This document shows positions 1 to 64,000 of a DNA stretch of 64,000 nucleotides, piece after piece. Both the position numbers and the translations under genes were made by a program. The stretch spans positions 1,054,001 to 1,118,000 of the forward strand of contig NZ_CP058559.1 of assembly GCF_014467015.1 (NCBI RefSeq), given 5' to 3'. The notes below the pieces were generated by a model. It searched no databases and was not told the origin of the DNA. It saw only the letters and a list, made by a program, of their open reading frames with translations. Origin of the DNA: Alkalicella caledoniensis (GTDB lineage Bacteria; Bacillota; Proteinivoracia; Proteinivoracales; Proteinivoracaceae). The first letter of the stretch is position 1; every line of letters begins with the position of its first letter.

Positions 1-9
1 TTTCTTCAT
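1..9 (-). CDS. Start of a gene running off the left edge
   Basis: On the minus strand an AAGGAGGAG ribosome-binding site (about 17-25) lies 7 bases before an ATG (7-9) followed by two lysine codons. An in-frame ATG at 13-15 is also possible but sits too close to the site. Only the first codons are visible, so the product cannot be named. The positively charged start would suit a signal peptide or membrane protein, but that is a guess. Confidence 0.45.
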
Positions 10-90
10 AACCATTCTCCTCCTTCAAGCTTATATTCAATTACTCCCAGCTATGGTTTATTAACTAGTTCATTGTTTACTTTCAGTTAA

Positions 91-143
91 AACTAAAGAT
101 AGAATTACATTAAACACTGTTCAATGTAATTCTATCTTTAGTT
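91..143. repeat. 21-bp perfect inverted repeat
   Basis: Arms at 91-111 and 123-143 are perfectly complementary around an 11-base loop. It lies downstream of the LTA-synthase-like gene and upstream of the gene at the left edge. No clear T-run follows on either strand, so it may be a weak terminator or a small interspersed hairpin. Confidence 0.6.
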
Positions 144-169
144 TATTAAAGTTGTCAAGGGTTTTTTTA

Positions 170-219
170 GGGGTTCAGGCTTCAATTATCCATTATTGGA
201 TAATTGAAGCCTGAACCCC
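170..219. repeat. 22-bp perfect inverted repeat (REP-like hairpin)
   Basis: Arms 170-191 and 198-219 pair perfectly around a 6-base loop and start 5 bases past the stop of the LTA-synthase-like gene. On the minus strand the hairpin is followed by an A-run, not a T-run, which is unlike an intrinsic terminator. Its outer part (GGGG..CAGGCT.CA) resembles the hairpin at 2222-2269, suggesting a dispersed family. Confidence 0.6.
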
Positions 220-224
220 CTGTA

Positions 225-2087
225 TTATTCTTGCTCAAGTGCACCCTTTATTCCTTTTTCATGAACCAGTGGTACTAGGTTATTTTGTAAGATGTACTCA
301 GATAGTTTAAGTTCTGCTACAGCCCTCTCGTAACCTTCTCTGGCTAGTTCTAAATCCAGGGGTTCTCCTGTCTTTAAATCCCAAGCATCACTGTTTTCAA
401 ATATACCATCTTCTGACATAACAAATACTATATTGTCGTCTATGAAAGATCCTTGTGCCACGTGATTTTGTATAGCAGCAAAACCTTTTTCTGTGTTTAG
501 TAAGTCTTTGCCTAAAACACTATCACTTCTTAGCTCTATACCAAGCAAGTTGGCCATTGTTGGATAAAAATCTACTTGTCCTCCAACAGTGCTTATTGTT
601 TCTTTCAAACCACTTCCTGGCATATGAACTATAAATGGAACTCTGTACATCTCTTGTACTTGATATTCCCTTCCTATCAAGTTAGTTATATGCTCGTTTG
701 CTTCAGCGTAACGATAATCTAACCCTTTATGGTCACCATAGACAACAATTATTGAGTTGTCATAGAGGTTTTCGTCCTTCAGTGCTTGTATAAATTCGCC
801 AATTTGAGTATCTAGGTATCGCACTGTTTGTAAATAATCCTCTAGGGAAGTCCCCTCGTACTGTTCCCCAACATTCAGTTCCTTTAGGTCTTCTGGAATA
901 ATAAATGGATGATGGGAGGTCAAAGTTATGAGGAAGGAATAGAAGGGTTGATGTAATTCCTTTATAAAATCCATTGATTGACGGAAGAAAGACTGGTCAC
1001 TCAAGCCTAGTCCTAGCTCTTCATCTACCTCTAAATCCTCTATACTTATATATTCGTCTAAACCTTGGGATGGATAAGCTTTTTCTCTATCCCAAAAATC
1101 ACCTTCATTACCATGGAAAGCAATGGTGTTGTAGCCTTTGTCTTTTAGATTTATAGGTAGTGTAATAAAGTCAATTCCTTCATAGGCCTTGTAGCTAAAA
1201 ACCCTCCTTGAGGCATAAAAACCGTTATGGGATATAAACTCTGCATCTGAAGTATTTCCCCATCCAATCTGCTCGTAGTACCTGTCAAAGTAAATGGATT
1301 CATTGTCTACTAGCTTATTTAGATTTGGAGTTATTTCTTGCCCATTTATTTTAGTGTTGATTACAAAATTTTGCACTGACTCAGCTTGGATTACAAAGAC
1401 ATTTTTACCCTCTGCAACTCCAAAATATTTAATTCCATTTTGCTCTGGCTCTATAAACTTAGCTAAGGCCTGTACATGTTCAGTTTTTAGTGACGCTTTC
1501 CTAACATATCCTGCTACATCATAAAGGTGAAAATTAATTACCCCTGTGTTGTGTGGAGTGAAATATCCATTGGTCTTTTTAGATAAGTTTAGATTCATAC
1601 CTGTTATCATAGAAATTAACAGCACTAGGGTCACTGCCGTAGCTAATCTCTGTTTTGGGGTGCTTTTTATTATAACTGCCTTGTCCTTAAATAGATATAT
1701 AAAAATTACTATTGAGTCTATGAAATATAAAAAATAAAGGGGGTTTAGTAGTGCAGCTATACTATTTGAAACATGCCTTACTTGGCCAGCCTGATAAATA
1801 CTATGTGCTCTTATGAGTGTATAAAAATGTCCATAGTATACTGCATCGATAAACAATAATGCGGAAATCAATATGTTAACAATTAGCATAGCCCTTATCC
1901 TGTTTCTTTGACTAATTATACATGTTAAGCACATTATTGCCATAACGATTAAGTAGTTTTTAAATGTAACCCTAAATATATCCCCGATCCCCATGGTGCT
2001 ATGGAGTGCAAACAGCTTTAAAAATACCCCCGCACTAATAGCAATCAAATACTTTGTAACTCCACTTTTAAATAGCTTTTCTAACAT
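225..2087 (-). CDS. LTA synthase family protein (membrane sulfatase-fold phosphoglycerol transferase)
   Basis: About 620 residues. The N-terminal 150 residues are a series of hydrophobic segments (about five membrane helices), followed by an extracellular sulfatase-fold domain. Family motifs are visible: the metal-binding glutamate in VIQAES, the threonine nucleophile in WGNTSDAEF, and the histidine in YGDHKG. Known relatives polymerise glycerol phosphate from phosphatidylglycerol into lipoteichoic acid, or prime that polymer; which reaction applies here cannot be read from the sequence. I chose the ATG at 2087, with a GGAGG site 6-7 bases upstream; ATGs at 2090 and 2117 are less well placed. 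It stands alone, with hairpins after the stop. Confidence 0.88.
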   Translation of the reverse strand: MLEKLFKSGVTKYLIAISAGVFLKLFALHSTMGIGDIFRVTFKNYLIVMAIMCLTCIISQRNRIRAMLIVNILISALLFIDAVYYGHFYTLIRAHSIYQAGQVRHVSNSIAALLNPLYFLYFIDSIVIFIYLFKDKAVIIKSTPKQRLATAVTLVLLISMITGMNLNLSKKTNGYFTPHNTGVINFHLYDVAGYVRKASLKTEHVQALAKFIEPEQNGIKYFGVAEGKNVFVIQAESVQNFVINTKINGQEITPNLNKLVDNESIYFDRYYEQIGWGNTSDAEFISHNGFYASRRVFSYKAYEGIDFITLPINLKDKGYNTIAFHGNEGDFWDREKAYPSQGLDEYISIEDLEVDEELGLGLSDQSFFRQSMDFIKELHQPFYSFLITLTSHHPFIIPEDLKELNVGEQYEGTSLEDYLQTVRYLDTQIGEFIQALKDENLYDNSIIVVYGDHKGLDYRYAEANEHITNLIGREYQVQEMYRVPFIVHMPGSGLKETISTVGGQVDFYPTMANLLGIELRSDSVLGKDLLNTEKGFAAIQNHVAQGSFIDDNIVFVMSEDGIFENSDAWDLKTGEPLDLELAREGYERAVAELKLSEYILQNNLVPLVHEKGIKGALEQE

Positions 2088-2221
2088 CATTTCTCCTCCC
2101 CAAAGGTTACTTATCAAACCAGTATGTGTATTTATTAACTTGTATTAATAGCAATTTTAGTACTTTTACTAGCTTTATTCAATATGTTATTCAATTTGTT
2201 AATTTATTGTTAATTGTTTAT

Positions 2222-2269
2222 GGGGCCAGGCTACAGTTTATCAAATATAGTTAACTGTAACCTGGCCCC
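2222..2269. repeat. 19-bp near-perfect hairpin related to the one at 170-219
   Basis: Arms 2222-2240 and 2251-2269 match at 17 of 19 positions around a 10-base loop, ending directly at the stop codon of the next gene. No T-run follows on the minus strand. Shares the GGGG..CAGGCT.CA outer sequence with the hairpin at 170-219. Confidence 0.55.
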
Positions 2270-3019
2270 TTATTTTACTTGCCATGCGTATATTGGACCG
2301 TATTTGTGACCACATTGGCCTATTAGCTTGAAGCTTCTGCCTTGATATAGGAAGTCTCGGGGAGTTTCTAGTATTTTTTGATCTTTATGAATCCATGAGT
2401 TTTTCCATAAAGGTTTATTTTCCTGTAGATTCCTAAGGTCAGGATCAGGGTTTGATCCATCTGTAACTACAATCCCTCCGTATACTAACTTATCTAAGAC
2501 CATCCTAAATATATCTGGACCGAGCCACCATTGGCCACTGCCCCCTTCTCCTAGACTGTCTCCACAATAGTAAAATACTGCTATTTTATCTAGTTCAATC
2601 AATGTTATAAGTGCATCTTTCTTATGTCTTGTGATGTTCAGTTCCTTTGTATCATCACCCATTTTGATAATCCATTTGTTACGTTTGATATAGTTTTCCT
2701 TAGGTACCTTTATTGCTTGGGTAATATTTAGCAAGTGTTTTTTTTTATTCTGTAGCTGCTCTTTTTCTATATGAACAACTTGCTGGGATATATCTTTAAT
2801 TAAGTTATTACATATATACCTGTACAGTTCTCTATGCTCCCCTAATCGTCCTGGATATTCTTCATTTGGAAGTATTATATGGTTTATATCAACGAAATGG
2901 TATTCACTTATTGTATCCATAAAAAGTTCAAGGGGCATTGCTATATCGTTTCCACAGCATGGGTAAAAAAGAATACCCTTTGGAATATCAACGTTAAATC
3001 TTTGCTTTAGAGATTTCAC
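2270..3019 (-). CDS. Uncharacterised protein, possible methyltransferase-like fold
   Basis: 249 residues, soluble, no signal peptide. I do not recognise the family. Near residues 16-45 the segment GILFYPCCGNDIAMP, followed by a strand ending in VDI, resembles the nucleotide-binding loop and the acidic residue after strand 2 of class I SAM-dependent methyltransferases. A later stretch (VFYYCGDSLGEGGSG, then a helix and GGIVVTDGSNPD) would fit the strand 4-5 region. This is a fold guess only. The gene is monocistronic between a hairpin and the DUF6544-like gene, and has a weak GGAGG-like site before its ATG. Confidence 0.7.
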   Translation of the reverse strand: MKSLKQRFNVDIPKGILFYPCCGNDIAMPLELFMDTISEYHFVDINHIILPNEEYPGRLGEHRELYRYICNNLIKDISQQVVHIEKEQLQNKKKHLLNITQAIKVPKENYIKRNKWIIKMGDDTKELNITRHKKDALITLIELDKIAVFYYCGDSLGEGGSGQWWLGPDIFRMVLDKLVYGGIVVTDGSNPDPDLRNLQENKPLWKNSWIHKDQKILETPRDFLYQGRSFKLIGQCGHKYGPIYAWQVK

Positions 3020-3109
3020 AATCAGTCCTCCTTACTCCTTGGTCGTCTGTTTAATTTTATTTCGACAGTAAAGTTATTAGAACGACTCAGAGTTGGACCT
3101 AGTACTTTT

Positions 3110-3979
3110 TTAATGAATGTTAAATTTTACGTCATATATCTCAACCTGAAACCAAGTGAATTCTCCTTCTTCTAACTGCCATGATATATCAATTTTAGTT
3201 GGCACGATAAATCCTTCAAATTCTTTTTGTTCTACTATTGTACCCACACATTTTAACCTTTTGGCATTTTCATCTGTATCCTTAAATCTCATAGCTTCTA
3301 TACTCAATATACTACCTGAGTCATCAAATAACAAAGTTGCTGATGACTCTAACCCTTTATATTTCATAATAGCTTTTGCGCTATTTTTATCTATGTCTTC
3401 CCAGCTAATATAATCATTTAAGGATGCAGTAGGATATAGAGGGAGTTCTAGTAAAAAACGACCAAGGGAAGATTCATTCAATTTATAATTGGATTTTTCA
3501 TTTACTACTGGTATTAGGTGACCTATTCTTACCTCCATTTGACCGTTACCCTCAAAGAATAGATCCTTTCCCTTTGTATTCAATATAGGCATCATGGGAA
3601 GATCCACATGCCACAAATAGCCTGGATTTTGTACATTCACATATTGCTCAGCTTGAGGCACCATCCAGCTTTGATCTGGGTTTAGTCTCATTTTTCCTGT
3701 CTGCATAAAATGGACACTTTGTATATGTTCTTTCCCTACCACTCCCACTTTCTCTAACCATTTTTGTACTGGTTCTGGGAGTTCTTCAAGATCCTGATGA
3801 GTTATTTTTCTATCAAATGTTTCGATATCCTTAATTAAATTCCCTATTTCTGTATCGATCCTTTTACTCATCTGCCTTTTACCCACACTAAAAACTATGA
3901 TTATTAGTATCACAATAGCTATTATAATAATCAGCCAGGGCTTTAGTATGCCCCCTCTTATATTCTCTATTTTTAACAT
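3110..3979 (-). CDS. DUF6544-like membrane-anchored protein
   Basis: 289 residues with one strongly hydrophobic helix at about residues 13-32 and a C-terminal soluble domain. The segment LPEPVQKWLEKVGVVGKE followed by VHFMQTGKMR matches what I recall of the DUF6544/DUF6920 family, whose function is unknown. It is divergent from the ECF sigma factor gene starting at 4158, with about 180 bases between them. A regulatory link is possible but nothing in the sequence proves it. Confidence 0.7.
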   Translation of the reverse strand: MLKIENIRGGILKPWLIIIIAIVILIIIVFSVGKRQMSKRIDTEIGNLIKDIETFDRKITHQDLEELPEPVQKWLEKVGVVGKEHIQSVHFMQTGKMRLNPDQSWMVPQAEQYVNVQNPGYLWHVDLPMMPILNTKGKDLFFEGNGQMEVRIGHLIPVVNEKSNYKLNESSLGRFLLELPLYPTASLNDYISWEDIDKNSAKAIMKYKGLESSATLLFDDSGSILSIEAMRFKDTDENAKRLKCVGTIVEQKEFEGFIVPTKIDISWQLEEGEFTWFQVEIYDVKFNIH

Positions 3980-4157
3980 AAACTCTTTCCCCTCCTATTT
4001 ACTAAACAGTGTTCAATTCCATTTTATTCCCAAAACAAATATTATGTCAAGCTGTTTTTGTAGTGCACATATTTATGATAAAATTATAAAGATTTAACTA
4101 ACCAATTAGCATCTTTAGTTACTATATAAGTGAAAGCATTTTAAAGGTGGTGAAGAT

Positions 4158-5825
4158 ATGGAGTATCAGAAGTTGTTTGAGCAAATAACAGATGAGTTTT
4201 CAAGTAAAATACTCAATTGGGCAATTAAAAAAACTGGAAGCCGTTCCGACGGTGAAGATTTAGCTCAGGAAGTTTTTTTGCAGGTTTTTATTGCTGCCAA
4301 TAAAGAACAGAAAGTTGATAAGCTAGAGAACTTCATTTGGAAGGTTGCTCACTTTGTTTGGTGTAATAACCTCAGAAAGCTATCAAAGAATCGTGATCTT
4401 ACTTCTCTCAGTGATTCAGTGTGGGACGGTTTAGATTTTGTTGATGATTTCGTTAATAAAGAAGCAATGGAGTTTGAATTGGGACGCGTGTATAAAAAAA
4501 TCGCTGATTTAAGTTATACCCAAAGGGAGGCCATGATACTTCATTATCTTGATGGCTTATCTATTTCTGAGGTATCTAAAAAGCTTAGAACTTCCGAAAG
4601 CGCCATAAAGTGGCACCTTTTTGATGCTAGAAAAAAGATGCGAGGAGAGCTTGAAACTATGAAAACTGATAATTCTTATGTGTACCGACCCGGAAGACTA
4701 GTACTAGGTCTGTCTGGTATCCCTGGACCTAATCCTGATATCAGAAAGATCAATGACAGTCTTGTAAGACAAAACATCTGTCTTCTCTGTTATAGGAAAG
4801 CTAAAACCATTGATGAAATTTCTGAGTTGACTGGTATTCCAAAACCTTATCTAGAGTATGATCTCAACTGGCTTGTAAAACAAGAGTTCTTAGTCTTGGA
4901 CGGCAGGAAGTATACTACCATAATTCCTATCATTGGCAAAAAGCATAGGCAAGATATAGGAGATTTGTATCTTAGCACAAGAGCTACTTATATTGACAAG
5001 GTTATATCCCACTTCATAAATAGTGAAGATAAAATCAGGAGCTTAGGTTTTTACGGTTCTGATTTGGAATTTGGCAAATTGATGTGGCCTATTATAATGA
5101 TGTTTTTAAGCTATTTTAGTAGAAACTCTAAAGTTGCGATCAGTCTTAAAACTATGGATGATAGGGCCATCCGCCCTGATGGTGGAAGGTACTACGTGGT
5201 TGGCAATGATTTATCGGATAGCCAAGATCTAAACCCCAATGGATATTTCACACCAAAGGATTGGAAGGATTTTTATGGAATTTGTTCTGATAGTTGTGCC
5301 ACAGATAGTGCATATGAGTCTTACTATTGGCTAGGGGTATATAACTTCAAGGGTGTAGAATACCATCCTGATATAGTAAATTGTAGTAAAGGTGACCAAA
5401 AGGTATGGCATAGGCTCCTGTGCTCTCTTACCGAATCCTCTTTTGATCCGAATAGGCTCACTTCATGTGAAAAAGAAAAGCTAGCAATTGCTATACAGAG
5501 GGGCTTAGTAAAGAAAAGTGGTAATGATTATAAGCTGAACTCTATTGTTATGACTAAGGAGCAATTGACTAAACTTCAAGAAGAAATCTTTAGACCTTTA
5601 CTTGAGAGCATAGAGCCTGTAACACAAGAGTTGACTAGTTTTATTTCAAATTTGCACAGTAAAAATATGCCTCAAGTTACCAGAGGCTGTATAGATTATT
5701 TCACTTACCTTGACTTATGGTATTTTGGCATTTATACCTATATTTTCGCAGCTGAAGGTGGGCACCTATGTATATCTCAAACGCCTAAAGAAGGTGCTGC
5801 TACAAATCTAGTTATAGTTAAATAG
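4158..5825 (+). CDS. ECF-type RNA polymerase sigma factor with long C-terminal extension
   Basis: 555 residues; ordinary ECF sigma factors have about 160-200. Region 2 is at about residues 5-75 (DGEDLAQEVFLQVF, then FIWKVAHFVWCNNLRK) and region 4 at about 115-165 (LSYTQREAMILHYLDGLSISEVSKKL plus SESAIKWHLFDARKKM). Residues about 205-265 look like a second winged helix-turn-helix (KTIDEISELTGIPKPYLEYDLNWLV). The remaining 290 residues are a large soluble domain that I do not recognise, probably sensory. No anti-sigma factor gene is adjacent, which fits control by the fused domain. Start ATG has a GGTGG site; a strong terminator follows. Confidence 0.85.
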   Translation: MEYQKLFEQITDEFSSKILNWAIKKTGSRSDGEDLAQEVFLQVFIAANKEQKVDKLENFIWKVAHFVWCNNLRKLSKNRDLTSLSDSVWDGLDFVDDFVNKEAMEFELGRVYKKIADLSYTQREAMILHYLDGLSISEVSKKLRTSESAIKWHLFDARKKMRGELETMKTDNSYVYRPGRLVLGLSGIPGPNPDIRKINDSLVRQNICLLCYRKAKTIDEISELTGIPKPYLEYDLNWLVKQEFLVLDGRKYTTIIPIIGKKHRQDIGDLYLSTRATYIDKVISHFINSEDKIRSLGFYGSDLEFGKLMWPIIMMFLSYFSRNSKVAISLKTMDDRAIRPDGGRYYVVGNDLSDSQDLNPNGYFTPKDWKDFYGICSDSCATDSAYESYYWLGVYNFKGVEYHPDIVNCSKGDQKVWHRLLCSLTESSFDPNRLTSCEKEKLAIAIQRGLVKKSGNDYKLNSIVMTKEQLTKLQEEIFRPLLESIEPVTQELTSFISNLHSKNMPQVTRGCIDYFTYLDLWYFGIYTYIFAAEGGHLCISQTPKEGAATNLVIVK

Positions 5826-5871
5826 AAAATCTAACTCAGCCATTAATATAATAGCTGAGTTAGATTTTCTA
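5823..5871 (+). terminator. Terminator after the sigma factor gene
   Basis: Perfect 18-bp stem (5823-5840 with 5854-5871), 13-base loop, overlapping the sigma factor stop codon. It also lies just beyond the stop of the convergent gene at 5886, so it could serve both. Confidence 0.75.
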
Positions 5872-5885
5872 TTGGGCCTTTCCCC

Positions 5886-6665
5886 TTAGAACCCACTCCT
5901 AATGGGAACCTTAGTTGAACAAGGTAAATTTACACAACACTTGCCACATGCGTCTGCAAGTCCTACTTCTTTATGTATTTCAGCATTTTCAAGTAGCATA
6001 TCATAGCACTTAAATCTATCAAAAAACTGATCTTTAAGGGCGTCGTTGACACATTGTTTCACACAGTTTTTACATGTCCCACTTGTTTTATAAAGACAGT
6101 ACTCTTCATTATTTCTAGTTGAAGGTTCGATATTTAAGTTAGTCACAATGCTGCCTAATCTTCCACAGCATCCTTTTTCAGTAATTAACATATTGTTGAG
6201 TCCGAATTTGCCTAGACCTGAGATATATGCCACATGCCTATGGGACCAGTCACTTAAAAGGATATCTTCATCAAAGTTATGTGTCGCTGGCAGTATATTA
6301 GATCTATAGTTTAGTTTCTCTAACTCTTTGTTTATATGAGTATTAAGGCTATTGATTAGTGAGTTTGTTTCTGCGTATGCTTCAGCCCACCCCCACGAAC
6401 TAAGCTTACCTTCTATGTTTGATTGGATAATGTATTCTTTAAATGGTATAAAGTAAGCTATTACTGTTTTGGCACCGGGTAATAATTCTTTTGGTAGTGC
6501 ATGGGTTGGACTCACTACCTCTTTCAGTTTTAGATACATTTCATCTTCAGCATCAGAAAATTTTACTAGAGGTTCTTGCCACATACTTCTTAACTCTTTT
6601 TCTTTAGGATAATCTCTTACGAAATCGATAATTAGTTTTTTTATTTTCTTCTCCAATAAATTCAC
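5886..6665 (-). CDS. QueG-like 4Fe-4S cluster protein (epoxyqueuosine reductase-related)
   Basis: 259 residues. The C-terminal third holds ferredoxin-type cysteines: a CxxCxxxC group (CKNCVKQC, preceded by EYCLYKTSGTC) and a second group CGKCCVNLPC, expected to bind one or two 4Fe-4S clusters. The N-terminal and central parts (AKTVIAYFIPFKEY; a histidine- and asparagine-rich segment; SGLGKFGLNNMLIT) resemble the corrinoid-binding half of QueG-type epoxyqueuosine reductases. It is shorter than QueG (about 380 residues), so the substrate may differ; this group is often annotated only as a 4Fe-4S binding protein. Monocistronic, AAGGAG ribosome-binding site. Confidence 0.75.
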   Translation of the reverse strand: MNLLEKKIKKLIIDFVRDYPKEKELRSMWQEPLVKFSDAEDEMYLKLKEVVSPTHALPKELLPGAKTVIAYFIPFKEYIIQSNIEGKLSSWGWAEAYAETNSLINSLNTHINKELEKLNYRSNILPATHNFDEDILLSDWSHRHVAYISGLGKFGLNNMLITEKGCCGRLGSIVTNLNIEPSTRNNEEYCLYKTSGTCKNCVKQCVNDALKDQFFDRFKCYDMLLENAEIHKEVGLADACGKCCVNLPCSTKVPIRSGF

Positions 6666-6736
6666 TCCTTTAAAATCTTAAAGTGTTATTAATATATTCA
6701 GCAAATGTCTATGCACCCCTTCTTTTTATGATAGAT

Positions 6737-6766
6737 AAAGGCATTCCAAGAGATTGGAATGCCTTT
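6737..6766 (-). terminator. Terminator of the HAAS/PadR operon
   Basis: Perfect 13-bp stem (6737-6749 with 6754-6766), 4-base loop, ending 2 bases beyond the stop of the HAAS gene. The minus strand continues with a T-containing tail. Confidence 0.75.
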
Positions 6767-6768
6767 TC

Positions 6769-7746
6769 TTATAGCTTAGTACTGTTATATTTATATCCTT
6801 TGTATAGTGAAGTTACTATTTCTATGGCACTTGCTATTATGACGATACCTAGAACTGCAGTAGATTGCTCTATACCTATATCTAAATGCTTAGCTATTTG
6901 TGCGTTTAGCTCTGGGTTCCATATACTAGGTCTGTTAAATACATAAAGGGTTATTATCATGGACATTGCAGATAAAATAGATGTTACAACCGCAAGGCGC
7001 AAATTCCATCTTCCTTTTATTAACTTAATGGTTTCTTTTAATACATTTAATAAAAATATACCTATTATCATTCCCTTAAATCCTGATAATGCATCAATGT
7101 TCAGCACCGGAGTCACAACTGTACCCTCTGCTCCACGGGAATATATAGCAAAAAGCTGTGGATTAAAATACAGAAGTGAAAAGAATATAGTAGTAAAAAC
7201 TATGCTAAATCCAGACTCGACCCGTGAGATTCTAGCCTCTTTTTGTGGAACCTCAGGAAGATCATCTAAACTCCATTGGTTTTCTTTTTCTATTGTATCT
7301 TCTATTTTAGATCCTTTTTGTTCAGCTATTGCAAAACCTATAGTTACCCATGCAAAGCCTTGTAGTACGCCCACAAATAAGGACACTAAATAGTCAATTG
7401 TAACACTTAGCAAGTTGCCTTCTGGAGAGAATATTCCACCTAATATTTTGGAGATAGATACTCCAATAAAAATTGCCACTGTTACTATCTTTAGAATCAT
7501 AATGTAGCTGTCATAATTACCTGGACCTATTAAATAACGTTCAGAACCTCTGTACTTACTAGCTAAAATAGCAGGGTCATCAAGTTCTTTCAACACTTTT
7601 TTTACTGCTACAGCATCATTTTTTTCTTCACCTTCCCCCTCAAGCATATCGTCTATCAAGGTTTTCAATTCTTTACTTATATCTTCCCTTTGTTTTTCAG
7701 GCAGGTCTTTAATGACAGCATATATATACCTATTTATCAGTTCCAT
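6769..7746 (-). CDS. HAAS-domain membrane protein, partner of PadR
   Basis: 325 residues. Residues 1-75 form a helical, charged HAAS-type domain (INRYIYAVIKDLPEKQREDI, then VKKVLKELDDPAILASKYRG). The rest carries about six hydrophobic segments typical of a membrane protein. HAAS proteins are commonly encoded next to PadR regulators, and here the PadR gene lies 17 bases upstream in the same operon. The pair may sense the membrane or regulate a membrane process; the exact role is unknown. Confidence 0.8.
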   Translation of the reverse strand: MELINRYIYAVIKDLPEKQREDISKELKTLIDDMLEGEGEEKNDAVAVKKVLKELDDPAILASKYRGSERYLIGPGNYDSYIMILKIVTVAIFIGVSISKILGGIFSPEGNLLSVTIDYLVSLFVGVLQGFAWVTIGFAIAEQKGSKIEDTIEKENQWSLDDLPEVPQKEARISRVESGFSIVFTTIFFSLLYFNPQLFAIYSRGAEGTVVTPVLNIDALSGFKGMIIGIFLLNVLKETIKLIKGRWNLRLAVVTSILSAMSMIITLYVFNRPSIWNPELNAQIAKHLDIGIEQSTAVLGIVIIASAIEIVTSLYKGYKYNSTKL

Positions 7747-7763
7747 TTTTACTTATCCTCCTT

Positions 7764-8102
7764 TTATTCCAGTAATTCATTCATTTTCTCGGTCATTTTA
7801 TACCAGTGATGTCTTAGTTTGTCATACACTTCTTCACCACATTTATTTAGCTGATAGTATTTCCTAGGTTTGGAGCTTTCCACATCCCAACTACTTTCTA
7901 ATAACCCTTGGCTTTCAAGCCTTCGAAGAAGTGGATATAATGTGCCAGAATCAACTTCTATTCCTTTTTCCTTTAAACACACTACTAAAGAATAACCGTA
8001 TTGAGGTTTATTTAACTGACTCATGACACTTAAAACTATAGTGCCTCTCCTTAGTTCTTGAATAAGACCATCAAGTAGTGTATCTTTTTTGACTTTATCC
8101 AC
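7764..8102 (-). CDS. PadR family transcriptional regulator
   Basis: About 112 residues. A winged helix-turn-helix is evident: LRRGTIVLSVMSQLNKPQYGYSL, then GIEVDSGTLYPLLRRLESQGLL, then PRKYYQLNKCGEE, all classic PadR segments. I chose the GTG start at 8102, which follows a well-placed AGGAGG site (8110-8115); the upstream ATG at 8138 falls within the promoter region. PadR proteins repress their own operons and respond to small molecules or stress. A palindromic candidate operator lies between its promoter elements (see 8122-8150). Confidence 0.87.
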   Translation of the reverse strand: MDKVKKDTLLDGLIQELRRGTIVLSVMSQLNKPQYGYSLVVCLKEKGIEVDSGTLYPLLRRLESQGLLESSWDVESSKPRKYYQLNKCGEEVYDKLRHHWYKMTEKMNELLE

Positions 8103-8121
8103 ATCGTCACCTCCTAAAATC

Positions 8122-8150
8122 ATTATACTGTGTATCATACACTATTACAA
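8122..8150 (-). promoter_or_regulatory. padR promoter with palindromic operator in the spacer
   Basis: On the minus strand a TTGTAA -35 (8145-8150) and a TATAAT -10 (8122-8127) are separated by exactly 17 bases. The spacer holds the perfect 13-base palindrome GTGTATGATACAC (8130-8142). A repressor bound there would block RNA polymerase, so PadR autorepression is the natural inference. The ribosome-binding site is close to the expected start, giving a very short leader. Confidence 0.65.
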
Positions 8151-8348
8151 ATGTTTTATTATAATTGTTTATTAACTATTGTTAACAATTTGGCAAGTTT
8201 AGTAATAAAAAAGAGCCCCAAAGGGACTCTTGACAGTCTGATAATACTTTAATTTATAAATTGGACTTAGTGGTATTTATCTTTTATAATTATATTAGTC
8301 TCAACTTTCGAATAATAATGCGTTAATCTGATAATGGAGGTTATGTTT

Positions 8349-8585
8349 ATGAAAAAACTTTCTATAGAGTACTGTACTGCATGAGGTTACTTAAGTAAGG
8401 CAGTTGGCCTTGCAGAGAGATTACTAAGTGCAAACAAAAAATCGATATCTTCTTTAACCCTGATCACTTCATCAGGTGGTGTTTTCGAAGTGAAGGTGGA
8501 GTCTGAATTAGTATTTTCTAAAAAAGAGTTAGAACGTTTCCCCAATGAGAACGAGGTAGAAACCTTAGTTAAAGAAAGATTGTAG
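8349..8585 (+). CDS. SelW-like (Rdx family) selenoprotein with in-frame UGA
   Basis: A 78-codon gene read through a TGA at 8382-8384 (codon 12), taken as selenocysteine. GGAGG at 8336-8340 precedes ATG 8349 by 8 bases. The start MKKLSIEYCTA-U-GYLSKAV gives a CxxU redox motif after the first strand. Downstream, LTLITSSGGVFEV, then a short strand, SKKELERFP and ETLVKERL match the Rdx/SelW/SelT thioredoxin-like fold over its full length. Directly after the TGA, bases 8395-8413 form a 7-bp stem with a 5-base loop beginning AG, placed as in bacterial SECIS elements. Such proteins are thought to act in thiol or selenium redox chemistry, but substrates are unknown. It has its own terminator. The selenocysteine machinery must be elsewhere in the genome. 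Confidence 0.88.
8395..8413 (+). promoter_or_regulatory. Candidate bacterial SECIS hairpin
   Basis: Sequence GTAAGGC-AGTTG-GCCTTGC: a 7-bp stem including one G-T pair, loop of 5 bases, starting 11 bases after the TGA at 8382-8384. SelB-binding hairpins in bacteria lie at this distance and within the coding sequence. Predicted by eye. Confidence 0.6.
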
Positions 8586-8608
8586 CTTATATGAAAGTTG
8601 AGAACTAA

Positions 8609-8645
8609 AATAAAACGGCCCTATTAGAAAAGGTGCCGTTTTATT
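8609..8645. terminator. Bidirectional terminator between selenoprotein and membrane protein genes
   Basis: Perfect 11-bp stem (8609-8619 with 8635-8645), 15-base loop, A-rich before and T-rich after. It lies between two convergent genes and could end both. Confidence 0.75.
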
Positions 8646-8654
8646 TGTTTAATA

Positions 8655-9179
8655 TTACTTAAGATATTTATTTAAAATTATATCAGCTTGGTTAAGTAGC
8701 ATTAGGAATAATACAGAAGCTACAATACTTCCTATTATAACTACTAAAATCATAATAGGAGCAACCATTAAAATTAGGATTGAAAAAAGTGCAGCTATAC
8801 TCATCACCAAGTATAGTTTCCACCTTTTTTGTGCAAGGTCAGCGAATTCTTCCTCAGCATTGTTTAAGGATACGTCTATTATACCCATACAGATGTAATA
8901 CACCAGCAAAATTTTTAGTATACTGTAAACTATATCTAGAAATACAATAAAGCTAACCATCTCTACCTCAAAATGGTAAAGTGAAAATATACTTAGGATT
9001 GCTACAGGTATTGCTACTTTCTTAGCAGTTTCAAATTTATCACTAAATTGTTCTAAATTACTCAATCCAACAACAACTAAGATAAAACCAACCACATCTG
9101 GCAAAAAATCAATTCTATTAATTCTAATATGAAAAAATACTAATATAAATCCCCAAAAAATCTTTCTAAATCCTCCCAT
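8655..9179 (-). CDS. Small polytopic membrane protein, unknown function
   Basis: 174 residues with four to five hydrophobic helices covering most of the protein. The start has a GAGGAGG site 8 bases upstream. A central acidic and basic stretch (NNAEEEFADLAQKRWK) would face the cytoplasm. I do not recognise a named family. It is the last gene of the minus-strand surface locus, about 100 bases after the sortase gene, so a role at the cell envelope is plausible but unproven. Confidence 0.7.
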   Translation of the reverse strand: MGGFRKIFWGFILVFFHIRINRIDFLPDVVGFILVVVGLSNLEQFSDKFETAKKVAIPVAILSIFSLYHFEVEMVSFIVFLDIVYSILKILLVYYICMGIIDVSLNNAEEEFADLAQKRWKLYLVMSIAALFSILILMVAPIMILVVIIGSIVASVLFLMLLNQADIILNKYLK

Positions 9180-9279
9180 ACTTTTGCCTCCTCATATTTT
9201 TAACTGACACCGCTTTTTTATATTCTCTTTTGACATCCTAATTCCTGCTAGGTTTGAAGGAAAAAGCTTTAAAAAAACC

Positions 9280-9891
9280 TCAAATAACCTTTGCATGGAT
9301 AATTAGTCTATGTGTAGATCTATATAGAGGAGTACATGTAATTAGTGTTAGTATTCTTTCTTCTTTAGTACTTTTTAAAACTGATAAATCAGTAGGTACA
9401 ACAATTTTTTTATCATATACAGTGTATATAAATTCACCACTATATGTTTTTATTATAATTTTGTCACCTACCTCTAGTTCATCTAATCTATTAAAAAAGC
9501 GCCCATAGGTATGGGATCTATGTGCAGCTACGGCACTATTACCTATTTCCCCAAGTTCATTAGTTTCAGTAAGATGTCCTGCACCTTTATTCAAGTTGCT
9601 ATTGCTTGCACCAGGTAAAATTGGCAAAAGAACATCTATCTTAGGAATTTGAATTATACCCATTGTCCCTTCTTGTATGCTGGGATTGTAGACAGTTGCG
9701 TCATCCTCTGATGGAATCTGTTCCCCTGTATTTAATACATCGTTCATTTCCCTAAACTGCTGACCCACAGAACCTTCTTCCCACTGTTTCAGCAACTTTA
9801 GCTCCCAATAACCTCTGTAAGTATCTCGTGCAAATGGGTAGCAAGCGATAAGTATCCCTACTATGATTAGAATACTGCTTATTCTTTTCAT
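9280..9891 (-). CDS. Class D sortase
   Basis: 203 residues from ATG 9891. One N-terminal membrane anchor (about residues 4-20) and a C-terminal sortase domain. The catalytic triad is visible: His124 in AAHRSHTYGRFF, Cys186 in LTLITCTP and Arg195 in YRSTHRLII. IPKIDVLLPILPG and GAGHL are further sortase signatures. It joins the C-terminal sorting signal of secreted proteins to the cell wall, cutting between Thr and Gly of LPXTG. A candidate substrate, the LPKTG protein at 11650-13113, is encoded upstream. The stop of the preceding gene is 2 bases before this ATG, so the two are co-transcribed. Class D enzymes often prefer LPNTA, so this pairing is an inference. Confidence 0.9.
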   Translation of the reverse strand: MKRISSILIIVGILIACYPFARDTYRGYWELKLLKQWEEGSVGQQFREMNDVLNTGEQIPSEDDATVYNPSIQEGTMGIIQIPKIDVLLPILPGASNSNLNKGAGHLTETNELGEIGNSAVAAHRSHTYGRFFNRLDELEVGDKIIIKTYSGEFIYTVYDKKIVVPTDLSVLKSTKEERILTLITCTPLYRSTHRLIIHAKVI

Positions 9892-9893
9892 TA

Positions 9894-11561
9894 TCAAACA
9901 CCCCTTATCCTTTGATAGTAATTACAGTATCCGGAAAGGTTATGTTCGATATCATCTATTCTTACCCTGAAGGAATGATGGCGGATATAAAACCCCCATA
10001 GAATATTCTTAGGAACTTTAAAATACATAGCTACTTCTGGAAACATAAGTCCGTTGAGTTGGTGTTTTGCTCTGTGTATTGTAGCTGTTTCCAATTTTTT
10101 TAAGTCAAAGCCAGCAATTACTTCCCTATGGATATTATCTTTTCTACACTTATCTATCAACTTATTACTTGCCATAAGCAACTCTAAAAGTGTTGGAAAA
10201 GTAGTCTCTCTGGCAAGGCAAAAATCTAAAATACCTTCTACATTTTTCAAGTTAAATTCTAGGTACTTATGAAGTGGTTTGTGAAGGAATAGTTCATATG
10301 AACAGCAGCTTAACCAATGGTCGTTATAACGCCAATATTTATTTTGTATAAAGTATTCAAATGCTTTCTCCACCATATCTAACCATTTTTTATTTTTGTC
10401 TATTGAATATAATCGCATAAGGGAAAAAGCAGCCTCACCGTCATAATAGATTATTCTATGTTTTTCTCGTATGGAAAGATCAGGATAGTTTAATACATGA
10501 ACAAAAGAACCGTCTTCATTTTGAAAGTAGGCTATCCCCTGTGACAACTTCTCTAATGTTTCCATATATTTATAATCTGAAAAAACCTCGGTGTACTTAG
10601 ATAGGGCTAACACCGCTGCAGCGTTTGCACCAAGTTTTATTGAATTATTATCGGTTTTCTCGATAACAAACCCACACTTCTGCCCTTCATTATCTTCGAT
10701 GTACTTAACACCTTCATTCACTAAAAAACTCAGAGCTCTAGTTATAGCCTTTTGTAGACTATGGGATTTGGTAATCTCGTAGGCTTCAATCATAGAGTAT
10801 GTTGTACTGGCATGCCTAAGGATATTATAATGATTGATTTCTTTATCAAAACACGGGAAGTACCCATATCGGAACTGACCATCCTCCCCAACTTGACTTG
10901 CAAGGAATTCTGAAGATTTTTCGATAATAAACTTAACTAAGCTAATGTCTAGGTTTTCTACATACCTTCTACCATTGTCCAACCAGTCATATCCTAGTTT
11001 GAAATAAGTACTGCCATCATGGAACATTCCCGCTGTTTTAAATGTATATACTTTTGGTACCACATCGTTGTCTAGTAAAAGCTTCAATCCTAGGTTATAT
11101 TTTATGTAGAAATTTATATTTTTCCACACTAAGTTTTTTAGATTATATTGCTTGTTTTCGTAGATAAATCCATTTGCATTAACTTCTTGCTCCAGAAAAG
11201 ATAGTTTAAAATTACTGTCAAAAGCAATCCCTTCTCTGAAATAATTTATTTTTATACCTGCTATATAATTTTTGAAATCTCTCATGCTAAATTCCTTAAT
11301 TTGTGTTACTATATCTGTTTTAAACCATTTAGGGTTTAATTTGTTATTTTTTATTTTCTTTTCTGCTAATACTAAAGCTTTATTCCAGCTTTCCTCAAAA
11401 GTGTTACTTACACCGCTACATACATAGGCCCTTGATTCTGGTTCACCAAAGGAGATGAATACAATATGAATCAATTTACCCTCTAGCACCACTCCTTTAT
11501 TTGTCTGTTGAATCGCTTCTTTTAACTCTAATAATTGTTTTTCTAAGCTGAGGACACTCAT
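9894..11561 (-). CDS. Large uncharacterised protein with toroid-like helical repeats
   Basis: 555 residues, no signal peptide. The N-terminal 150 residues are mixed alpha/beta and unrecognised. From about residue 170 on, repeated helical pairs with aromatic, glycine and glutamine-rich turns (FRYGYFPCFDKEINHYN, GSFVHVLNY, YYDGEAAFSLMRLY) resemble the (alpha/alpha)6 toroid of glycoside hydrolase-like, epimerase or cyclase enzymes. Function is not assigned. It is translationally linked to the sortase gene and downstream of the LPKTG surface protein, so modification of a surface glycan or the surface protein itself is a reasonable hypothesis. Start has a GGGGGAG site. A terminator separates it from the LPKTG gene. 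Confidence 0.75.
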   Translation of the reverse strand: MSVLSLEKQLLELKEAIQQTNKGVVLEGKLIHIVFISFGEPESRAYVCSGVSNTFEESWNKALVLAEKKIKNNKLNPKWFKTDIVTQIKEFSMRDFKNYIAGIKINYFREGIAFDSNFKLSFLEQEVNANGFIYENKQYNLKNLVWKNINFYIKYNLGLKLLLDNDVVPKVYTFKTAGMFHDGSTYFKLGYDWLDNGRRYVENLDISLVKFIIEKSSEFLASQVGEDGQFRYGYFPCFDKEINHYNILRHASTTYSMIEAYEITKSHSLQKAITRALSFLVNEGVKYIEDNEGQKCGFVIEKTDNNSIKLGANAAAVLALSKYTEVFSDYKYMETLEKLSQGIAYFQNEDGSFVHVLNYPDLSIREKHRIIYYDGEAAFSLMRLYSIDKNKKWLDMVEKAFEYFIQNKYWRYNDHWLSCCSYELFLHKPLHKYLEFNLKNVEGILDFCLARETTFPTLLELLMASNKLIDKCRKDNIHREVIAGFDLKKLETATIHRAKHQLNGLMFPEVAMYFKVPKNILWGFYIRHHSFRVRIDDIEHNLSGYCNYYQRIRGV

Positions 11562-11598
11562 AGTTCTCCCCCCTTATTTAATTACTTTTGTATGTAAA

Positions 11599-11624
11599 AA
11601 GGTTGCTTAAGAAGCAGCAACCTT
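11599..11624 (-). terminator. Terminator after the LPKTG surface protein gene
   Basis: Perfect 9-bp stem (11599-11607 with 11616-11624) followed on the minus strand by TTT and an AT-rich tail. It separates the Asp-Ala protein gene from the sortase operon, so read-through may be partial. Confidence 0.6.
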
Positions 11625-11649
11625 CTACTTTTCCTATTAAAGACTACCT

Positions 11650-13113
11650 TTACTTAATTGGATTAAACCATTTTCTTTTCTTCATTGTGATACCAATCAT
11701 ACTGATAAATCCGCCCAATCCATAGAATAGCCCAGCAGCTCTATCACCTGTCTTTGGCAGTTTATCGTTTTCATCGTCATCATCACCACTGTCGTCATCA
11801 TCAGCATCAGCATCGGCATCAGCATCAGCATCAGCATCGGCATCAGCATCAGCATCGGCATCAGCATCAGCATCGGCGTCGGCATCGGCATCGGCGTCGG
11901 CATCGGCATCGGCGTCGGCATCGGCGTCGGCGTCGGCATCGGCGTCGGCATCGGCATCGGCATCGGCATCGGCATCGGCATCGGCATCGGCATCGGCATC
12001 GGCGTCGGCATCGGCGTCGGCATCGGCGTCGGCATCGGCGTCGGCGTCGGCATCGGCGTCGGCATCAGCGTCAGCATCGGCGTCGGCATCAGCGTCGGCA
12101 TCAGCGTCGGCATCAGCATCAGCATCAGCATCGGCATCAGCATCGGCGTCAGCATCGGCGTCAGCATCGGCGTCAGCATCGGCGTCAGCATCGGCGTCGG
12201 CGTCGGCATCGGCGTCGGCATCAGCGTCAGCATCGGCGTCGGCATCAGCGTCGGCATCAGCGTCGGCATCAGCATCAGCATCAGCATCGGCATCAGCATC
12301 GGCGTCAGCATCGGCGTCAGCATCGGCGTCAGCATCGGCGTCAGCATCGGCGTCAGCATCGGCGTCAGCATCGGCGTCAGCATCGGCGTCAGCATCGGCG
12401 TCAGCATCGGCGTCAGCATCGGCGTCAGCATCGGCGTCAGCATCGGCGTCAGCATCGGCGTCAGCATCGGAATCATCTACCTCATCGAAGTCAAATGACA
12501 CATGGCTTATTTCTGCCCAGTTACCTTCATTGCCATCAGTTCTAGGTGAGAATAACTCAGTATCTTCTAGGTAACCATCTTCATAGTTAAAAATAAAATG
12601 CCAGTTAGCTGCTTTAACATAAACTCTGACAACCTTAATGGTTGGATCTTCATGAACCCACTCCCAATCAAATGTATGGCTGGTAGAATTTGAAATAATT
12701 ATCTTCCCTCCGTTATAGGGATGCTCGCCGTCGAAAACTTCTCCACCTATGTTGTCTATTTTGAATATACCATAGCCATTGCCAGGGTAAAGCACTGGCA
12801 CTATTTCATTTCCTGTTTTTGTGGGTATACTTGAAAATACTACATATTCTTCATCTTCATCAATTTCCTCTAAATCCCAGTGCTCTTCCTCATTCTGATA
12901 TTCATCTATTTCAGGGATTTCAGTTTTTATTTCTTCGATAGTATCGTAGCTTTGTTCATTTGTTTCATTAGCATAAGCGGTTATAGGGCTCACCAAGCGA
13001 CTTACTAAGAATCCACCCACAAGAAGCTTAGTTACTAACTTCCTTTTCCTTTCTTGATCATTTTCCCATTTTTTCCTCTGGTGTTTTAATTTCTTTAGCA
13101 AACTTTTCGACAT
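11650..13113 (-). CDS. LPKTG cell-wall-anchored protein with a long Asp-Ala repeat stalk
   Basis: 487 residues. A basic N-terminus followed by a hydrophobic stretch ([19 protein letters not shown]) forms a signal peptide. Residues about 50-213 form a single acidic, aromatic domain of unknown fold (carbohydrate binding is possible but not shown). Residues about 214-440 are roughly 110 consecutive Asp-Ala pairs, then an Asp/Ser/Asn-rich linker, LPKTG (452-456), a hydrophobic helix and a basic tail: a complete sortase signal. The stalk is analogous to the Ser-Asp stalks of staphylococcal adhesins and would be highly charged. The repeat has far higher GC than the surroundings and internal duplications. 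Start has a GGAGGAG site. Confidence 0.92.
11800..12470 (-). repeat. Hexanucleotide repeat tract encoding Asp-Ala pairs
   Basis: About 670 bases built from 6-base units of the form GCNTCG/A on the plus strand (GAC/T-GCC/G/T on the coding strand). The order of synonymous variants is not random: the block 12032-12187 is repeated without change at 12188-12343 (period 156 bases, 26 units), and the 12420-12470 end is a pure 12-base repeat. Such tracts expand and contract by slippage or recombination without changing frame. Confidence 0.9.
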
Positions 13114-13377
13114 TTTTTGAATCTCCTCCCTCTAAACAACTTTTGGTTTAGGACGGGTGATTGTTCAACGTCATTTTTACATAATTACTACTAATCCTTA
13201 AGGTAAAACCCGCACTACTATATTTCATAAATATTATTAACAAGGAGAATTTATGTGTTTACTAAAAATATATTTTTGCTGATAGAAGTGAAAAATGTTG
13301 AAACTTCAGAGATATTTGTCTAAAAATAAAAAAACCGACATTTTCCCTCCCCCACTGAATAAATCACTTGACTTAAC

Positions 13378-13500
13378 AGGCTGCTCAAAAGCCTTCAGAT
13401 TCTAGGCGCAAAAAATCCCAGAACCGTAGCGTATATATAATACGTAAGGATTCTGGGATTTTGAAGTAACAAAGAAGATGGAGGTTTTTCAGCGGGTTGC
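13378..13500. repeat. Palindromic interspersed element (MITE-like)
   Basis: About 120 bases with weak outer inverted ends (13378-13394 against about 13482-13498, 12 of 17 matching) and a strong inner hairpin: perfect 12-bp stem 13412-13423 with 13451-13462. The remaining part of the 13114-13513 gap is AT-rich with no ORF. The arrangement resembles non-coding palindromic repeats scattered in clostridial genomes; other copies would confirm it. Confidence 0.55.
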
Positions 13501-13513
13501 ATTTTGCCGACTT

Positions 13514-15043
13514 TTATTTGTTTTGAAATTCAGCTAGGCTTTCCAATAGTGGAGTTAGATTAGCTATGGCCTTCTTATAAATCTTAAATAGTCTTTGGTA
13601 TAGCAATGCGTTTTCTTTTCTTACATTATAAACATTGAAATCTTTGACCATATCTTGACATTCCTCAAGGTGTTCTACTAGTCCTGTTGCCAACATCCCC
13701 AGCATAACTGCTCCTAAACAAGGACTTTCGTAGTTTTCATGAACTATTACCTTGGTGTCCATGACATCGCATAAAGTTTGGACCCACTCCTCAGATCTTG
13801 TAAAGCCTCCGTTGGCATAAATGGATTCAACTTCTACCACTAATTCTTTAACTGCTTCAAGGATATCATTCATGTCATAGCAAATACCCTCTATCAAAGC
13901 TCTTGTAAAATGCTCTTTTTTATGTGCATCGGATATACCTATGTATGCCCCCCTTAAGTTAGCGTTCCAGTAGGGAGCCCTTTCTCCTGCCAAAAACGGG
14001 AGGAAAACAAGACCATTACTTCCAGGTTGGGTGTTATCAATGTATTCGTTTAGAAGTGAGTAACTATCACTGTCCATTTCCATGGCTCTTTTCACTTCCA
14101 GCTCCCCGAAGTTATCTCTAAACCACCTGTATATTATTCCACCGTTGTTGATAGGACCTCCTACTATGTACTTATCTTCTGTTAGCACATAGCAAAATAC
14201 TCTTCCCTCAGGATCAGTCACAGGCTGGTCAAAGGCTACTCTTACTGCTCCACTTGTTCCTATGGTGGCAGCAGCAACTCCTTTTTGTATGGCATTTGAG
14301 CCAAGGTTTGCAAGGCAACCATCACTTGCTCCTACCACAAAGGTAGTATTTTGATTAAGGCCAGTTTGACTACATAGCTCGCCATTAATGTTTTTTAATG
14401 AGTAAGTAGTGGATACGGTCTTTGATAACTTTGTTTCATTTATTCCAAGTAAACCAAGTACTTCTTTATCCCACTTCAGGTCAAATATGTTGAACATGCC
14501 AGTGGCTGAAGCTATGGAGTAGTCAACTATATAATCACCAAAAAAGCTATAAAACACGTACTCCTTTATTGAAATAAACTTATATGCATTTTTATAAATT
14601 TCTGGTTGGTTATCCCTCAGCCACATTAATTTGTAAAGGGGTGACATAGGGTGGGTTGGTGTTCCTGTTCTTTTATATATCTCTAGGCCTTGACCGTTTT
14701 TTTTAAACTCTTCAGCGTAAGTAACACTTCTATTATCAGCCCAGATAATGCAATTTGTAAGGGGTTTTCCTTCTTTATCAACAGCAATAACACTGTGCAT
14801 CATGCTACTGAAAGACACAAAAGAAATATCGTTTGGATTAATATTACCGACCCTTATGCTTTCTTTTAGAGTATGTATTACAGCTTCTAATATTTCTTCA
14901 GGATCTTGTTCCCTAAAAGAGGGCATTGTAGAAATAATAGGATACTCCCGTGAGGCTTTGGAAATTATGTGCCCATCTTTATTAAATACTATGGATTTGG
15001 TGCTTGTTGTTCCTATATCAATTCCTATATAATATTGCGGCAT
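13514..15043 (-). CDS. gntK: Gluconate kinase, FGGY family
   Basis: 509 residues from ATG 15043, which follows a GGGGGAT site; the upstream ATG at 15067 would overlap gnd. It has the two-domain FGGY kinase layout: N-terminal ATPase phosphate loop YYIGIDIGTTSTKS, then FSSMMHSVIAVD, and C-terminal LPFLAGERAPYWNANLRGAYIG, then GGFTRSEEWVQ (adenine pocket). It phosphorylates a sugar acid or polyol with ATP. The adjacent 6-phosphogluconate dehydrogenase strongly suggests D-gluconate as substrate. With gnd it forms a two-gene operon. No gluconate transporter is in the window. Confidence 0.88.
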   Translation of the reverse strand: MPQYYIGIDIGTTSTKSIVFNKDGHIISKASREYPIISTMPSFREQDPEEILEAVIHTLKESIRVGNINPNDISFVSFSSMMHSVIAVDKEGKPLTNCIIWADNRSVTYAEEFKKNGQGLEIYKRTGTPTHPMSPLYKLMWLRDNQPEIYKNAYKFISIKEYVFYSFFGDYIVDYSIASATGMFNIFDLKWDKEVLGLLGINETKLSKTVSTTYSLKNINGELCSQTGLNQNTTFVVGASDGCLANLGSNAIQKGVAAATIGTSGAVRVAFDQPVTDPEGRVFCYVLTEDKYIVGGPINNGGIIYRWFRDNFGELEVKRAMEMDSDSYSLLNEYIDNTQPGSNGLVFLPFLAGERAPYWNANLRGAYIGISDAHKKEHFTRALIEGICYDMNDILEAVKELVVEVESIYANGGFTRSEEWVQTLCDVMDTKVIVHENYESPCLGAVMLGMLATGLVEHLEECQDMVKDFNVYNVRKENALLYQRLFKIYKKAIANLTPLLESLAEFQNK

Positions 15044-15057
15044 TTTAATCCCCCGTT

Positions 15058-16464
15058 TTAAAACCATTTGTAATGAAAGGTTCCTTCTTTGTCTACCCTC
15101 TCGAAAGTATGAGCACCGAAGTAATCCCTTTGAGCTTGCAATAAATTAGCTGGTAGTATTTCACTTCTGTAACTATCGAAGTATGCTAAGGCACTTGATA
15201 GTGCTGGTGTTGGGATACCGTGTTTTACTCCTACACAGATAACTTCCCTCAAGGCCTCCTGATAGCTTTCAAGGATGTTCTTGAAGTATGGATCTAGCAT
15301 AAGATTAGGAAGCTCTGGGTTGTTATCATATGCTTCTTTTATTTTGTTTAGGAATTGTGCTCTGATTATGCAACCACCCCTAAATATCATAGCTAAACTA
15401 CCATAGTTTAAGTCCCATTTGTATTCTTCTGAAGCGCCCTTAAGAATTGCAAAGCCCTGAGCATATGAACATATCTTGCTGGCATAAAGGGCTTTCCTTA
15501 TTGCTTCTATGAGTTCCCCTTTATCTCCTTTATATGAGACTACAGAAGGACCTTTTAATAACTTACTTGCCGTTATTCTTTCATCTTTAATAGCTGAAAT
15601 ACAGCGGGCGAAAACTGCTTGTGTAATAGTAGGTGTTGCAATACCTAGGTCTAGTGCATTTTTACTAGTCCATGCACCGGTCCCCTTCTGACCAGCTCTG
15701 TCTAGAATTATATCAATCATGGGTTTTCCTGTTTCGGGATCATATTTTGTAAATATGTCCTGGGTAATATCTATTAGATAACTATCCAGTTCTCCTTTGT
15801 TCCACTGAGCAAAAACTTCATGTAATTCTTTTACAGATAACCCTAAAACATTCTTAAGTAGGGAGAATGCCTCACATATTAGTTGCATGTCGCCGTATTC
15901 TATTCCGTTATGTACCATTTTCACATAATGTCCTGCACCATCTGATCCAATATAAGTACAGCATGGTTCTCCATCAACCTGCGCAGCTATGGAAACAAGT
16001 ATAGGTTCTACCAAAGAGTACGCATCTTTTTGACCACCAGGCATGATTGCAGGGCCGTTACGGGCACCTTCTTCACCACCTGATACTCCCGCTCCGATAA
16101 ATCTTATTCCTTCTGCTTCCAATTCTCTATTTCTTCTTATGGTATCTTCAAAGAAAGAGTTTCCACCTTCAATTAGTATATCTCCCTTAGATAAATAGGG
16201 TCTAAGTTGTTCTATGGTATCATCCACATATTTTCCTGCTTTTATCATAATGAGTATTTTTCTCGGTGTTTCCAAGGAATTGACAAAATCCTCAATGGAA
16301 TATGTACCTATGATATTTTTACCCTTTGACTCACTTAAAAGATCTTCTGTTTTTTCTGTAAAAATATCAAAAGCAGCAACACTAAATCCTTTGCTTTCAA
16401 TATTTAATGCTAGATTCTTACCCATTACTGAAACTCCTATTACACCTATTTGCTGTTTTGTCAT
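15058..16464 (-). CDS. gnd: 6-phosphogluconate dehydrogenase, decarboxylating
   Basis: 468 residues from ATG 16464, chosen because AGGAAGGAG lies 8 bases upstream and because the protein then starts at [20 protein letters not shown], the NADP-binding Rossmann loop. It oxidises 6-phosphogluconate to ribulose 5-phosphate and CO2. Catalytic and substrate segments are visible: [51 protein letters not shown], and the C-terminal [16 protein letters not shown]. Length is that of the long bacterial type. It is the first gene of an operon with gntK (14-base intergenic gap), forming the gluconate-to-pentose-phosphate step. Confidence 0.95.
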
Positions 16465-16545
16465 AGTTAAAACTCCTTCCTGTGGGAAATGTTTTCCTAC
16501 TGGTAATAATACCATATTTGTACGAATAAGTTGATATTTACTGAA

Positions 16546-16962
16546 TTAAAGTGTTGAATACACTAGTTTGAAAGCTGGATCATTTTCCCTTAACCATTTT
16601 AGACGGTCATCTATTGTATTATAATGCAGCTCTAATTTATGTCCATCTGGATCAAGAAAGTAAAAAGATTCTCCCTCTGATTTGTTTTCTTTAAATGCCT
16701 GTATCCCCGCATCTTCTAATTTTTCCTTAAGGATAGTGTAATCTTTGGGCAAAATGTTAAATGCAATATGAGTATAGTCTTTAGTAGGCTCCTTAACCCT
16801 TGCTTCATCTACGTTTAAAGCTATCCACTGGTCACCTGCTAAAAGATATGCCCCCTTATTCCATCTACCAATTAATTGTAAACCTAAGAGATTAACGTAG
16901 AAGTGTAAAGAAACCTCCAAGTTAGTTACTGCAAACGTTATATGATTTACTCCGTTAATCAT
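16546..16962 (-). CDS. FosA-like fosfomycin resistance enzyme (VOC superfamily)
   Basis: 138 residues, one vicinal-oxygen-chelate domain. The sequence follows FosA closely: NHITFAVTNLEVSLHFYVNL, RWNKGAYL, DYTHIAF, NKSEGESFYFLDPDGHKLELH. The metal ligands expected for FosA are His7, His65 and Glu111, all present. FosA proteins add a thiol, usually glutathione, to fosfomycin; the FosB group in many Firmicutes uses bacillithiol. The thiol here cannot be told from sequence. Single gene, AAGGAG site 8 bases before ATG. It could also be a relative acting on another epoxide. Confidence 0.82.
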   Translation of the reverse strand: MINGVNHITFAVTNLEVSLHFYVNLLGLQLIGRWNKGAYLLAGDQWIALNVDEARVKEPTKDYTHIAFNILPKDYTILKEKLEDAGIQAFKENKSEGESFYFLDPDGHKLELHYNTIDDRLKWLRENDPAFKLVYSTL

Positions 16963-17017
16963 TTTTCATTCTCCTTTTTTCTTTAAAAGTTTCTTTGATA
17001 AGGTAAGTATTACCACT

Positions 17018-17587
17018 TTATCTTTTTACCTTAGTTTTTGATCTTTCTATCAACTTATCGTACATATAGGAATCATATTTATTAAAATTCTCTTCGTTAA
17101 ACTTTTCAATTTCAATCCATTTAACTCCACTGTTTTCAGCTTCGTTTACACTGATATTTTCATCCTCGCAGGCAATTAAGACGTATGCTATGGATAGGTG
17201 GAGATGTGTATTTACGTACTTATTATTCTTGATGTGTCCAGGTACATACAAAATATCAAGGGACATTATTTTTTCAGTAAGGGCCATTACATTATTTATA
17301 CCTGTTTCTTCTTTTGCTTCTTTTATAGCAACCTCTAATAGGTTTTCATCACCATCTGCATGCCCCCCAGTCCATGCCCACTTATTAAGTATATTATGAT
17401 GGATCATAAGTACTTTTGTTAGATCTTTGTTCATAATAAATCCTGAACTTGTGATATGGGCAATTTGGTTATCCGTTAATAATACATTATTGGGAAACTG
17501 TTCGATGTATTTAAGGATTACTTCTTTATCTTCGATTTCCTGATTATTCCTGGGAGCAAATTCTTTAATTTGAGTAATATATTTCAT
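17018..17587 (-). CDS. Nudix hydrolase
   Basis: 189 residues. The Nudix box is visible as GHADGDENLLEVAIKEAKEETGI. It matches G-x5-E-x7-R-E-U-x-E-E-x-G-U except for a lysine in place of the usual arginine. Upstream strand MIHHNILNKWAWTGGHAD is typical. Such enzymes hydrolyse nucleoside diphosphates linked to another group; the substrate is not evident. Start has a GGGGGAT site. It stands alone, followed by a region with a palindromic repeat. Confidence 0.85.
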   Translation of the reverse strand: MKYITQIKEFAPRNNQEIEDKEVILKYIEQFPNNVLLTDNQIAHITSSGFIMNKDLTKVLMIHHNILNKWAWTGGHADGDENLLEVAIKEAKEETGINNVMALTEKIMSLDILYVPGHIKNNKYVNTHLHLSIAYVLIACEDENISVNEAENSGVKWIEIEKFNEENFNKYDSYMYDKLIERSKTKVKR

Positions 17588-17797
17588 TTACCAAATCCCC
17601 CTTAAGTATTTTTTTAGACTCTTTTTATTTCCCCATACAAATCTAAATTCCTTTATTATTTATAAATATAATTAAGCTTTTAGAACAAAAGCGCCATTCG
17701 GCGCGCAAGTTCAAAAGAGCCTAACACGGATTTTGAGAAGAGATTACACGAATTACACGGATCTGTTAGTTTTGAAAGACCTTCATTGTAGCTTTCT

Positions 17798-18034
17798 GAC
17801 AAAGTCATTGACCCCAGTGCAGATTAACTAAAGCAGTACCATTAACTCGAGGAGTTAGATTTAAGTGGTGATGGTTAAGCGTAGGAAGGGACGAGGACAG
17901 GACGTCCGAGAGCTCCACTTGCCATGGACGGCAAATTGGAGCGTTACCCTTCCGAAGCTTAAACAGAACCCTTAAATCTCGACGTAGAGTTTGCACTGCG
18001 TAGTTAATCTGCGACATTCAAAAATGACTTTGTC
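17798..18034. repeat. Palindromic interspersed element, intact copy
   Basis: A 237-bp element bounded by perfect 12-bp inverted ends GACAAAGTCATT (17798-17809) and its complement (18023-18034). Nested further in are GCAGATTAACTA (17819-17830) with 18001-18012, then TTAGATTTAAG with CTTAAATCT and GGAAGGG with CCCTTCC, so the whole element can fold into one long hairpin. Blocks of it recur at 21528-23655. Short ORFs in it are not convincing. It could be a MITE or a structured RNA. The rest of the 17588-18136 gap holds only a small GCGCC hairpin near 17690. Confidence 0.75.
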
Positions 18035-18091
18035 GCTATCAAAAATATCCACATGGCTAGGCAATCTATACTTTCCTGTGCAATGAAAAAA

Positions 18092-18112
18092 GACATCCTC
18101 TAAAAGGATGCC
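18092..18112 (-). terminator. Terminator of the YczE-type gene
   Basis: Stem 18092-18098 with 18106-18112 (GGCATCC/GGATGTC on the minus strand, one G-T pair), followed on the minus strand by six T. It lies 25 bases after the stop of the 18137-18814 gene. Confidence 0.65.
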
Positions 18113-18136
18113 CTTTAACACATTTGCGTTAGTTCT

Positions 18137-18814
18137 TTACTGATTGACCGGTTCACTGATGGGTATTTCTAACTGATTGTAAAATGCAATTCTTTGTAGA
18201 TGAGGCTTGCACATCTTTGAAAGTATTCCTAGAATCCTTCCTATAATTAGGGCAGAAATAATTGTACCTTCACGTATGGATGAAATATTACCTAAAAATG
18301 CTAGGGACAACATGACTGCAAGAATAACTGAAGAGCAATCAAACCATACTTTTAATTTCGCAAAAGGAATTTTAGTAACTTGGGATACTGCCAGAACAAA
18401 CCCTTCTGGTGCCCCAGGAACAATTTCCATAGTTATGATTAACATTAAGGCTACAGCTATGAAGAATGTGCTGGAAACTAGCAAAAATAGTTGCCCAAAG
18501 TAGTTGCTCACACTAAGCCAGTTTAGCAGTACAGATGTAAAGTCAACGAAAAATCCGAAGACAAACCCAAAACCCATCTGTAATAAACTGAAAGCTTTGA
18601 AGTCCTTTCTTAGAACCAACATTTGCATAAACACATAAAAAATAAACATTGCCGTTGTTACAGTCCCTAGACTAATTCCTGAAATATTGCTAATGGATAG
18701 TGGTACAGATGAAACAGGGGATACCCCAAGATTTGATTTAATGGCTAGATTGACCCCTAGTGCAAGGAAAAAGAAACCAACTAGGTATAAAGTTATACGG
18801 ATAAAGTGCTTCAT
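18137..18814 (-). CDS. YczE/YyaS/YitT family membrane protein
   Basis: 225 residues, five to six hydrophobic helices. The N-terminal pattern (LYLVGFFFLALGVNLAIKSNLGVSPVSSVPLSIS) is typical of YczE-like proteins. The role of the family is not settled; members are predicted integral membrane proteins, some near peptide-synthesis genes. A second member of the same family is encoded at 45353-45970 on the other strand. AGAGG site before the ATG; single gene with its own terminator. Confidence 0.8.
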   Translation of the reverse strand: MKHFIRITLYLVGFFFLALGVNLAIKSNLGVSPVSSVPLSISNISGISLGTVTTAMFIFYVFMQMLVLRKDFKAFSLLQMGFGFVFGFFVDFTSVLLNWLSVSNYFGQLFLLVSSTFFIAVALMLIITMEIVPGAPEGFVLAVSQVTKIPFAKLKVWFDCSSVILAVMLSLAFLGNISSIREGTIISALIIGRILGILSKMCKPHLQRIAFYNQLEIPISEPVNQ

Positions 18815-18944
18815 ATTTTACCTCTTTTCAATGGATTATATGACTATTGTAGTTAACATACACTGACTATATATTTTAACACATATCCACACTTATATTA
18901 AAGACCTAAAAGATAGTAAAATATTACAACAGCTTATTAAAAAA

Positions 18945-19751
18945 TCATGTAAGTAAATCCTTAAAAACCCTGTACAGCATATCCTTTATATCCTTTATCC
19001 GCGAGATAGTAATTTCGTCGGGAATTAAATCAATTTCTTCAATCTTAGGCAAATACAGCCTCCTATTGATTTCTAATTGAATCCAGGGAATCTTCCCTTG
19101 CCTACCATGGTAGCTTGTTATATAACCCCCTTTAAATGGATTATTAACTGTTACTAAGGGCAAGTCACTATATTTATTAAAGCCCTCAAATTCTCTTTCT
19201 ATATTCCCCTTTAGTTTTATCATGAGTTCCGCAGGTGCTGTTATTGGCTCATCAACGGGTAATCCTTGTTCAGACCCTCTATTACTTAAACAAAAGAGCG
19301 GCCTTTTCTGCCAAGACTGATTCTTAGATGGTCCTGTATCTAGCATGGAATGGCAGTCAACTGCTAGGACTACATTGTTATTTTTAGCTGCAATTTGAAG
19401 CTTTTTATGATATGGAATATGGTAATTGCTGATTAACCAGTGAATTTCTTCTTTTGTTAATCCACTTTTTTCATTCCAGATTTGTGCCCCATCAACAGTT
19501 ACTGTTTTTACAATCCCGTCTGGATTGATGGGTGGTAAATCATCTTGGCTTCTATTCATGTCTAAAACGGCCCGTGCTATATCTGTGTCTACATATTCTT
19601 GAGCTAGATTTTTGAAGTCATATAGCTCTTTTGTCCAAGTGTCCCCATCTCGCAATATGTCTTGAGGTGTCAGGAGACATTTTTCCTTGAGTTCTTTCGG
19701 AACTATAAGACCTCCATGGGGAACTGAGATTAGTATAGGAAGTTTGTTCAT
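18945..19751 (-). CDS. N-formylglutamate amidohydrolase family protein
   Basis: 268 residues. Typical family segments: ISVPHGGLIVPKEL at the N-terminus, DTDIARAVLDMNRSQDD, VDCHSMLD and WIQLEINRRLYL. These hold conserved histidines and acidic residues expected to bind zinc. Members cleave N-formyl-L-glutamate to formate and glutamate, the last step of one histidine degradation route; related enzymes take other N-acyl glutamates. The ATG directly follows the stop of the gamma-glutamyltransferase gene, so the two are translationally coupled. No other hut gene is in the window, so the substrate is open. Confidence 0.87.
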   Translation of the reverse strand: MNKLPILISVPHGGLIVPKELKEKCLLTPQDILRDGDTWTKELYDFKNLAQEYVDTDIARAVLDMNRSQDDLPPINPDGIVKTVTVDGAQIWNEKSGLTKEEIHWLISNYHIPYHKKLQIAAKNNNVVLAVDCHSMLDTGPSKNQSWQKRPLFCLSNRGSEQGLPVDEPITAPAELMIKLKGNIEREFEGFNKYSDLPLVTVNNPFKGGYITSYHGRQGKIPWIQLEINRRLYLPKIEEIDLIPDEITISRIKDIKDMLYRVFKDLLT

Positions 19752-21383
19752 CTACTTATCCCCTTTGTGCATTAGTGCCTTAGGTCCATTTGCGGAACCA
19801 TCACGCCGGGGATCAGCCACCCCATAAAATTGTTTCCCTTTTAGATGGGGAATTTCAACCCCTTGTACACACCCCAAATAAAAGCTATATGCTCCTTGTT
19901 TTTTTATTTTAAAACCTGTCTGCTCTAGTAGGTTGATTATTGTTGGGTCAAAACGTTCTTTTTCTATGCGTAGCAATCCTTTTGCACTGGCGTGAAATCT
20001 TGGCGCAGCTATAGCACTCCCTAGGTCCATTTTTTTATCCACTATCCTTGATATAACTTGGGCTAAGCTTGTGGATATACGTTCACTCCCTGGGCTACCC
20101 AGTAAAAATCTTGGTTTACCTTCTTGGAATAGTAGGGTTGGTGCAACACTGCTCCAAGGTCTTCCCCCTGGTAGCAAATAATATGGGTGGGCAATGTTGG
20201 TGTAGTCAAACGCGCTCATGTAGTTATTATAGAAAAAGCCCAAATCTCTAGCCATTGTTTTACTACCGAAAACTAGTTCTATGGATTGGGTAATTCCCAC
20301 TGAGTTTCCTTCGCTGTCAGATACTGATAGGTGAGTTGTTTCTCCAGAGGTAAAGGGTGCAGGATACTTTTCTTGTAGTGAGAATTTTGCTATTTCGTTA
20401 ATACGTGCTGCTACTTCTTTAGCATATTCTTTATTAGACATCCAGCGATTAGGTGTTTGTAGATAGTAATCTGGGTGAATGGGCATCCTCTCTCTGTCTG
20501 CTAGAGCCAAACGAAAGGCTAGAGCAAAAATAGTAGCACCCACAGGGTCTTCAGGGTCTAAAACTTCAGAGGGGAAATTTTCAAGTATGTTTAAAAGCAA
20601 GACTAAAACCCTTCCAGCACCTGGTGGAGGAAAGGTGTGTACTTCGAAGTCTCTATAGGTACTTGTTAACACCTCACGCTCCACAGGTTGTGGAATTTGA
20701 CTTAGATCTGTAGAGGATATTAGTCCATCTCTGATATTCATGTCCTCTAAAATCTTGCTGCCTATATAGCCCATGTAAAAATCTTGCCAACCGGCCTGGG
20801 CCATTTGCCTTAAACATCTGGCAAGTTCAGGCTGAACGATAGTGTCTCCTACCTGTTTAGGTTTATTAAACTGAAAGTAGTTTTTATATATAAGGGAGTC
20901 TTGTCGCAGGAGTTCCTCTTCTTTTTGGATCATACGATTTAATAGTGGTGATACTTTAAAGCCTTCCTCAGCAGCAATTATTGCTGGTTCCATTACTGTA
21001 GCTAGTGGTAGTTTGCCGTATTTTTGTTGCATGTAGCCTAATGTAGCAGGTGTTGATGGTACTGTTGTTGATTTTATCCCTGTTTTCACAGGTGTTTTAG
21101 GAGTTTTATCTGGGTGGATACCAAAGGGAGCCCGAGAGGATCCATCTAGGGCAAAGATTCTATCTTCCTTGGCTAAGTAAACTAAGGCCATACTCTTTCC
21201 ACCAAGACCCGAGGCCTGTGGTTCAGTAACCCCTAAGCAAAATGCAGAAGCAACAGCTGCATCCACAGCATTTCCGCCCTTTTCAAGGGTTTTAACCCCT
21301 GCTTGGGTAGCTATCCTTGAGGCAGTTGATACCATTCCATATAGACTTTCTCCTGTATAATTTTTTCTGTCACTGGCTTTCAT
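19752..21383 (-). CDS. ggt: Gamma-glutamyltransferase-like enzyme
   Basis: 543 residues, Ntn-hydrolase. The self-cleavage site and nucleophile threonine are in TSGETTHLSVSD; the enzyme would be processed into large and small subunits there. Substrate-binding segments: GGNAVDAAVASAFCLGVTEP near the start, SGLGGKSMALVY, PPPGAGRVLVLL, and GGRPWSSVAPTLLF in the small subunit. No signal peptide is evident, so it appears cytoplasmic, unlike the secreted GGT of Bacillus. It would transfer or hydrolyse gamma-glutamyl bonds. It forms an operon with the amidohydrolase, pointing to release of glutamate from conjugates. Confidence 0.88.
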   Translation of the reverse strand: MKASDRKNYTGESLYGMVSTASRIATQAGVKTLEKGGNAVDAAVASAFCLGVTEPQASGLGGKSMALVYLAKEDRIFALDGSSRAPFGIHPDKTPKTPVKTGIKSTTVPSTPATLGYMQQKYGKLPLATVMEPAIIAAEEGFKVSPLLNRMIQKEEELLRQDSLIYKNYFQFNKPKQVGDTIVQPELARCLRQMAQAGWQDFYMGYIGSKILEDMNIRDGLISSTDLSQIPQPVEREVLTSTYRDFEVHTFPPPGAGRVLVLLLNILENFPSEVLDPEDPVGATIFALAFRLALADRERMPIHPDYYLQTPNRWMSNKEYAKEVAARINEIAKFSLQEKYPAPFTSGETTHLSVSDSEGNSVGITQSIELVFGSKTMARDLGFFYNNYMSAFDYTNIAHPYYLLPGGRPWSSVAPTLLFQEGKPRFLLGSPGSERISTSLAQVISRIVDKKMDLGSAIAAPRFHASAKGLLRIEKERFDPTIINLLEQTGFKIKKQGAYSFYLGCVQGVEIPHLKGKQFYGVADPRRDGSANGPKALMHKGDK

Positions 21384-21485
21384 TTTCTCTCACACTCTCT
21401 TCTCGTTATCCTTACTTTATTATTATCTAAAATATTGTATGAAGATGCAATAGTTGTAATAAGTGAAATTTATTCACAAAAGTAA

Positions 21486-21506
21486 AATAGCGCCTTTGGC
21501 GCTATT
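21486..21506. repeat. Small hairpin AATAGCGCC..GGCGCTATT flanking the composite repeat
   Basis: Stem around CTTT/TTTGG loop; a near-identical hairpin lies at 23668-23684 at the far side of the interrupted repeat. The two may be outer parts of the element's inverted ends. Confidence 0.6.
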
Positions 21507-21606
21507 TCAGCTTGTAGACAAACCTAAGACAAAGTCATTGACCCTAGATGTGCATATTAAAAAGCAGTACAATTAACTCGAGGAGACTGGTAGGGGGGCC
21601 CCTTGT

Positions 21607-23339
21607 GAGACTGTGTCAAAAGCATTTTGAATACTTGGGTTTAATTTATAAATACCCCCTCATGAACTAATAAAATATGGTATAATATACATATGAAAAG
21701 TCTTTTATACCAGGGCTTTACAGCGCTTTTAATTCATGAAAAGGTGGGGATAAAATGAATTTTGTCCAAGGTGCAGATAGAAGTCAAATCACAATGTTTC
21801 CTGAAGCAATAGATGATTATATCGATGATAACAATTCAGTGATAGTTATTGATGTTTATGTGGATAGCCTAGATATGAAAAGCTTAGGATTTAAAAAAAC
21901 TACACCAAATGATATGGGCCGACCAATGTATTCACCTCAACTCATGCTTAAAATATATCTTTATGGCTACTTAAATAAAATAAGGTCCACTAGAAGACTA
22001 GAAACAGAAACCAAAAGAAACTTAGAGATGATGTGGCTTACAAAGAAATTATCGCCAGATCACAAAACTATCTCTAGATTTAGAAAAGATAACCCTAAAG
22101 CACTAAAGAAGGTGTTTCGAGATTTTGTAAAGTTATGTTCTCGATTGGGGCTATACGGCAAAGAACTTATCTCAGTTGATGGTAGTAGATTTAGTGGTGT
22201 AAACTCTAAAGATAATAACTTCAATGATTCTAAATTAAAAGATAGAATTAAACGCTTAGATATTAAAATTGATCAATACCTAAAAGAATTAGATAATAAC
22301 GACAAAAAAGAAGACACAACCGACAACCCAAAATCAGCTGAAGAGATAAGTGAAATTATTAAAGAATTGAAAAGTAGAAAAGAAAAATATGAGCAAATGA
22401 AGAAACATCTAGAAGAAACTGAAGAAACTCAGGTATCTCTAGTGGACCCCGATACTAGGCGGCTAACTAAGAATGGAGAAACAAAAATAGGTTATAATGT
22501 CCAAACAGCTGTGGACAGCAAAAATAAAATGATTGCAGAGTTTGATGTAACGAACTCCATAAATGACTTTGGCCATTTATCTGTTACCAGCCAAAAAGCT
22601 AAAGAGATATTAGAAGTTGATACAATAAAAACAACGGCAGATAAAGGTTATAATTCTGCAACTGATATAGCAGAATGTTTAATGAATGGAATAGAACCTC
22701 ATGTGTGTATGGAAGAAGACGAAATCACAATATGTCTAGAGATATTAGGCGAAGCAAAAGATGTGGATCAAATCATAGAACCACATGTTAATGGTAGATT
22801 TGTGTATCTAAAGAAGCGCAATATAGCACTGTGTCCCATGGGGAAAATTTTTTACCCTAGTTCATACTCAAAGAATAAAAAAGAGGCGAGATTCTGTAAC
22901 CGAAAGGAATGTAGAAAGTGCCAGAACAAGTGTACAGCCAGTGAGTACAAAGACTTTGGCAAAAAGATGAAGAAGCAAGAATTCACTAAAGAATACAACG
23001 ATAACAACTTGAGAATTAAACAAGTAAGAGTAAAAAATGATCCTGCAATAACTAGGCAAAGAAAAGAAATTGTAGAGCATCCATATGGCACAATAAAAAG
23101 AGCCATGGACTCAGAATATTGTTTAATGCGAGGCATGAACAATGTTGTGGGTGAGTTTTCATTGTCTTTTTTAGCCTACAACCTAAAAAGAGCAGTAAAC
23201 ATTTTAGGTTGTAGAGGGCTAATTCAAGCAATAACTAATACATAGGAAGGTCGACTCCCGATAATTTCATAACAATAGCTGTGACGTGGGGATAGCCCCT
23301 TTTTTTTATTACTTTTTTCTTCATATATGACACAGTCTC
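21607..23339 (+). mobile_element. IS1182-family insertion sequence, 1733 bp
   Basis: Bounded by perfect 12-bp inverted repeats GAGACTGTGTCA (21607-21618) and its complement (23328-23339), and flanked by a direct repeat TTGT (21603-21606 and 23340-23343). Removing it restores GGGCCCC-TTGT-GGGGCCC, a perfect hairpin whose loop is the target duplication. It carries one transposase gene on the plus strand and is probably recent, as both ends are intact. Confidence 0.85.
21755..23245 (+). CDS. IS1182-family transposase
   Basis: 496 residues. N-terminal DUF772-like part (FVQGADRSQITMFPEAIDDYI; SPQLMLKIYLYGYLNKIRSTRRLE) with DHKTISRFRKDNPKALKKVF, then an RNase H-like DDE domain: SVDGSRFSGVNSKDNN, an intervening coiled, charged segment (about residues 165-235), TTADKGYNSATDIAEC, and a C-terminal VEHPYGTIKRAMDSEYCLMRG. 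A cysteine-rich patch (CNRKECRKCQNKC) precedes the last block, a usual IS1182 feature. Full length, so likely functional. GTGGGGAT site before the ATG. Confidence 0.92.
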   Translation: MNFVQGADRSQITMFPEAIDDYIDDNNSVIVIDVYVDSLDMKSLGFKKTTPNDMGRPMYSPQLMLKIYLYGYLNKIRSTRRLETETKRNLEMMWLTKKLSPDHKTISRFRKDNPKALKKVFRDFVKLCSRLGLYGKELISVDGSRFSGVNSKDNNFNDSKLKDRIKRLDIKIDQYLKELDNNDKKEDTTDNPKSAEEISEIIKELKSRKEKYEQMKKHLEETEETQVSLVDPDTRRLTKNGETKIGYNVQTAVDSKNKMIAEFDVTNSINDFGHLSVTSQKAKEILEVDTIKTTADKGYNSATDIAECLMNGIEPHVCMEEDEITICLEILGEAKDVDQIIEPHVNGRFVYLKKRNIALCPMGKIFYPSSYSKNKKEARFCNRKECRKCQNKCTASEYKDFGKKMKKQEFTKEYNDNNLRIKQVRVKNDPAITRQRKEIVEHPYGTIKRAMDSEYCLMRGMNNVVGEFSLSFLAYNLKRAVNILGCRGLIQAITNT

Positions 23340-23667
23340 TTGTGGGGCCCTGGCAATCAAAACCATCTAGACCTTTTTGGAAGTCAGGGTGGTACAAGAC
23401 CACTACAACCATGGACGGTGAATTGGAGCGGTACCCTTCTGGAGTTTAGATAGAAGCCTTAAGTCTCGACGCAGGATTTTGTACAAAAAACCATAGAGTG
23501 ATTTTCTCTATGGTTTTTGGGGTTGTAGGGGTTCACCCCTGCCGTTTTCAGGAAGTTACTATAGGGAGGGTGATATTCGAAGGGAACCTAGGGTTCCATA
23601 TAGAGGAGCTTTAGCGACGCTTTAATATGCGACATTCATAAAAAATGACTTTGTCATCAGTCTGAGA

Positions 23668-23684
23668 TAGCGCCTTTGGCGCTA
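23668..23684 (-). terminator. Hairpin after degV-like gene (TAGCGCC/GGCGCTA)
   Basis: Perfect 7-bp stem with a 3-base loop about 20 bases past the DegV stop; also the mirror partner of the hairpin at 21486-21506, so it may belong to the repeat element instead. Confidence 0.45.
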
Positions 23685-23705
23685 TTTTAGTGTTATATCT
23701 TATAT

Positions 23706-24554
23706 CTACTCTATGGAATAAACTATCCCCAAGGTTCCAGGTCCTACGTGTAGTCCTATTACAGGTCCTATGGAGTGTACATCCACTTGTTTCTCTATTT
23801 TTTCTTCTATTATTTTGGCTAACTCTATGGCCTCTTCCTCATTATTTATGTGGTGAATTACCACATTTCCTATTTCTCGCCCTTCCACATCTTCAAGGAA
23901 TGTTTCCAACATCTTTTTAACTGCTTTTTCTTTTGTTCTAACTTTACCTAATACATCTATTTTACCATCTACTACTGTTAGGATTGGCCTAATTTGAAAG
24001 ATGGATCCTAATAGTGCTGCAGCTTTTCCTATACGCCCTCCCTTTTTTAAGTAATCTAGTACTTCTGGGGAAAACAAAAAACGACTTTTGTATAGTTTTG
24101 TTTGAGCAATTTTTACAAGTTCTTCCATGGAAAGATGTTCGTCTAAAGCGAGAGCTGCGGCTAAGGACATGAAGCTTGATTGCATGCAAGTGGTTCTAGA
24201 GTCCATAACTTCTATGACTGCCTTTGGATATTTCTCTAAAAGTATTTGTTTCGCAATTGAAGCCCTTGAATAAGTTTCACTTAAATCCGAGGATAAGAAC
24301 ACACCTAATACACTGTGTCCATCCTTTATTATATCTTCAAATAGTTCTAAGAACTCGTTTATGGATGGTGGAGAAGAGGTGGGAACCTCTTCTCCACCAT
24401 CCATTTTTACATAGAATTCACTATTTTCCATTTCCTCTTCTTTAAATACCTCTTCACCAAAACTCACACCTAGGGAGATCACCTTTATATCGTATTTATC
24501 CCTTAGATGTGCTGGTAGATAGGAAGTACTATCTGTTACAATTTTTACACTCAT
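23706..24554 (-). CDS. DegV family fatty-acid-binding protein
   Basis: 282 residues with the DegV signatures: VTDSTSYLPAHL at the start, GEEVPTSSPPSINEFLELFE, FLSSDLSETYSRASIAKQI, and C-terminal GPVIGLHVGPGTLGIVY. DegV (FakB-type) proteins bind a fatty acid; some present it to the kinase FakA. No fakA gene is near, so the role here is open. GAGGAGG site before the ATG; single gene. A hairpin beyond its stop (23668-23684) may act as its terminator. Confidence 0.9.
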   Translation of the reverse strand: MSVKIVTDSTSYLPAHLRDKYDIKVISLGVSFGEEVFKEEEMENSEFYVKMDGGEEVPTSSPPSINEFLELFEDIIKDGHSVLGVFLSSDLSETYSRASIAKQILLEKYPKAVIEVMDSRTTCMQSSFMSLAAALALDEHLSMEELVKIAQTKLYKSRFLFSPEVLDYLKKGGRIGKAAALLGSIFQIRPILTVVDGKIDVLGKVRTKEKAVKKMLETFLEDVEGREIGNVVIHHINNEEEAIELAKIIEEKIEKQVDVHSIGPVIGLHVGPGTLGIVYSIE

Positions 24555-24613
24555 ATTGTTCCTCCTCAGAATGCTGTATAAAAGTCTATACTAGTTACTA
24601 CATAATTCTTTAC

Positions 24614-24637
24614 AGTTAACAGGATTACCTGTTAACT
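24614..24637. promoter_or_regulatory. Perfect 10-bp palindrome upstream of the DegV gene
   Basis: AGTTAACAGG-ATTA-CCTGTTAACT lies about 60 bases upstream of the DegV start and 300 bases before the next gene on the other strand. It could be a repressor site. The rest of 24555-24935 is AT-rich and shows nothing else. Confidence 0.4.
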
Positions 24638-24935
24638 TTAGTCATACTTTACTAGGGACGATAGCTTAAGATAATTAGTCTAAGGTCCTTGTTTGTTGTT
24701 GACCTAAGTCCCCCTAGTCTTTTTGTGAAAGCCATCAAAAATAATCCATTTTCAATTGATGGTTAATGATGGTTAATAATTGTAAATATCAAAAAATATA
24801 TATTTAAAGGATATGGCAGACATAGATATTACAATGTTTGAAAGGAATTTCCAATCTCTACATATTTAAAGAATATAAAAAATTTCTCAGAATAATATTA
24901 TAGAGAAAAAATAAATGGTCAGGGGGTGGGTTCAT

Positions 24936-25232
24936 ATGCTCATGGGGCTTTTATGGCTTGTATTATCTATAATTAGTCTTGTATTTTGGGGTATGTCCTT
25001 GGAGAGAGGTAATGAGTTAGATCAAAGAATTCTTAGACTATCTTTAAGTTTAGGTATAAGTATAATGCTTCCTCTTCTAATCTTAGGATCAGTAGCTGCT
25101 TTACTTGAAGATGGTACCCTTATAACAGAAATGACTTACTTCATTTATTTTGTTTTAACTCCAGTTGTACATATATTGTTTCAAATGTTCATCTACAACT
25201 TTGGCTTTAATTCAAAAAGAAATGATAACTAA
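24936..25232 (+). CDS. Small membrane protein, unknown
   Basis: About 98 residues from ATG 24936, which follows an AGGGGGTGG site by 6 bases; ATGs at 24915 and 24942 are less well placed. Three hydrophobic segments and a short polar C-terminal tail. No family recognised. Its terminator has been split by the IS3-type insertion directly downstream. Confidence 0.65.
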   Translation: MLMGLLWLVLSIISLVFWGMSLERGNELDQRILRLSLSLGISIMLPLLILGSVAALLEDGTLITEMTYFIYFVLTPVVHILFQMFIYNFGFNSKRNDN

Positions 25233-25509
25233 AAAAAGCGCCTAGCCTGAACATGCCCCTGTCAAGTAGACAGTAGAAAAAACAAAAAATACTATGCCGT
25301 CAATCATTAATTTGATTGGCGTTATTTTTTTGAAGGTTTTATTTATTTTACCCGCATTTATTCCACGGTCCTGTTGACATGGGGGCCCCTGTACCCTCTG
25401 GACTCCCATTCTTGGGCGGAAGTTGATACTTGACAAATATTTGGCTTCCGCCACACACATTTTACCAGAGGGTACACCCCATATAAACAGGCTTTCGCGG
25501 CATAAAAGC

Positions 25510-26451
25510 TTATGCTACCTTACTTAAAAGGTGTTGCCTATACTCCATTGGAGTCATACATTCAAGCCTCTTCTGATAACGATGATTATTGTAATACTCT
25601 ATGTATTCAATGACAGCAGATTCCAATTCCTGATATGAGCTGAATTTGTTGAGATAGTACATTTCTGACTTAAGGGTACCAAAAAATGCCTCCATAGGGC
25701 CGTTATCTATACAACGGGAGATTCTAGACATACTCTGTGTCATACCCGCATTATCCAACTTGTTTTTGAACATTTTTGAGGTGTATTGAAATCCCCTATC
25801 ACTGTGGAAAATTGGCTTTGCATCAGGGTGCTGCTCATGGGCAATGTCAAACGTTCTAAATACCAGTGCATTGTTATTTGAATGACCCAAGACAAAGGAC
25901 ACTATGCTCTTATCTCCGAGGTCAAGTATGGCACTTAGATAGGCTTTTCCACTGATTCCATATTTCATCTCTGTTACATCAGTAAGCCATTTCTCCCCAA
26001 ATCCATTTGCATTAAAGTTCCTGCTTAGTACGTTTTTTGCAGTTATTTCTGGTGTGGATTTGATGTAGTTCTTTCTCTTTCTACGGCATACAGATTTTAA
26101 ACCTAGTATTTTCATCAGTCTGTAGATTCTCTTATGGTTTACATGGAATTCTTGCTCTCTGTTTAACTTGATTGTCATCTGACGATACCCAAGTATACCG
26201 CCTCTCTCTTCATATGCATCTCTGATTAATGGTATTAAAGTTTTGTTAAATTGTTCATTAGTACTTGCTTCTCTGTTTAACCATTTGTAATATGAGGAAC
26301 GTTGAACCTTCGCAAAAACACAGAGTTTTGTGATTGAATAACCTTTAGTCTTTTTAAGTTCCTGTATCGTAAGATAGATCGTCTCATATCTTACTTGGCT
26401 TAAAACCGCCCCCTTTCTATTTCTTTCAACTTTTTTAAAAAATCTATCTCC
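25510..26451 (-). CDS. IS3-family transposase OrfB (integrase core), made by -1 frameshift
   Basis: The frame has no stop from at least 26451 to 25510, though its first ATG is at 26178. The part before that ATG (KTKGYSITKLCVFAKVQRSS, then ERGGILGYRQ) is normal OrfB sequence, so translation must enter from OrfA. The DDE catalytic residues are in WLTDVTEMKY, IFHSDRGFQYTS and GPMEAFFGTLKSEMYY. C-terminal YIEYYNNHRYQKRLECMTPMEYR is typical. The start given is a rough frame limit rather than an initiation codon. Confidence 0.85.
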   Translation of the reverse strand, partial: GDRFFKKVERNRKGAVLSQVRYETIYLTIQELKKTKGYSITKLCVFAKVQRSSYYKWLNREASTNEQFNKTLIPLIRDAYEERGGILGYRQMTIKLNREQEFHVNHKRIYRLMKILGLKSVCRRKRKNYIKSTPEITAKNVLSRNFNANGFGEKWLTDVTEMKYGISGKAYLSAILDLGDKSIVSFVLGHSNNNALVFRTFDIAHEQHPDAKPIFHSDRGFQYTSKMFKNKLDNAGMTQSMSRISRCIDNGPMEAFFGTLKSEMYYLNKFSSYQELESAVIEYIEYYNNHRYQKRLECMTPMEYRQHLLSKVA

Positions 26452-27083
26452 ATTTGCTTCTGGCGAATTTCAGCTTCAAGTAGTTTGTTTTGGGCTTTAA
26501 GTTTGTCCATTTCAGACATGTCATCTTCTGACTTTCTTTTGCCTCGCTTGTCTTGAAGGGCTTCTATACCTTTTTTTAGGTATTTATTAGTCCATGAATT
26601 AACCTGCTGGTAAGATACATTAAACTTCTGTGCTGTTTCAACATAGTTGCATTTATTCTCAATACAGTACTTTACTATTTCTACTCTTTCATCAAAATGG
26701 GTCTTTCTTCCTTTAGTCATGATAGATACTCCTCCAGTACCAGAAGATTTTAATTTCTCATGACTATTATACTTCATAACCCATGTATGAAGTATCCCTG
26801 TAGAGCGTATTCCATATTGAAAACATATATCATGCAAAGAACCCTTACCAGAAAGGTATTCCTTTATCGCTAATTCCTTTGCATTTGAAGAATGGCTAGT
26901 ATTCTTTGCACTAGTAGTCAACCCATCAACACCCAACGACATATAATTACTGACCCATCTCCTCATGGTATCTTTACTGACACCGATTAACTTAGCTGCA
27001 TGGCTAACTGAATTTTTTCCTTCTATACACATAAGAACATACTCTAACTTTTCTTCTGGTGAGAATTTACTTTTCCGACCCAT
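26400..27083 (-). CDS. IS3-family transposase OrfA (helix-turn-helix)
   Basis: 227 residues, longer than usual OrfA because it has two helix-turn-helix units: KFSPEEKLEYVLMCIEGKNS..KDTMRRWVSNY near the start and HFDERVEIVKYCIENKCNYV..SYQQVNSWTNKY in the middle. It ends in a leucine-rich coiled coil (DMSEMDKLKAQNKLLEAEIR), which mediates OrfA/OrfAB contacts in the family. Near the end the codons TTA AAA AAG contain the slippery heptamer A-AAA-AAG (26436-26430, minus strand), and orfB is in the -1 frame. Confidence 0.9.
   Translation of the reverse strand: MGRKSKFSPEEKLEYVLMCIEGKNSVSHAAKLIGVSKDTMRRWVSNYMSLGVDGLTTSAKNTSHSSNAKELAIKEYLSGKGSLHDICFQYGIRSTGILHTWVMKYNSHEKLKSSGTGGVSIMTKGRKTHFDERVEIVKYCIENKCNYVETAQKFNVSYQQVNSWTNKYLKKGIEALQDKRGKRKSEDDMSEMDKLKAQNKLLEAEIRQKQMEIDFLKKLKEIERGRF
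26430..26436 (-). promoter_or_regulatory. Programmed -1 frameshift site A AAA AAG
   Basis: In the orfA frame the codons read TTA AAA AAG. Slipping back one base at A-AAA-AAG enters the orfB frame, which is open through this point. Same kind of site as in IS150-type elements. Confidence 0.7.
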
Positions 27084-27226
27084 AAAAAATACTCCTCCTT
27101 GTTGTAAACAGTTTTTATTATTTTAACTGTCTACCACAAGGGGAGCATATCAGCCTAGGCGCTTTTTTAGTGGTCAAAATCTATTGTTATAACAAAATAG
27201 AAGCTAAAGTCTTAAGTTTAAATTAT

Positions 27227-27646
27227 TTACGGCCGCAAAAACTGTAGCTGTGAAATTGGTAAATTCCTTGCTACTCCATATACAATTACTACGGTAAGTA
27301 GTATCCAAATTCCTTTTGAGGGTAACTCTGGGCGTGGCAGGGGTTTACCTATTATCACAAGGGATATATTTGATGCCACTATCCACAAAAGTAGCGGTGA
27401 GAATATTACTGCCAATATATTGTGGGATGCTGCCTTTAGAATATTGCCTTTCAGTAATTGTGTCATGGCTCTAATGGTGCCACAACCTGGGCAATAAAAT
27501 CCTGTTACTTGCCTAAATGGACTTGTAATCATTGTATAGGGTGTGGCTGGGTGATAAATATATATAATAAGAGCTATACCTAGTAAAAACCCCAATGCCA
27601 GTAGCCTTTGAAGTTTAGGGTTGTAAGTAAATTCATTTTTGAACAT
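27227..27646 (-). CDS. DUF2752 membrane protein
   Basis: 139 residues with three hydrophobic helices and the DUF2752 signature FYCPGCGTIRAMTQLLKGNILKAASHN, including the CPGCG cysteine pair and arginine. Function of the family is unknown. It precedes, by the minus-strand order, nothing obvious; the CD225 gene lies 40 bases upstream in the same direction, so the two probably form an operon, an arrangement often seen for these families. Confidence 0.85.
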   Translation of the reverse strand: MFKNEFTYNPKLQRLLALGFLLGIALIIYIYHPATPYTMITSPFRQVTGFYCPGCGTIRAMTQLLKGNILKAASHNILAVIFSPLLLWIVASNISLVIIGKPLPRPELPSKGIWILLTVVIVYGVARNLPISQLQFLRP

Positions 27647-27686
27647 TAAATTATCCTCCAGATAGTTTAATTTAAATAGGTACTCT

Positions 27687-27938
27687 CTATCCCATTAACG
27701 ATATAAGAAGAGCAATAATACCTAGTATAAAAGCAGCAATACACCAGCCTTTAGCAGTTTCTGAGTGAGCTCTAGCTCCTTCGTAGTCACCTGATTCTTT
27801 TCTACCCTTGGCTAAAGCGGCGTATACTATAGCTGGAATTCCTAACGGCAGGCAACAAAAAATAGTCACTAGTATAGACTGAGCTAAGTAATCGGGAACT
27901 TCTCGATAGATGTGGTTTCCTTCAGAGTAATCTGACAT
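27687..27938 (-). CDS. CD225/dispanin family small membrane protein
   Basis: 83 residues from ATG 27938, which follows GGGAGG by 8 bases. Two membrane helices with the pattern YLAQSILVTIFCCLPLGIPAIVYAALA..ALAKGRKESGDYEGARAHSETAKGW, matching CD225 proteins (related to animal interferon-induced transmembrane proteins). Bacterial function is unknown. Co-directional with and upstream of the DUF2752 gene. The gap 27954-28239 upstream is AT-rich with no feature seen. Confidence 0.82.
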   Translation of the reverse strand: MSDYSEGNHIYREVPDYLAQSILVTIFCCLPLGIPAIVYAALAKGRKESGDYEGARAHSETAKGWCIAAFILGIIALLISLMG

Positions 27939-28239
27939 ACAAAAACCTCCCACTTGTTTTTTTAAGTATCTGTCTTATATAGCCTTATAACTTTAATCTA
28001 TTGAATCTGATATTAGTTCATTATAATATATATATTCGAAGTTCTATTCGATTATCCTTCTTAGTATGTTAAATTATCATAGACTTTGCACTAGAGTCAC
28101 ACTGGTATAGGCTTTGGTATATATTAGATGGAGTAAAATTATGTTATTAAAATTTAAAATAATGACTTAAGTTGTAACAGGGGCAACATAAGGTTACAAT
28201 AAGGGTAGTAATTAAAACTTAGTATATGGAGGTTCACAG

Positions 28240-28626
28240 ATGATTAAAGCTTATTTCGTAGGAATATCAACAGAATATGAAGGTGAGGATATAGAGGTTA
28301 GGTACGCTATATTTAAAGATGAAGAACTAATAACTAAAAAAACAGTTTTCCAAGAATACGTTAAACCTGCAGTGGTAAATCAAAATGCATTAGTAACCCT
28401 TTTGAAAGAGTTAAAGGATTATATCAATGATGAGATTACTGTCATAATGAATGACCCAGCTCTAAATGAGCTACTTAGAGGGGTATCACAAACTAAGAAT
28501 GCAGATGTTCTTAAAACATTAAAGTACACTAGAGGTAAAATTGGAAAGTTTAGTTCCCTTACTGTTAAGGATATTAGCCAAGACAAGCCAGAGTTAGCAA
28601 AGTGGAATGAGATATTACAGCCTTAG
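28240..28626 (+). CDS. Conserved-looking hypothetical protein upstream of helicase
   Basis: 128 residues, soluble. The start MIKAYFVGISTEYEGEDIEVRYAI, with alternating strands then a helix and a VIMNDPALNELLRG strand-loop, looks like a small alpha/beta fold, perhaps related to RNase H-type domains. I do not assign a function. GGAGG site before the ATG. It lies 50 bases upstream of the DEAD-box helicase gene in the same direction, so co-transcription and an RNA-linked role are plausible. Confidence 0.65.
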   Translation: MIKAYFVGISTEYEGEDIEVRYAIFKDEELITKKTVFQEYVKPAVVNQNALVTLLKELKDYINDEITVIMNDPALNELLRGVSQTKNADVLKTLKYTRGKIGKFSSLTVKDISQDKPELAKWNEILQP

Positions 28627-28675
28627 TTGTAGGTTATAGATAATTTAAATAGTAACATAAAGGAAGAGATTAATA

Positions 28676-30127
28676 ATGACAAAAACCAATTTTAGTGATT
28701 ATGCACTGAGCAATGACTTATTAAAAGCCATTAGTATGTTAAATTTTAAAAATCCTACTAAGGTTCAAGAACTTGTAATCCCTGCTGTTTTAGAAAAAAA
28801 GGATATAATTGTTAAGTCACAAACAGGAAGTGGGAAAACTGCAGCTTTTGCTATTCCCATCAGCGAGGTAGTGAATTGGGATGAAAATAAGCCCCAGGCC
28901 TTAGTCCTCGCTCCCACAAGGGAACTGGCTATTCAAATCAAGGAAGATTTTTTTAATATAGGTAGGTTTAAAAGGCTTAAGGTGTCTGCAGTTTATGGAA
29001 AGTTTCCATTTTATATGCAAGAAAGGGAGCTAAAGCAAAAAACCCACGTGGTTGTGGGTACACCTGGTCGTATCATAGATCATTTAGAAAGAGGAACCCT
29101 AGATACATCTATGATAGAGTACCTTGTCATAGATGAAGCTGATGAAATGCTAAACATGGGCTTTATAGAACAGATTGAAACAATAATAAGTAATCTACCT
29201 AAAGAGCGGGTGACCATGCTACTGTCAGCTACTTTGCCCAAAGAGCTAGAAACCTTATGTAGCAACTACATGAATGATCCCATATATGCAGAAATTGAAG
29301 AGCAAAGTTCAGCTGTCGATAGAATATATCAAGAGGGATATATAGTAGACGAAGAAGATAAGCTAAGTCTTCTAAGGGATATAACTATTTTAGAAAACCC
29401 AGATAGTTGTATCATATTTTGCAACACAAAACTTATGGTAGATGACGTATATAATGAGCTTTCAAAGTTGAATTACACCTGTGATAGAATACATGGTGGA
29501 ATGGAGCAACGGGATAGAATTAGGGTAATGAATGATTTCAAACAGGGATATTTTAGATACCTTGTAGCTACAGATGTTGCAGCTCGGGGAATAGATATAG
29601 ATAGTATCTCCCTGGTAATTAATTATGATATTCCTCAAGACTCTGAAAGCTATGTACATAGGATAGGAAGAACGGGGCGTAAAGATAGAGAAGGCCGAGC
29701 AATTACCTTTGTATCACCAAATGAAATTAAGTACTTAAATGATATACATAAATACATTCAAAGAGAGATTCCATTAAAGGAAAGACCAGATAAACATGCT
29801 GTTTTAGATTCAAAAAAAGATTTTGTTGACAAAATAAATTCAGCACCTGTTCTTAAAGAAACTAAAGGTGCCCAGCTTAACAAAGGTATTATGAAGCTAC
29901 ATATAAATGCAGGGAAGAAAACAAAAATGAGACCAGTGGATGTGGTAGGCACCCTTTGTAGTATTGAAGGTATATCAGCAGAAGATATCGGGATCATCAA
30001 TATACTTGATATATCTACCTTTGTTGAAATATTAAATAACAAAGGAGAAATAGTGTATCGGGAATTACAAAAAAAGCCTATCAAAGGAAGAATGCGCAAT
30101 GTTAGCAAAGTGCTAGATAAAAAATAA
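28676..30127 (+). CDS. dbpA: DEAD-box RNA helicase, DbpA/YxiN type
   Basis: 483 residues. Helicase motifs are all visible: Q motif (FKNPTKVQELVIP), I (SQTGSGKTA), Ia (LAPTRELAIQ), II (VIDEADEM), III (SATLP) and VI (HRIGRTGR). The C-terminal 75 residues (KLHINAGKKTKMRPVDVVGTL..RNVSKV) are the DbpA RNA-binding domain, which in characterised members recognises hairpin 92 of 23S rRNA and helps assemble the large ribosomal subunit. GGAAGAG site before the ATG; a strong terminator follows. Confidence 0.92.
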   Translation: MTKTNFSDYALSNDLLKAISMLNFKNPTKVQELVIPAVLEKKDIIVKSQTGSGKTAAFAIPISEVVNWDENKPQALVLAPTRELAIQIKEDFFNIGRFKRLKVSAVYGKFPFYMQERELKQKTHVVVGTPGRIIDHLERGTLDTSMIEYLVIDEADEMLNMGFIEQIETIISNLPKERVTMLLSATLPKELETLCSNYMNDPIYAEIEEQSSAVDRIYQEGYIVDEEDKLSLLRDITILENPDSCIIFCNTKLMVDDVYNELSKLNYTCDRIHGGMEQRDRIRVMNDFKQGYFRYLVATDVAARGIDIDSISLVINYDIPQDSESYVHRIGRTGRKDREGRAITFVSPNEIKYLNDIHKYIQREIPLKERPDKHAVLDSKKDFVDKINSAPVLKETKGAQLNKGIMKLHINAGKKTKMRPVDVVGTLCSIEGISAEDIGIINILDISTFVEILNNKGEIVYRELQKKPIKGRMRNVSKVLDKK

Positions 30128-30131
30128 AACA

Positions 30132-30171
30132 AAGAAACTGGTTCGTGTTCTTACTCACGAACCAGTTTCTT
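30132..30171 (+). terminator. Terminator after the helicase gene
   Basis: Perfect 16-bp stem (30132-30147 with 30156-30171), 8-base loop, 4 bases after the stop. It could also work for the convergent ABC permease gene. Confidence 0.8.
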
Positions 30172-30201
30172 GTATAGAGCTAAAAGATATAATCAGTCTA
30201 C

Positions 30202-31455
30202 TTATTTACTGAACAACATCTTTATGGCTGTATTTATTTTAACAGGGTTACCATACATAAGGGTTCCCATACGGTAAATTTTAGAAGCCAGTAAACCAGT
30301 CAACGCCGTTGTGATTGCTAAAATACTAAGGGAAATAATAACCTCAATGGTTGAAACAGTTCCCATTGACACCCTGACAAACATTGCCATAAAGGAACTA
30401 AAAGGAACAAAGGAAGCAACTTTTATTAAAAGCCCTTCTGTCATCTGCATGCCCATAACAGAAATAGCAAATACAGCTACAAATAATATTGTTATGGGTG
30501 TTGCACTGGTGTTAACATCTTCTGTCCTAGAAACCAAAGCTCCTAGTGCTCCAAATATAAACACATAGAAGAGATAGCCTAGTATTCCAAAAGATGAAAA
30601 CGCAAGTAATACACTAACTGGTATCTTAAAGATAAAATCCAAACTGTTATTCCATGCAGTAGCATTTAGGTTATATGCAAGCATAGCAGTTAAAATAACC
30701 GCACCAAACTGTATTATTCCTGCAATGGCTCCCCCTATAACCTTACCAAATATTAGAGTGCTACTATTGGTACTGGTAATTAGAACTTCCATGGCTCTGT
30801 TGCTTTTCTCACTGGCAACTGATACTGCCACAAGCTGTCCGTATATAATTATCATAAAGTATAATCCAAAAACTAAAATGTAGGTATACAGGTAATTGCC
30901 CGCACTATCTGTTCCCAATATTACTGTATCTGACTCCATAGGAACCATTATTAAATTTTGTACTGTACTATAATCTATTCCTTGCTGTTCAAAACCATTA
31001 ATTCTATAGGCAGTTATCATAGCCTGATCAAAGAAATAGCTATCTGAGTTATACATCTCGTTATTTTGAACTATATGCTGGTACCTGTTCGGAGTCTCTA
31101 TGAGAAATCCTGATTTAATCTCACCAGAACTAATCTTACTTTCTAACTCCTCCTTGCTATCAAATTCCACAAGTTTTCCAGCTCCAAAACCTCTTTGTAA
31201 ATCTTCTGGGTTCGGTATAGCCCCGTTTTGATTTATATACCCATAGGTTACTGATCCATTAAACTCAATAAAATCATCATCTATATTTTCACCATCATTT
31301 ACTTCTCCCCCAGAGCTAAAAAAGGTATCCCTAATTGTTGGTAAAGATAGTCCCACCATTAGCAGAAGACATATTATTGCAGTTGCAATTAAAAATGTCT
31401 TGTTCTTCATAAAACTCATAAGTTCAAATTTTAATACTATTAAGAAATTCCTCAT
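30202..31455 (-). CDS. NatB-like ABC transporter permease
   Basis: 417 residues, ABC-2 type. One N-terminal helix (residues about 18-36), a large extracytoplasmic loop of about 140 residues and then five to six helices toward the C-terminus, as in NatB. The segment VAVSVASEKSNRAMEVLITS is the characteristic permease motif. In Bacillus NatAB exports sodium ions. The substrate here is not proven. The start codon overlaps the stop of the NatA-like gene (TAATG), so they are coupled. Confidence 0.85.
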   Translation of the reverse strand: MRNFLIVLKFELMSFMKNKTFLIATAIICLLLMVGLSLPTIRDTFFSSGGEVNDGENIDDDFIEFNGSVTYGYINQNGAIPNPEDLQRGFGAGKLVEFDSKEELESKISSGEIKSGFLIETPNRYQHIVQNNEMYNSDSYFFDQAMITAYRINGFEQQGIDYSTVQNLIMVPMESDTVILGTDSAGNYLYTYILVFGLYFMIIIYGQLVAVSVASEKSNRAMEVLITSTNSSTLIFGKVIGGAIAGIIQFGAVILTAMLAYNLNATAWNNSLDFIFKIPVSVLLAFSSFGILGYLFYVFIFGALGALVSRTEDVNTSATPITILFVAVFAISVMGMQMTEGLLIKVASFVPFSSFMAMFVRVSMGTVSTIEVIISLSILAITTALTGLLASKIYRMGTLMYGNPVKINTAIKMLFSK

Positions 31456-32369
31456 TATTTATCACCTACCTTTTTTACGAAAATATCTTCCAATGTTGGT
31501 TCATATATGGAGAATTTCTCAATATCTAAATTTAGTTCCACCAGTTCCTTAAGAAGGTCGTTCTTTGTCTTGTTCCCTTGTAACTCTATGATAAGGTGGT
31601 TTTGTTTCTTATCTACCACCTTGACAGTTCTGTCCATTTCTCTTGTTAAAACATCTTCAAGTTCTGAACTAGATAAATTAACAACACTAATTATTAATCT
31701 ATTCATTCCATAGTCTCTTTTTATATCCTTTAGATTTCCTTTCAGTACAATTTCACCGTTGTTGATTAAAGCTATGTCTTCACAAAATTCTTCTATATAG
31801 CCCATTTGATGGCTTGAGAAAATTACTAATTTGTTCTCTTTAATTAATTCCCTTATTACATCCTTTAAAATCTGTGCATTTACAGGATCCAAACCACTAA
31901 AAGGCTCGTCTAGTATAACAATATCTGGGTTACAGATAAAAGTTTCAGCTAGTTGTACTTTTTGTTGATTACCCTTTGAAAGAGTATCAAGCTTCTTGTT
32001 ACTGTAGTGTTCTACTCCTAGTCTTTTTAACCAAAACAAAGCACTATCCTTAGCTTCTTTACTACTTAGGCCCCTTAATTGACCAAGGTAGACCAGTTGC
32101 TCCATTACCTTCTTTTTAGGATAAAGGCCCCTTTCCTCAGGCAAATATCCTATTTGATGCTCCGAAGCTACGAACTCCTTGCCATCGATGAAAATTCCCC
32201 CACTATTAGCTTTAAATAAATTCATCAGGATTCTAATGGTAGTTGTTTTACCTGCACCATTTCTCCCAAGAAATCCTAAAGCTTTGCCACTTTCAACAGA
32301 AAAAGATATTCCATGTAGAACTTCTGTTTCTGCAAAGGTTTTATAAAGCTCTTTAACTTCCAGTCTCAT
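31455..32369 (-). CDS. NatA-like ABC transporter ATP-binding protein
   Basis: 304 residues. Walker A is GFLGRNGAGKTTT, signature LSKGNQQKV, Walker B DIVILDEPFSGLDP, and the switch histidine is in VIFSSHQM. The C-terminal 75 residues form the small domain usual in NatA-type ATPases. With the permease it is expected to make an exporter of sodium or another solute. AGAGG site before the ATG. The 32370-32770 gap upstream is AT-rich with no further feature seen. Confidence 0.87.
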   Translation of the reverse strand: MRLEVKELYKTFAETEVLHGISFSVESGKALGFLGRNGAGKTTTIRILMNLFKANSGGIFIDGKEFVASEHQIGYLPEERGLYPKKKVMEQLVYLGQLRGLSSKEAKDSALFWLKRLGVEHYSNKKLDTLSKGNQQKVQLAETFICNPDIVILDEPFSGLDPVNAQILKDVIRELIKENKLVIFSSHQMGYIEEFCEDIALINNGEIVLKGNLKDIKRDYGMNRLIISVVNLSSSELEDVLTREMDRTVKVVDKKQNHLIIELQGNKTKNDLLKELVELNLDIEKFSIYEPTLEDIFVKKVGDK

Positions 32370-32770
32370 AATACACCTCTTTATAATATTTTTTTAAACA
32401 TAACCCTAATTCTTTGTGTATATTTTTAGGGGTATGTCTTTCACATAATATTGATAACCTTGTTTTATTCTCCATTATTAACATTATTCCTGTACTACTC
32501 CTTTATTGTTAATAATATGTTAATAAAATCACAACGCTCGTGCATAACTTACTTTAATATTAAGTATATTTTCCCTATGATGTAGGTTATCACAAAAAAA
32601 CACATAAGTGGACTCTCCTTTTCCCCTATAAAAAGACCTGATGATAGGCTTATGTTCCTTTATGATAATATATTATCACAATTTGCCAATAATCTGTCTT
32701 AAAAAAATTAGCAATCTAAGTAATAATATAGACTATATAAGGATTTACAGTGATAAAGGAGGTTATAGTC

Positions 32771-33928
32771 ATGGAAAAATTTTTATTGAGACCCCAAATC
32801 TATTATGGAAGCAATGCCATTGACCATTTAAAACAGTTAAAGGGAAAGAAAGCTTTTATTGTTACAGATGAGTTTATGATAAAACTCGGTTTTGTGGATA
32901 AGATTACAAAGCCCCTTGATGATGCTGGTATTGAGTATAGTGTCTTTTCAGAGGTTGAGGCAGACCCTTCTCGGGAAACTGTTTTAAAGGGATTAAATAG
33001 TATTATTACAGGAAAGCCGGATATATTAATTGCCCTTGGAGGAGGATCTCCCATTGATGCAGCAAAAGCGATAATGTTTTTTTGTATTAAGACAAAGGAA
33101 AAGCTTATCGAGTCAGAGTACATTAAAAAGCCTTGGTTTGTGGCAATTCCCACCACTAGTGGTACTGGTTCAGAGGTAACCTCTTATTCAGTCATAACTG
33201 ACAAAAAGACCCATGAAAAGATTCCTTTAACTGAAGATATAATGATACCCGATGTGGCAATCTTGGATTATGAATTAACAAAAACTCTGCCGCCATCTGT
33301 AACTGCTGAAACAGGAATGGATGTACTAACCCATGCCATTGAAGCCTATGTTTCAAAGAAAGCATCAGATTATACAGATATTTATGCAGAGAAATCCATA
33401 GAGATTGTTTTTAATTATCTTTTAAAGGCTTATGAAATAGGTGGTGATTTAGAAGCAAGGGCTAAAATGCATAATGCCTCTTGCATGGCGGGTATTGCAT
33501 TTTCCAATTCATCCCTTGGTATAACTCATAGTTTGGCCCATACAATAGGAGGCAATTTCAATTTGTCCCACGGTAAAAGCAATGCTTTGCTATTGCCCTA
33601 TATCATTAGATTCAACGCTGGGTTAAATCATAATAATCTTATAGATAATGAAACAGCAGAAAAATTTAGAGCCCTTGCAACAAGACTTGGTTTGCCCGCA
33701 GCAAATCAAATGGAAGGAGTCCTAAGTATAAGTGAAGGTGTAAAACTATTAAATAAAAGCATGAAACTACCAACCACCTTAAAGGAAGCAGGAATTGACA
33801 AACAATCTTTTGACAAGCTATTGCCCCAAATGGCTGAAACTGCCTACCATGACATATGTACAGCTGGGAATCCCATAAGTGTTAGCATTGAGCAGTTTAA
33901 AACTATTTTAATGGAGGCATATGAATAA
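32771..33928 (+). CDS. Iron-containing alcohol dehydrogenase (PduQ/EutG-like)
   Basis: 385 residues from ATG 32771, which follows AAAGGAGG by 6 bases. Group III ADH signatures: ILIALGGGSPIDAAKA (NAD(P) loop), IPTTSGTGSEVTSYSVIT, TGMDVLTHAIEAY (metal ligands Asp and His) and GITHSLAHTIGGNFNLSHGKSNALLLPY (further metal-binding histidines). It reduces an aldehyde to an alcohol, or the reverse. The sequence is closest in my view to propanol dehydrogenase PduQ. No microcompartment genes are near, so a general fermentation role is likelier. Confidence 0.88.
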   Translation: MEKFLLRPQIYYGSNAIDHLKQLKGKKAFIVTDEFMIKLGFVDKITKPLDDAGIEYSVFSEVEADPSRETVLKGLNSIITGKPDILIALGGGSPIDAAKAIMFFCIKTKEKLIESEYIKKPWFVAIPTTSGTGSEVTSYSVITDKKTHEKIPLTEDIMIPDVAILDYELTKTLPPSVTAETGMDVLTHAIEAYVSKKASDYTDIYAEKSIEIVFNYLLKAYEIGGDLEARAKMHNASCMAGIAFSNSSLGITHSLAHTIGGNFNLSHGKSNALLLPYIIRFNAGLNHNNLIDNETAEKFRALATRLGLPAANQMEGVLSISEGVKLLNKSMKLPTTLKEAGIDKQSFDKLLPQMAETAYHDICTAGNPISVSIEQFKTILMEAYE

Positions 33929-33955
33929 GTAGTTTAGATAGTTGATATATAATGA

Positions 33956-33986
33956 AGACTAGAGAGGTTATAATCCTCTCTAGTCT
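33956..33986 (+). terminator. Terminator after the alcohol dehydrogenase gene
   Basis: Perfect 12-bp stem (33956-33967 with 33975-33986), 7-base loop, followed by TTTTT on the plus strand. Ends near the stop of the convergent LysM gene. Confidence 0.85.
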
Positions 33987-33999
33987 TTTTAATATCTTT

Positions 34000-35361
34000 C
34001 TATTCTTCTTGGTAGTTTAAGATCATTGAATATGGCTTATACATGCCATAGTATTTAGGAACACATAGTACATCTCCTGGGAATATCTCTGCTGGGTTTG
34101 ATATATGAGGATTTGCTGCTATTAAGGTTTCTAGACTTACTCCGAATCTCTTTGCGATTAGGAACATCGAATCACCTGATCTTACAGTATACCTTCCTCC
34201 AAATCCCTTAGGGCATTTACCTGGAACTCTACCATCAGCAGATTTAATCGGAATACATAATACATCTCCTGGGAATATCTCTGCTGGGTTTGCTATATGA
34301 GGATTTGCTCCTATTAGTGCTTTAAGGCTTATTCCGAATCTTTGGGCGATGAAGAACATTGAATCACCAGGTTTTACAGTGTATCTTACACCTGAAGGGC
34401 AAGTTTTAGGAACTCTACCGCTGGATTGTTGATTAAAACTACCCATGGCATTCATTTCATTGGCTTCTTCAACTTCTAAAGCTTGGGTCATTGTGCCAGG
34501 AACACATAACACATCCCCAGGGTTTAATATATTTGGATTTGTAATGTGTGGATTAGCATTGATTAACCTTTGTTGTGACACCCCAAATCTTCTAGCAACT
34601 AAAAACATAGTATCCCCTGGTACCACAACATAACGTCTGTTGAATCCCGGAGGGCAAGACGCTGGTATACGTCCACCTGGCACACATAACACATCTCCTG
34701 GGAAAATTCTTGTTGGATCCGATATATGTGGGTTAGCTGCTATAAGTTGCTGCTGAGAAATACCAAAGCGTTGAGCTATTGTGAACATTGAATCTCCTGG
34801 TCTAACAGTATATCTTCCAGTAAATCCTGGTGGGCAAGTGGCTGGAACTCTACCGTTAACTGGTGGTGTCACACCTGGTACACATAACACGTCCCCTGGA
34901 AATATTCTCGAAGGATTTGATATATGAGGATTTGCATTGATTAGTGATTGTAATGATACCCCAAATCTTTGGGCGATTAGAAACATTGAATCCCCTGGCC
35001 TTACGGTATATCTACCTTGAAATCCTGGTGGGCAAGTGGCTGGCACTCTACCGTTAACTGGTGGTGTCACACCTGGTACACATAACACATCTCCCGGAAA
35101 TATTCTTGATGGATTTGGTATGTGAGGATTTGCGTTGATCAGTGATTGTAATGATACCCCAAATCTTTGGGCGATTAGAAACATTGAATCCCCTGACCTT
35201 ACGGTATATCTCCCTTGAAATCCTGGTGGGCAAGTGGCTGGCACTCTGCTCCTTGTACTACTTCTGTAGGAAGCTTTTCCTTGTATTTCGGAATCACTTC
35301 CGCAAGAACAAGTCTCAAGTTCTAAGGTTGTTTGTGGTTGGATTTTATCCATAAATTTCAC
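34000..35361 (-). CDS. Protein with six LysM domains
   Basis: 453 residues. Six LysM units of about 45-50 residues, each with YTVRSGDSMFLIAQRFGVS, then LINANPHI and FPGDVLCVP, linked by short PATCPPGF segments (the last two more distant). No signal peptide and no catalytic domain; the short N-terminus is cysteine-containing (ETCSCGSDS). LysM binds peptidoglycan or chitin-type glycans. Lack of a signal suggests a spore-coat or mother-cell protein like SafA, or non-classical export; this is inference. Units 1 and 2 are nearly identical, a sign of recent duplication. Confidence 0.87.
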   Translation of the reverse strand: MKFMDKIQPQTTLELETCSCGSDSEIQGKASYRSSTRSRVPATCPPGFQGRYTVRSGDSMFLIAQRFGVSLQSLINANPHIPNPSRIFPGDVLCVPGVTPPVNGRVPATCPPGFQGRYTVRPGDSMFLIAQRFGVSLQSLINANPHISNPSRIFPGDVLCVPGVTPPVNGRVPATCPPGFTGRYTVRPGDSMFTIAQRFGISQQQLIAANPHISDPTRIFPGDVLCVPGGRIPASCPPGFNRRYVVVPGDTMFLVARRFGVSQQRLINANPHITNPNILNPGDVLCVPGTMTQALEVEEANEMNAMGSFNQQSSGRVPKTCPSGVRYTVKPGDSMFFIAQRFGISLKALIGANPHIANPAEIFPGDVLCIPIKSADGRVPGKCPKGFGGRYTVRSGDSMFLIAKRFGVSLETLIAANPHISNPAEIFPGDVLCVPKYYGMYKPYSMILNYQEE

Positions 35362-35470
35362 CCCTTATTTGTTTCTTTAATATTTTATGAGAGGGAAATT
35401 AGATATGTTTGTTATATTAGCCCAACTTTTATACTGAAAATAAGATTACTTAAAAACATCTAGAAAAAAA

Positions 35471-35494
35471 CACACCACCTTTCAAAGGAGTGTG
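35471..35494 (-). terminator. Terminator of the siderophore-importer/MFS gene cluster
   Basis: Imperfect stem CACACCACCTTTC..AAAGGAGTGTG followed by seven T on the minus strand; 12 bases beyond the stop of the MFS gene. Confidence 0.7.
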
Positions 35495-35505
35495 CGTAAT
35501 CATCA

Positions 35506-36789
35506 TCATACCATCTCTATTTCATCAATAGTTTCGTTTAAAACAGCGGATCTTGTTTTTTCATCCAAATCAATTCTCCCAGCATTCCATTTTATAAATG
35601 TCACCACACAAATACTTAGAAGAAGAGTTAATAGTAAAATATAATGCATGTTTATATTTGTTTCTATTAACTGGCCATATATGAGCTGTCCTGGTGCAAC
35701 ACTGGCGGTAGCTATAGCCGTAGAAAAAGCACTTACCTTTCCAAGCATATCTTCCTTGACTTCTTTTTGCATATAGGTCAATGATATTACGTTTGATAGG
35801 GCAAGTGAAAGCATTATTCCAAACCCTCCTAGGGAATATAGACCAAGTACTATATAGTTATTTTCCATAGCAAAATATGCAGCAGTAGCCATTAAAGTAA
35901 TTGCAGCTACCATGGGGTACATTGTTTTATGGATTTCTTTCATATTAAATAATTTTGGTTTGGTTGTTATAAGTAAACCACCAATTATCATACCCAAAAC
36001 AAAAACTGCCTCTGAAAAACCATATACTGCTGAAGACATATTTAGTCGTATCTTTATAAAATAAGGTGAAACAATGCTTAGAATGGGCACTACAAAAATA
36101 TTAGTCAACCCATAGGAAATAATAATCCCCAAAACTACCTTCTTTTTCTCTTTGAGATAATAAAAGCTTTTTGTCATCTCACTAGTTGATTTTGTTAGTG
36201 GGTTATTTATTTTCTCTTTTACTTTAAGATCTGGAATATCTAAAAACACTTCTAGGATAGCTACCAACAAAAAACTAACGGCATTTATAATTACGATTGT
36301 TTTTATTTCTACCAAACTGTACAGTATTCCAGCAACTATAGGTCCAGTTAGGTTAACAACTGCTCCCACCTGTTGGATAATTCCGTTAGCGGCTTCTAAA
36401 TCTTCTTTTTCTACAATCTGGGGAATGCATGCAGTAACCGCTGGGCTGTATAGTGTATAAATAATAGAGAGCATAAACATAACACTTCCTACTATTATGG
36501 TATTATCCATTCCACCTATCAAAATTATTGAGTACACAGCCATTAGCCCTGCACTTATAAAATCAAGATAGAGCATTATTTTCTTTCTATTAACTGTATC
36601 TGCTAGCAAACCTGCCATGGGTGCAAATAATATATAAGGGATAGTTGATATGGCTAATATGCTTGAAAATATAGCTGCACTTCCTGTTAAATCCAATATA
36701 TATAGTGACATGCAAAACCTTTGGATTGCATTTCCGAACAAGGATATTATCTGACCAATAACTACGATATTAAAGTTTTTATTTCTCAT
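35506..36789 (-). CDS. MFS transporter, EntS-like
   Basis: 427 residues with about twelve hydrophobic helices. The motif LADTVNRKKIMLYLD follows helix 2, and the N-terminal FGNAIQRFCMSLYILDLTGS is usual for the EntS/MFS_3 branch. Members of that branch export siderophores in several bacteria. It is the last gene of the minus-strand operon with the FecCD-type importer and starts 2 bases after the ABC ATPase stop, supporting a role in siderophore handling. Direction of transport is not known. Confidence 0.82.
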   Translation of the reverse strand: MRNKNFNIVVIGQIISLFGNAIQRFCMSLYILDLTGSAAIFSSILAISTIPYILFAPMAGLLADTVNRKKIMLYLDFISAGLMAVYSIILIGGMDNTIIVGSVMFMLSIIYTLYSPAVTACIPQIVEKEDLEAANGIIQQVGAVVNLTGPIVAGILYSLVEIKTIVIINAVSFLLVAILEVFLDIPDLKVKEKINNPLTKSTSEMTKSFYYLKEKKKVVLGIIISYGLTNIFVVPILSIVSPYFIKIRLNMSSAVYGFSEAVFVLGMIIGGLLITTKPKLFNMKEIHKTMYPMVAAITLMATAAYFAMENNYIVLGLYSLGGFGIMLSLALSNVISLTYMQKEVKEDMLGKVSAFSTAIATASVAPGQLIYGQLIETNINMHYILLLTLLLSICVVTFIKWNAGRIDLDEKTRSAVLNETIDEIEMV

Positions 36790-36790
36790 T

Positions 36791-37579
36791 TTATGCCCGT
36801 AAAAGATCGTAATCTACACAGATAGGATATCTTTTATTATCACTTAGCTGTAACTTTACATCTATCCCATAGATTTCTTTTAAATTTCCCTTGTTAATGG
36901 CCTCCATTGGTACACCTTTACAAACAATCTCACCTTTTTTCAGACCTATAATATTGCTTGCAAACCTACACGCATTGTTTAATTCATGTAGCACCATCAC
37001 AACAGTTATTTTTTTCTCTTTATTTAATCTCTCTAAAACCTGCAATACTTCCAGTTGATATGACATGTCTAAATATGTTGTTGGCTCATCTAACATGATA
37101 ATGTCAGTTTCTTGTGCTAAGGTCATAGCTATCCATGCCCTTTGCCTTTGCCCTCCAGATAGACTTTCTATCTCTCTATCTGCAAATTCTTTAAGTCCTG
37201 TTTCACTTATTGCCCAGTCAATTACTTCTTTGTCGTGCTTTTTAAGTCCACCAATCATTTTTTGATGGGGAAATCTTCCGTAGGCTACTAGTTCCTTAAC
37301 GGTCATCCCACTAGGGCATATGGGCCCTTGGGGTAAAAAGGCCACTTGAGTTGCTATTTTCTTTTCTTTCTGCCCTTTTATACTTTTACCATTGATATAG
37401 ATATCTCCTCTTTTGGGTTTAATAATCCTTGCAATACTTTTAAGAAGGGTAGACTTTCCACATCCATTTGCACCAATAATTATGCTAATCTCTCCTTTTG
37501 GTATTGTAAGACTCATATTATCAATAATTAAATTGTCGTCGTAGGCTACTGATAATTTTTTTACACTTATGGCTTCCAT
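36791..37579 (-). CDS. Ferric-siderophore ABC transporter ATP-binding protein (FepC-like)
   Basis: 262 residues. Walker A IIGANGCGKSTL, signature ESLSGGQRQRAW, Walker B DIIMLDEPTTYLD, and a histidine switch VMVLHELNN. PQGPICPSGMTVKELVAYGR is typical of iron-siderophore and cobalamin ATPases. Its ATG directly follows the stop of the upstream permease, whose last codons supply the AAGGAG site. Powers import through the two FecCD-type permeases next to it. Confidence 0.92.
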   Translation of the reverse strand: MEAISVKKLSVAYDDNLIIDNMSLTIPKGEISIIIGANGCGKSTLLKSIARIIKPKRGDIYINGKSIKGQKEKKIATQVAFLPQGPICPSGMTVKELVAYGRFPHQKMIGGLKKHDKEVIDWAISETGLKEFADREIESLSGGQRQRAWIAMTLAQETDIIMLDEPTTYLDMSYQLEVLQVLERLNKEKKITVVMVLHELNNACRFASNIIGLKKGEIVCKGVPMEAINKGNLKEIYGIDVKLQLSDNKRYPICVDYDLLRA

Positions 37580-38587
37580 CTATTTCTCCTTCATCATTAG
37601 ATAAATAAAATATGGTACTCCAAATATGGAGATTACGATTCCTACTGGTATTTCTATTGGAGAAAACAAATTTCTTGATACAGCATCTGCAAGCAAGATA
37701 ATGACTACACTAATCATTGCAGAAATTACTAAGGAATTTTTATGGTATGGTCCTACCAATCTTCTTGCGATGTTTGGTGAAATCAAACCAACAAAACCTA
37801 CGTTTCCCGCAAAGGCAGTAGCTCCACCAGCTAGCATGACTGCAAAACACAAGAATTTTCTTCTCTCATTTTCGATATTTAAACCCAGGGCTACTGCGTG
37901 TTCGTCAGATAGATTTAGGACATCCAGTCTTTTGTAATTTATTAACACTACTATGAAAAGTACAGCCACTAAGGGAATAATTATTTTGGCATAATTCCAG
38001 CCTGCTCCCCAAAGGCTTCCTGAAGTCCAAATTAGTACTCGATTGTAGTCCCCTACTCCACCTCTAAAAGTAAAAAAAGTAATAAATGCATTTAAACCTG
38101 CATTCATTCCTAATCCAATCAACAATAATCTCTTTGGTCTAATACCGTTTCTACTGGATAAAAAATAAATAATAATAGCTGAGATACCTGCACCTAATAT
38201 TGCCATAAAGGGCAAAACATAAACAGATAATGCGCCCAATGTACTATAGTAATTAACGGTACTTACTGAAATAAACACTACTGCTGCCACAGCAGCTCCA
38301 GCATTGATTCCAATAATCCCCGAGTCTGCCAACTCATTTTTAGTGATGGTCTGTAACAGCGCCCCTGCTGTTGACAGGGCTATACCAACAGATATTCCTA
38401 CTAGCATTCTAGGCATCCTGATGTGTAAAATAGCTGTCTCTTGAAATCTTGTCCCCATCCCAAATAAAGTCTTTATAATGTCTAAGGGGGCTACCTTATA
38501 ACTACCCCAACTTAAATACATGATCATAGAACCTAGTACGAGAACACTTAACACCAAAACTACAACTTTTAATCTGCTCGATTTCAT
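37580..38587 (-). CDS. FecCD-type iron-siderophore permease
   Basis: 335 residues, about nine to ten hydrophobic helices. Family segments: HIRMPRMLVGISVGIALSTAGALLQTITKNELADSGIIGINAGAAVA near the start and GFVGLISPNIARRLVG in the cytoplasmic loop that contacts the ATPase. AAAGGAGAGG site. It starts 1 base after the end of the partner permease, so the pair forms the heterodimeric pore of an iron-chelate importer. Confidence 0.92.
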   Translation of the reverse strand: MKSSRLKVVVLVLSVLVLGSMIMYLSWGSYKVAPLDIIKTLFGMGTRFQETAILHIRMPRMLVGISVGIALSTAGALLQTITKNELADSGIIGINAGAAVAAVVFISVSTVNYYSTLGALSVYVLPFMAILGAGISAIIIYFLSSRNGIRPKRLLLIGLGMNAGLNAFITFFTFRGGVGDYNRVLIWTSGSLWGAGWNYAKIIIPLVAVLFIVVLINYKRLDVLNLSDEHAVALGLNIENERRKFLCFAVMLAGGATAFAGNVGFVGLISPNIARRLVGPYHKNSLVISAMISVVIILLADAVSRNLFSPIEIPVGIVISIFGVPYFIYLMMKEK

Positions 38588-39574
38588 CTATCCCCTCTCC
38601 TTTCTTGCTAAAGCTATAAAGAAGGGCACTCCTATTAACGCAGTAAAAATACCGATGGGTGTCTCGTAAGGATTATAGAAGAGTCTGGCGGCTATATCGG
38701 AATACACTAGTAGCACTGCCCCTAATAGAAAAGACAGTGGTATATTTTTAGTATAATCTTCTCCAAACAGCTTCCTTACTATCTGTGGTACTATAAGCCC
38801 CACAAAAGCAATATTTTTACCTACTGCCACTGCCGCGGCGCACATGGGTATCATAACGGCAAAGGTTAAAAACCTTATTTTCCCTGGATTTTCTCCAAGG
38901 CTAATTGCCACATCGTCACCCAGGCTTAAAACATTTATTTTCTTTGATAGTAGCATAGCTATGGCTAAACCAAATATTCCAACTGTTGAAACCAATTTAA
39001 AATCTGTCCAAGTGGCATTTCTAAAACCACCAGCCACCCAAAATGCAATGAATTGGGATTGGTTCGATAGTAGACCTATTATGGTTGTCAATGATATAAA
39101 GAATGTACTTATAGCAGTACCTGCTAAAAGAATCTTTGTTATTGAGTTACTTTTAGTTCTTTTAGATAAAAAGCTCAACACTATGACACCACTAAATATT
39201 GCCCCTATCAGTGAAGCTACCATTGTGTTACCAGTGTTTATGGAAATCCCTGTGGCATAAAAAATAGCTATCACTAGAGTAGCCCCTTGGTTTACTCCAA
39301 GGAGAGAGGGTTCCGCTATGGGATTTCTTGTAACACCTTGGATCATAGCCCCCGAGACTCCTAAAATTCCACCAGTAAAAAGTACACTTAGAACCCTAGG
39401 AATACGGACATCTCTAATTAGCATATGTTCTAGGGTTTCGCTATAGTTGAAAATGCTATCCCATACATCAGAAATCCCAATATGGGTTACTCCTAGAGTG
39501 ATAGCTAGGAATAACCCAATCATGAGAATTAGTATACAAAATCCTGTAAATACAAGAATCTTACTTTGTTTCAT
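38588..39574 (-). CDS. FecCD-type iron-siderophore permease (second subunit)
   Basis: 328 residues, same family as its neighbour: IRDVRIPRVLSVLFTGGILGVSGAMIQGVTRNPIAEPSLLGVNQGAT and FVGLIVPQIVRKLFG. About nine to ten hydrophobic helices. Its start lies 14 bases inside the end of the binding-protein gene, so translation is coupled. Imports an iron complex with the neighbouring subunits. Confidence 0.92.
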   Translation of the reverse strand: MKQSKILVFTGFCILILMIGLFLAITLGVTHIGISDVWDSIFNYSETLEHMLIRDVRIPRVLSVLFTGGILGVSGAMIQGVTRNPIAEPSLLGVNQGATLVIAIFYATGISINTGNTMVASLIGAIFSGVIVLSFLSKRTKSNSITKILLAGTAISTFFISLTTIIGLLSNQSQFIAFWVAGGFRNATWTDFKLVSTVGIFGLAIAMLLSKKINVLSLGDDVAISLGENPGKIRFLTFAVMIPMCAAAVAVGKNIAFVGLIVPQIVRKLFGEDYTKNIPLSFLLGAVLLVYSDIAARLFYNPYETPIGIFTALIGVPFFIALARKERG

Positions 39575-40505
39575 TTAACATATCCAGGATTTCTTCTAAA
39601 AGTACTTCACGGCCTATTGAGCTATAACCTTGAATAAAGTAAGGAGATGCTCCTAGTTCAACAACTCTACCTTCTTTTACCGCAGTAAGATTGTTCCAGA
39701 TAGCATTTTCATTTAGTACTCTTAAATCTTCATCAGTGGCAATAACAAAAATAAAATCTGCTTGTATTAATGCTAAACCCTCATAAGTTACAACTGGCAG
39801 GCTAATGTCACTTTGTTCAGGCATTCCTTCAGGTTTGTTTAAACCCATATCATTGTATAAAACACTACCAAACCCAGCTCCATCAAATACGAAGAATTGA
39901 CCTCCACTTGCTAAGAAGGATAAATAGCTAACATCTTCACCGTAAGTTTCTTTGATTGTTTCTCCTAGTTCTTTAGACTTTTGATCATAGCTTTCTAACC
40001 AAGCTTCAGCTATTTCTCCCTTATTAAAAACCTCGCCTAAAGTCTTAATATCTTCTTTCCAATCTAAAGCTTCTAATTGGATCATTACCGTTGGTGCAAG
40101 ACTACTTAATTGATCATACATTTTTTCTTGAACTGTAGAGATGATTATAAGGTCTGGGTTTAGATTCATTACTGCTTCGATATCCATTGTATCTTGCATA
40201 CTATATCCCAGTATTGTAGCACCTTTTAAAGTATCCTCTAAGTAAGAAGGAAATTTAGTATAGTCATATGCATCACTATTTGCAGTACCTACAACCTTGT
40301 AACCTAAAATTGATAGAATATCACTGTTACCACTAAGATCAACTATCCTTTGAGGATTCTCTGGAATCTCAACTTCTCCTCTAACATCTGTAATTGTAAT
40401 TGTTTTGACATCTACATCTGCATTTTCATTTGACGAACTTGTACATCCAACTAAAACTAGCATAGCAAATGAAGTAATAAGTAATTTTTTTAAAATAGAT
40501 TTCAT
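39561..40505 (-). CDS. Iron-siderophore binding lipoprotein
   Basis: 314 residues from ATG 40505; the longer frame from 40553 has extra residues and no better site. A lipoprotein signal peptide ends in the lipobox LVGC, followed by a Ser-rich linker. The mature part is a PeripBP_2 (FepB/FhuD) domain: ITDVRGEVEIPENPQRIVDLSG, then NLNPDLIIISTVQEK, then LPVVTYEGLALIQADFIFV. It would capture a ferric siderophore outside the membrane. First gene of the importer operon, downstream of a Fur-box-like site. Confidence 0.92.
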   Translation of the reverse strand: MKSILKKLLITSFAMLVLVGCTSSSNENADVDVKTITITDVRGEVEIPENPQRIVDLSGNSDILSILGYKVVGTANSDAYDYTKFPSYLEDTLKGATILGYSMQDTMDIEAVMNLNPDLIIISTVQEKMYDQLSSLAPTVMIQLEALDWKEDIKTLGEVFNKGEIAEAWLESYDQKSKELGETIKETYGEDVSYLSFLASGGQFFVFDGAGFGSVLYNDMGLNKPEGMPEQSDISLPVVTYEGLALIQADFIFVIATDEDLRVLNENAIWNNLTAVKEGRVVELGASPYFIQGYSSIGREVLLEEILDMLNETK

Positions 40506-40566
40506 TTTTATTTTCTTCCTCTCAAAGATAATTTCTACTCGTATTGTCGACAAAACTAATTGTACA

Positions 40567-40581
40567 TGATTATCATTCTCA
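40567..40581 (-). promoter_or_regulatory. Fur-box-like site upstream of the siderophore importer
   Basis: Minus strand TGAGAATGATAATCA matches the Fur 7-1-7 consensus TGATAATnATTATCA at 12 of 14 positions. It lies about 60 bases upstream of the binding-lipoprotein start and between it and the divergent AraC gene, so it may control both. Confidence 0.7.
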
Positions 40582-40772
40582 TTACAATACTTGCATCTAA
40601 TTTAATTATTTTTACACCCGATTGAATTATTTGGTTGAACAATTACAATTAATAAAATATAATATAGTTTGATTATAATTGTATAAGAAATGGGGCATTT
40701 ACAATGGAACAATTTAGTTATTAATCAATGTTATGAATGCCTATTACCAGAGGAAACGGAAGGGAACCATAT

Positions 40773-41774
40773 ATGTTTGTCAAATCTAATGAAGAATTTA
40801 AGAATGCAGTCTTAGAAATTCTGACCTTTTGCAAGTATGAAAGTGATCATTATACTTTATATACAAATAAAAAAAAGCCGGAACTGGGCTATTTGCTTAG
40901 TTATTCTAGGGATGGTTTTTATCATTTAGGAATTGCTGATTATACAATACCTAAGGATTTTTCCATTTCCTTTGATAACCCTGAGTTTTTAATGAGGTTC
41001 GGTGTGGTTTTCGAGGGTGTCACTGAATTTAAGATAGATAATAATCCTGTATCCTCTTTTACTCCAGCATCCTTTTTTGTTGTGGAAAAAGATATAAAGG
41101 GTCAGCAAACTTGGAAAAAAGGTCAACATTTTCACGGTATTGAAATAACTATTTTTGAAAGTTACTTTAAAGAAGTTATAAAATCTAATTTTCCTAACTT
41201 ACTTAATTTAGACACCTTTATAAAAAACTACACCTATATTTATCTGCCCCTACAAATAATCGAGATTATTCAACAGTTGCAAACCCTTAGCTACAATAAT
41301 TCCTTAAATAGTATCTATCTTGAAAGCAAAATTCTAGAGTGTATTGCTATTTTAATCAATGAGGTTTCTACCAATACAGAAAATGCTTTTAGTAATCAAA
41401 TTAATTATGGAAATATTCATATAGGAAATAACAGGATTATAAAACTAACCTCCTCTGACATCCATGCTATCCAAAAAGCCTATGATATTTTGCAGCAGAA
41501 CTACAGTAATCCCCCAAGTATTCATACATTAAGTAAAATGGTTCTACTTAATGAGCAAAAACTAAAGGCGGGCTTTTCTAAACATTATCATATATCTATA
41601 GGTGACTACGTTAATGGTCTTAAAATGTCCGCAGCTGCAAATCTACTATCAACAACAGATTTGAGGGTTGAAGAAATAGCAACAAAAGTTGGCTATAACT
41701 ACTCGGCTAATTTCTCTAAAATGTTCAAAAAGACCTATGGTAAAACCCCTTTGAAATTTAGAAAAACTAAATAA
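40773..41774 (+). CDS. AraC family regulator, divergent from the siderophore importer
   Basis: 333 residues from ATG 40773, which follows GGAAGGGAA by 8 bases; the upstream ATG at 40737 lacks a clear site. C-terminal about 95 residues are the double helix-turn-helix: AIQKAYDILQQNYSNPPSIHTLSKMV..LKAGFSKHYHISIGDYVNGLK and VEEIATKVGYNYSANFSKMFKKTYGKTPLKFR. The N-terminal part resembles the ligand domains of siderophore-sensing AraC proteins such as YbtA or PchR. It likely activates the importer when the ferric siderophore is present; this is inferred from position. Confidence 0.87.
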   Translation: MFVKSNEEFKNAVLEILTFCKYESDHYTLYTNKKKPELGYLLSYSRDGFYHLGIADYTIPKDFSISFDNPEFLMRFGVVFEGVTEFKIDNNPVSSFTPASFFVVEKDIKGQQTWKKGQHFHGIEITIFESYFKEVIKSNFPNLLNLDTFIKNYTYIYLPLQIIEIIQQLQTLSYNNSLNSIYLESKILECIAILINEVSTNTENAFSNQINYGNIHIGNNRIIKLTSSDIHAIQKAYDILQQNYSNPPSIHTLSKMVLLNEQKLKAGFSKHYHISIGDYVNGLKMSAAANLLSTTDLRVEEIATKVGYNYSANFSKMFKKTYGKTPLKFRKTK

Positions 41775-41806
41775 GCTTTTCAGGTCAAAAAGGATTTATA
41801 ACAGTA

Positions 41807-41839
41807 GAAAGTCCTCTAAATATTGTGTAAGGGACTTTC
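41807..41839 (+). terminator. Terminator after the AraC gene
   Basis: Stem GAAAGTCC (41807-41814) with GGACTTTC (41832-41839) and a 17-base loop, between convergent genes. Confidence 0.5.
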
Positions 41840-41888
41840 GATCATGGTCTATTTAACCTTTCAACATTTCCACTGTTCGATGGCTACT

Positions 41889-42185
41889 TTACACACAGCC
41901 TTTACATTCCTTACAGTGATCTAATTTTTTCGCAAGATCTGTACATGCTCTTTTCGAAAAAACACAGGGTATATTACTTTGCTTTGCCTTTTTCTTTACA
42001 ATGTGTGTTATATTATGTTCGATAAAGTCGTAAAAAACAATGACCATACTAGCTTCGCTGGGTATATGGCAGTTCCTCATGCCTTTTTTCCTTCCAGTCC
42101 AATGTATATACTCCTTTATTCCATATTTCTCTAAAGTATTAGGAATATTACCTAGACGATCACCTCCAACCAATAAAGCTGTCAT
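41889..42185 (-). CDS. DUF2325 protein with cysteine-rich C-terminus
   Basis: 98 residues from ATG 42185, which follows AAGAAGGTGGTG by 7 bases. Start MTALLVGGDRLGNIPNTLEKYGI and the strand SMVIVFYDFIEHNI are the DUF2325 pattern. It ends in CKECKGC, a cysteine cluster that could bind iron or zinc. Family function is unknown. A Fur-box-like site lies upstream (42280-42294), linking it to iron. Confidence 0.82.
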   Translation of the reverse strand: MTALLVGGDRLGNIPNTLEKYGIKEYIHWTGRKKGMRNCHIPSEASMVIVFYDFIEHNITHIVKKKAKQSNIPCVFSKRACTDLAKKLDHCKECKGCV

Positions 42186-42279
42186 GTTTAAACACCACCT
42201 TCTTAAATGTATAATCTCATTAACCATTGGAGTATTGAGTACTTATAGAAAAACTTTATTATATTTTCCCCTTTATAAA

Positions 42280-42294
42280 TGATATTCATTCTCA
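42280..42294 (-). promoter_or_regulatory. Fur-box-like site upstream of the DUF2325 gene
   Basis: Minus strand TGAGAATGAATATCA matches the Fur 7-1-7 consensus at 12 of 14 positions. It is about 95 bases upstream of the chosen start. Confidence 0.6.
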
Positions 42295-42479
42295 TTGTTT
42301 AAATTATACATATTATACTACAAACTACCTCAAATGATTTAAGTATTTTTTTATTTTTTAAATATATTAAGACATAATTAAAAAATATCTGCCAGAGGTC
42401 TTTGTATAACTTTCCATGTCACCGAGTATTTTTGCTCAATCAAACAACTAAAATAGTCTACAGCAATCAATAATACAAA

Positions 42480-42502
42480 GAAAGCAGGTTTCCCCGCTTT
42501 CT
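42480..42502 (-). terminator. Terminator of the ArsP_2-type gene
   Basis: Hairpin GAAAGCGGGG-AAA-CCTGCTTTC on the minus strand with a T-rich tail, directly beyond the stop at 42504. Confidence 0.6.
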
Positions 42503-42503
42503 T

Positions 42504-43679
42504 TTACATAAATAGTTTGTCAACCATTGAGTTTAGAAACCCTGACCAGTCGTAATTTAGTTCAATCCAATAGACAATGAACGCAAACACTAAGGCCGGA
42601 AGCTTATTTATTGCCGTGGCCCAAACTGCCGATCTCCTATCAATTGCAATCAGAGGGAATAACGCATCGCCATCTTGTGAAATTGCATTTGCCAGTAGGG
42701 CCGAAAATGGTACTAAGCCATTTATAAATAAAGTTATAAATATTATTTGCGGCCCACAGCCTGGTATGATTCCCACAGCTACTCCTATGATTATGGAGAC
42801 TATCCCGGTGGCTAGTAACCAATTTTCAATCATCATTTCTCCAGCTGCGTAATCACCCATGCCAAGACCTAAGGTCAGTAGCTCATAGGCTAAAAAGCCA
42901 ACAAATACCCACATGATTACAAATGCTGTTTCTAAAGCATTCTCTATGAAAGTCTTTTTTAAGGATGACACTTTAGACTGTTCAGATTCAGTAGTATCAT
43001 CACGTAAAAACTTCTTACCTTTAAATACTAAGAATATGGCCAATATAACCCCTGCAACACCTATTATTTCTTCTAGGTTCGGAAATAATTCTATATCCAC
43101 TTGCATAATGCCTGCAACTCCAAAAACTAATCCAATAGATATAAGTGACCAAAATAGATAGTTCAAGAAGTTAGATTTTTTCCTTTCTATTGGTGTCATA
43201 GGTGCAACAAATTCACCCTGTTTCCCTCTAAATCCCTTCAAAATTCGCATTCTATTTTCGTATTTCTTTAAGATATTATCCCCAAGAGATGTTAAATCCA
43301 CCAAGTAACCAGTTATAACACCAACAGTTAGGGATATACCACTGACTATAAGGTAATGGAATGGCCTTGTTGCAATCATTACAAAGGCCGCATCGCCCAT
43401 GGTAGCCATTAAAGCTGCTACAACTGTTCCAAATGTTACACTCTTTTTGAAAAACAGTGGCATCATAAATACTGCACCACCACACCCCGGAGTAAGTCCC
43501 ATTACTCCTCCAATTAGTGGTTGAAATTTTTTTGATTTTTCTATGCTTTCCATAAATTTACCAGATTTTTTATAATTAATATATCCAAATAAAAGTAATA
43601 CTGACCCCACGAAGGACCCAACTTCAATAAATGCTCCTTCCATACTATCAATAATCAGCTCTAGAATTTCTATAAACAT
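42504..43679 (-). CDS. ArsP_2-like ten-helix metal transporter
   Basis: 391 residues in two related halves, each with a cysteine motif in a helix: GLTPGCGGAVFMMPLFF (about residues 63-79) and GIIPGCGPQIIFITLF in the second half. This is what I recall of the ArsP_2 group, often annotated as putative manganese transporter or heavy-metal exporter. About ten hydrophobic helices. The duplicated PGCG suggests an inverted-repeat transporter. A Fur-like site lies upstream, so iron or manganese is a reasonable substrate. GAGG site before the ATG. Confidence 0.78.
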   Translation of the reverse strand: MFIEILELIIDSMEGAFIEVGSFVGSVLLLFGYINYKKSGKFMESIEKSKKFQPLIGGVMGLTPGCGGAVFMMPLFFKKSVTFGTVVAALMATMGDAAFVMIATRPFHYLIVSGISLTVGVITGYLVDLTSLGDNILKKYENRMRILKGFRGKQGEFVAPMTPIERKKSNFLNYLFWSLISIGLVFGVAGIMQVDIELFPNLEEIIGVAGVILAIFLVFKGKKFLRDDTTESEQSKVSSLKKTFIENALETAFVIMWVFVGFLAYELLTLGLGMGDYAAGEMMIENWLLATGIVSIIIGVAVGIIPGCGPQIIFITLFINGLVPFSALLANAISQDGDALFPLIAIDRRSAVWATAINKLPALVFAFIVYWIELNYDWSGFLNSMVDKLFM

Positions 43680-43748
43680 AATTCACTAACCTCCTAGTAA
43701 TATTATAAATTTAGTCGCGGGAAATATTTTTTCCTTTAACTAATTATA

Positions 43749-43763
43749 TGATAATGATTCTTG
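43749..43763 (-). promoter_or_regulatory. Weak Fur-box-like site upstream of the ArsP_2-type gene
   Basis: TGATAATGATTCTTG: the left half and centre match the Fur consensus, the right half only partly (about 11 of 14). It lies about 70 bases upstream of the start at 43679. Confidence 0.5.
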
Positions 43764-43844
43764 TTTCGTTACATATTACTTAACAATTCACTATAAAAGT
43801 CAATATTTTATACCAGAAGTTTAGTTAATATCTATGTATGTAAT

Positions 43845-43878
43845 AAACAACGACCATATAAAAATACGGTCGTTGTTT
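43845..43878. terminator. Hairpin AAACAACGACC..GGTCGTTGTTT
   Basis: Perfect 11-bp stem in the gap 43680-44105, with no gene clearly ending into it. The gap also has the hairpin at 43962-43990 and the Fur-like site. Confidence 0.5.
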
Positions 43879-43961
43879 CATTTGTTTTGAAGTTTTTTGA
43901 GTTGGTTTCAATCAATGTAAGTTAAATCTATGGGCTGAAATAAGCAATGTACAACCCCTTT

Positions 43962-43990
43962 GAACAGGCACTGAAAATAAGTGCCTGTTC
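43962..43990. terminator. Hairpin GAACAGGCACT..AGTGCCTGTTC with T-run
   Basis: Perfect 11-bp stem, 7-base loop, followed by TTTTA on the plus strand. No plus-strand gene precedes it, so it may mark a small RNA or block read-through before the gene at 44106. Confidence 0.5.
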
Positions 43991-44105
43991 TTTTAATACC
44001 TTATGGAATAATATACAACTGTTCCAGTGTGTTATCATTTGTTATAATATGAGTTATGTAAACTTCAGTTTGCAATTGGAGACTTAAAGGTCGAGGGGGG
44101 AGAAT

Positions 44106-45068
44106 ATGGATCCAATATCACATGCAATAATCGGCTTGTCCATCTATGGGCTGCAACAAACACCAGAGATTAGTAATCCAGCATTACTAGGTACTATAAT
44201 AGGAGCATTGGCGCCTGATTTTGATATAGTTACTAAAATTAGAAGTGATTATGTCTATCTTAAACACCACCGTGTAGAAACCCATTCTCTCCTCGGAGTA
44301 GTGGTGATATCGGTGTTGATTACCTTAGGCCTTTCATTCTTCTACCCAATGTTTGCATTTGGAGAGGTTCTGATTTGGACATTGATCGGTACCTTATCTC
44401 ATATATTATTTGATCTACTAAATTCGTACGGAGTTGCTTTACTATATCCCTTTAGTAGTAAGAAGTTTTCACTAAACCTCATCACCATATATGACCCAGT
44501 GGTCTTATTATTAAGTGGATATGTATTATTCCTCAGCAAAAGGACTTTACATGAAAACCTTTCTGTTACATTCATCTTCTTTTTATATCTTATCCTAAAA
44601 GAAATAAACAAAAAAAGTCTAACTAAGAAAATAGGATCATATTACCGCAATGAATGTATTAATGCTAAAATTAATCGTATTAATGTTATGCCATCAGATT
44701 ATAGTGTTATTAAGTGGGATTACATTGTTTGCACTGAAAAAGAATATATTGTAGGAGAAATTAAGAGTTATAATGGATTTCCCAGGGCTTTTAAGCGCCT
44801 TGCAAAGACTTTTGATCCAATAATCGAAAAAACAGAAAATGAAGTACTGGGCTTATACTTTAAAAACTTCACACCTATTTTTCATGTGGAGTTTGAACAA
44901 GAAAAAAATGGTTTTATAGTAAAGATGATCGACTTAAGGTATAAAGTTAAAAACGGTTTTAAACACCATGCTATGTTTTATTATAGTGATAATTCACAAC
45001 TAATAAAAAGTGTGTTTCATCCATTTAATATGGATAACCAAATTGAGGTTAGGAAAAATACTCTGTGA
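44106..45068 (+). CDS. Membrane-bound metal-dependent hydrolase (YdjM-like)
   Basis: 320 residues. The start MDPISHAIIGLSIYGLQQTP, the LAPDFDIVTKI segment and the HHRVETHSLLG motif carry the histidine and aspartate set of the YdjM/DUF457 family, expected to bind a metal. Four to five hydrophobic helices lie in the first 175 residues. The C-terminal 145 residues are soluble and unrecognised. GAGGGGGGAG site before the ATG; a strong terminator follows. Confidence 0.82.
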   Translation: MDPISHAIIGLSIYGLQQTPEISNPALLGTIIGALAPDFDIVTKIRSDYVYLKHHRVETHSLLGVVVISVLITLGLSFFYPMFAFGEVLIWTLIGTLSHILFDLLNSYGVALLYPFSSKKFSLNLITIYDPVVLLLSGYVLFLSKRTLHENLSVTFIFFLYLILKEINKKSLTKKIGSYYRNECINAKINRINVMPSDYSVIKWDYIVCTEKEYIVGEIKSYNGFPRAFKRLAKTFDPIIEKTENEVLGLYFKNFTPIFHVEFEQEKNGFIVKMIDLRYKVKNGFKHHAMFYYSDNSQLIKSVFHPFNMDNQIEVRKNTL

Positions 45069-45075
45069 AAAATAT

Positions 45076-45120
45076 GGAGACAGAACGGTATAGGGATATT
45101 GCATATACTGTTCTGTCTCC
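45076..45120 (+). terminator. Terminator after the YdjM-like gene
   Basis: Stem 45076-45092 with 45104-45120, 17 bp with one G-T pair, 11-base loop. It follows the stop by 8 bases. Confidence 0.7.
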
Positions 45121-45352
45121 GCCTTTTCCTACTTTCCCCTTTGCGCAAGTAGGGGCAAAAGTTTACTACAACTCACTTACCGCCATATGGATATATTATT
45201 CGACTATCCACTCAAGGGCTTTGTGTGATTTTTTTTTAAGAATACAATTCTTGTCTTGTATAATAGTAAACTTCAGAGTAGAATAGAGTTTGTGACTTTA
45301 TAACGCAACTACAAAATTCATTACTATAATTTTAAAGATAGAGGTGCAAATT

Positions 45353-45970
45353 ATGAAACGTTGGCTTTTTTATTTCACTGGTCTGTGTATAGCAGCCCTG
45401 GGGATATCTAGTATAATTACATCTGACATGGGTGCTGGTTCGTGGGATACTGTTTTCGTGGGTTTATCAAACACCATAGGGTTGACTCCAGGTAATTGGT
45501 TAATAGTAGGTGGTGGACTCCTTGTGTTTTTGAATTCTTTCATATCTAAAGATCGTCCTGATTTTACTGGTTTTATAACGGTATTAATAACTGGTATACT
45601 GATTGATTTAAACCTAAAGTTTTTAGAGCTTATACCTCTTCAAAATGTTTACAGTAGAATTTTATTATTTTCAATTGGATTCCTTCTTCTCATCACAGGT
45701 GCTGGAACATACCTTCAAGCAAAATTTGCAGCAAATCCAATTGATAACCTAATGTTAGTGGTTCACAAAAGATTTGGATTTAGCATCGCTGTTTCTCGTT
45801 TGATATGTGAAACCTCCGCCCTAATAATGGGTCTATTATTATCAGGACCAGTATCATACGGCACAGTTGTTATTGCCATATTTATAGGACCAAGTATTCA
45901 GTTTACGTATAAAGTCATGGATAAAATTTATCATAAAAGCTCTAATCAAACACTGAAAAAGGCTGCTTAG
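45353..45970 (+). CDS. YczE/YyaS/YitT family membrane protein
   Basis: 205 residues from ATG 45353, which follows AGAGGTG by about 6 bases; a GTG nine bases upstream is less likely. About six hydrophobic helices. FYFTGLCIAALGISSIITSDMGAGSWDTVFVGLS is the YczE pattern. It is a paralogue of the gene at 18137-18814 but clearly diverged. Role unknown. Confidence 0.82.
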   Translation: MKRWLFYFTGLCIAALGISSIITSDMGAGSWDTVFVGLSNTIGLTPGNWLIVGGGLLVFLNSFISKDRPDFTGFITVLITGILIDLNLKFLELIPLQNVYSRILLFSIGFLLLITGAGTYLQAKFAANPIDNLMLVVHKRFGFSIAVSRLICETSALIMGLLLSGPVSYGTVVIAIFIGPSIQFTYKVMDKIYHKSSNQTLKKAA

Positions 45971-46004
45971 ATTCAAATAAAAATTACCCATAATGGGCTA
46001 ACTA

Positions 46005-46035
46005 AAAAAGACTAGGCACTTGGCTTAGTCTTTTT
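46005..46035 (+). terminator. Terminator after the second YczE-like gene
   Basis: AAAAAGACTA (46005-46014) pairs with TAGTCTTTTT (46026-46035); 11-base loop, 35 bases after the stop. Confidence 0.75.
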
Positions 46036-46136
46036 CTCTACATATTTAGTTGGGCAGATTTTCCCATTTAGCTGTAAAATTCCTTGGGTATTAGCATGCT
46101 AGTTATATTATTTACTGAAATTTTTACTGGTTGGAC

Positions 46137-47054
46137 TTACTTTTTATAGTTAATCATTTGACTGTCTAGTTTGAATCCAACTTTATATAATGCTTGCTCT
46201 AGAGGAAAGTTCCTATTATCGATGTCTGCAATCACTTTGGTCAAACCATTCTCTTTTAATATATTTGTGCCTTTTATCAATAGCACACTTACATAATCAT
46301 TTCCCCTTTTGTTAGGAACTACTCCAATATAGTTTATGGCCCCATGGGTTTCATCTAATTTTTGAGGTACTACTAATCCTACCAAATCTTCATTTCTATC
46401 ATAGGCTAGTTGCCACCAGTGGCCATTTAAATCTATACTTTTTAAAATATTGTAATATTCTAAAGCTGCTGCTTCAGATCCCAGTGTTTCTATACTTAAT
46501 TGATCTTCTGTATCCAATGTATTTATACTTACCAGTTCAATTGCTTTTACAAATTCCTTTTCACCCACTACATTTAAGCTCCTAAATGTAATATCTGAAT
46601 ATCTCTCTTTCTCAATACTACCTTCATTTAGAAAACTGCTCTTTTCTTGGCTTGAAATAAATTCACACTCTTGTAATAGTTTATTGTAGTTGTTAAAGTA
46701 GTCATTGTTCTTAGAGTATAGGTGATATTCAAATTCTGTGGTTTTATCTCCAGAAACCTTTCTGCAGCCTTCCGTAATTAGTTTCTTGGCTATTTCATAG
46801 AAAACTTCTTCGTCATCATGAGGTAGCTTTAATCCTGCTATTTTAAAGTGATTTGGTTGATCTGGAAAAGCCCAAAATATGATCCTCCCTATAAAGGTTT
46901 CCCCCTTTTCAACTACAAAGCACCATTCAGGTTTAGTTTTTCCTTCTTGAAACCACCCCTCCAAAAACTCCTTAAATTTTATCTGTTTTTCACCGGTACT
47001 ATTTATCCCGGAAAACTTATCAATTTCATCAGTAACTATAGACCTAATCTCCAT
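46137..47054 (-). CDS. GNAT family acetyltransferase
   Basis: 305 residues. The C-terminal half has a GNAT domain: WWQLAYDRNEDLVGLVVPQ, then INYIGVVPNKRGNDYVSVLLIKGTNILKENG (acetyl-CoA loop Q/RxxGx type, slightly changed), then VIADIDNRNFPLEQALYKVGF. The N-terminal half is also GNAT-like (WCFVVEKGETFIGRIIFW), so it may be a tandem protein. Substrate unknown. GAGGAGAG site before the ATG. Confidence 0.8.
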   Translation of the reverse strand: MEIRSIVTDEIDKFSGINSTGEKQIKFKEFLEGWFQEGKTKPEWCFVVEKGETFIGRIIFWAFPDQPNHFKIAGLKLPHDDEEVFYEIAKKLITEGCRKVSGDKTTEFEYHLYSKNNDYFNNYNKLLQECEFISSQEKSSFLNEGSIEKERYSDITFRSLNVVGEKEFVKAIELVSINTLDTEDQLSIETLGSEAAALEYYNILKSIDLNGHWWQLAYDRNEDLVGLVVPQKLDETHGAINYIGVVPNKRGNDYVSVLLIKGTNILKENGLTKVIADIDNRNFPLEQALYKVGFKLDSQMINYKK

Positions 47055-47147
47055 AATACTCTCCTCCTCTATACCTAATCTCCTCTTAACTCCTTTACCC
47101 CAGTAAGAGAAGCCATAAAGTTATGGAACTCTTCCCTTAATAAAAAG

Positions 47148-47176
47148 GCTGTAAGGAACTTGCGTTCTTACAGCCG
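47148..47176. terminator. Terminator-like hairpin GGCTGTAAGGAAC..GTTCTTACAGCC
   Basis: 12-bp stem with one bulge and a short loop, AAAAA before and a T-rich stretch after, in the 47055-47387 gap between divergent genes. The rest of the gap shows nothing else. Confidence 0.5.
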
Positions 47177-47387
47177 TCATTATTTTAGTACAGTAGTGTG
47201 TATTTCATTTATATTTGTTTCGATTATATACAAAATTTGTTAGGTAGGCAACTTAATTGAAGATAATTAATAATATGTTCATAACATTTGATGTTACCAC
47301 GGTTATTTCAGTAGAATTGTACTTAAACTCTTTGACTTTTTCTAAACCCCATGCTAGTCTTATGCTAAAAAGATTGGAGATTTTGAA

Positions 47388-48161
47388 ATGAAGATTGGCA
47401 CCTGTATCTATTTAGAAAAGTTTTTGGAGAGTCCAGATTATTATAAGGAAAATTACAGATATCTTGAGATTCAAGATTTTGTTATGCCAACGAATTTAGA
47501 TAACCATATGGAAGATATTCTCAGTATGTATAAAAATAATTTAAGTGATTATAAGGGCACTATTACAGTGCATGCCCCTTATATAGACTTGAAACTAACC
47601 AGTTTTGATCCTTTAGTCCAGAGTGTATTCATAAAGCGTTGCCATCATGCTTTAAATATAGCCATGAAACTTAATGCTCAATATATGGTTGTTCATTCTG
47701 ATTATGAGCGTAAACCTAATTATGAAGATTATAAAGATTTTTTTCTTCTGCAAAGCACATCATTTTGGAAAAGCCTAATCAAAGACTTCCAAAATATGGG
47801 CATAACTGCTGTTATAGAAAATGTCCACAATCCCAGCGGAAGCCTAATTAGACAAATAATTGAAGAGGTAAATAACCCATACTTAGGCGCTTGCTTAGAT
47901 ATAGGTCATGCCCATGCTTTTGGTAAAGTCCAACTAAGTAATTGGATTGACTGCTATGGTCCCCTTCTAAAATACATTCATATCAATGATAATAATGGCG
48001 AATTAGACCAACATCTTCCTCTAGGTGAGGGAAGTATCGATTTCTTTTCTTTTTTCCAAAAATTAAAAGAAGTAGGTTCTGAATCAGTTATTATGTGTGA
48101 AGTATTTGGTAACAAGGTTACGGAAGAGAAAAATTTAATGTACTTAAGTAAGTTTTTTTAG
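47388..48161 (+). CDS. Sugar phosphate isomerase/epimerase-like TIM barrel protein
   Basis: 257 residues, AP_endonuc_2 (xylose isomerase-like TIM barrel) fold. Visible pieces: start IGTCIYLEKF, TITVHAPYIDLKLTSFDP, YMVVHSDYERKP, AVIENVHNPSG, GACLDIGHAHAFGK, YIHINDNNGELDQHLPLGEGSIDF and MCEVFGN. These hold the histidine, aspartate and glutamate metal ligands usual for the family. The precise substrate is not known. GGAG site before the ATG; single gene. Confidence 0.85.
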   Translation: MKIGTCIYLEKFLESPDYYKENYRYLEIQDFVMPTNLDNHMEDILSMYKNNLSDYKGTITVHAPYIDLKLTSFDPLVQSVFIKRCHHALNIAMKLNAQYMVVHSDYERKPNYEDYKDFFLLQSTSFWKSLIKDFQNMGITAVIENVHNPSGSLIRQIIEEVNNPYLGACLDIGHAHAFGKVQLSNWIDCYGPLLKYIHINDNNGELDQHLPLGEGSIDFFSFFQKLKEVGSESVIMCEVFGNKVTEEKNLMYLSKFF

Positions 48162-48278
48162 TTAAAAGAAAGAGAGCCCTATTAGGCTCCCATAATACAG
48201 ATAATTTACATTTAAGTAGGTAATCTTTGAGTATTGATATAACTTATCACTAAAGACTCCCTCTAATTGTTATTCACA

Positions 48279-48800
48279 CTAAGTATTCAGTTCATAAATA
48301 TATAGTTTTTTTGTCTGGATATCTAAAATAGCAAAAGTAATATTATAAGCACCCCTTGTGACTACATTTGTATCTTTCATCTCAGGATTGCGTTCCCCAA
48401 ATCTATCCCTGAAGTAATATACTCCATTGTCTATATCTTGTGGTATATTTTTAGACTGATTTCCTATGGAATAATTTGCACCCCTGTACTTTCCGCCATA
48501 TATCAGTACTGATATTTCTTCAGACAAGGGAACTGGTAACCATTTCCCCCCTTTGTTTACTGCATTTATAAATTTCTCTAATCCTTTATCAGATAGTAGT
48601 ACCTCTACATAATACTCACCATCTCCAAAAAAACCAGTACTGGATTCTTTGATAATAATAGTAGAATCTCTAGGTATGTTTACTCCTAAAAGCCTTTTAG
48701 TATTCATTACATTACTACTTTGAAAAAACACATAGCCTCCTATAATTATAAGGGCCAAAAAGGCTAGTATCAGCTTGCTTTTTTTTAGCAATTCGAACAT
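48279..48800 (-). CDS. Membrane-anchored hypothetical protein
   Basis: 173 residues with one N-terminal helix (about residues 9-27), then a soluble domain probably outside the cell. No family recognised. Mixed polar composition; a run of strands (YYVEVLLSDKGLEKFINAVN; LIYGGKYRGANYSIG). It is the first minus-strand gene before an Xre/DUF2975 pair but separated by about 75 bases from it. GGAGG site before the ATG. Confidence 0.6.
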   Translation of the reverse strand: MFELLKKSKLILAFLALIIIGGYVFFQSSNVMNTKRLLGVNIPRDSTIIIKESSTGFFGDGEYYVEVLLSDKGLEKFINAVNKGGKWLPVPLSEEISVLIYGGKYRGANYSIGNQSKNIPQDIDNGVYYFRDRFGERNPEMKDTNVVTRGAYNITFAILDIQTKKLYIYELNT

Positions 48801-48876
48801 GACTTACCTCCTTTTCAAACCCTATTAAAGAAGTACCTGTATAGTTAATTAACCCCTCACCCTATGGTAATACACA

Positions 48877-49092
48877 TTACTCATCTTTTTTGTATTCCAG
48901 TATATCCCCTGGTTGGCAATCAAGGGCTTCACATATCTTTGCCAACGTTGATAGTTTTATTGCCTTTGCTTTACCATTTTTCAGTATTGATATGTTTGCA
49001 ATGGTAATTCCAACTCTTTCAGCAAGTTCTGTCACACTCATCTTTCGCCTAGCGAGCATAACATCAATATTTATTATAATTTTGTCTTCCAT
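48877..49092 (-). CDS. Small Xre/Cro-type regulator (YozG-like)
   Basis: 71 residues, almost entirely a helix-turn-helix: IDVMLARRKMSVTELAERVGITIANISILKNGKAKAIKLSTLAKICEALDCQPGDILEY. This is the pattern of small regulators usually encoded next to DUF2975 membrane proteins, and here the DUF2975 gene lies 11 bases upstream. Likely represses its own operon. GGGGGAT site before the ATG. Confidence 0.9.
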   Translation of the reverse strand: MEDKIIINIDVMLARRKMSVTELAERVGITIANISILKNGKAKAIKLSTLAKICEALDCQPGDILEYKKDE

Positions 49093-49103
49093 TTTAATCC
49101 CCC

Positions 49104-49583
49104 TTATATAGTAAGATCGCTTTCATCTTGCAAAATTGCCGCCTTCATGACAAGGTGAGATAATGCCGCTGAAGCAACTGCTATTGCGATTCCAATAAAC
49201 ACAACTATTAAAGACAATAGTACAATCCCTGGATGATTAATTTCCAGTAGTAAAAACACTATGTTGCCTAAAAAGAAGAATGTTGAATTGAACACCGCAA
49301 GGGATGATATGTTTTTTAGAAATTTTGCATTTAATTTAGAAAATGAATTGTCAGCTCCAATCTCACTGGCAATCTTCCATGCATATATAAGAACTAAGTA
49401 ACAAGGAATAGCAGTAAAACATATAAAGATTAACCATGGCATGTAAGCATGGGAAAATTCAGGGTTTTCGTATGCAAGGGATTGACCATACATAGGGACA
49501 ACCCACCCGTAAACTAAAAGACCGCATAATGCAATTCCCCAAATAACTATCTTCAACCATTTAGATAAAGCACTTTGATTCAT
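49104..49583 (-). CDS. DUF2975 membrane protein
   Basis: 159 residues with four hydrophobic helices and the typical ASEIGADNSFSKLNAKFLKNISSLAVF loop between helices 2 and 3. Always found as a partner of small Xre regulators; function unknown. First gene of the operon, GGAGGGG site. A long inverted repeat lies upstream (49634-49686). Confidence 0.87.
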   Translation of the reverse strand: MNQSALSKWLKIVIWGIALCGLLVYGWVVPMYGQSLAYENPEFSHAYMPWLIFICFTAIPCYLVLIYAWKIASEIGADNSFSKLNAKFLKNISSLAVFNSTFFFLGNIVFLLLEINHPGIVLLSLIVVFIGIAIAVASAALSHLVMKAAILQDESDLTI

Positions 49584-49633
49584 AATTTATCCCCTCCATT
49601 ACTTTTCTTAATTCTATAATAGTCTTATACCTC

Positions 49634-49686
49634 AGCAATGTCAATAATAATTTATTATAATACAATAAATTATTATTGACATTGCT
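49634..49686. promoter_or_regulatory. 22-bp perfect inverted repeat upstream of the DUF2975/Xre operon
   Basis: Arms 49634-49655 and 49665-49686 pair perfectly around a 9-base loop, about 50 bases before the DUF2975 start. AT-rich (AGCAATGTCAATAATAATTT). It may be a repressor site or attenuator for this operon; no terminator-type tail on the minus strand. The next hairpin, 49741-49766, is a separate structure. Confidence 0.5.
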
Positions 49687-49740
49687 TTTTTTCCTGCAAT
49701 TTCAGGTTTTTAATTACTGAGCTATTGCTTAAAACAAAAA

Positions 49741-49766
49741 GGACAATAGGATAAAACCTATTGTCC
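49741..49766. terminator. Hairpin GGACAATAGG..CCTATTGTCC
   Basis: Perfect 10-bp stem, 6-base loop, A-run before and TTTC after. Lies between the IS1182 element and the DUF2975 operon, likely a terminator. Confidence 0.6.
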
Positions 49767-49887
49767 TTTCAAGTTTGCCATAATAATTTAATTCCCTCTT
49801 ACTTAAGAGGCTTGAGCAATAGAATAAACTACTAGTACACCTTCAAAGAAAATTGCACCTATCAAACAGGTACTGTATACAAAGAAA

Positions 49888-51765
49888 GAGGGTGTCGCAA
49901 AACTACTGAATAAGTAGTTAGCGACACCCTCTTTTTGTTAAAAAAAATAGGATATTAATAAATTTTAAGTGCAGCAAAGAGAAATTTTCCTAAGAGTTTG
50001 TTTTTAGACGCACTTAAATAAGACTATAGAATATTAGTCTTTTCAATCTCCAAACTATGAGACTTTCAGTTCATGAAGGTGATGCCCACAGCGCCCATTC
50101 TTAAGCTTGGCATGAAGTTTATTCATGTTATAGCCTAAGCCTAATAGAAGTGTTTCTACACTCACGCTGTGGATACCTCTTGTCAAAAATCTTTGAAATC
50201 CATAATCTTGCTTTAGAACTCCAAAAGCACCTTCAGCCTGAATAGACCTGTTAACCCTGAGTTTAACTCCGTTTTTAGACACTATATTTTGATATGATAT
50301 TTGCCTTTTCTCTATAAACTTTTTAGATACCTGTAACTTTTTGTTACCTTGTGCTTTTGTACATTTAGGCTTAAACTGACAGTTTGTACAATCCTCACAT
50401 TCGTACACAGTGGCTTCAGATTTATAGCCAGTTACTGATGTTCTAATGATTTTACCAGTAGCTTTTAATTTCTTGTTGTTGTGACATGTATACTCATCGA
50501 GCTTAGAATCATAAACCATATTTTCGCGCTTGCTTATATCTTTTTTAAAGCTTCTTTTTTTCCATCTATCATAAGTCTGGGGTTTTATATAGTATGTATA
50601 TCCCTTCTTTTCGAGGAAAAGGTAATTTTCCTCACTTTCATACCCAGAGTCTGCAATTATGTTTTTATACTTTAATTTTAATCTTTCCTCCATCTTTCCT
50701 AGGAAGGGGATCAATGTACCAATATCTGATCTGTTTTGGAATACTCCTACGGATACTATATACTCACTCTCTACACCTATTTGCAAATTGTAGCCAGGCT
50801 TTAGTTGAGAGTTTCTCATGTGGTCATCTTTCATTCTCATAAAAGTAGCACCTGTATCTGTTTTAGAGTAACTACTTCTACCTTGGAATATTTCATTGCA
50901 TGAATCGTACTTCACTTGTCTTTCATAAAATGACTGCACTTCCTCAGTAAATTTTTGAAGCTTACTTTTTCTTTTGCCGATTCCATAAACAAATTCTACT
51001 TTTCCCTCTTCCTTCCTTTGCTTTAAGAAGGACAATATGCAGTTTAAATCGTCTAACATTCTCTCCTTGGAAACTATAAATTCGACACTATAATGTTCAT
51101 TTAAATCTCTCAAGAAGTTCTGTACTTTATCAAACATCTTAGCTTCATTTTTCTTTACGACCTTATCCCATACAAACGTATATTTATTTGCATTGGCTTC
51201 TATTTTTGTCCCATCAATAAAGAGATTCTCAAATTTAACTTCACCTATTTCTTTTAAATGTAAGATGAATTGGTAAAACAAATCTTCAACTGCATTAGAT
51301 AAGTAAATCTTTCGGAACCTTGCAATAGTGCTATGATCGGGGCATTTATTTCCCTCTAATAGCCACATAAAATTTATATCTCTTTTGCATGCAGTTTCAA
51401 TTTTTCTACTTGAATAAATGTTATTCATGTAAGCGTAGGTTAACACCTTAAAAAGAAGTTTTGGTTCAACTGCTGGTTTTCTTCCCTTAGAAGAGTATGC
51501 CTTGTATAAACCTTGATAGTTTAATCCCTCCAATATTTGGCTTAGCAGTCGAACAGAATCATCTTCAGGTATTAAAGTTTCTAAATTTAATGGTAAAACT
51601 AATTGATAACTACCATTAAATCGGGTATAATATGAGTGTTGTGTATTTGTTCTCATAAACCAATTATACAACACTAGCGGACCCTTTGGGCCCGCTTTTT
51701 ATTATTTTTATACAAAAAAGAGGCTGAATGCACAATGAATTATTCATTCATTGTGCAACAGCCCC
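49888..51765 (-). mobile_element. IS1182-family insertion sequence with hairpin ends, about 1.88 kb
   Basis: Left end AGGGTGTCGCAAAAC (from 49889) and right end complement GGGGCTGTTGCACAATG (ending 51765) agree over about 50 bases. Each end is itself a hairpin (AGAGGGTGTCGC with GCGACACCCTCTTT; GCACAATGAAT with ATTCATTGTGC). The hairpins end in T-runs, so outside transcription would be stopped. I could not define a target duplication, so exact borders are approximate. The gene-free stretch 49767-49887 shows nothing else. Confidence 0.75.
50055..51656 (-). CDS. IS1182-family transposase
   Basis: About 533 residues from ATG 51656 (an in-frame ATG at 51674 is also possible). N-terminal DUF772-like region LVLPLNLETLIPEDDSVRLLSQIL, YAYMNNIYSSRKIETACKRDI and CPDHSTIARFRKIYLSNAVEDLF. 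DDE domain: NLFIDGTKIEANANKYTF, IIADSGYESEENYLFLEKKG, and a cysteine-rich C-terminal block (CEDCTNCQFKPKC) then INRSIQAEGAFG-type segment. Full length, so likely intact. Confidence 0.9.
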   Translation of the reverse strand: MRTNTQHSYYTRFNGSYQLVLPLNLETLIPEDDSVRLLSQILEGLNYQGLYKAYSSKGRKPAVEPKLLFKVLTYAYMNNIYSSRKIETACKRDINFMWLLEGNKCPDHSTIARFRKIYLSNAVEDLFYQFILHLKEIGEVKFENLFIDGTKIEANANKYTFVWDKVVKKNEAKMFDKVQNFLRDLNEHYSVEFIVSKERMLDDLNCILSFLKQRKEEGKVEFVYGIGKRKSKLQKFTEEVQSFYERQVKYDSCNEIFQGRSSYSKTDTGATFMRMKDDHMRNSQLKPGYNLQIGVESEYIVSVGVFQNRSDIGTLIPFLGKMEERLKLKYKNIIADSGYESEENYLFLEKKGYTYYIKPQTYDRWKKRSFKKDISKRENMVYDSKLDEYTCHNNKKLKATGKIIRTSVTGYKSEATVYECEDCTNCQFKPKCTKAQGNKKLQVSKKFIEKRQISYQNIVSKNGVKLRVNRSIQAEGAFGVLKQDYGFQRFLTRGIHSVSVETLLLGLGYNMNKLHAKLKNGRCGHHLHELKVS

Positions 51766-51894
51766 TTTTGCTTTCTCTTCTTTACATAATACCAATGTTT
51801 GAGATGAATATTTAGCCTTTATGACCACACCTCTCTTACAGTGATTCATCTGGTATCTGCAATATTATAACTACGACCATCAGATTAGTTCACC

Positions 51895-52404
51895 CTATTT
51901 TTTATATTTATCATTTAACATATTTCTTGCAATGTCAGTATGTTTTAAAATAAACTCGGATTTTGCGTTTGTATAGGCATCTCTGTCATATTGATATTCT
52001 TCTTTCAGACTCATTTTTAAATTTCCGTAATGTGTAGCAACATCATTATTTGCCTTCAAATAATCTCTAAAATACAGTTCATTCCAGTCTCCAAAATGTC
52101 TTATATGAATATGATAAACCCGCTTAGCAAAACCCTTCTCTGTATATCCCTTAACAAGGGTTAAGTTCAAAGGTTTCAGCTTTTGTTTTGCCATACAGAT
52201 ATATCCATTTTCTTCTAGTATGGCGATCACTTCTTCTACATCACAGTGATTGTCAATTTCCAAAAGAATATCAACAGTAGGCTTTGCAAGTAATCCATTA
52301 ACAGAAGTACTACCAATATGATTTACCCGAACTATGTTCTCTTTTCCAATAATCTCATTTAGTAATTTCTCTTCATCCATGTACCAATCATCCCATTCTG
52401 AGTT
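51895..52404 (-). pseudogene. GrpB family protein, 5' end removed by an IS
   Basis: The ATG-initiated frame (52380) starts after the usual beginning of the family. In the same frame, upstream codons read NSEWDDWYMDEEKLLNEIIG, the normal GrpB start region, but they run into the IS end near 52407, so about the first 5-12 residues and the native start are lost. The rest is GrpB: VRVNHIGSTSVNGLLAKPTVDILLEI, YHIHIRHFGDWNELYFRDYLKAN. GrpB is a nucleotidyltransferase-like domain of unknown role. It might still be expressed from the IS. Confidence 0.78.
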
Positions 52405-52406
52405 AT

Positions 52407-54095
52407 AGAGACAGGGGGACGTCAGACTGTGTGGCTAATCTCTAAAAACTCAAAGATTAGCCGTAAAATTCCTGTCTTTTGGTGCAATATGACTTAAACA
52501 TATAAAAATACAATGATAAAGTGGGTCTAAGAGCTACTAATATCCTTAGTAGTTCTTTCACTCCTATAATATTTATTACTCTTTTAAAATTATAGGCTAG
52601 CAAAACTAGGGCTGTCTCTGTAGTTACAGAATCCATCCCTCTTGTTAAAAAATACCCAGCATTCATTGTCCTTTTGATGGTTCCATAAGGATGCTCAACA
52701 ATCATCTGCCTTTGTAGGTATTTGTCCATATTTGCTTCTGTTCTAGCATCTATAGTATCCAAAAAATCTTGGTTAGGTGACCGATTTATTATCCTGCCTT
52801 TGGCTGCAGTGGTGCATTTGCTTTTTGATTCACAGTTTTTACAGGCATCGTAGTTTCTATATTTTATTCTTTTTGGTTCTTTTGATTTGTGGTTTATTCT
52901 GCGTAATTCATGGCCCAAAGGACAAATATATAAGTCTTTTTCAGGCACATAAGTAAATTTATCTCCGTAGAAATCTTTGTCTCCTGTGGCGTTAGAATAC
53001 GACTGTTTTGGCAAATAGACTGTTGTTTCGTTTCTCTCACATTTCATAAGGTCGTCTGCTTGGTAATAGCCTTTATCTGCTGCTACTTCAAGTTTCCTTT
53101 TTCCAAATATATCTTTAGCCTTTTCTGCAAGTGAATTTAGATTACCTTGATCTGCGGGATTGTTTGTAACATCATATGCCACTATAATACTATGCTTAGA
53201 GTCTACAGCTGTTTGTATGTTATATGCTACAGTAACACCATTGTTTTTGTTGTCCATAAGCCTAGCATCTTCGTCAACTGTAGATATTTCATTACTTTCG
53301 CTATCCTGTAGTTTTTTTTCCAACTCTTCAAATTTAATTTTACGCTCCTTGAGTTTTTCAATTTTTTGCTGAATTTCTTCAGGTGTATACTTAAGTTTAG
53401 GTGAATCGTCTTTGTCACTGCTTTCTAACAAATCTAGATAGGAATTAACCTTATCTTCGATATATTGTTTGTGTCTTTGTATTTTTTTCTTTGAGAAATT
53501 ATTCTTCTTTGAATTATTAGCTTGAATTTTAGTCCCATCTATTGCTATGAATTCCTCGCCTAATAGTTTGAGATCCTTACACAACTTAGTAAAATCCTTG
53601 AAAACTTGTTTTAGCTGAGTTTTATTTTCTTTCCTGAAATCAGCTATTGTTTTAAAATCAGGTTTTAGTTTTTGTAATAGCCAAACCACTTCTATATTCC
53701 TGTGAGATTCTGTTTCTAGCTTTCTAGATGATCTTATGCCATTTACATACCCATATAGATATAACTTCAATAAAACAGAGGGATGATATCCTGGTGCACC
53801 TCTGCGGTGTTCCTTTGATTTAGTGAATGCACTCATATTGACCAGTTTTACGTATTCATCAATTACCCTAACGGGATTATCCTCACCTATGTAATCTTCT
53901 ATGCAGTCAGGAAACATTGTTTTTTGCTTTCTATCTGTACCTTGTATAAATGACATTTAAAATCCCCTCTCCGATATTCTATAACTTAATTATACTACAG
54001 AAAAAGGGAAAAGTACTGTATTTACAGTACTTTGTAGGCATTTTAGACATATATTATTGTTTAATTCTCACACAGTCTGACGTCCCCTTGTCCCT
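52407..54095 (-). mobile_element. IS1182-family insertion sequence, about 1.69 kb
   Basis: 27-bp inverted ends (52407-52433 with 54069-54095), 25 of 27 matching, including GGGGACGTCAGACTGTGTG. They share the ACTGTGT core with the IS at 21607. It carries one transposase on the minus strand. Inserted in the GrpB gene; no clear target duplication was found. Confidence 0.85.
52457..53956 (-). CDS. IS1182-family transposase
   Basis: 499 residues, related to but distinct from the transposase at 21755-23245 (both start with FxQGxDRxQxTMFP). DUF772 region, then VVWLLQKLKPDFKTIADFRKEN, then DDE pieces FIAIDGTKIQANNSKKNN, VAADKGYYQADDLMKCE and VEHPYGTIKRTMNAGYFLTRGMDSV, with a cysteine cluster CKNCESKSKC. 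GAGAGGGGAT site before the ATG. Full length. Confidence 0.92.
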   Translation of the reverse strand: MSFIQGTDRKQKTMFPDCIEDYIGEDNPVRVIDEYVKLVNMSAFTKSKEHRRGAPGYHPSVLLKLYLYGYVNGIRSSRKLETESHRNIEVVWLLQKLKPDFKTIADFRKENKTQLKQVFKDFTKLCKDLKLLGEEFIAIDGTKIQANNSKKNNFSKKKIQRHKQYIEDKVNSYLDLLESSDKDDSPKLKYTPEEIQQKIEKLKERKIKFEELEKKLQDSESNEISTVDEDARLMDNKNNGVTVAYNIQTAVDSKHSIIVAYDVTNNPADQGNLNSLAEKAKDIFGKRKLEVAADKGYYQADDLMKCERNETTVYLPKQSYSNATGDKDFYGDKFTYVPEKDLYICPLGHELRRINHKSKEPKRIKYRNYDACKNCESKSKCTTAAKGRIINRSPNQDFLDTIDARTEANMDKYLQRQMIVEHPYGTIKRTMNAGYFLTRGMDSVTTETALVLLAYNFKRVINIIGVKELLRILVALRPTLSLYFYMFKSYCTKRQEFYG

Positions 54096-54230
54096 AATAA
54101 AAATATATGGCAAAAAAGGATAATTTCTCTTTGTATAGAATAAATAACTGAAACTTAACATTAGAATGCAAAGGATGTAAAGAACTGAATACAGCAATCC
54201 ACTACAATAGGTATAGAAGGAGGAATTATT

Positions 54231-55085
54231 ATGGATTGGTTAACAAGTATGAATGCTGTGCTGGATTATGTGGAAGACAACATTACTGAGCCTATTGATT
54301 ATGATAAGCTAGCTAAAATAGTCTGTTGTTCAACATACGAATTTGGACGCATATTTTCTTTTATGGCCGGAGTATCTATATCAGAATACATTAGACGTCG
54401 AAGGCTTTCACTGGCAGCCTTTGATCTTCAGGACCAAAACCTAAAAGTTATAGATGTAGCCTTTAAGTATTGTTATGAATCGCCCACTTCATTTTCACGG
54501 GCCTTCAAAGATATGCATGGCATCTCGCCTTTGTTAGCGCGCAAACAGGGGTTCTTGAAAACCTATCCTAAACTTTCCTTCAAGATTACAATTAAAGGAG
54601 TGGAAGAAATGGAGTTCAGAATTGTAAAAAGAGATAGTTTCAAGATTATGGGATTGAAAGGAATGTCAACCTCCATAGCACAAGTGGGAGATACCCTCGA
54701 TCCATTGTGGAGGAATTTTATGGATAACTATGATAATAGATTGTGGAAAAACTATCATGCCCCCCTTTGGCAAGTTGGGGTATACTGGAATGAAAGCAAA
54801 AATAGTGCAACCCCTTGCATAATAGGTGCTGAGGTTAGGAGTACTGATGTAGTGGAGGGTATGGATATTGAAGAAATCCTCCCTTCAACATGGGCAGCCT
54901 TCACCATAAAAGGACCTGCAGGGAAAGGAGCCGATGAAGCTTACGCTAGGATTAGGACACAATGGTTTCCAACAAGTAGATATATTCGTAATCCAAACAT
55001 GCAACACCTTGAGATTTATCCTCCAGGTGATGCTAGTTTAAATAATTATCACTGGGAGATTTGGATGCCAGTATTGGAGAAGTAA
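54231..55085 (+). CDS. AraC regulator with GyrI-like effector domain
   Basis: 284 residues. Residues 8-105 are the double helix-turn-helix (LAKIVCCSTYEFGRIFSFMAGVSISEYIRRRRLSLAAFDL, then VIDVAFKYCYESPTSFSRAFKDMHGISPLLAR). Residues about 125-284 are a GyrI/AraE-type effector-binding domain (EFRIVKRDSFKIMGLKG..STWAAFTIKGPAG..YIRNPNMQHLEIYPPGD). Such proteins respond to drugs or small amphiphiles, but the ligand is unknown. AAGGAGG site before the ATG. Monocistronic. Confidence 0.9.
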   Translation: MDWLTSMNAVLDYVEDNITEPIDYDKLAKIVCCSTYEFGRIFSFMAGVSISEYIRRRRLSLAAFDLQDQNLKVIDVAFKYCYESPTSFSRAFKDMHGISPLLARKQGFLKTYPKLSFKITIKGVEEMEFRIVKRDSFKIMGLKGMSTSIAQVGDTLDPLWRNFMDNYDNRLWKNYHAPLWQVGVYWNESKNSATPCIIGAEVRSTDVVEGMDIEEILPSTWAAFTIKGPAGKGADEAYARIRTQWFPTSRYIRNPNMQHLEIYPPGDASLNNYHWEIWMPVLEK

Positions 55086-55226
55086 ACGGAATTAATTTAG
55101 GGTGGCCCACCCGCTGAGAACATGAACACGTCAGACTAGCTCCTTCCCTCTCCAATTTGTTTGACAATTTCCTATAAGAAGATATATAATCATGACATAT
55201 AGGTATTAATGGCATGAGAAGAGGAG

Positions 55227-55275
55227 AGCCATGATTTTTCACCATATTTAAAAATATGGTGCTAAAATCATGGCT
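55227..55275 (+). terminator. Long hairpin terminator between the AraC and chemoreceptor genes
   Basis: Stem arms 55227-55249 and about 55252-55275 pair over about 20 bases with few mismatches, around AGCCATGATTTT and its complement, then TTTTA on the plus strand. It covers the first in-frame ATG of the downstream gene, which is therefore unlikely to be the start. Confidence 0.65.
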
Positions 55276-55321
55276 TTTATCAATTTGTGGTGATAATTTA
55301 ATCTACCGGGGAGGAATAAAA

Positions 55322-57202
55322 TTGAGTAAATGGAAAAACTTTAGAGGTGCACTAATCTTCATTATTGGAATATTGTTTTTGCAGCTGGGTCTTTATCTTT
55401 TTCTTGAATTTGGTCTTTGGTACTTAGTTCTATCTATTTCAGGTACATACCTACTGTCATTATTTATAATGAAAACTGGTACAAGCAATAATAAAGGTTC
55501 TACTGAAACAATCAAAAGTAATTTGGACCAAGGGATAAGCGAAAATTTATTCAACATCTCCGAGACAATGAGTATCGATATACAACAGTTGTTATGGCTA
55601 TCCATTAACAATATCGAGGCCTTTGGAAAGCTTGTAAAATTCTTCCACAAAATTCAAGAAAACGGGGAACAAAACGCTGCCAGTGCCCAAGAAATAACAG
55701 CAAGTATGGAAGAGTTTGTGTCTAATTTTCACAGTCTAAATGAGAACATCTTAGAGGTGGAACAACAGTCTGACAGTTCCTACAAGATGTTGGCAGCCAA
55801 CAAAAGTACCATGGCTAATATTCAGCAATCCATGCTTGATCTATCCCAATCTATAAAGGAAACATCCACTAGCCACGATAAGCTCCATAAATCATCCCAA
55901 GAGATAAACAAAATAGTTGAATACATACAGGGTATATCTAGCCAAATCAACTTATTATCCCTCAATGCCTCCATTGAAGCTGCTAGGGCTGGAGAAGCTG
56001 GGCGAGGATTTTCAGTTGTAGCCCAAGAGATTAAAAAATTATCTGAGGAAACAAACAACGCCACCACAAACATCAAAAATGTAGTGGACAGTATAAATGA
56101 GGACATGAATGTAACCAATTCTTCCATAGTAAAAATGGTGGAAGAAATTCAGCATACGGAGGTAATCGCCAAAGAATCTTCTGTAGTTGTTTCTACCATC
56201 GAGGAAATAATAAGTAGCATAAAGAAATCCCTTGAAACCGTTAGGACTATCTCTCAAAAGCAACTGATGTCATCCAATGAGATAAAAGAGGGTTCCCATT
56301 CCTTTGCAGTGGCAGTGGAAGAAACCCATGGAATGTTATATGAGCTACTAAAAACCGTTGAAACCCAGCAAGGTAAAAATGATGAAATTATAGAATATAG
56401 CAACAAACTAGGGGATATTTCTGAGGAATTTCAGGAGACCATTGTTAAGTTAAAAAAGGATACTGAAATTATATTTGGAGTGAATCCTTTTACTTCACCT
56501 GAAAATATCAAAACAATGTATGCACCTATTCTAGCAAGTGTGTGTAAGGAAGTTGGCTGTCAAGCTCGGATTATAATAGTTAAAAATTATGAAACCCTTA
56601 ATGATTGGATTAGTAAAGGTAAAATTGATATAGGCTGGTTTTCACCCTTGGCTTATGTGAAGGCTAGGGAAAAAACCAATGTGGTACCCCTAGCAACCCC
56701 CATAGTAAATGGCAAGGCGTCATATATAGGATATATAATAGCCAGAAAGGATAGTTCTATTAAGAGTTTAAACGATCTGTCAGGCAGCACCTTTGGATAT
56801 GTGGATAAAAACAGTGCATCTGGCTACCTATTTGCAAATTATATAATGTCACAGGAAAGGATCTATGACAGTAGCTTTTCTAGGACAGTATTTTTGGGAA
56901 GCCATGACAAGGTGATTCAAGCTGTACTTTCAGGGGAAGTGGATGCAGGTGCTACTTATAGTGAGGCCATTGATTTTGCTGTTCAACAAGGCTTGCCTGT
57001 AGATAAACTAGAAATAATAGCCAGCACAGACCCTATTCCTAAGGATGTAATAGGGTCAAATGAAAACCTTCCTAAGGAATTAGTGGACAAGTTAAAGGAA
57101 GCCTTCATAGACTTTACTAAGCCTTCTGATATTAACTCCCCAGTTGATGGATTTACCGAAAGCAAAGACAACAACTATGATATCATTAGAAATATAGTAT
57201 AG
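55322..57202 (+). CDS. Chemoreceptor signalling domain fused to a PhnD-like substrate-binding domain
   Basis: About 626 residues from the TTG at 55322, with GGGGAGGA 6 bases upstream; the ATG at 55256 lies in a terminator. Two helices (about residues 9-50) anchor it, with almost no outside loop. Next comes an MCP signalling region of about 250 residues, with the hairpin-tip block [26 protein letters not shown] (about 218-242). No HAMP is evident. Residues about 384-622 are a phosphate/phosphonate ABC-type binding domain of the PhnD kind ([69 protein letters not shown]). By topology this domain should lie inside the cell, unlike normal binding proteins. It may signal to CheA in response to an internal solute. 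No che genes nearby. Confidence 0.85.
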
Positions 57203-57227
57203 AATGTACTGTTAAATAAATAAAAAA

Positions 57228-57268
57228 CCAGCAGATGCAAAATGAACAGTTAATTGCGCATCTGCTGG
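57228..57268. terminator. Terminator after the chemoreceptor gene
   Basis: Perfect 11-bp stem CCAGCAGATGC (57228-57238) with 57258-57268, preceded by AAAAAA and followed by CTTTTCTTTTT. Also usable by the convergent gene at 57332. Confidence 0.8.
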
Positions 57269-57331
57269 CTTTTCTTTTTAAGGACATCATGGATAAATTT
57301 TTAAGCCAAGAAAAATACTTCCCATGTCTCT

Positions 57332-58192
57332 TTACCATTGTTTAAACCAGTAATATATAGTATCAGTACCTATATGGGATATAGAGGTCGGTGTTTCAGA
57401 AATTTTCGTCATTCTATAGTTTGATATGTAAAATCCACTAATGGGCAATTCAGTGGTGTCTACAGGGGTCATGTTTCCGTCAATATATTGAAAATGTGTA
57501 ACATATTCAGAGGAAGTTGTATACTGACCGCTACTCAACAATATGTAGTAATCAAGGTTTCCTTCACTGTTATCAATTTCTTTAGGATTAATTTCTTCTA
57601 ATACTTCAAAGAATTTATCTACTGAAACAAGTCTCTCATACTGATCCTGTAAACTCATCTTTTTAGCATTTATTAAATATATTTGCTTATCTAGCAGCAT
57701 TTTAACTTTATATAGTATCATTTCATTTCCTGAATAACCAATTATTTCATAATGAAACTCCCTAATTTCTCCATCTTTTTCATAGCTAACTCTAAAATTT
57801 CTGATTTTTTTGATACTTTGGCTTTCTATTTTTTCTTTGATAGCTCCCCAGTCTTCTTTAAAGTTTAACATATACAAATTACTACTTGAAGCATCAACTT
57901 TGACCGGTCTTTCAAAAATATAGTTGCTTATCATTGGACTAATAATCCCAATCAACAATATAACAACTCCTAAGTAAGCAGCTCTTGTTTTTGCCTCCTT
58001 GTTAACTGTCGGTTCGGCAAGTATGAAGAATACAATCATCCCTACAGGTATTGGTATTCCGTTAAATCTAAAAAGGAAGGACCCTAGGAGAAAATAACCT
58101 ATTAGCTTTAACACCACATTATCTTCTTTTTCACATTGATTATAGATATAAACCAGTCCACAAATAATAATTAATAATCTAATAACCCACAT
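57332..58192 (-). CDS. Membrane protein, unknown
   Basis: 286 residues. N-terminal three to four hydrophobic helices (residues about 1-95), then a soluble domain of about 190 residues with no recognised motif. The start ATG is adjacent to the stop of the 2H phosphoesterase gene and shares its GGGGGG site, so they are co-transcribed. Confidence 0.65.
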   Translation of the reverse strand: MWVIRLLIIICGLVYIYNQCEKEDNVVLKLIGYFLLGSFLFRFNGIPIPVGMIVFFILAEPTVNKEAKTRAAYLGVVILLIGIISPMISNYIFERPVKVDASSSNLYMLNFKEDWGAIKEKIESQSIKKIRNFRVSYEKDGEIREFHYEIIGYSGNEMILYKVKMLLDKQIYLINAKKMSLQDQYERLVSVDKFFEVLEEINPKEIDNSEGNLDYYILLSSGQYTTSSEYVTHFQYIDGNMTPVDTTELPISGFYISNYRMTKISETPTSISHIGTDTIYYWFKQW

Positions 58193-58726
58193 CTAGATCC
58201 CCCCCTTTAACTCTATTTCCATTTCTATTAATGAGTCTTCATTATCATCAATAATTTCCACACATATACGGTTGACAATAGTTTTAAATTCATCAGTTAT
58301 GGCTCCTGTTTCTTCAATAGCGAATTTGTATTTTTCTGCATTGTCAATCTTGCCAACAGTCAAATGAGGATAAAAACTACCTACCTTTAACCATTGGGGG
58401 TGATGTTCTTCTAGTATTCCTGTATAAAGTTTGTTATGAATTTCCGTTAATTCACTTTTGCCTTCACAGATATTCAGGAAAAGGTAATTTCCGAAAGATT
58501 TAACTGGTGTGATATCTTTAAGCTTTAAAGTAAATGGATCTAATGATGCTAGTGTATCTTCTAAGTGCTCCTTGAGTTCGATATATTCTATGTTACTTAA
58601 AAAAGGAAAAACAAGGGTAATATGGGGTCTAACGTGATTTGATAGCGGGTCATACTTTTGTCTTATTTTATTAATAACATCCATATTGCTGAATTGTGGA
58701 AAAATCATAATGCATCTTCGTAACAT
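58193..58726 (-). CDS. 2'-5' RNA ligase family (2H phosphoesterase) protein
   Basis: 177 residues. Two HxT motifs, HITL (in VRPHITLVFPFLSN) and HLTV (in FYPHLTVGKI), about 85 residues apart, are the catalytic pair of the 2H superfamily. Members ligate or hydrolyse 2'-5' or cyclic phosphates on RNA or nucleotides. Substrate unknown. GAGGA site before the ATG. First gene of a two-gene operon. Confidence 0.87.
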   Translation of the reverse strand: MLRRCIMIFPQFSNMDVINKIRQKYDPLSNHVRPHITLVFPFLSNIEYIELKEHLEDTLASLDPFTLKLKDITPVKSFGNYLFLNICEGKSELTEIHNKLYTGILEEHHPQWLKVGSFYPHLTVGKIDNAEKYKFAIEETGAITDEFKTIVNRICVEIIDDNEDSLIEMEIELKGGI

Positions 58727-58872
58727 TTTACATTCCTCACTTTTTACTGAGTTATATTTTATGCTTCTCTCCCATTCTTTTTACTTTATTCTTCAAATGC
58801 CCCCCAATTCCTCTAAGCATAGCAATATAAATGTTGTTACTTCTTAGATCACAAAAACTATCCATATACAAG

Positions 58873-58903
58873 CCAGACCAGTTGCAAAATGCAACTGGTC
58901 TGG
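58873..58903. repeat. 14-bp hairpin upstream of ahpC
   Basis: CCAGACCAGTTGCA-AAA-TGCAACTGGTCTGG is perfect. It lies between divergent genes and lacks a T-run, so its role is unclear. The surrounding 58727-59015 stretch shows nothing else. Confidence 0.6.
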
Positions 58904-59015
58904 TTTGATACTTAAATAGCTACCCTCTATTTCGTCAAAGCCCAAAAGCCTGCCCTTTAAAAGTAGTTTTCTTGTTTTGGAATGGAATCTCTACATAAAC
59001 TAAAATATTTTTTAT

Positions 59016-59084
59016 TGAGAACAATTATTATTTACTTGACAAGTTTAGAACTTTAGTATAATATCTAATTAGTAACAATTACTA
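59016..59084 (+). promoter_or_regulatory. ahpC promoter with two PerR/Fur-like sites
   Basis: A TTGACA -35 (59036-59041) and TATAAT -10 (59057-59062), spaced 15 bases. Two related sites flank it: TGAGAACAATTATTA (59016-59030) and the palindrome TAGTAACAATTACTA (59070-59084), sharing the AACAATTA core. Each matches the PerR consensus TTATAATnATTATAA only partly (about 10 of 14). Peroxide-responsive repression is expected for ahpC in Firmicutes. Confidence 0.5.
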
Positions 59085-59169
59085 TTATTAGTTAAAGGGA
59101 AATAATTTTGTTAAAAACTGCTAATAATAACACGAAAAATATATTAAAATTTAAGGAGATGATTTGTTT

Positions 59170-59733
59170 ATGTCACTTATCGGAAAAGAAGTATTACCAT
59201 TTAAAGCGTCAGCTTACCATAACGGTCAGTTTGTTAATCTCAGCGAAGAAAATCTTAAGGGAAGATGGAGTGTAGTATGCTTCTATCCTGCTGATTTTAC
59301 TTTTGTTTGCCCAACAGAACTAGAGGATCTTCAAAATCATTACCCGGAACTTAAATCCTTAGGAGTTGAGGTATATTCCGTATCAACAGATACTCACTTT
59401 ACACATAAAGCATGGCACGATAGTTCTGAAGCTATCAAAAAAATTACTTATATTATGATTGGGGATCCTTCACAAAAAATCAGCCGTAACTTTGATGTGC
59501 TAGATGAAGAGACAGGTCTTGCTGATAGAGGTACATTTATCATTGACCCAGATGGTGTAATTCAAGCTGTTGAAATTAACGCAGGTGGTATGGGACGTGA
59601 TGCAAGTGTGTTGGTACAAAAAATCAAAGCAGCTCAATATGTAAGAAATAACCCAAATGAAGTTTGCCCAGCTAAATGGCAAGAAGGGGCAGCTACCCTT
59701 AAGCCAAGTCTTGACTTAGTAGGAAAGATTTAA
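59170..59733 (+). CDS. ahpC: Alkyl hydroperoxide reductase peroxiredoxin AhpC
   Basis: 187 residues from ATG 59170 ([10 protein letters not shown]); a TTG six bases upstream is a rival. Typical 2-Cys peroxiredoxin: peroxidatic cysteine in [18 protein letters not shown] and resolving cysteine in [12 protein letters not shown] near the C-terminus, with [13 protein letters not shown] and [16 protein letters not shown]. It reduces H2O2 and organic peroxides and is recycled by AhpF, encoded 10 bases downstream. AAGGAG site. Confidence 0.95.
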
Positions 59734-59743
59734 GGAGTTTGAT

Positions 59744-61273
59744 ATGGTACTCAGTGGAGATATTAAATCCGAATTAAACCAATATCTTCAGTTGATGGAA
59801 GGGGATGTGCTACTAAAAGTAAGCGCTGGTGAAGATAATACATCTAAAGAAATCCTTGCTTTAGTAGATGAATTAGCTGCCATGTCCCCTAAAATATCCG
59901 TGGAGAGAACTGTTTTACCTAAAACTCCTAGTTTTAGTGTAAATCGAATTGGTGAAGATACCGGTGTTACATTTGCCGGTATCCCCCTAGGTCATGAATT
60001 TACGTCCTTGGTACTAGCACTTTTACAAGTAAGTGGAAGAGCACCTAAGGTAGATCAAAAGATTATAGAACAAATTAAAGAAATAAAAGGTCAGTTTCAT
60101 TTTGAGACTTATATAAGCCTCAGCTGCCACAACTGCCCTGATGTTGTTCAAGCACTAAATCTAATGAGTATTCTAAACAAGGGAATTTCCCATACCATGA
60201 TTGACGGAGCTGCCTTCAAAAGAGAAGTAGAGGATAAAAAGATTATGGCTGTTCCATCGGTGTACCTAAATGGTGAATTCCTAAGTAGTGGTCGGATGAC
60301 CCTAGAAGAACTTCTAAGTAAGATTTCAAAACCAATAGATCCATCTGAAATCAATAAAAGGGAGCCCTTCGACGTACTTATTGTGGGTGGTGGTCCAGCA
60401 GGTGCAAGTGCTGCAATATATGCATCCCGTAAAGGAATCCGTACCGGCGTTGTATCTGAGAGATTCGGCGGTCAGGTTATGGATACTTTAAGTATAGAAA
60501 ACTTCATTAGTGTTAAGTCCACAGAGGGGCCTAAGCTTGCTGCAAGCCTAGAGGAGCATGTCAAAGAGTATGATGTTGATATCATAAATCAGCAAAGGGT
60601 AAAAGGCCTTAAAAAAAGCGACTTTATTGAAGTTGAACTAGAAAATGGTGGAGTTTTAAAAAGCAAGTCTGTTATTATTGCCACTGGTGCCCGTTGGAGA
60701 AATGTGGGTGTCCCTGGTGAACAAGAACTTAAAAATAAAGGTGTTGCCTATTGTCCCCATTGTGATGGTCCACTGTTTGAAGGAAAGCATGTTGCAGTCA
60801 TCGGTGGAGGCAACTCAGGTATTGAAGCTGCAATTGACCTTGCTGGAATCGTTAAACATGTTACGGTCCTTGAGTTTATGCCAGAACTAAAAGCAGATGC
60901 TGTATTACAAAAACGTCTATATAGTCTCCCAAACGTTACTGTGCTAAAAAATGTACAAACTAAAGAGATCACAGGTGATGATCAAGTCACTGGCATTACA
61001 TTTATGGAACGAGATACTGAAGAGGTTAAACACGTTGAGTTGCAAGGAGTCTTTGTTCAAATCGGTCTGGTTCCAAACACTGAGTGGCTAGATGATTCCT
61101 TTGAAAAGACCCGCTTTGGAGAATTGATTATAGATAAGTATGGATCTACAAATGTCCCTGGAGTTTTCGCAGCAGGTGATTGTACAAACAGTCCATACAA
61201 ACAGATTATTATATCCATGGGATCTGGTGCTACTGCTGCCTTAGGTGCATTCGATTACTTAATCAGAAGCTAA
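59744..61273 (+). CDS. ahpF: Alkyl hydroperoxide reductase subunit F
   Basis: 509 residues. N-terminal tandem thioredoxin-like region with the disulfide CxxC in SLSCHNCPDVVQAL; C-terminal thioredoxin-reductase part with FAD loop VGGGPAGASAAIYASRKG, redox pair CPHCDGPLFEG, NAD(P) loop AVIGGGNSGIEAAIDLAG and FAAGDCTNSPYKQI. It passes electrons from NADH to AhpC. Length agrees with AhpF. AAGGAG site before the ATG; a long palindromic terminator follows. Confidence 0.95.
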   Translation: MVLSGDIKSELNQYLQLMEGDVLLKVSAGEDNTSKEILALVDELAAMSPKISVERTVLPKTPSFSVNRIGEDTGVTFAGIPLGHEFTSLVLALLQVSGRAPKVDQKIIEQIKEIKGQFHFETYISLSCHNCPDVVQALNLMSILNKGISHTMIDGAAFKREVEDKKIMAVPSVYLNGEFLSSGRMTLEELLSKISKPIDPSEINKREPFDVLIVGGGPAGASAAIYASRKGIRTGVVSERFGGQVMDTLSIENFISVKSTEGPKLAASLEEHVKEYDVDIINQQRVKGLKKSDFIEVELENGGVLKSKSVIIATGARWRNVGVPGEQELKNKGVAYCPHCDGPLFEGKHVAVIGGGNSGIEAAIDLAGIVKHVTVLEFMPELKADAVLQKRLYSLPNVTVLKNVQTKEITGDDQVTGITFMERDTEEVKHVELQGVFVQIGLVPNTEWLDDSFEKTRFGELIIDKYGSTNVPGVFAAGDCTNSPYKQIIISMGSGATAALGAFDYLIRS

Positions 61274-61283
61274 ATCAAAGTAT

Positions 61284-61329
61284 ATACAATTTAAGCTCTC
61301 CTTTGATCAAAGGAGAGCTTAAATTGTAT
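61284..61329. terminator. 46-base perfect palindrome after ahpF
   Basis: ATACAATTTAAGCTCTCCTT and its exact complement form a 23-bp stem without a loop (61284-61329). It lies between the convergent ahpF and pentapeptide genes and should end both. Confidence 0.75.
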
Positions 61330-61352
61330 GTACATAAGACCCTTCTGAACAC

Positions 61353-62222
61353 TTAGTTATTGTTCCAATGCTTAGGGGGACTAAGTAATGGTGGTAGTTT
61401 TGTACCTTTATCTCCTTTAGCAACGTTAAGTTGAGCTTGGGTAAGAAAAATACTCTTACTTAGGTCAGTTCCTCTTAGGTCAGCGTCTCTTAGATCTGCT
61501 CCTATGAAATCAACACCATTTAGATCTGTCCCTCTAAGGTCAGCAGCAATAAGGCATGCCCCTCTCAAGTTCGCACCCCTTAGATCAGTTTTTCTGAGGT
61601 CCGCAGCTATAAGGTCAGCTCTTTGATCTAAGGTTTTCTTGCGCCGCGGCTGACTTCCCTGAACTTGTATAGCATTGCGTACAAGTTCACTCACCCTTAC
61701 AAGAAGAGTATTAACCTCTCCACGCAATGCTGCAACGTCAACTTTTATAAGGGAATTACTGTCGAGGAGACTGAGTCGTTCTAACTCTCCAACCTTGGAA
61801 CTAAGTTCATTTTGTATAGGGCTAGCTTGTTGCAACGTTAACGATTCAGTTAAATACCAGAGTAACTCATGAAGTTGCCTCATGATTAAGAACACCTCGA
61901 ACATTTGCTTAGAGAGTTCGGGGTATTTTCTCCAATTCCGTCCATCAAAACTGATTCTGGCAACCTTTTGCCCTGCACCAAAACAGTCAAATGCATTGCA
62001 GCCTTTCATTCCTCTATCAATTAAGTTTTCGTGAATATTACAACGAAAGTCTGTTTGTAGATTGGGACAAGGCTCACCTGCATTTTTATCTACTGGGAAC
62101 CCTTCTGAGGCAGAAAAATAAAGTGCAATACAGCACAAACCGAAACAGTTTTCGCAGTCAGCATACAGTTTATTGTGATTATTATCATTCATGTATATTA
62201 AATCTTTCTTGTTTTCACACAT
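61353..62222 (-). CDS. Pentapeptide-repeat protein with cysteine-rich N-terminus
   Basis: 289 residues. Residues 19-90 have a cysteine-rich block ([37 protein letters not shown]) that could bind zinc or iron. A helical middle (about 95-190) follows, then about eleven A(D/N)LRxxx-type pentapeptide repeats ([21 protein letters not shown]..) that should fold as a beta-helix. Function is unknown; some pentapeptide proteins bind topoisomerases. AAGGAGG site before the ATG. Related combined proteins occur in other Firmicutes, as far as I recall. Confidence 0.85.
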
Positions 62223-62277
62223 GGTATCTTCCTCCTTGCATATTCAGGCGATTCCTCCTAGCACTATTGAATAAAAT

Positions 62278-62505
62278 TTAAATCCTTTCATTTCCCCGTT
62301 TAAAATTTCCAGTAATCTTAGCCATTATCAATTGTGATTCTATTGTATCTGCTTTTGATATTTTCGATAAATTTTTTTTACTCTCACTACCTTTTAGTAT
62401 TAGAACTTGTTTCCCATGCCAAGAGATAAATACTTTATTATCTTTTGATATCCTGAATGAAAAAGGTTGTTCTTAAAGCCTATTCCTTTTATCTATATTT
62501 TTCAA
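62278..62505 (-). pseudogene. Small protein gene with an in-frame stop
   Basis: A frame starts at a TTG (62503-62505) 6 bases after AGGAGGG, reads LKNIDKRNRL, hits TAA at 62473-62475 (codon 11) and continues in the same frame for 64 more codons as EQPFSFRISKDNKVFISWHG..KITGNFKRGNERI, with natural composition. This looks like a small soluble protein broken by one point mutation, or one with an alternative start after the stop (none obvious). I do not name the family. The rest of 62506-62701 holds no gene. Confidence 0.55.
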
Positions 62506-62694
62506 AAAAACCCTCCTAATAACATTGTCTTAAGTAAAAATTATAACTCCTCTTGTTTTGCATCCTTCTATCTGCAATTGTTGCTCGTTTTCATAAAATG
62601 GTGTAGTAGCAGATTCCTTTATTTAAACCTTTTTCCTTACACCATCTGCCCGAATAGGTTGTGCCTAAGGATGCGTAATAGCCAACTTACTAGC

Positions 62695-62714
62695 AAAAAA
62701 GCTACAGCTTTTTT
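62695..62714 (-). terminator. Terminator hairpin AAAAAAGCT..AGCTTTTTT
   Basis: Perfect 9-bp stem with a 2-base loop, overlapping the stop codon of the gene at 62702. Poor GC content, so moderate strength. Confidence 0.5.
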
Positions 62715-63157
62715 CTTTTATTCTTAATTATTTTCCTTGAAGTATTGCTAATTAATAATACTACTCCTAAAAGCAAATACAAAAATAGATAACTTCTTGT
62801 CATATCTAGATATGCATCAGGGTGTAATTCAGCAAAAAGACTATTAGTCCACAGGTATGCCAAAAGAAGTCCCCAGGTGAGAATAAAAGTTATTGTATAA
62901 ATTAACAGTTTCGATTTAATACTTTTTCTTAAAACATCAAATATGTACACACCACTAACAAGTATTGAATGCAGAATAAATCTACCTAATAAGTGTACAT
63001 ATGGACCCATTCCTACTTTTGCTGCCCAGAGACCTAATATAATTGGTATAGTATCTAGTAATGTAAATATAGTAAATAAAATGCATATGGTAATAAATTT
63101 GTTATGCAATATCTTTGAATATAAATCTTTTCCTTTAAGCGAAATCTTTGTTTTCAT
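62702..63157 (-). CDS. Membrane protein, unknown
   Basis: 151 residues, four hydrophobic helices, basic at both ends. No family recognised with confidence. GGGGGGT site before the ATG. It lies 48 bases downstream of the alpha/beta hydrolase gene in the same direction, so the two may be one operon. Confidence 0.65.
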   Translation of the reverse strand: MKTKISLKGKDLYSKILHNKFITICILFTIFTLLDTIPIILGLWAAKVGMGPYVHLLGRFILHSILVSGVYIFDVLRKSIKSKLLIYTITFILTWGLLLAYLWTNSLFAELHPDAYLDMTRSYLFLYLLLGVVLLISNTSRKIIKNKRKKL

Positions 63158-63205
63158 TTTAGTTACCCCCCTATGTTTTCTTAATTGAATTTCTTATCTT
63201 CACTC

Positions 63206-63976
63206 CTAATTAAGATACTTTTCAAACCAGTCTACTGCTTTATCAATCATTTCCTGGGACATGAAATGGAACTCATCTGCGATAAATTGTTCTATAGGTA
63301 TACCTTCTTTTTCATATCTCACCTTAATTTCATTATAAAAATCAATAGACCTTTGGGGTGGTACATCATCATCCTTTGAAGCGTTAATTATCAGTAAAGG
63401 CCTATTTTCATTTTCTATTAGGTGCTGATATGGGTCAAGTTCTTTAACAAACTCAAGAACCTTCTTTTCCTCGGGAGATGCAAATTGACATTCGTCCTCT
63501 TTTTCCATCCCATACATGAGGGAACTTACAAAGTCCGGTGTTCCTATGATGGGCACTGCCACTTTTATGTCTCTACTCTTCGTTAACGCATAATAAGTCG
63601 CCATGGCCCCCATGGAACCCCCTGTAAGGCCAATCTTTGAGGTATCAATCCTAGGATCATTTGACATACCATTAACTATGATTGAAATATCAGTGTAGGT
63701 ATCCCTAATGATTGAATAAAGTGCTGTTCCAAAATCAGCATCACAAGTAATATTATCTAAAAATCCATCATAGCGTTCGCCATGTTTTGAGCTATCAAAA
63801 GTAATGGCACAAAATCCCTTTTCAGCTAACTTTATAGCCATAGTTGCACTCGTGTACTTATCACAATTAAAACCATGACAAATTATCACTAAGGGTAACT
63901 TTTTGCCATCCTCCTTGTAAAATATCATATAAGGTATATCTTTTATTTTACTGATTTCTGTTATAATTCTTTTCAT
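63206..63976 (-). CDS. Alpha/beta hydrolase (prolyl-oligopeptidase/dienelactone type)
   Basis: 256 residues. Oxyanion segment PLVIICHGFNCDK, nucleophile elbow GLTGGSMGAMA (Gly-x-Ser-x-Gly), an acid in LLIINASKDDDVPPQRS and the catalytic histidine in ADEFHFMSQE, all in the expected order. No signal peptide. Substrate not known; many relatives are esterases. GGGGG site before the ATG. Confidence 0.87.
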   Translation of the reverse strand: MKRIITEISKIKDIPYMIFYKEDGKKLPLVIICHGFNCDKYTSATMAIKLAEKGFCAITFDSSKHGERYDGFLDNITCDADFGTALYSIIRDTYTDISIIVNGMSNDPRIDTSKIGLTGGSMGAMATYYALTKSRDIKVAVPIIGTPDFVSSLMYGMEKEDECQFASPEEKKVLEFVKELDPYQHLIENENRPLLIINASKDDDVPPQRSIDFYNEIKVRYEKEGIPIEQFIADEFHFMSQEMIDKAVDWFEKYLN

Positions 63977-64000
63977 ACTTTTTCCCCCTCGTTACTGCTA

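Follow-up and report, generated by a model that had tools for sequence, protein, structure and literature searches.

A SelW-like gene with an in-frame UGA codon in Alkalicella caledoniensis very probably encodes a selenoprotein of the Rdx family

Within a window of 64,000 nucleotides from the genome of Alkalicella caledoniensis (contig NZ_CP058559.1, forward-strand positions 1,054,001 to 1,118,000), a gene that a stop codon seems to interrupt very probably codes for a thioredoxin-like selenocysteine (Sec) protein of 78 residues, a clear and ordinary addition to a family known since 2005. We hold it to be nearly certain that the gene specifies a stand-alone bacterial SelW-like selenoprotein, in which the UGA at positions 8382-8384 of the window would be decoded as Sec via a downstream SECIS hairpin. 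Genes of this kind are easily missed by standard annotation because UGA resembles a stop. The features of the locus, in window coordinates, are the following.

8262..8290 (+): possible sigma-70 promoter TGGACT-17-TATAAT; weak, the number of matches in the region being at chance level
8336..8340 (+): ribosome-binding site GGAGG, 8 nt upstream of the ATG, read from the sequence
8349..8585 (+): selW-like (Rdx family) gene, very probably a selenoprotein gene; start ATG 8349, 78 codons plus TAG stop 8583-8585
8373..8384 (+): CTAU redox motif (TGT ACT GCA TGA); Cys9 and position 12 do not vary among 14 homologues
8382..8384 (+): in-frame TGA, codon 12, probably read as Sec, as judged from TGA conservation in homologues and the Sec machinery of the genome
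8395..8413 (+): putative SECIS hairpin of the bacterial type, with a 7-bp stem and the loop AGUUG 17 nt past the UGA
about 8607..8646 (+): probable intrinsic terminator (AAATAAAACGGC...GCCGTTTTATTT) 3' of the selW-like gene; fold of 8601-8655, -19.7 kcal/mol

Reading frame, protein family and predicted fold

The initial annotation had proposed a frame with a strong ribosome-binding site, interrupted by an in-frame TGA within a CTAU motif and agreeing with the Rdx fold over its full length. The start, ribosome-binding site, TGA codon, motif and stop are all present as listed above, and profile searches together with the predicted fold establish the family. Read with TGA as U, the frame translates to MKKLSIEYCTAUGYLSKAVGLAERLLSANKKSISSLTLITSSGGVFEVKVESELVFSKKELERFPNENEVETLVKERL. 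The Pfam Rdx profile (PF10262), whose cut-off is 22.6 bits, matches this protein with 76.8 bits and aligns residues 4-75 with profile positions 2-73 of 74; since this match (E = 1.5e-21) spans the TGA, the frame 8349-8585 lies far beyond chance. TIGR02174 likewise scores above its cut-off (54.9 versus 34.2 bits). The NCBIfam equivalog NF041051 (SelTWH_Campy) reaches 86 bits, under its cut-off of 88, and the protein is a relative of that group that is not assigned to the equivalog. A six-frame search of the genome returned the 8349-8585 locus as its only Rdx gene, with a single TGA inside it.

The AlphaFold model, built using 14 homologues, has a pLDDT of 95.7 and the element order beta-alpha-beta-beta-beta-alpha, with CTAU (residues 9-12) in the loop that follows strand 1, between strand 2-9 and helix 15-28. 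The best Foldseek matches to it in the PDB come without exception from SelW-related proteins of bacteria (TMq 0.90-0.94, with a TM of ~0.93 as the overall figure; rmsd ~1.0). The protein has the CxxU-in-loop arrangement of the Rdx/SelW family. The bacterial Rdx structures 2obk, 2fa8, 3dex and 2p0g have the same fold (TM 0.90-0.94) at 22-39% identity; the present gene differs in having TGA as the codon of its second redox residue. Mouse SelW (2npb) shares the Rdx/SelW thioredoxin-like fold at a TMq of 0.72, below the bacterial matches; it is a eukaryotic protein, and in eukaryotes the SECIS element resides in the 3' UTR, outside the coding region (PMC1088965).

The extent of this fold also bears on whether the UGA might be a true stop, ending an 11-residue leader peptide, with the remainder of the protein made from an internal GTG start at 8490 (31 codons). 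Although a mechanical GTG ORF does exist at 8490-8585, it would halve the Rdx fold; residues 12-47 are conserved without a break, and the frame has no ATG past the TGA. We regard internal initiation as extremely improbable and treat 8349-8585 as one continuous Rdx frame. An antisense ORF at 8387-8545 (52 codons), embedded in and shorter than this conserved frame, was judged to be a product of chance.

The selW-like gene stands alone between two opposite-strand genes, which encode a PadR-like regulator upstream (7764-8138) and a 174-residue protein without a Pfam match downstream (8655-9179). Another nearby opposite-strand gene encodes a HAAS-like protein, with a score below the cut-off, and the nature of these neighbors suggests no partner for the SelW-like protein. 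An Rfam scan of 8100-8700 returned nothing meaningful, and the probable terminator at ~8607-8646 was absent from the list produced by the consensus scan.

Elsewhere in the window, translations read by eye include a surface protein that has a sortase signal (LPKTGD) and an Asp-Ala repeat of great length (11650-13113, minus strand), adjoined by a sortase-like ORF (9280-9897, minus strand), as well as a protein whose N-terminal part is rich in cysteine and whose C-terminal repeats resemble pentapeptide repeats (ADLRGADL...; 61353-62222, minus strand). Transposase-like ORFs recognized by inspection at 21755-23245, 50055-51674 and 52457-53956 suggest that the region is rich in insertion sequences.

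Selenocysteine machinery and conservation of the UGA codon

Judged from its gene content, the genome is able to make selenocysteine, and the machinery is complete. Profile searches identified selA (555 bits), selB (386 bits) and selD (366 bits), and Rfam identified tRNA-Sec (73 bits versus a cut-off of 47), the four forming one cluster at C1:2181301-2186644 (2.181-2.187 Mb). ARAGORN independently calls a tRNA-SeC with anticodon TCA in this cluster. The selD gene itself carries an in-frame TGA at its active site (GUGAKIGP), and grdB, located near the cluster, has one at the UxxC site (...TSTUGTCTRCGA...); at least two further genes of the organism thus have UGA at established Sec positions.

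Homologues of the selW-like gene were collected with peptide search patterns that left out the CxxU site. The contig search yielded 14 homologues, from Tissierellia, Planctomycetes, Chloroflexi and other groups, and all of them carry TGA at the identical codon. In a sample of the phylum, 30 of 398 genomes had an Rdx match, one of which was a C-terminal fragment and was left out; TGA occupies the Sec codon in 27 of the remaining 29 full-length genes, the present one included. The two exceptions have TGC (Cys; L049) and CGA (Arg; L062). These counts (27/29 and 14/14) agree with the reported rarity of Cys forms in Sec-using organisms, where Sec is probably ancestral (PMC1794560). Beyond the TGA, the protein shares 59-64% of its residues with near relatives, 16-29 codons differing only synonymously, and dN/dS is 0.32 and 0.14 in the two pairs for which dS could be computed, the other pairs being saturated.

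These results weigh against two further readings of the locus. The Cys codon of L049 and the Arg codon of L062 would fit a UGA read as Cys or Arg, or else as Trp, through general reassignment or suppression. However, the UCA-anticodon tRNA of the sel cluster is tRNA-Sec by both ARAGORN and Rfam, the UGA codons of SelD and GrdB fall exactly at known Sec sites, and the neighboring genes of the window are open under the standard code, with no general reassignment apparent; we accordingly give this reading next to no credence. The gene might instead be a pseudogene, that is, an ancestrally Cys-containing Rdx gene broken by a chance nonsense mutation, as the TGA stop itself and the lack of an Rdx gene in the four genomes sampled from its family could indicate. 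This is very unlikely, if slightly less so than the foregoing, given that relatives across phyla have TGA at the same codon with the frame open beyond it, that conservation past the TGA is at the protein level, that the ribosome-binding site, the start and stop codons and the probable terminator are intact, and that the genome possesses the Sec machinery. The initial annotation had named two grounds for abandoning Sec at codon 12, namely a genome devoid of selA, selB, selD and tRNA-Sec, or homologues revealing a random stop in an unconserved frame. Neither is the case here, each computational check that it had proposed gave a positive outcome, and the Rdx match across the TGA, the Sec machinery and the retention of TGA in homologues together support its reading of TGA as selenocysteine.

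The Arg-containing L062 is a near relative of Rdx-DUF2703 fusions, its CGA being one transition away from TGA and the remainder of the protein intact. The fusions themselves (L061, L063, L064, L065 and L066), which come from another family of the phylum, have an N-terminal CVEU with UGA and, two codons ahead of the final stop, another in-frame TGA (..KCTUS, ..SSCUS, ..GCTUK). A hairpin of the CCCGC-AGUUU-GCGGG type lies ~18-20 nt past this second TGA and is followed by a T run. A terminator might here serve at the same time as the SECIS of a C-terminal Sec, but the second TGA and hairpin may equally be a simple stop plus terminator. None of the papers searched mentions DUF2703 together with selenocysteine.

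The downstream hairpin as a candidate SECIS element

The initial annotation had also pointed to a 7-bp hairpin after the TGA, and folding of 8382-8425 recovered this stem as part of the predicted minimum free energy (MFE) structure (-12.0 kcal/mol), with arms at 8395-8401 and 8407-8413 (GUAAGGC-AGUUG-GCCUUGC) and a gap of 10 nt between TGA and stem. Published limits for bacterial SECIS elements (PMC13188914) comprise a stem of 4-16 bp, a loop of 3-9 nt with G in one of its first two positions, a UGA-to-loop distance of 16-37 nt and an MFE of at most -7.5 kcal/mol. The hairpin falls within all of them, having 7 bp, a 5-nt loop (AGUUG) with G in second position, a distance of 17 nt and an MFE of -12.0 kcal/mol.

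Taken alone, the hairpin is weak evidence, being no more than modestly out of the ordinary: among 200 shuffles, 7 fold equally well (z = -2.0), and an equally strong SECIS-like hairpin follows 34 of the 2174 TGA trinucleotides of the window (1.6%). Compared with synonymous recodings of the selW-like gene alone, it did not reach significance (p = 0.11), and a family-wide test was therefore made on 31 distinct sites outside the present gene's own group, with codons resampled synonymously from local usage and pair positions numbered so that the T of TGA is 0. In the register common to the family, in which positions 19-23 pair with 29-33, the sequences form on average 4.77 of 5 pairs, compared to 3.51 +/- 0.12 after recoding (maximum 3.90 among 500); the Stouffer value (-5.1) and the spread of the null overstate independence, since the sequences in both recoding tests are related. 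Furthermore, one pair of this register varies among C-G, T-A, A-T and G-C. Sequence comparison thus argues strongly that the downstream hairpin of the relatives is under selection and has been kept beyond the needs of the protein.

The present gene fits the family register more poorly, as do the five relatives closest to it (L024-L028), and these sequences form another hairpin, whose loop starts 17-18 nt after the UGA, ~4 nt nearer to it than the hairpin of the remaining members (compared with L039-L066). Both registers are inside the published UGA-to-loop range. The SECIS of the present SelW group may have shifted by ~4 nt toward the UGA, with a new stem arising in the same codons and two registers coexisting in one orthologous family, a scenario we consider plausible but somewhat short of an even chance. 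If true, it would be a natural instance of a SECIS changing place while the protein sequence stayed nearly fixed, and the two registers could serve to test the tolerance of SelB for SECIS placement.

We infer that the hairpin at 8395-8413 is the SECIS of the selW-like gene. Positioned just 3' of the UGA, it would recruit SelB with Sec-tRNA(UCA), and, by analogy with the family, ribosomes arriving at UGA 8382-8384 would insert selenocysteine because of this recruitment. By the same analogy, Cys9-x-x-Sec12 on this small thioredoxin-fold protein is probably a thiol/selenol redox center, at which a selenenylsulfide would be formed and reduced by turns.

Known SelW proteins and distribution of the gene

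The Sargasso Sea set contained bacterial SelW-like selenoproteins as its most abundant family (PMC1088965), and a 2006 listing includes those of Alkaliphilus metalliredigens, Desulfotomaculum reducens and Symbiobacterium (PMC1794560). The present protein shares with them (PF10262; PMC1088965, PMC1794560, PMC13188914) its family, length, CxxU position and UGA codon, and likewise a putative SECIS just downstream and occurrence in anaerobic Firmicutes. It shows no difference in kind; its sequence is new, with ~60-65% identity to the nearest relatives found. An interaction with glutathione has been mentioned for the SelW family (PMC1088965), and the functions of bacterial SelW-like proteins are still largely uncharacterized (PMC13188914).

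In Campylobacter jejuni, full-length translation of SelW (CJnc60 transcript) past the UGA has been confirmed by Ribo-seq and proteomics (PMC11955535). That protein likewise has ~80 residues, its UGA being read through by tRNA-Sec; the present one scores 86 against the 88 of NF041051, and read-through, proven by Ribo-seq and mass spectrometry in C. jejuni, is here predicted from sequence.

Within the order, selA is present in all five sampled genomes and the Rdx gene in one of them, the present genome. From the same GTDB family, four genomes were sampled; all possess selA and none has an Rdx gene, and the gene is therefore dispensable in this lineage. Its distribution is patchy within a lineage that retains the Sec trait, and the locus adds one well-supported gene to the selenoprotein family, in a lineage where all four relatives sampled go without it.
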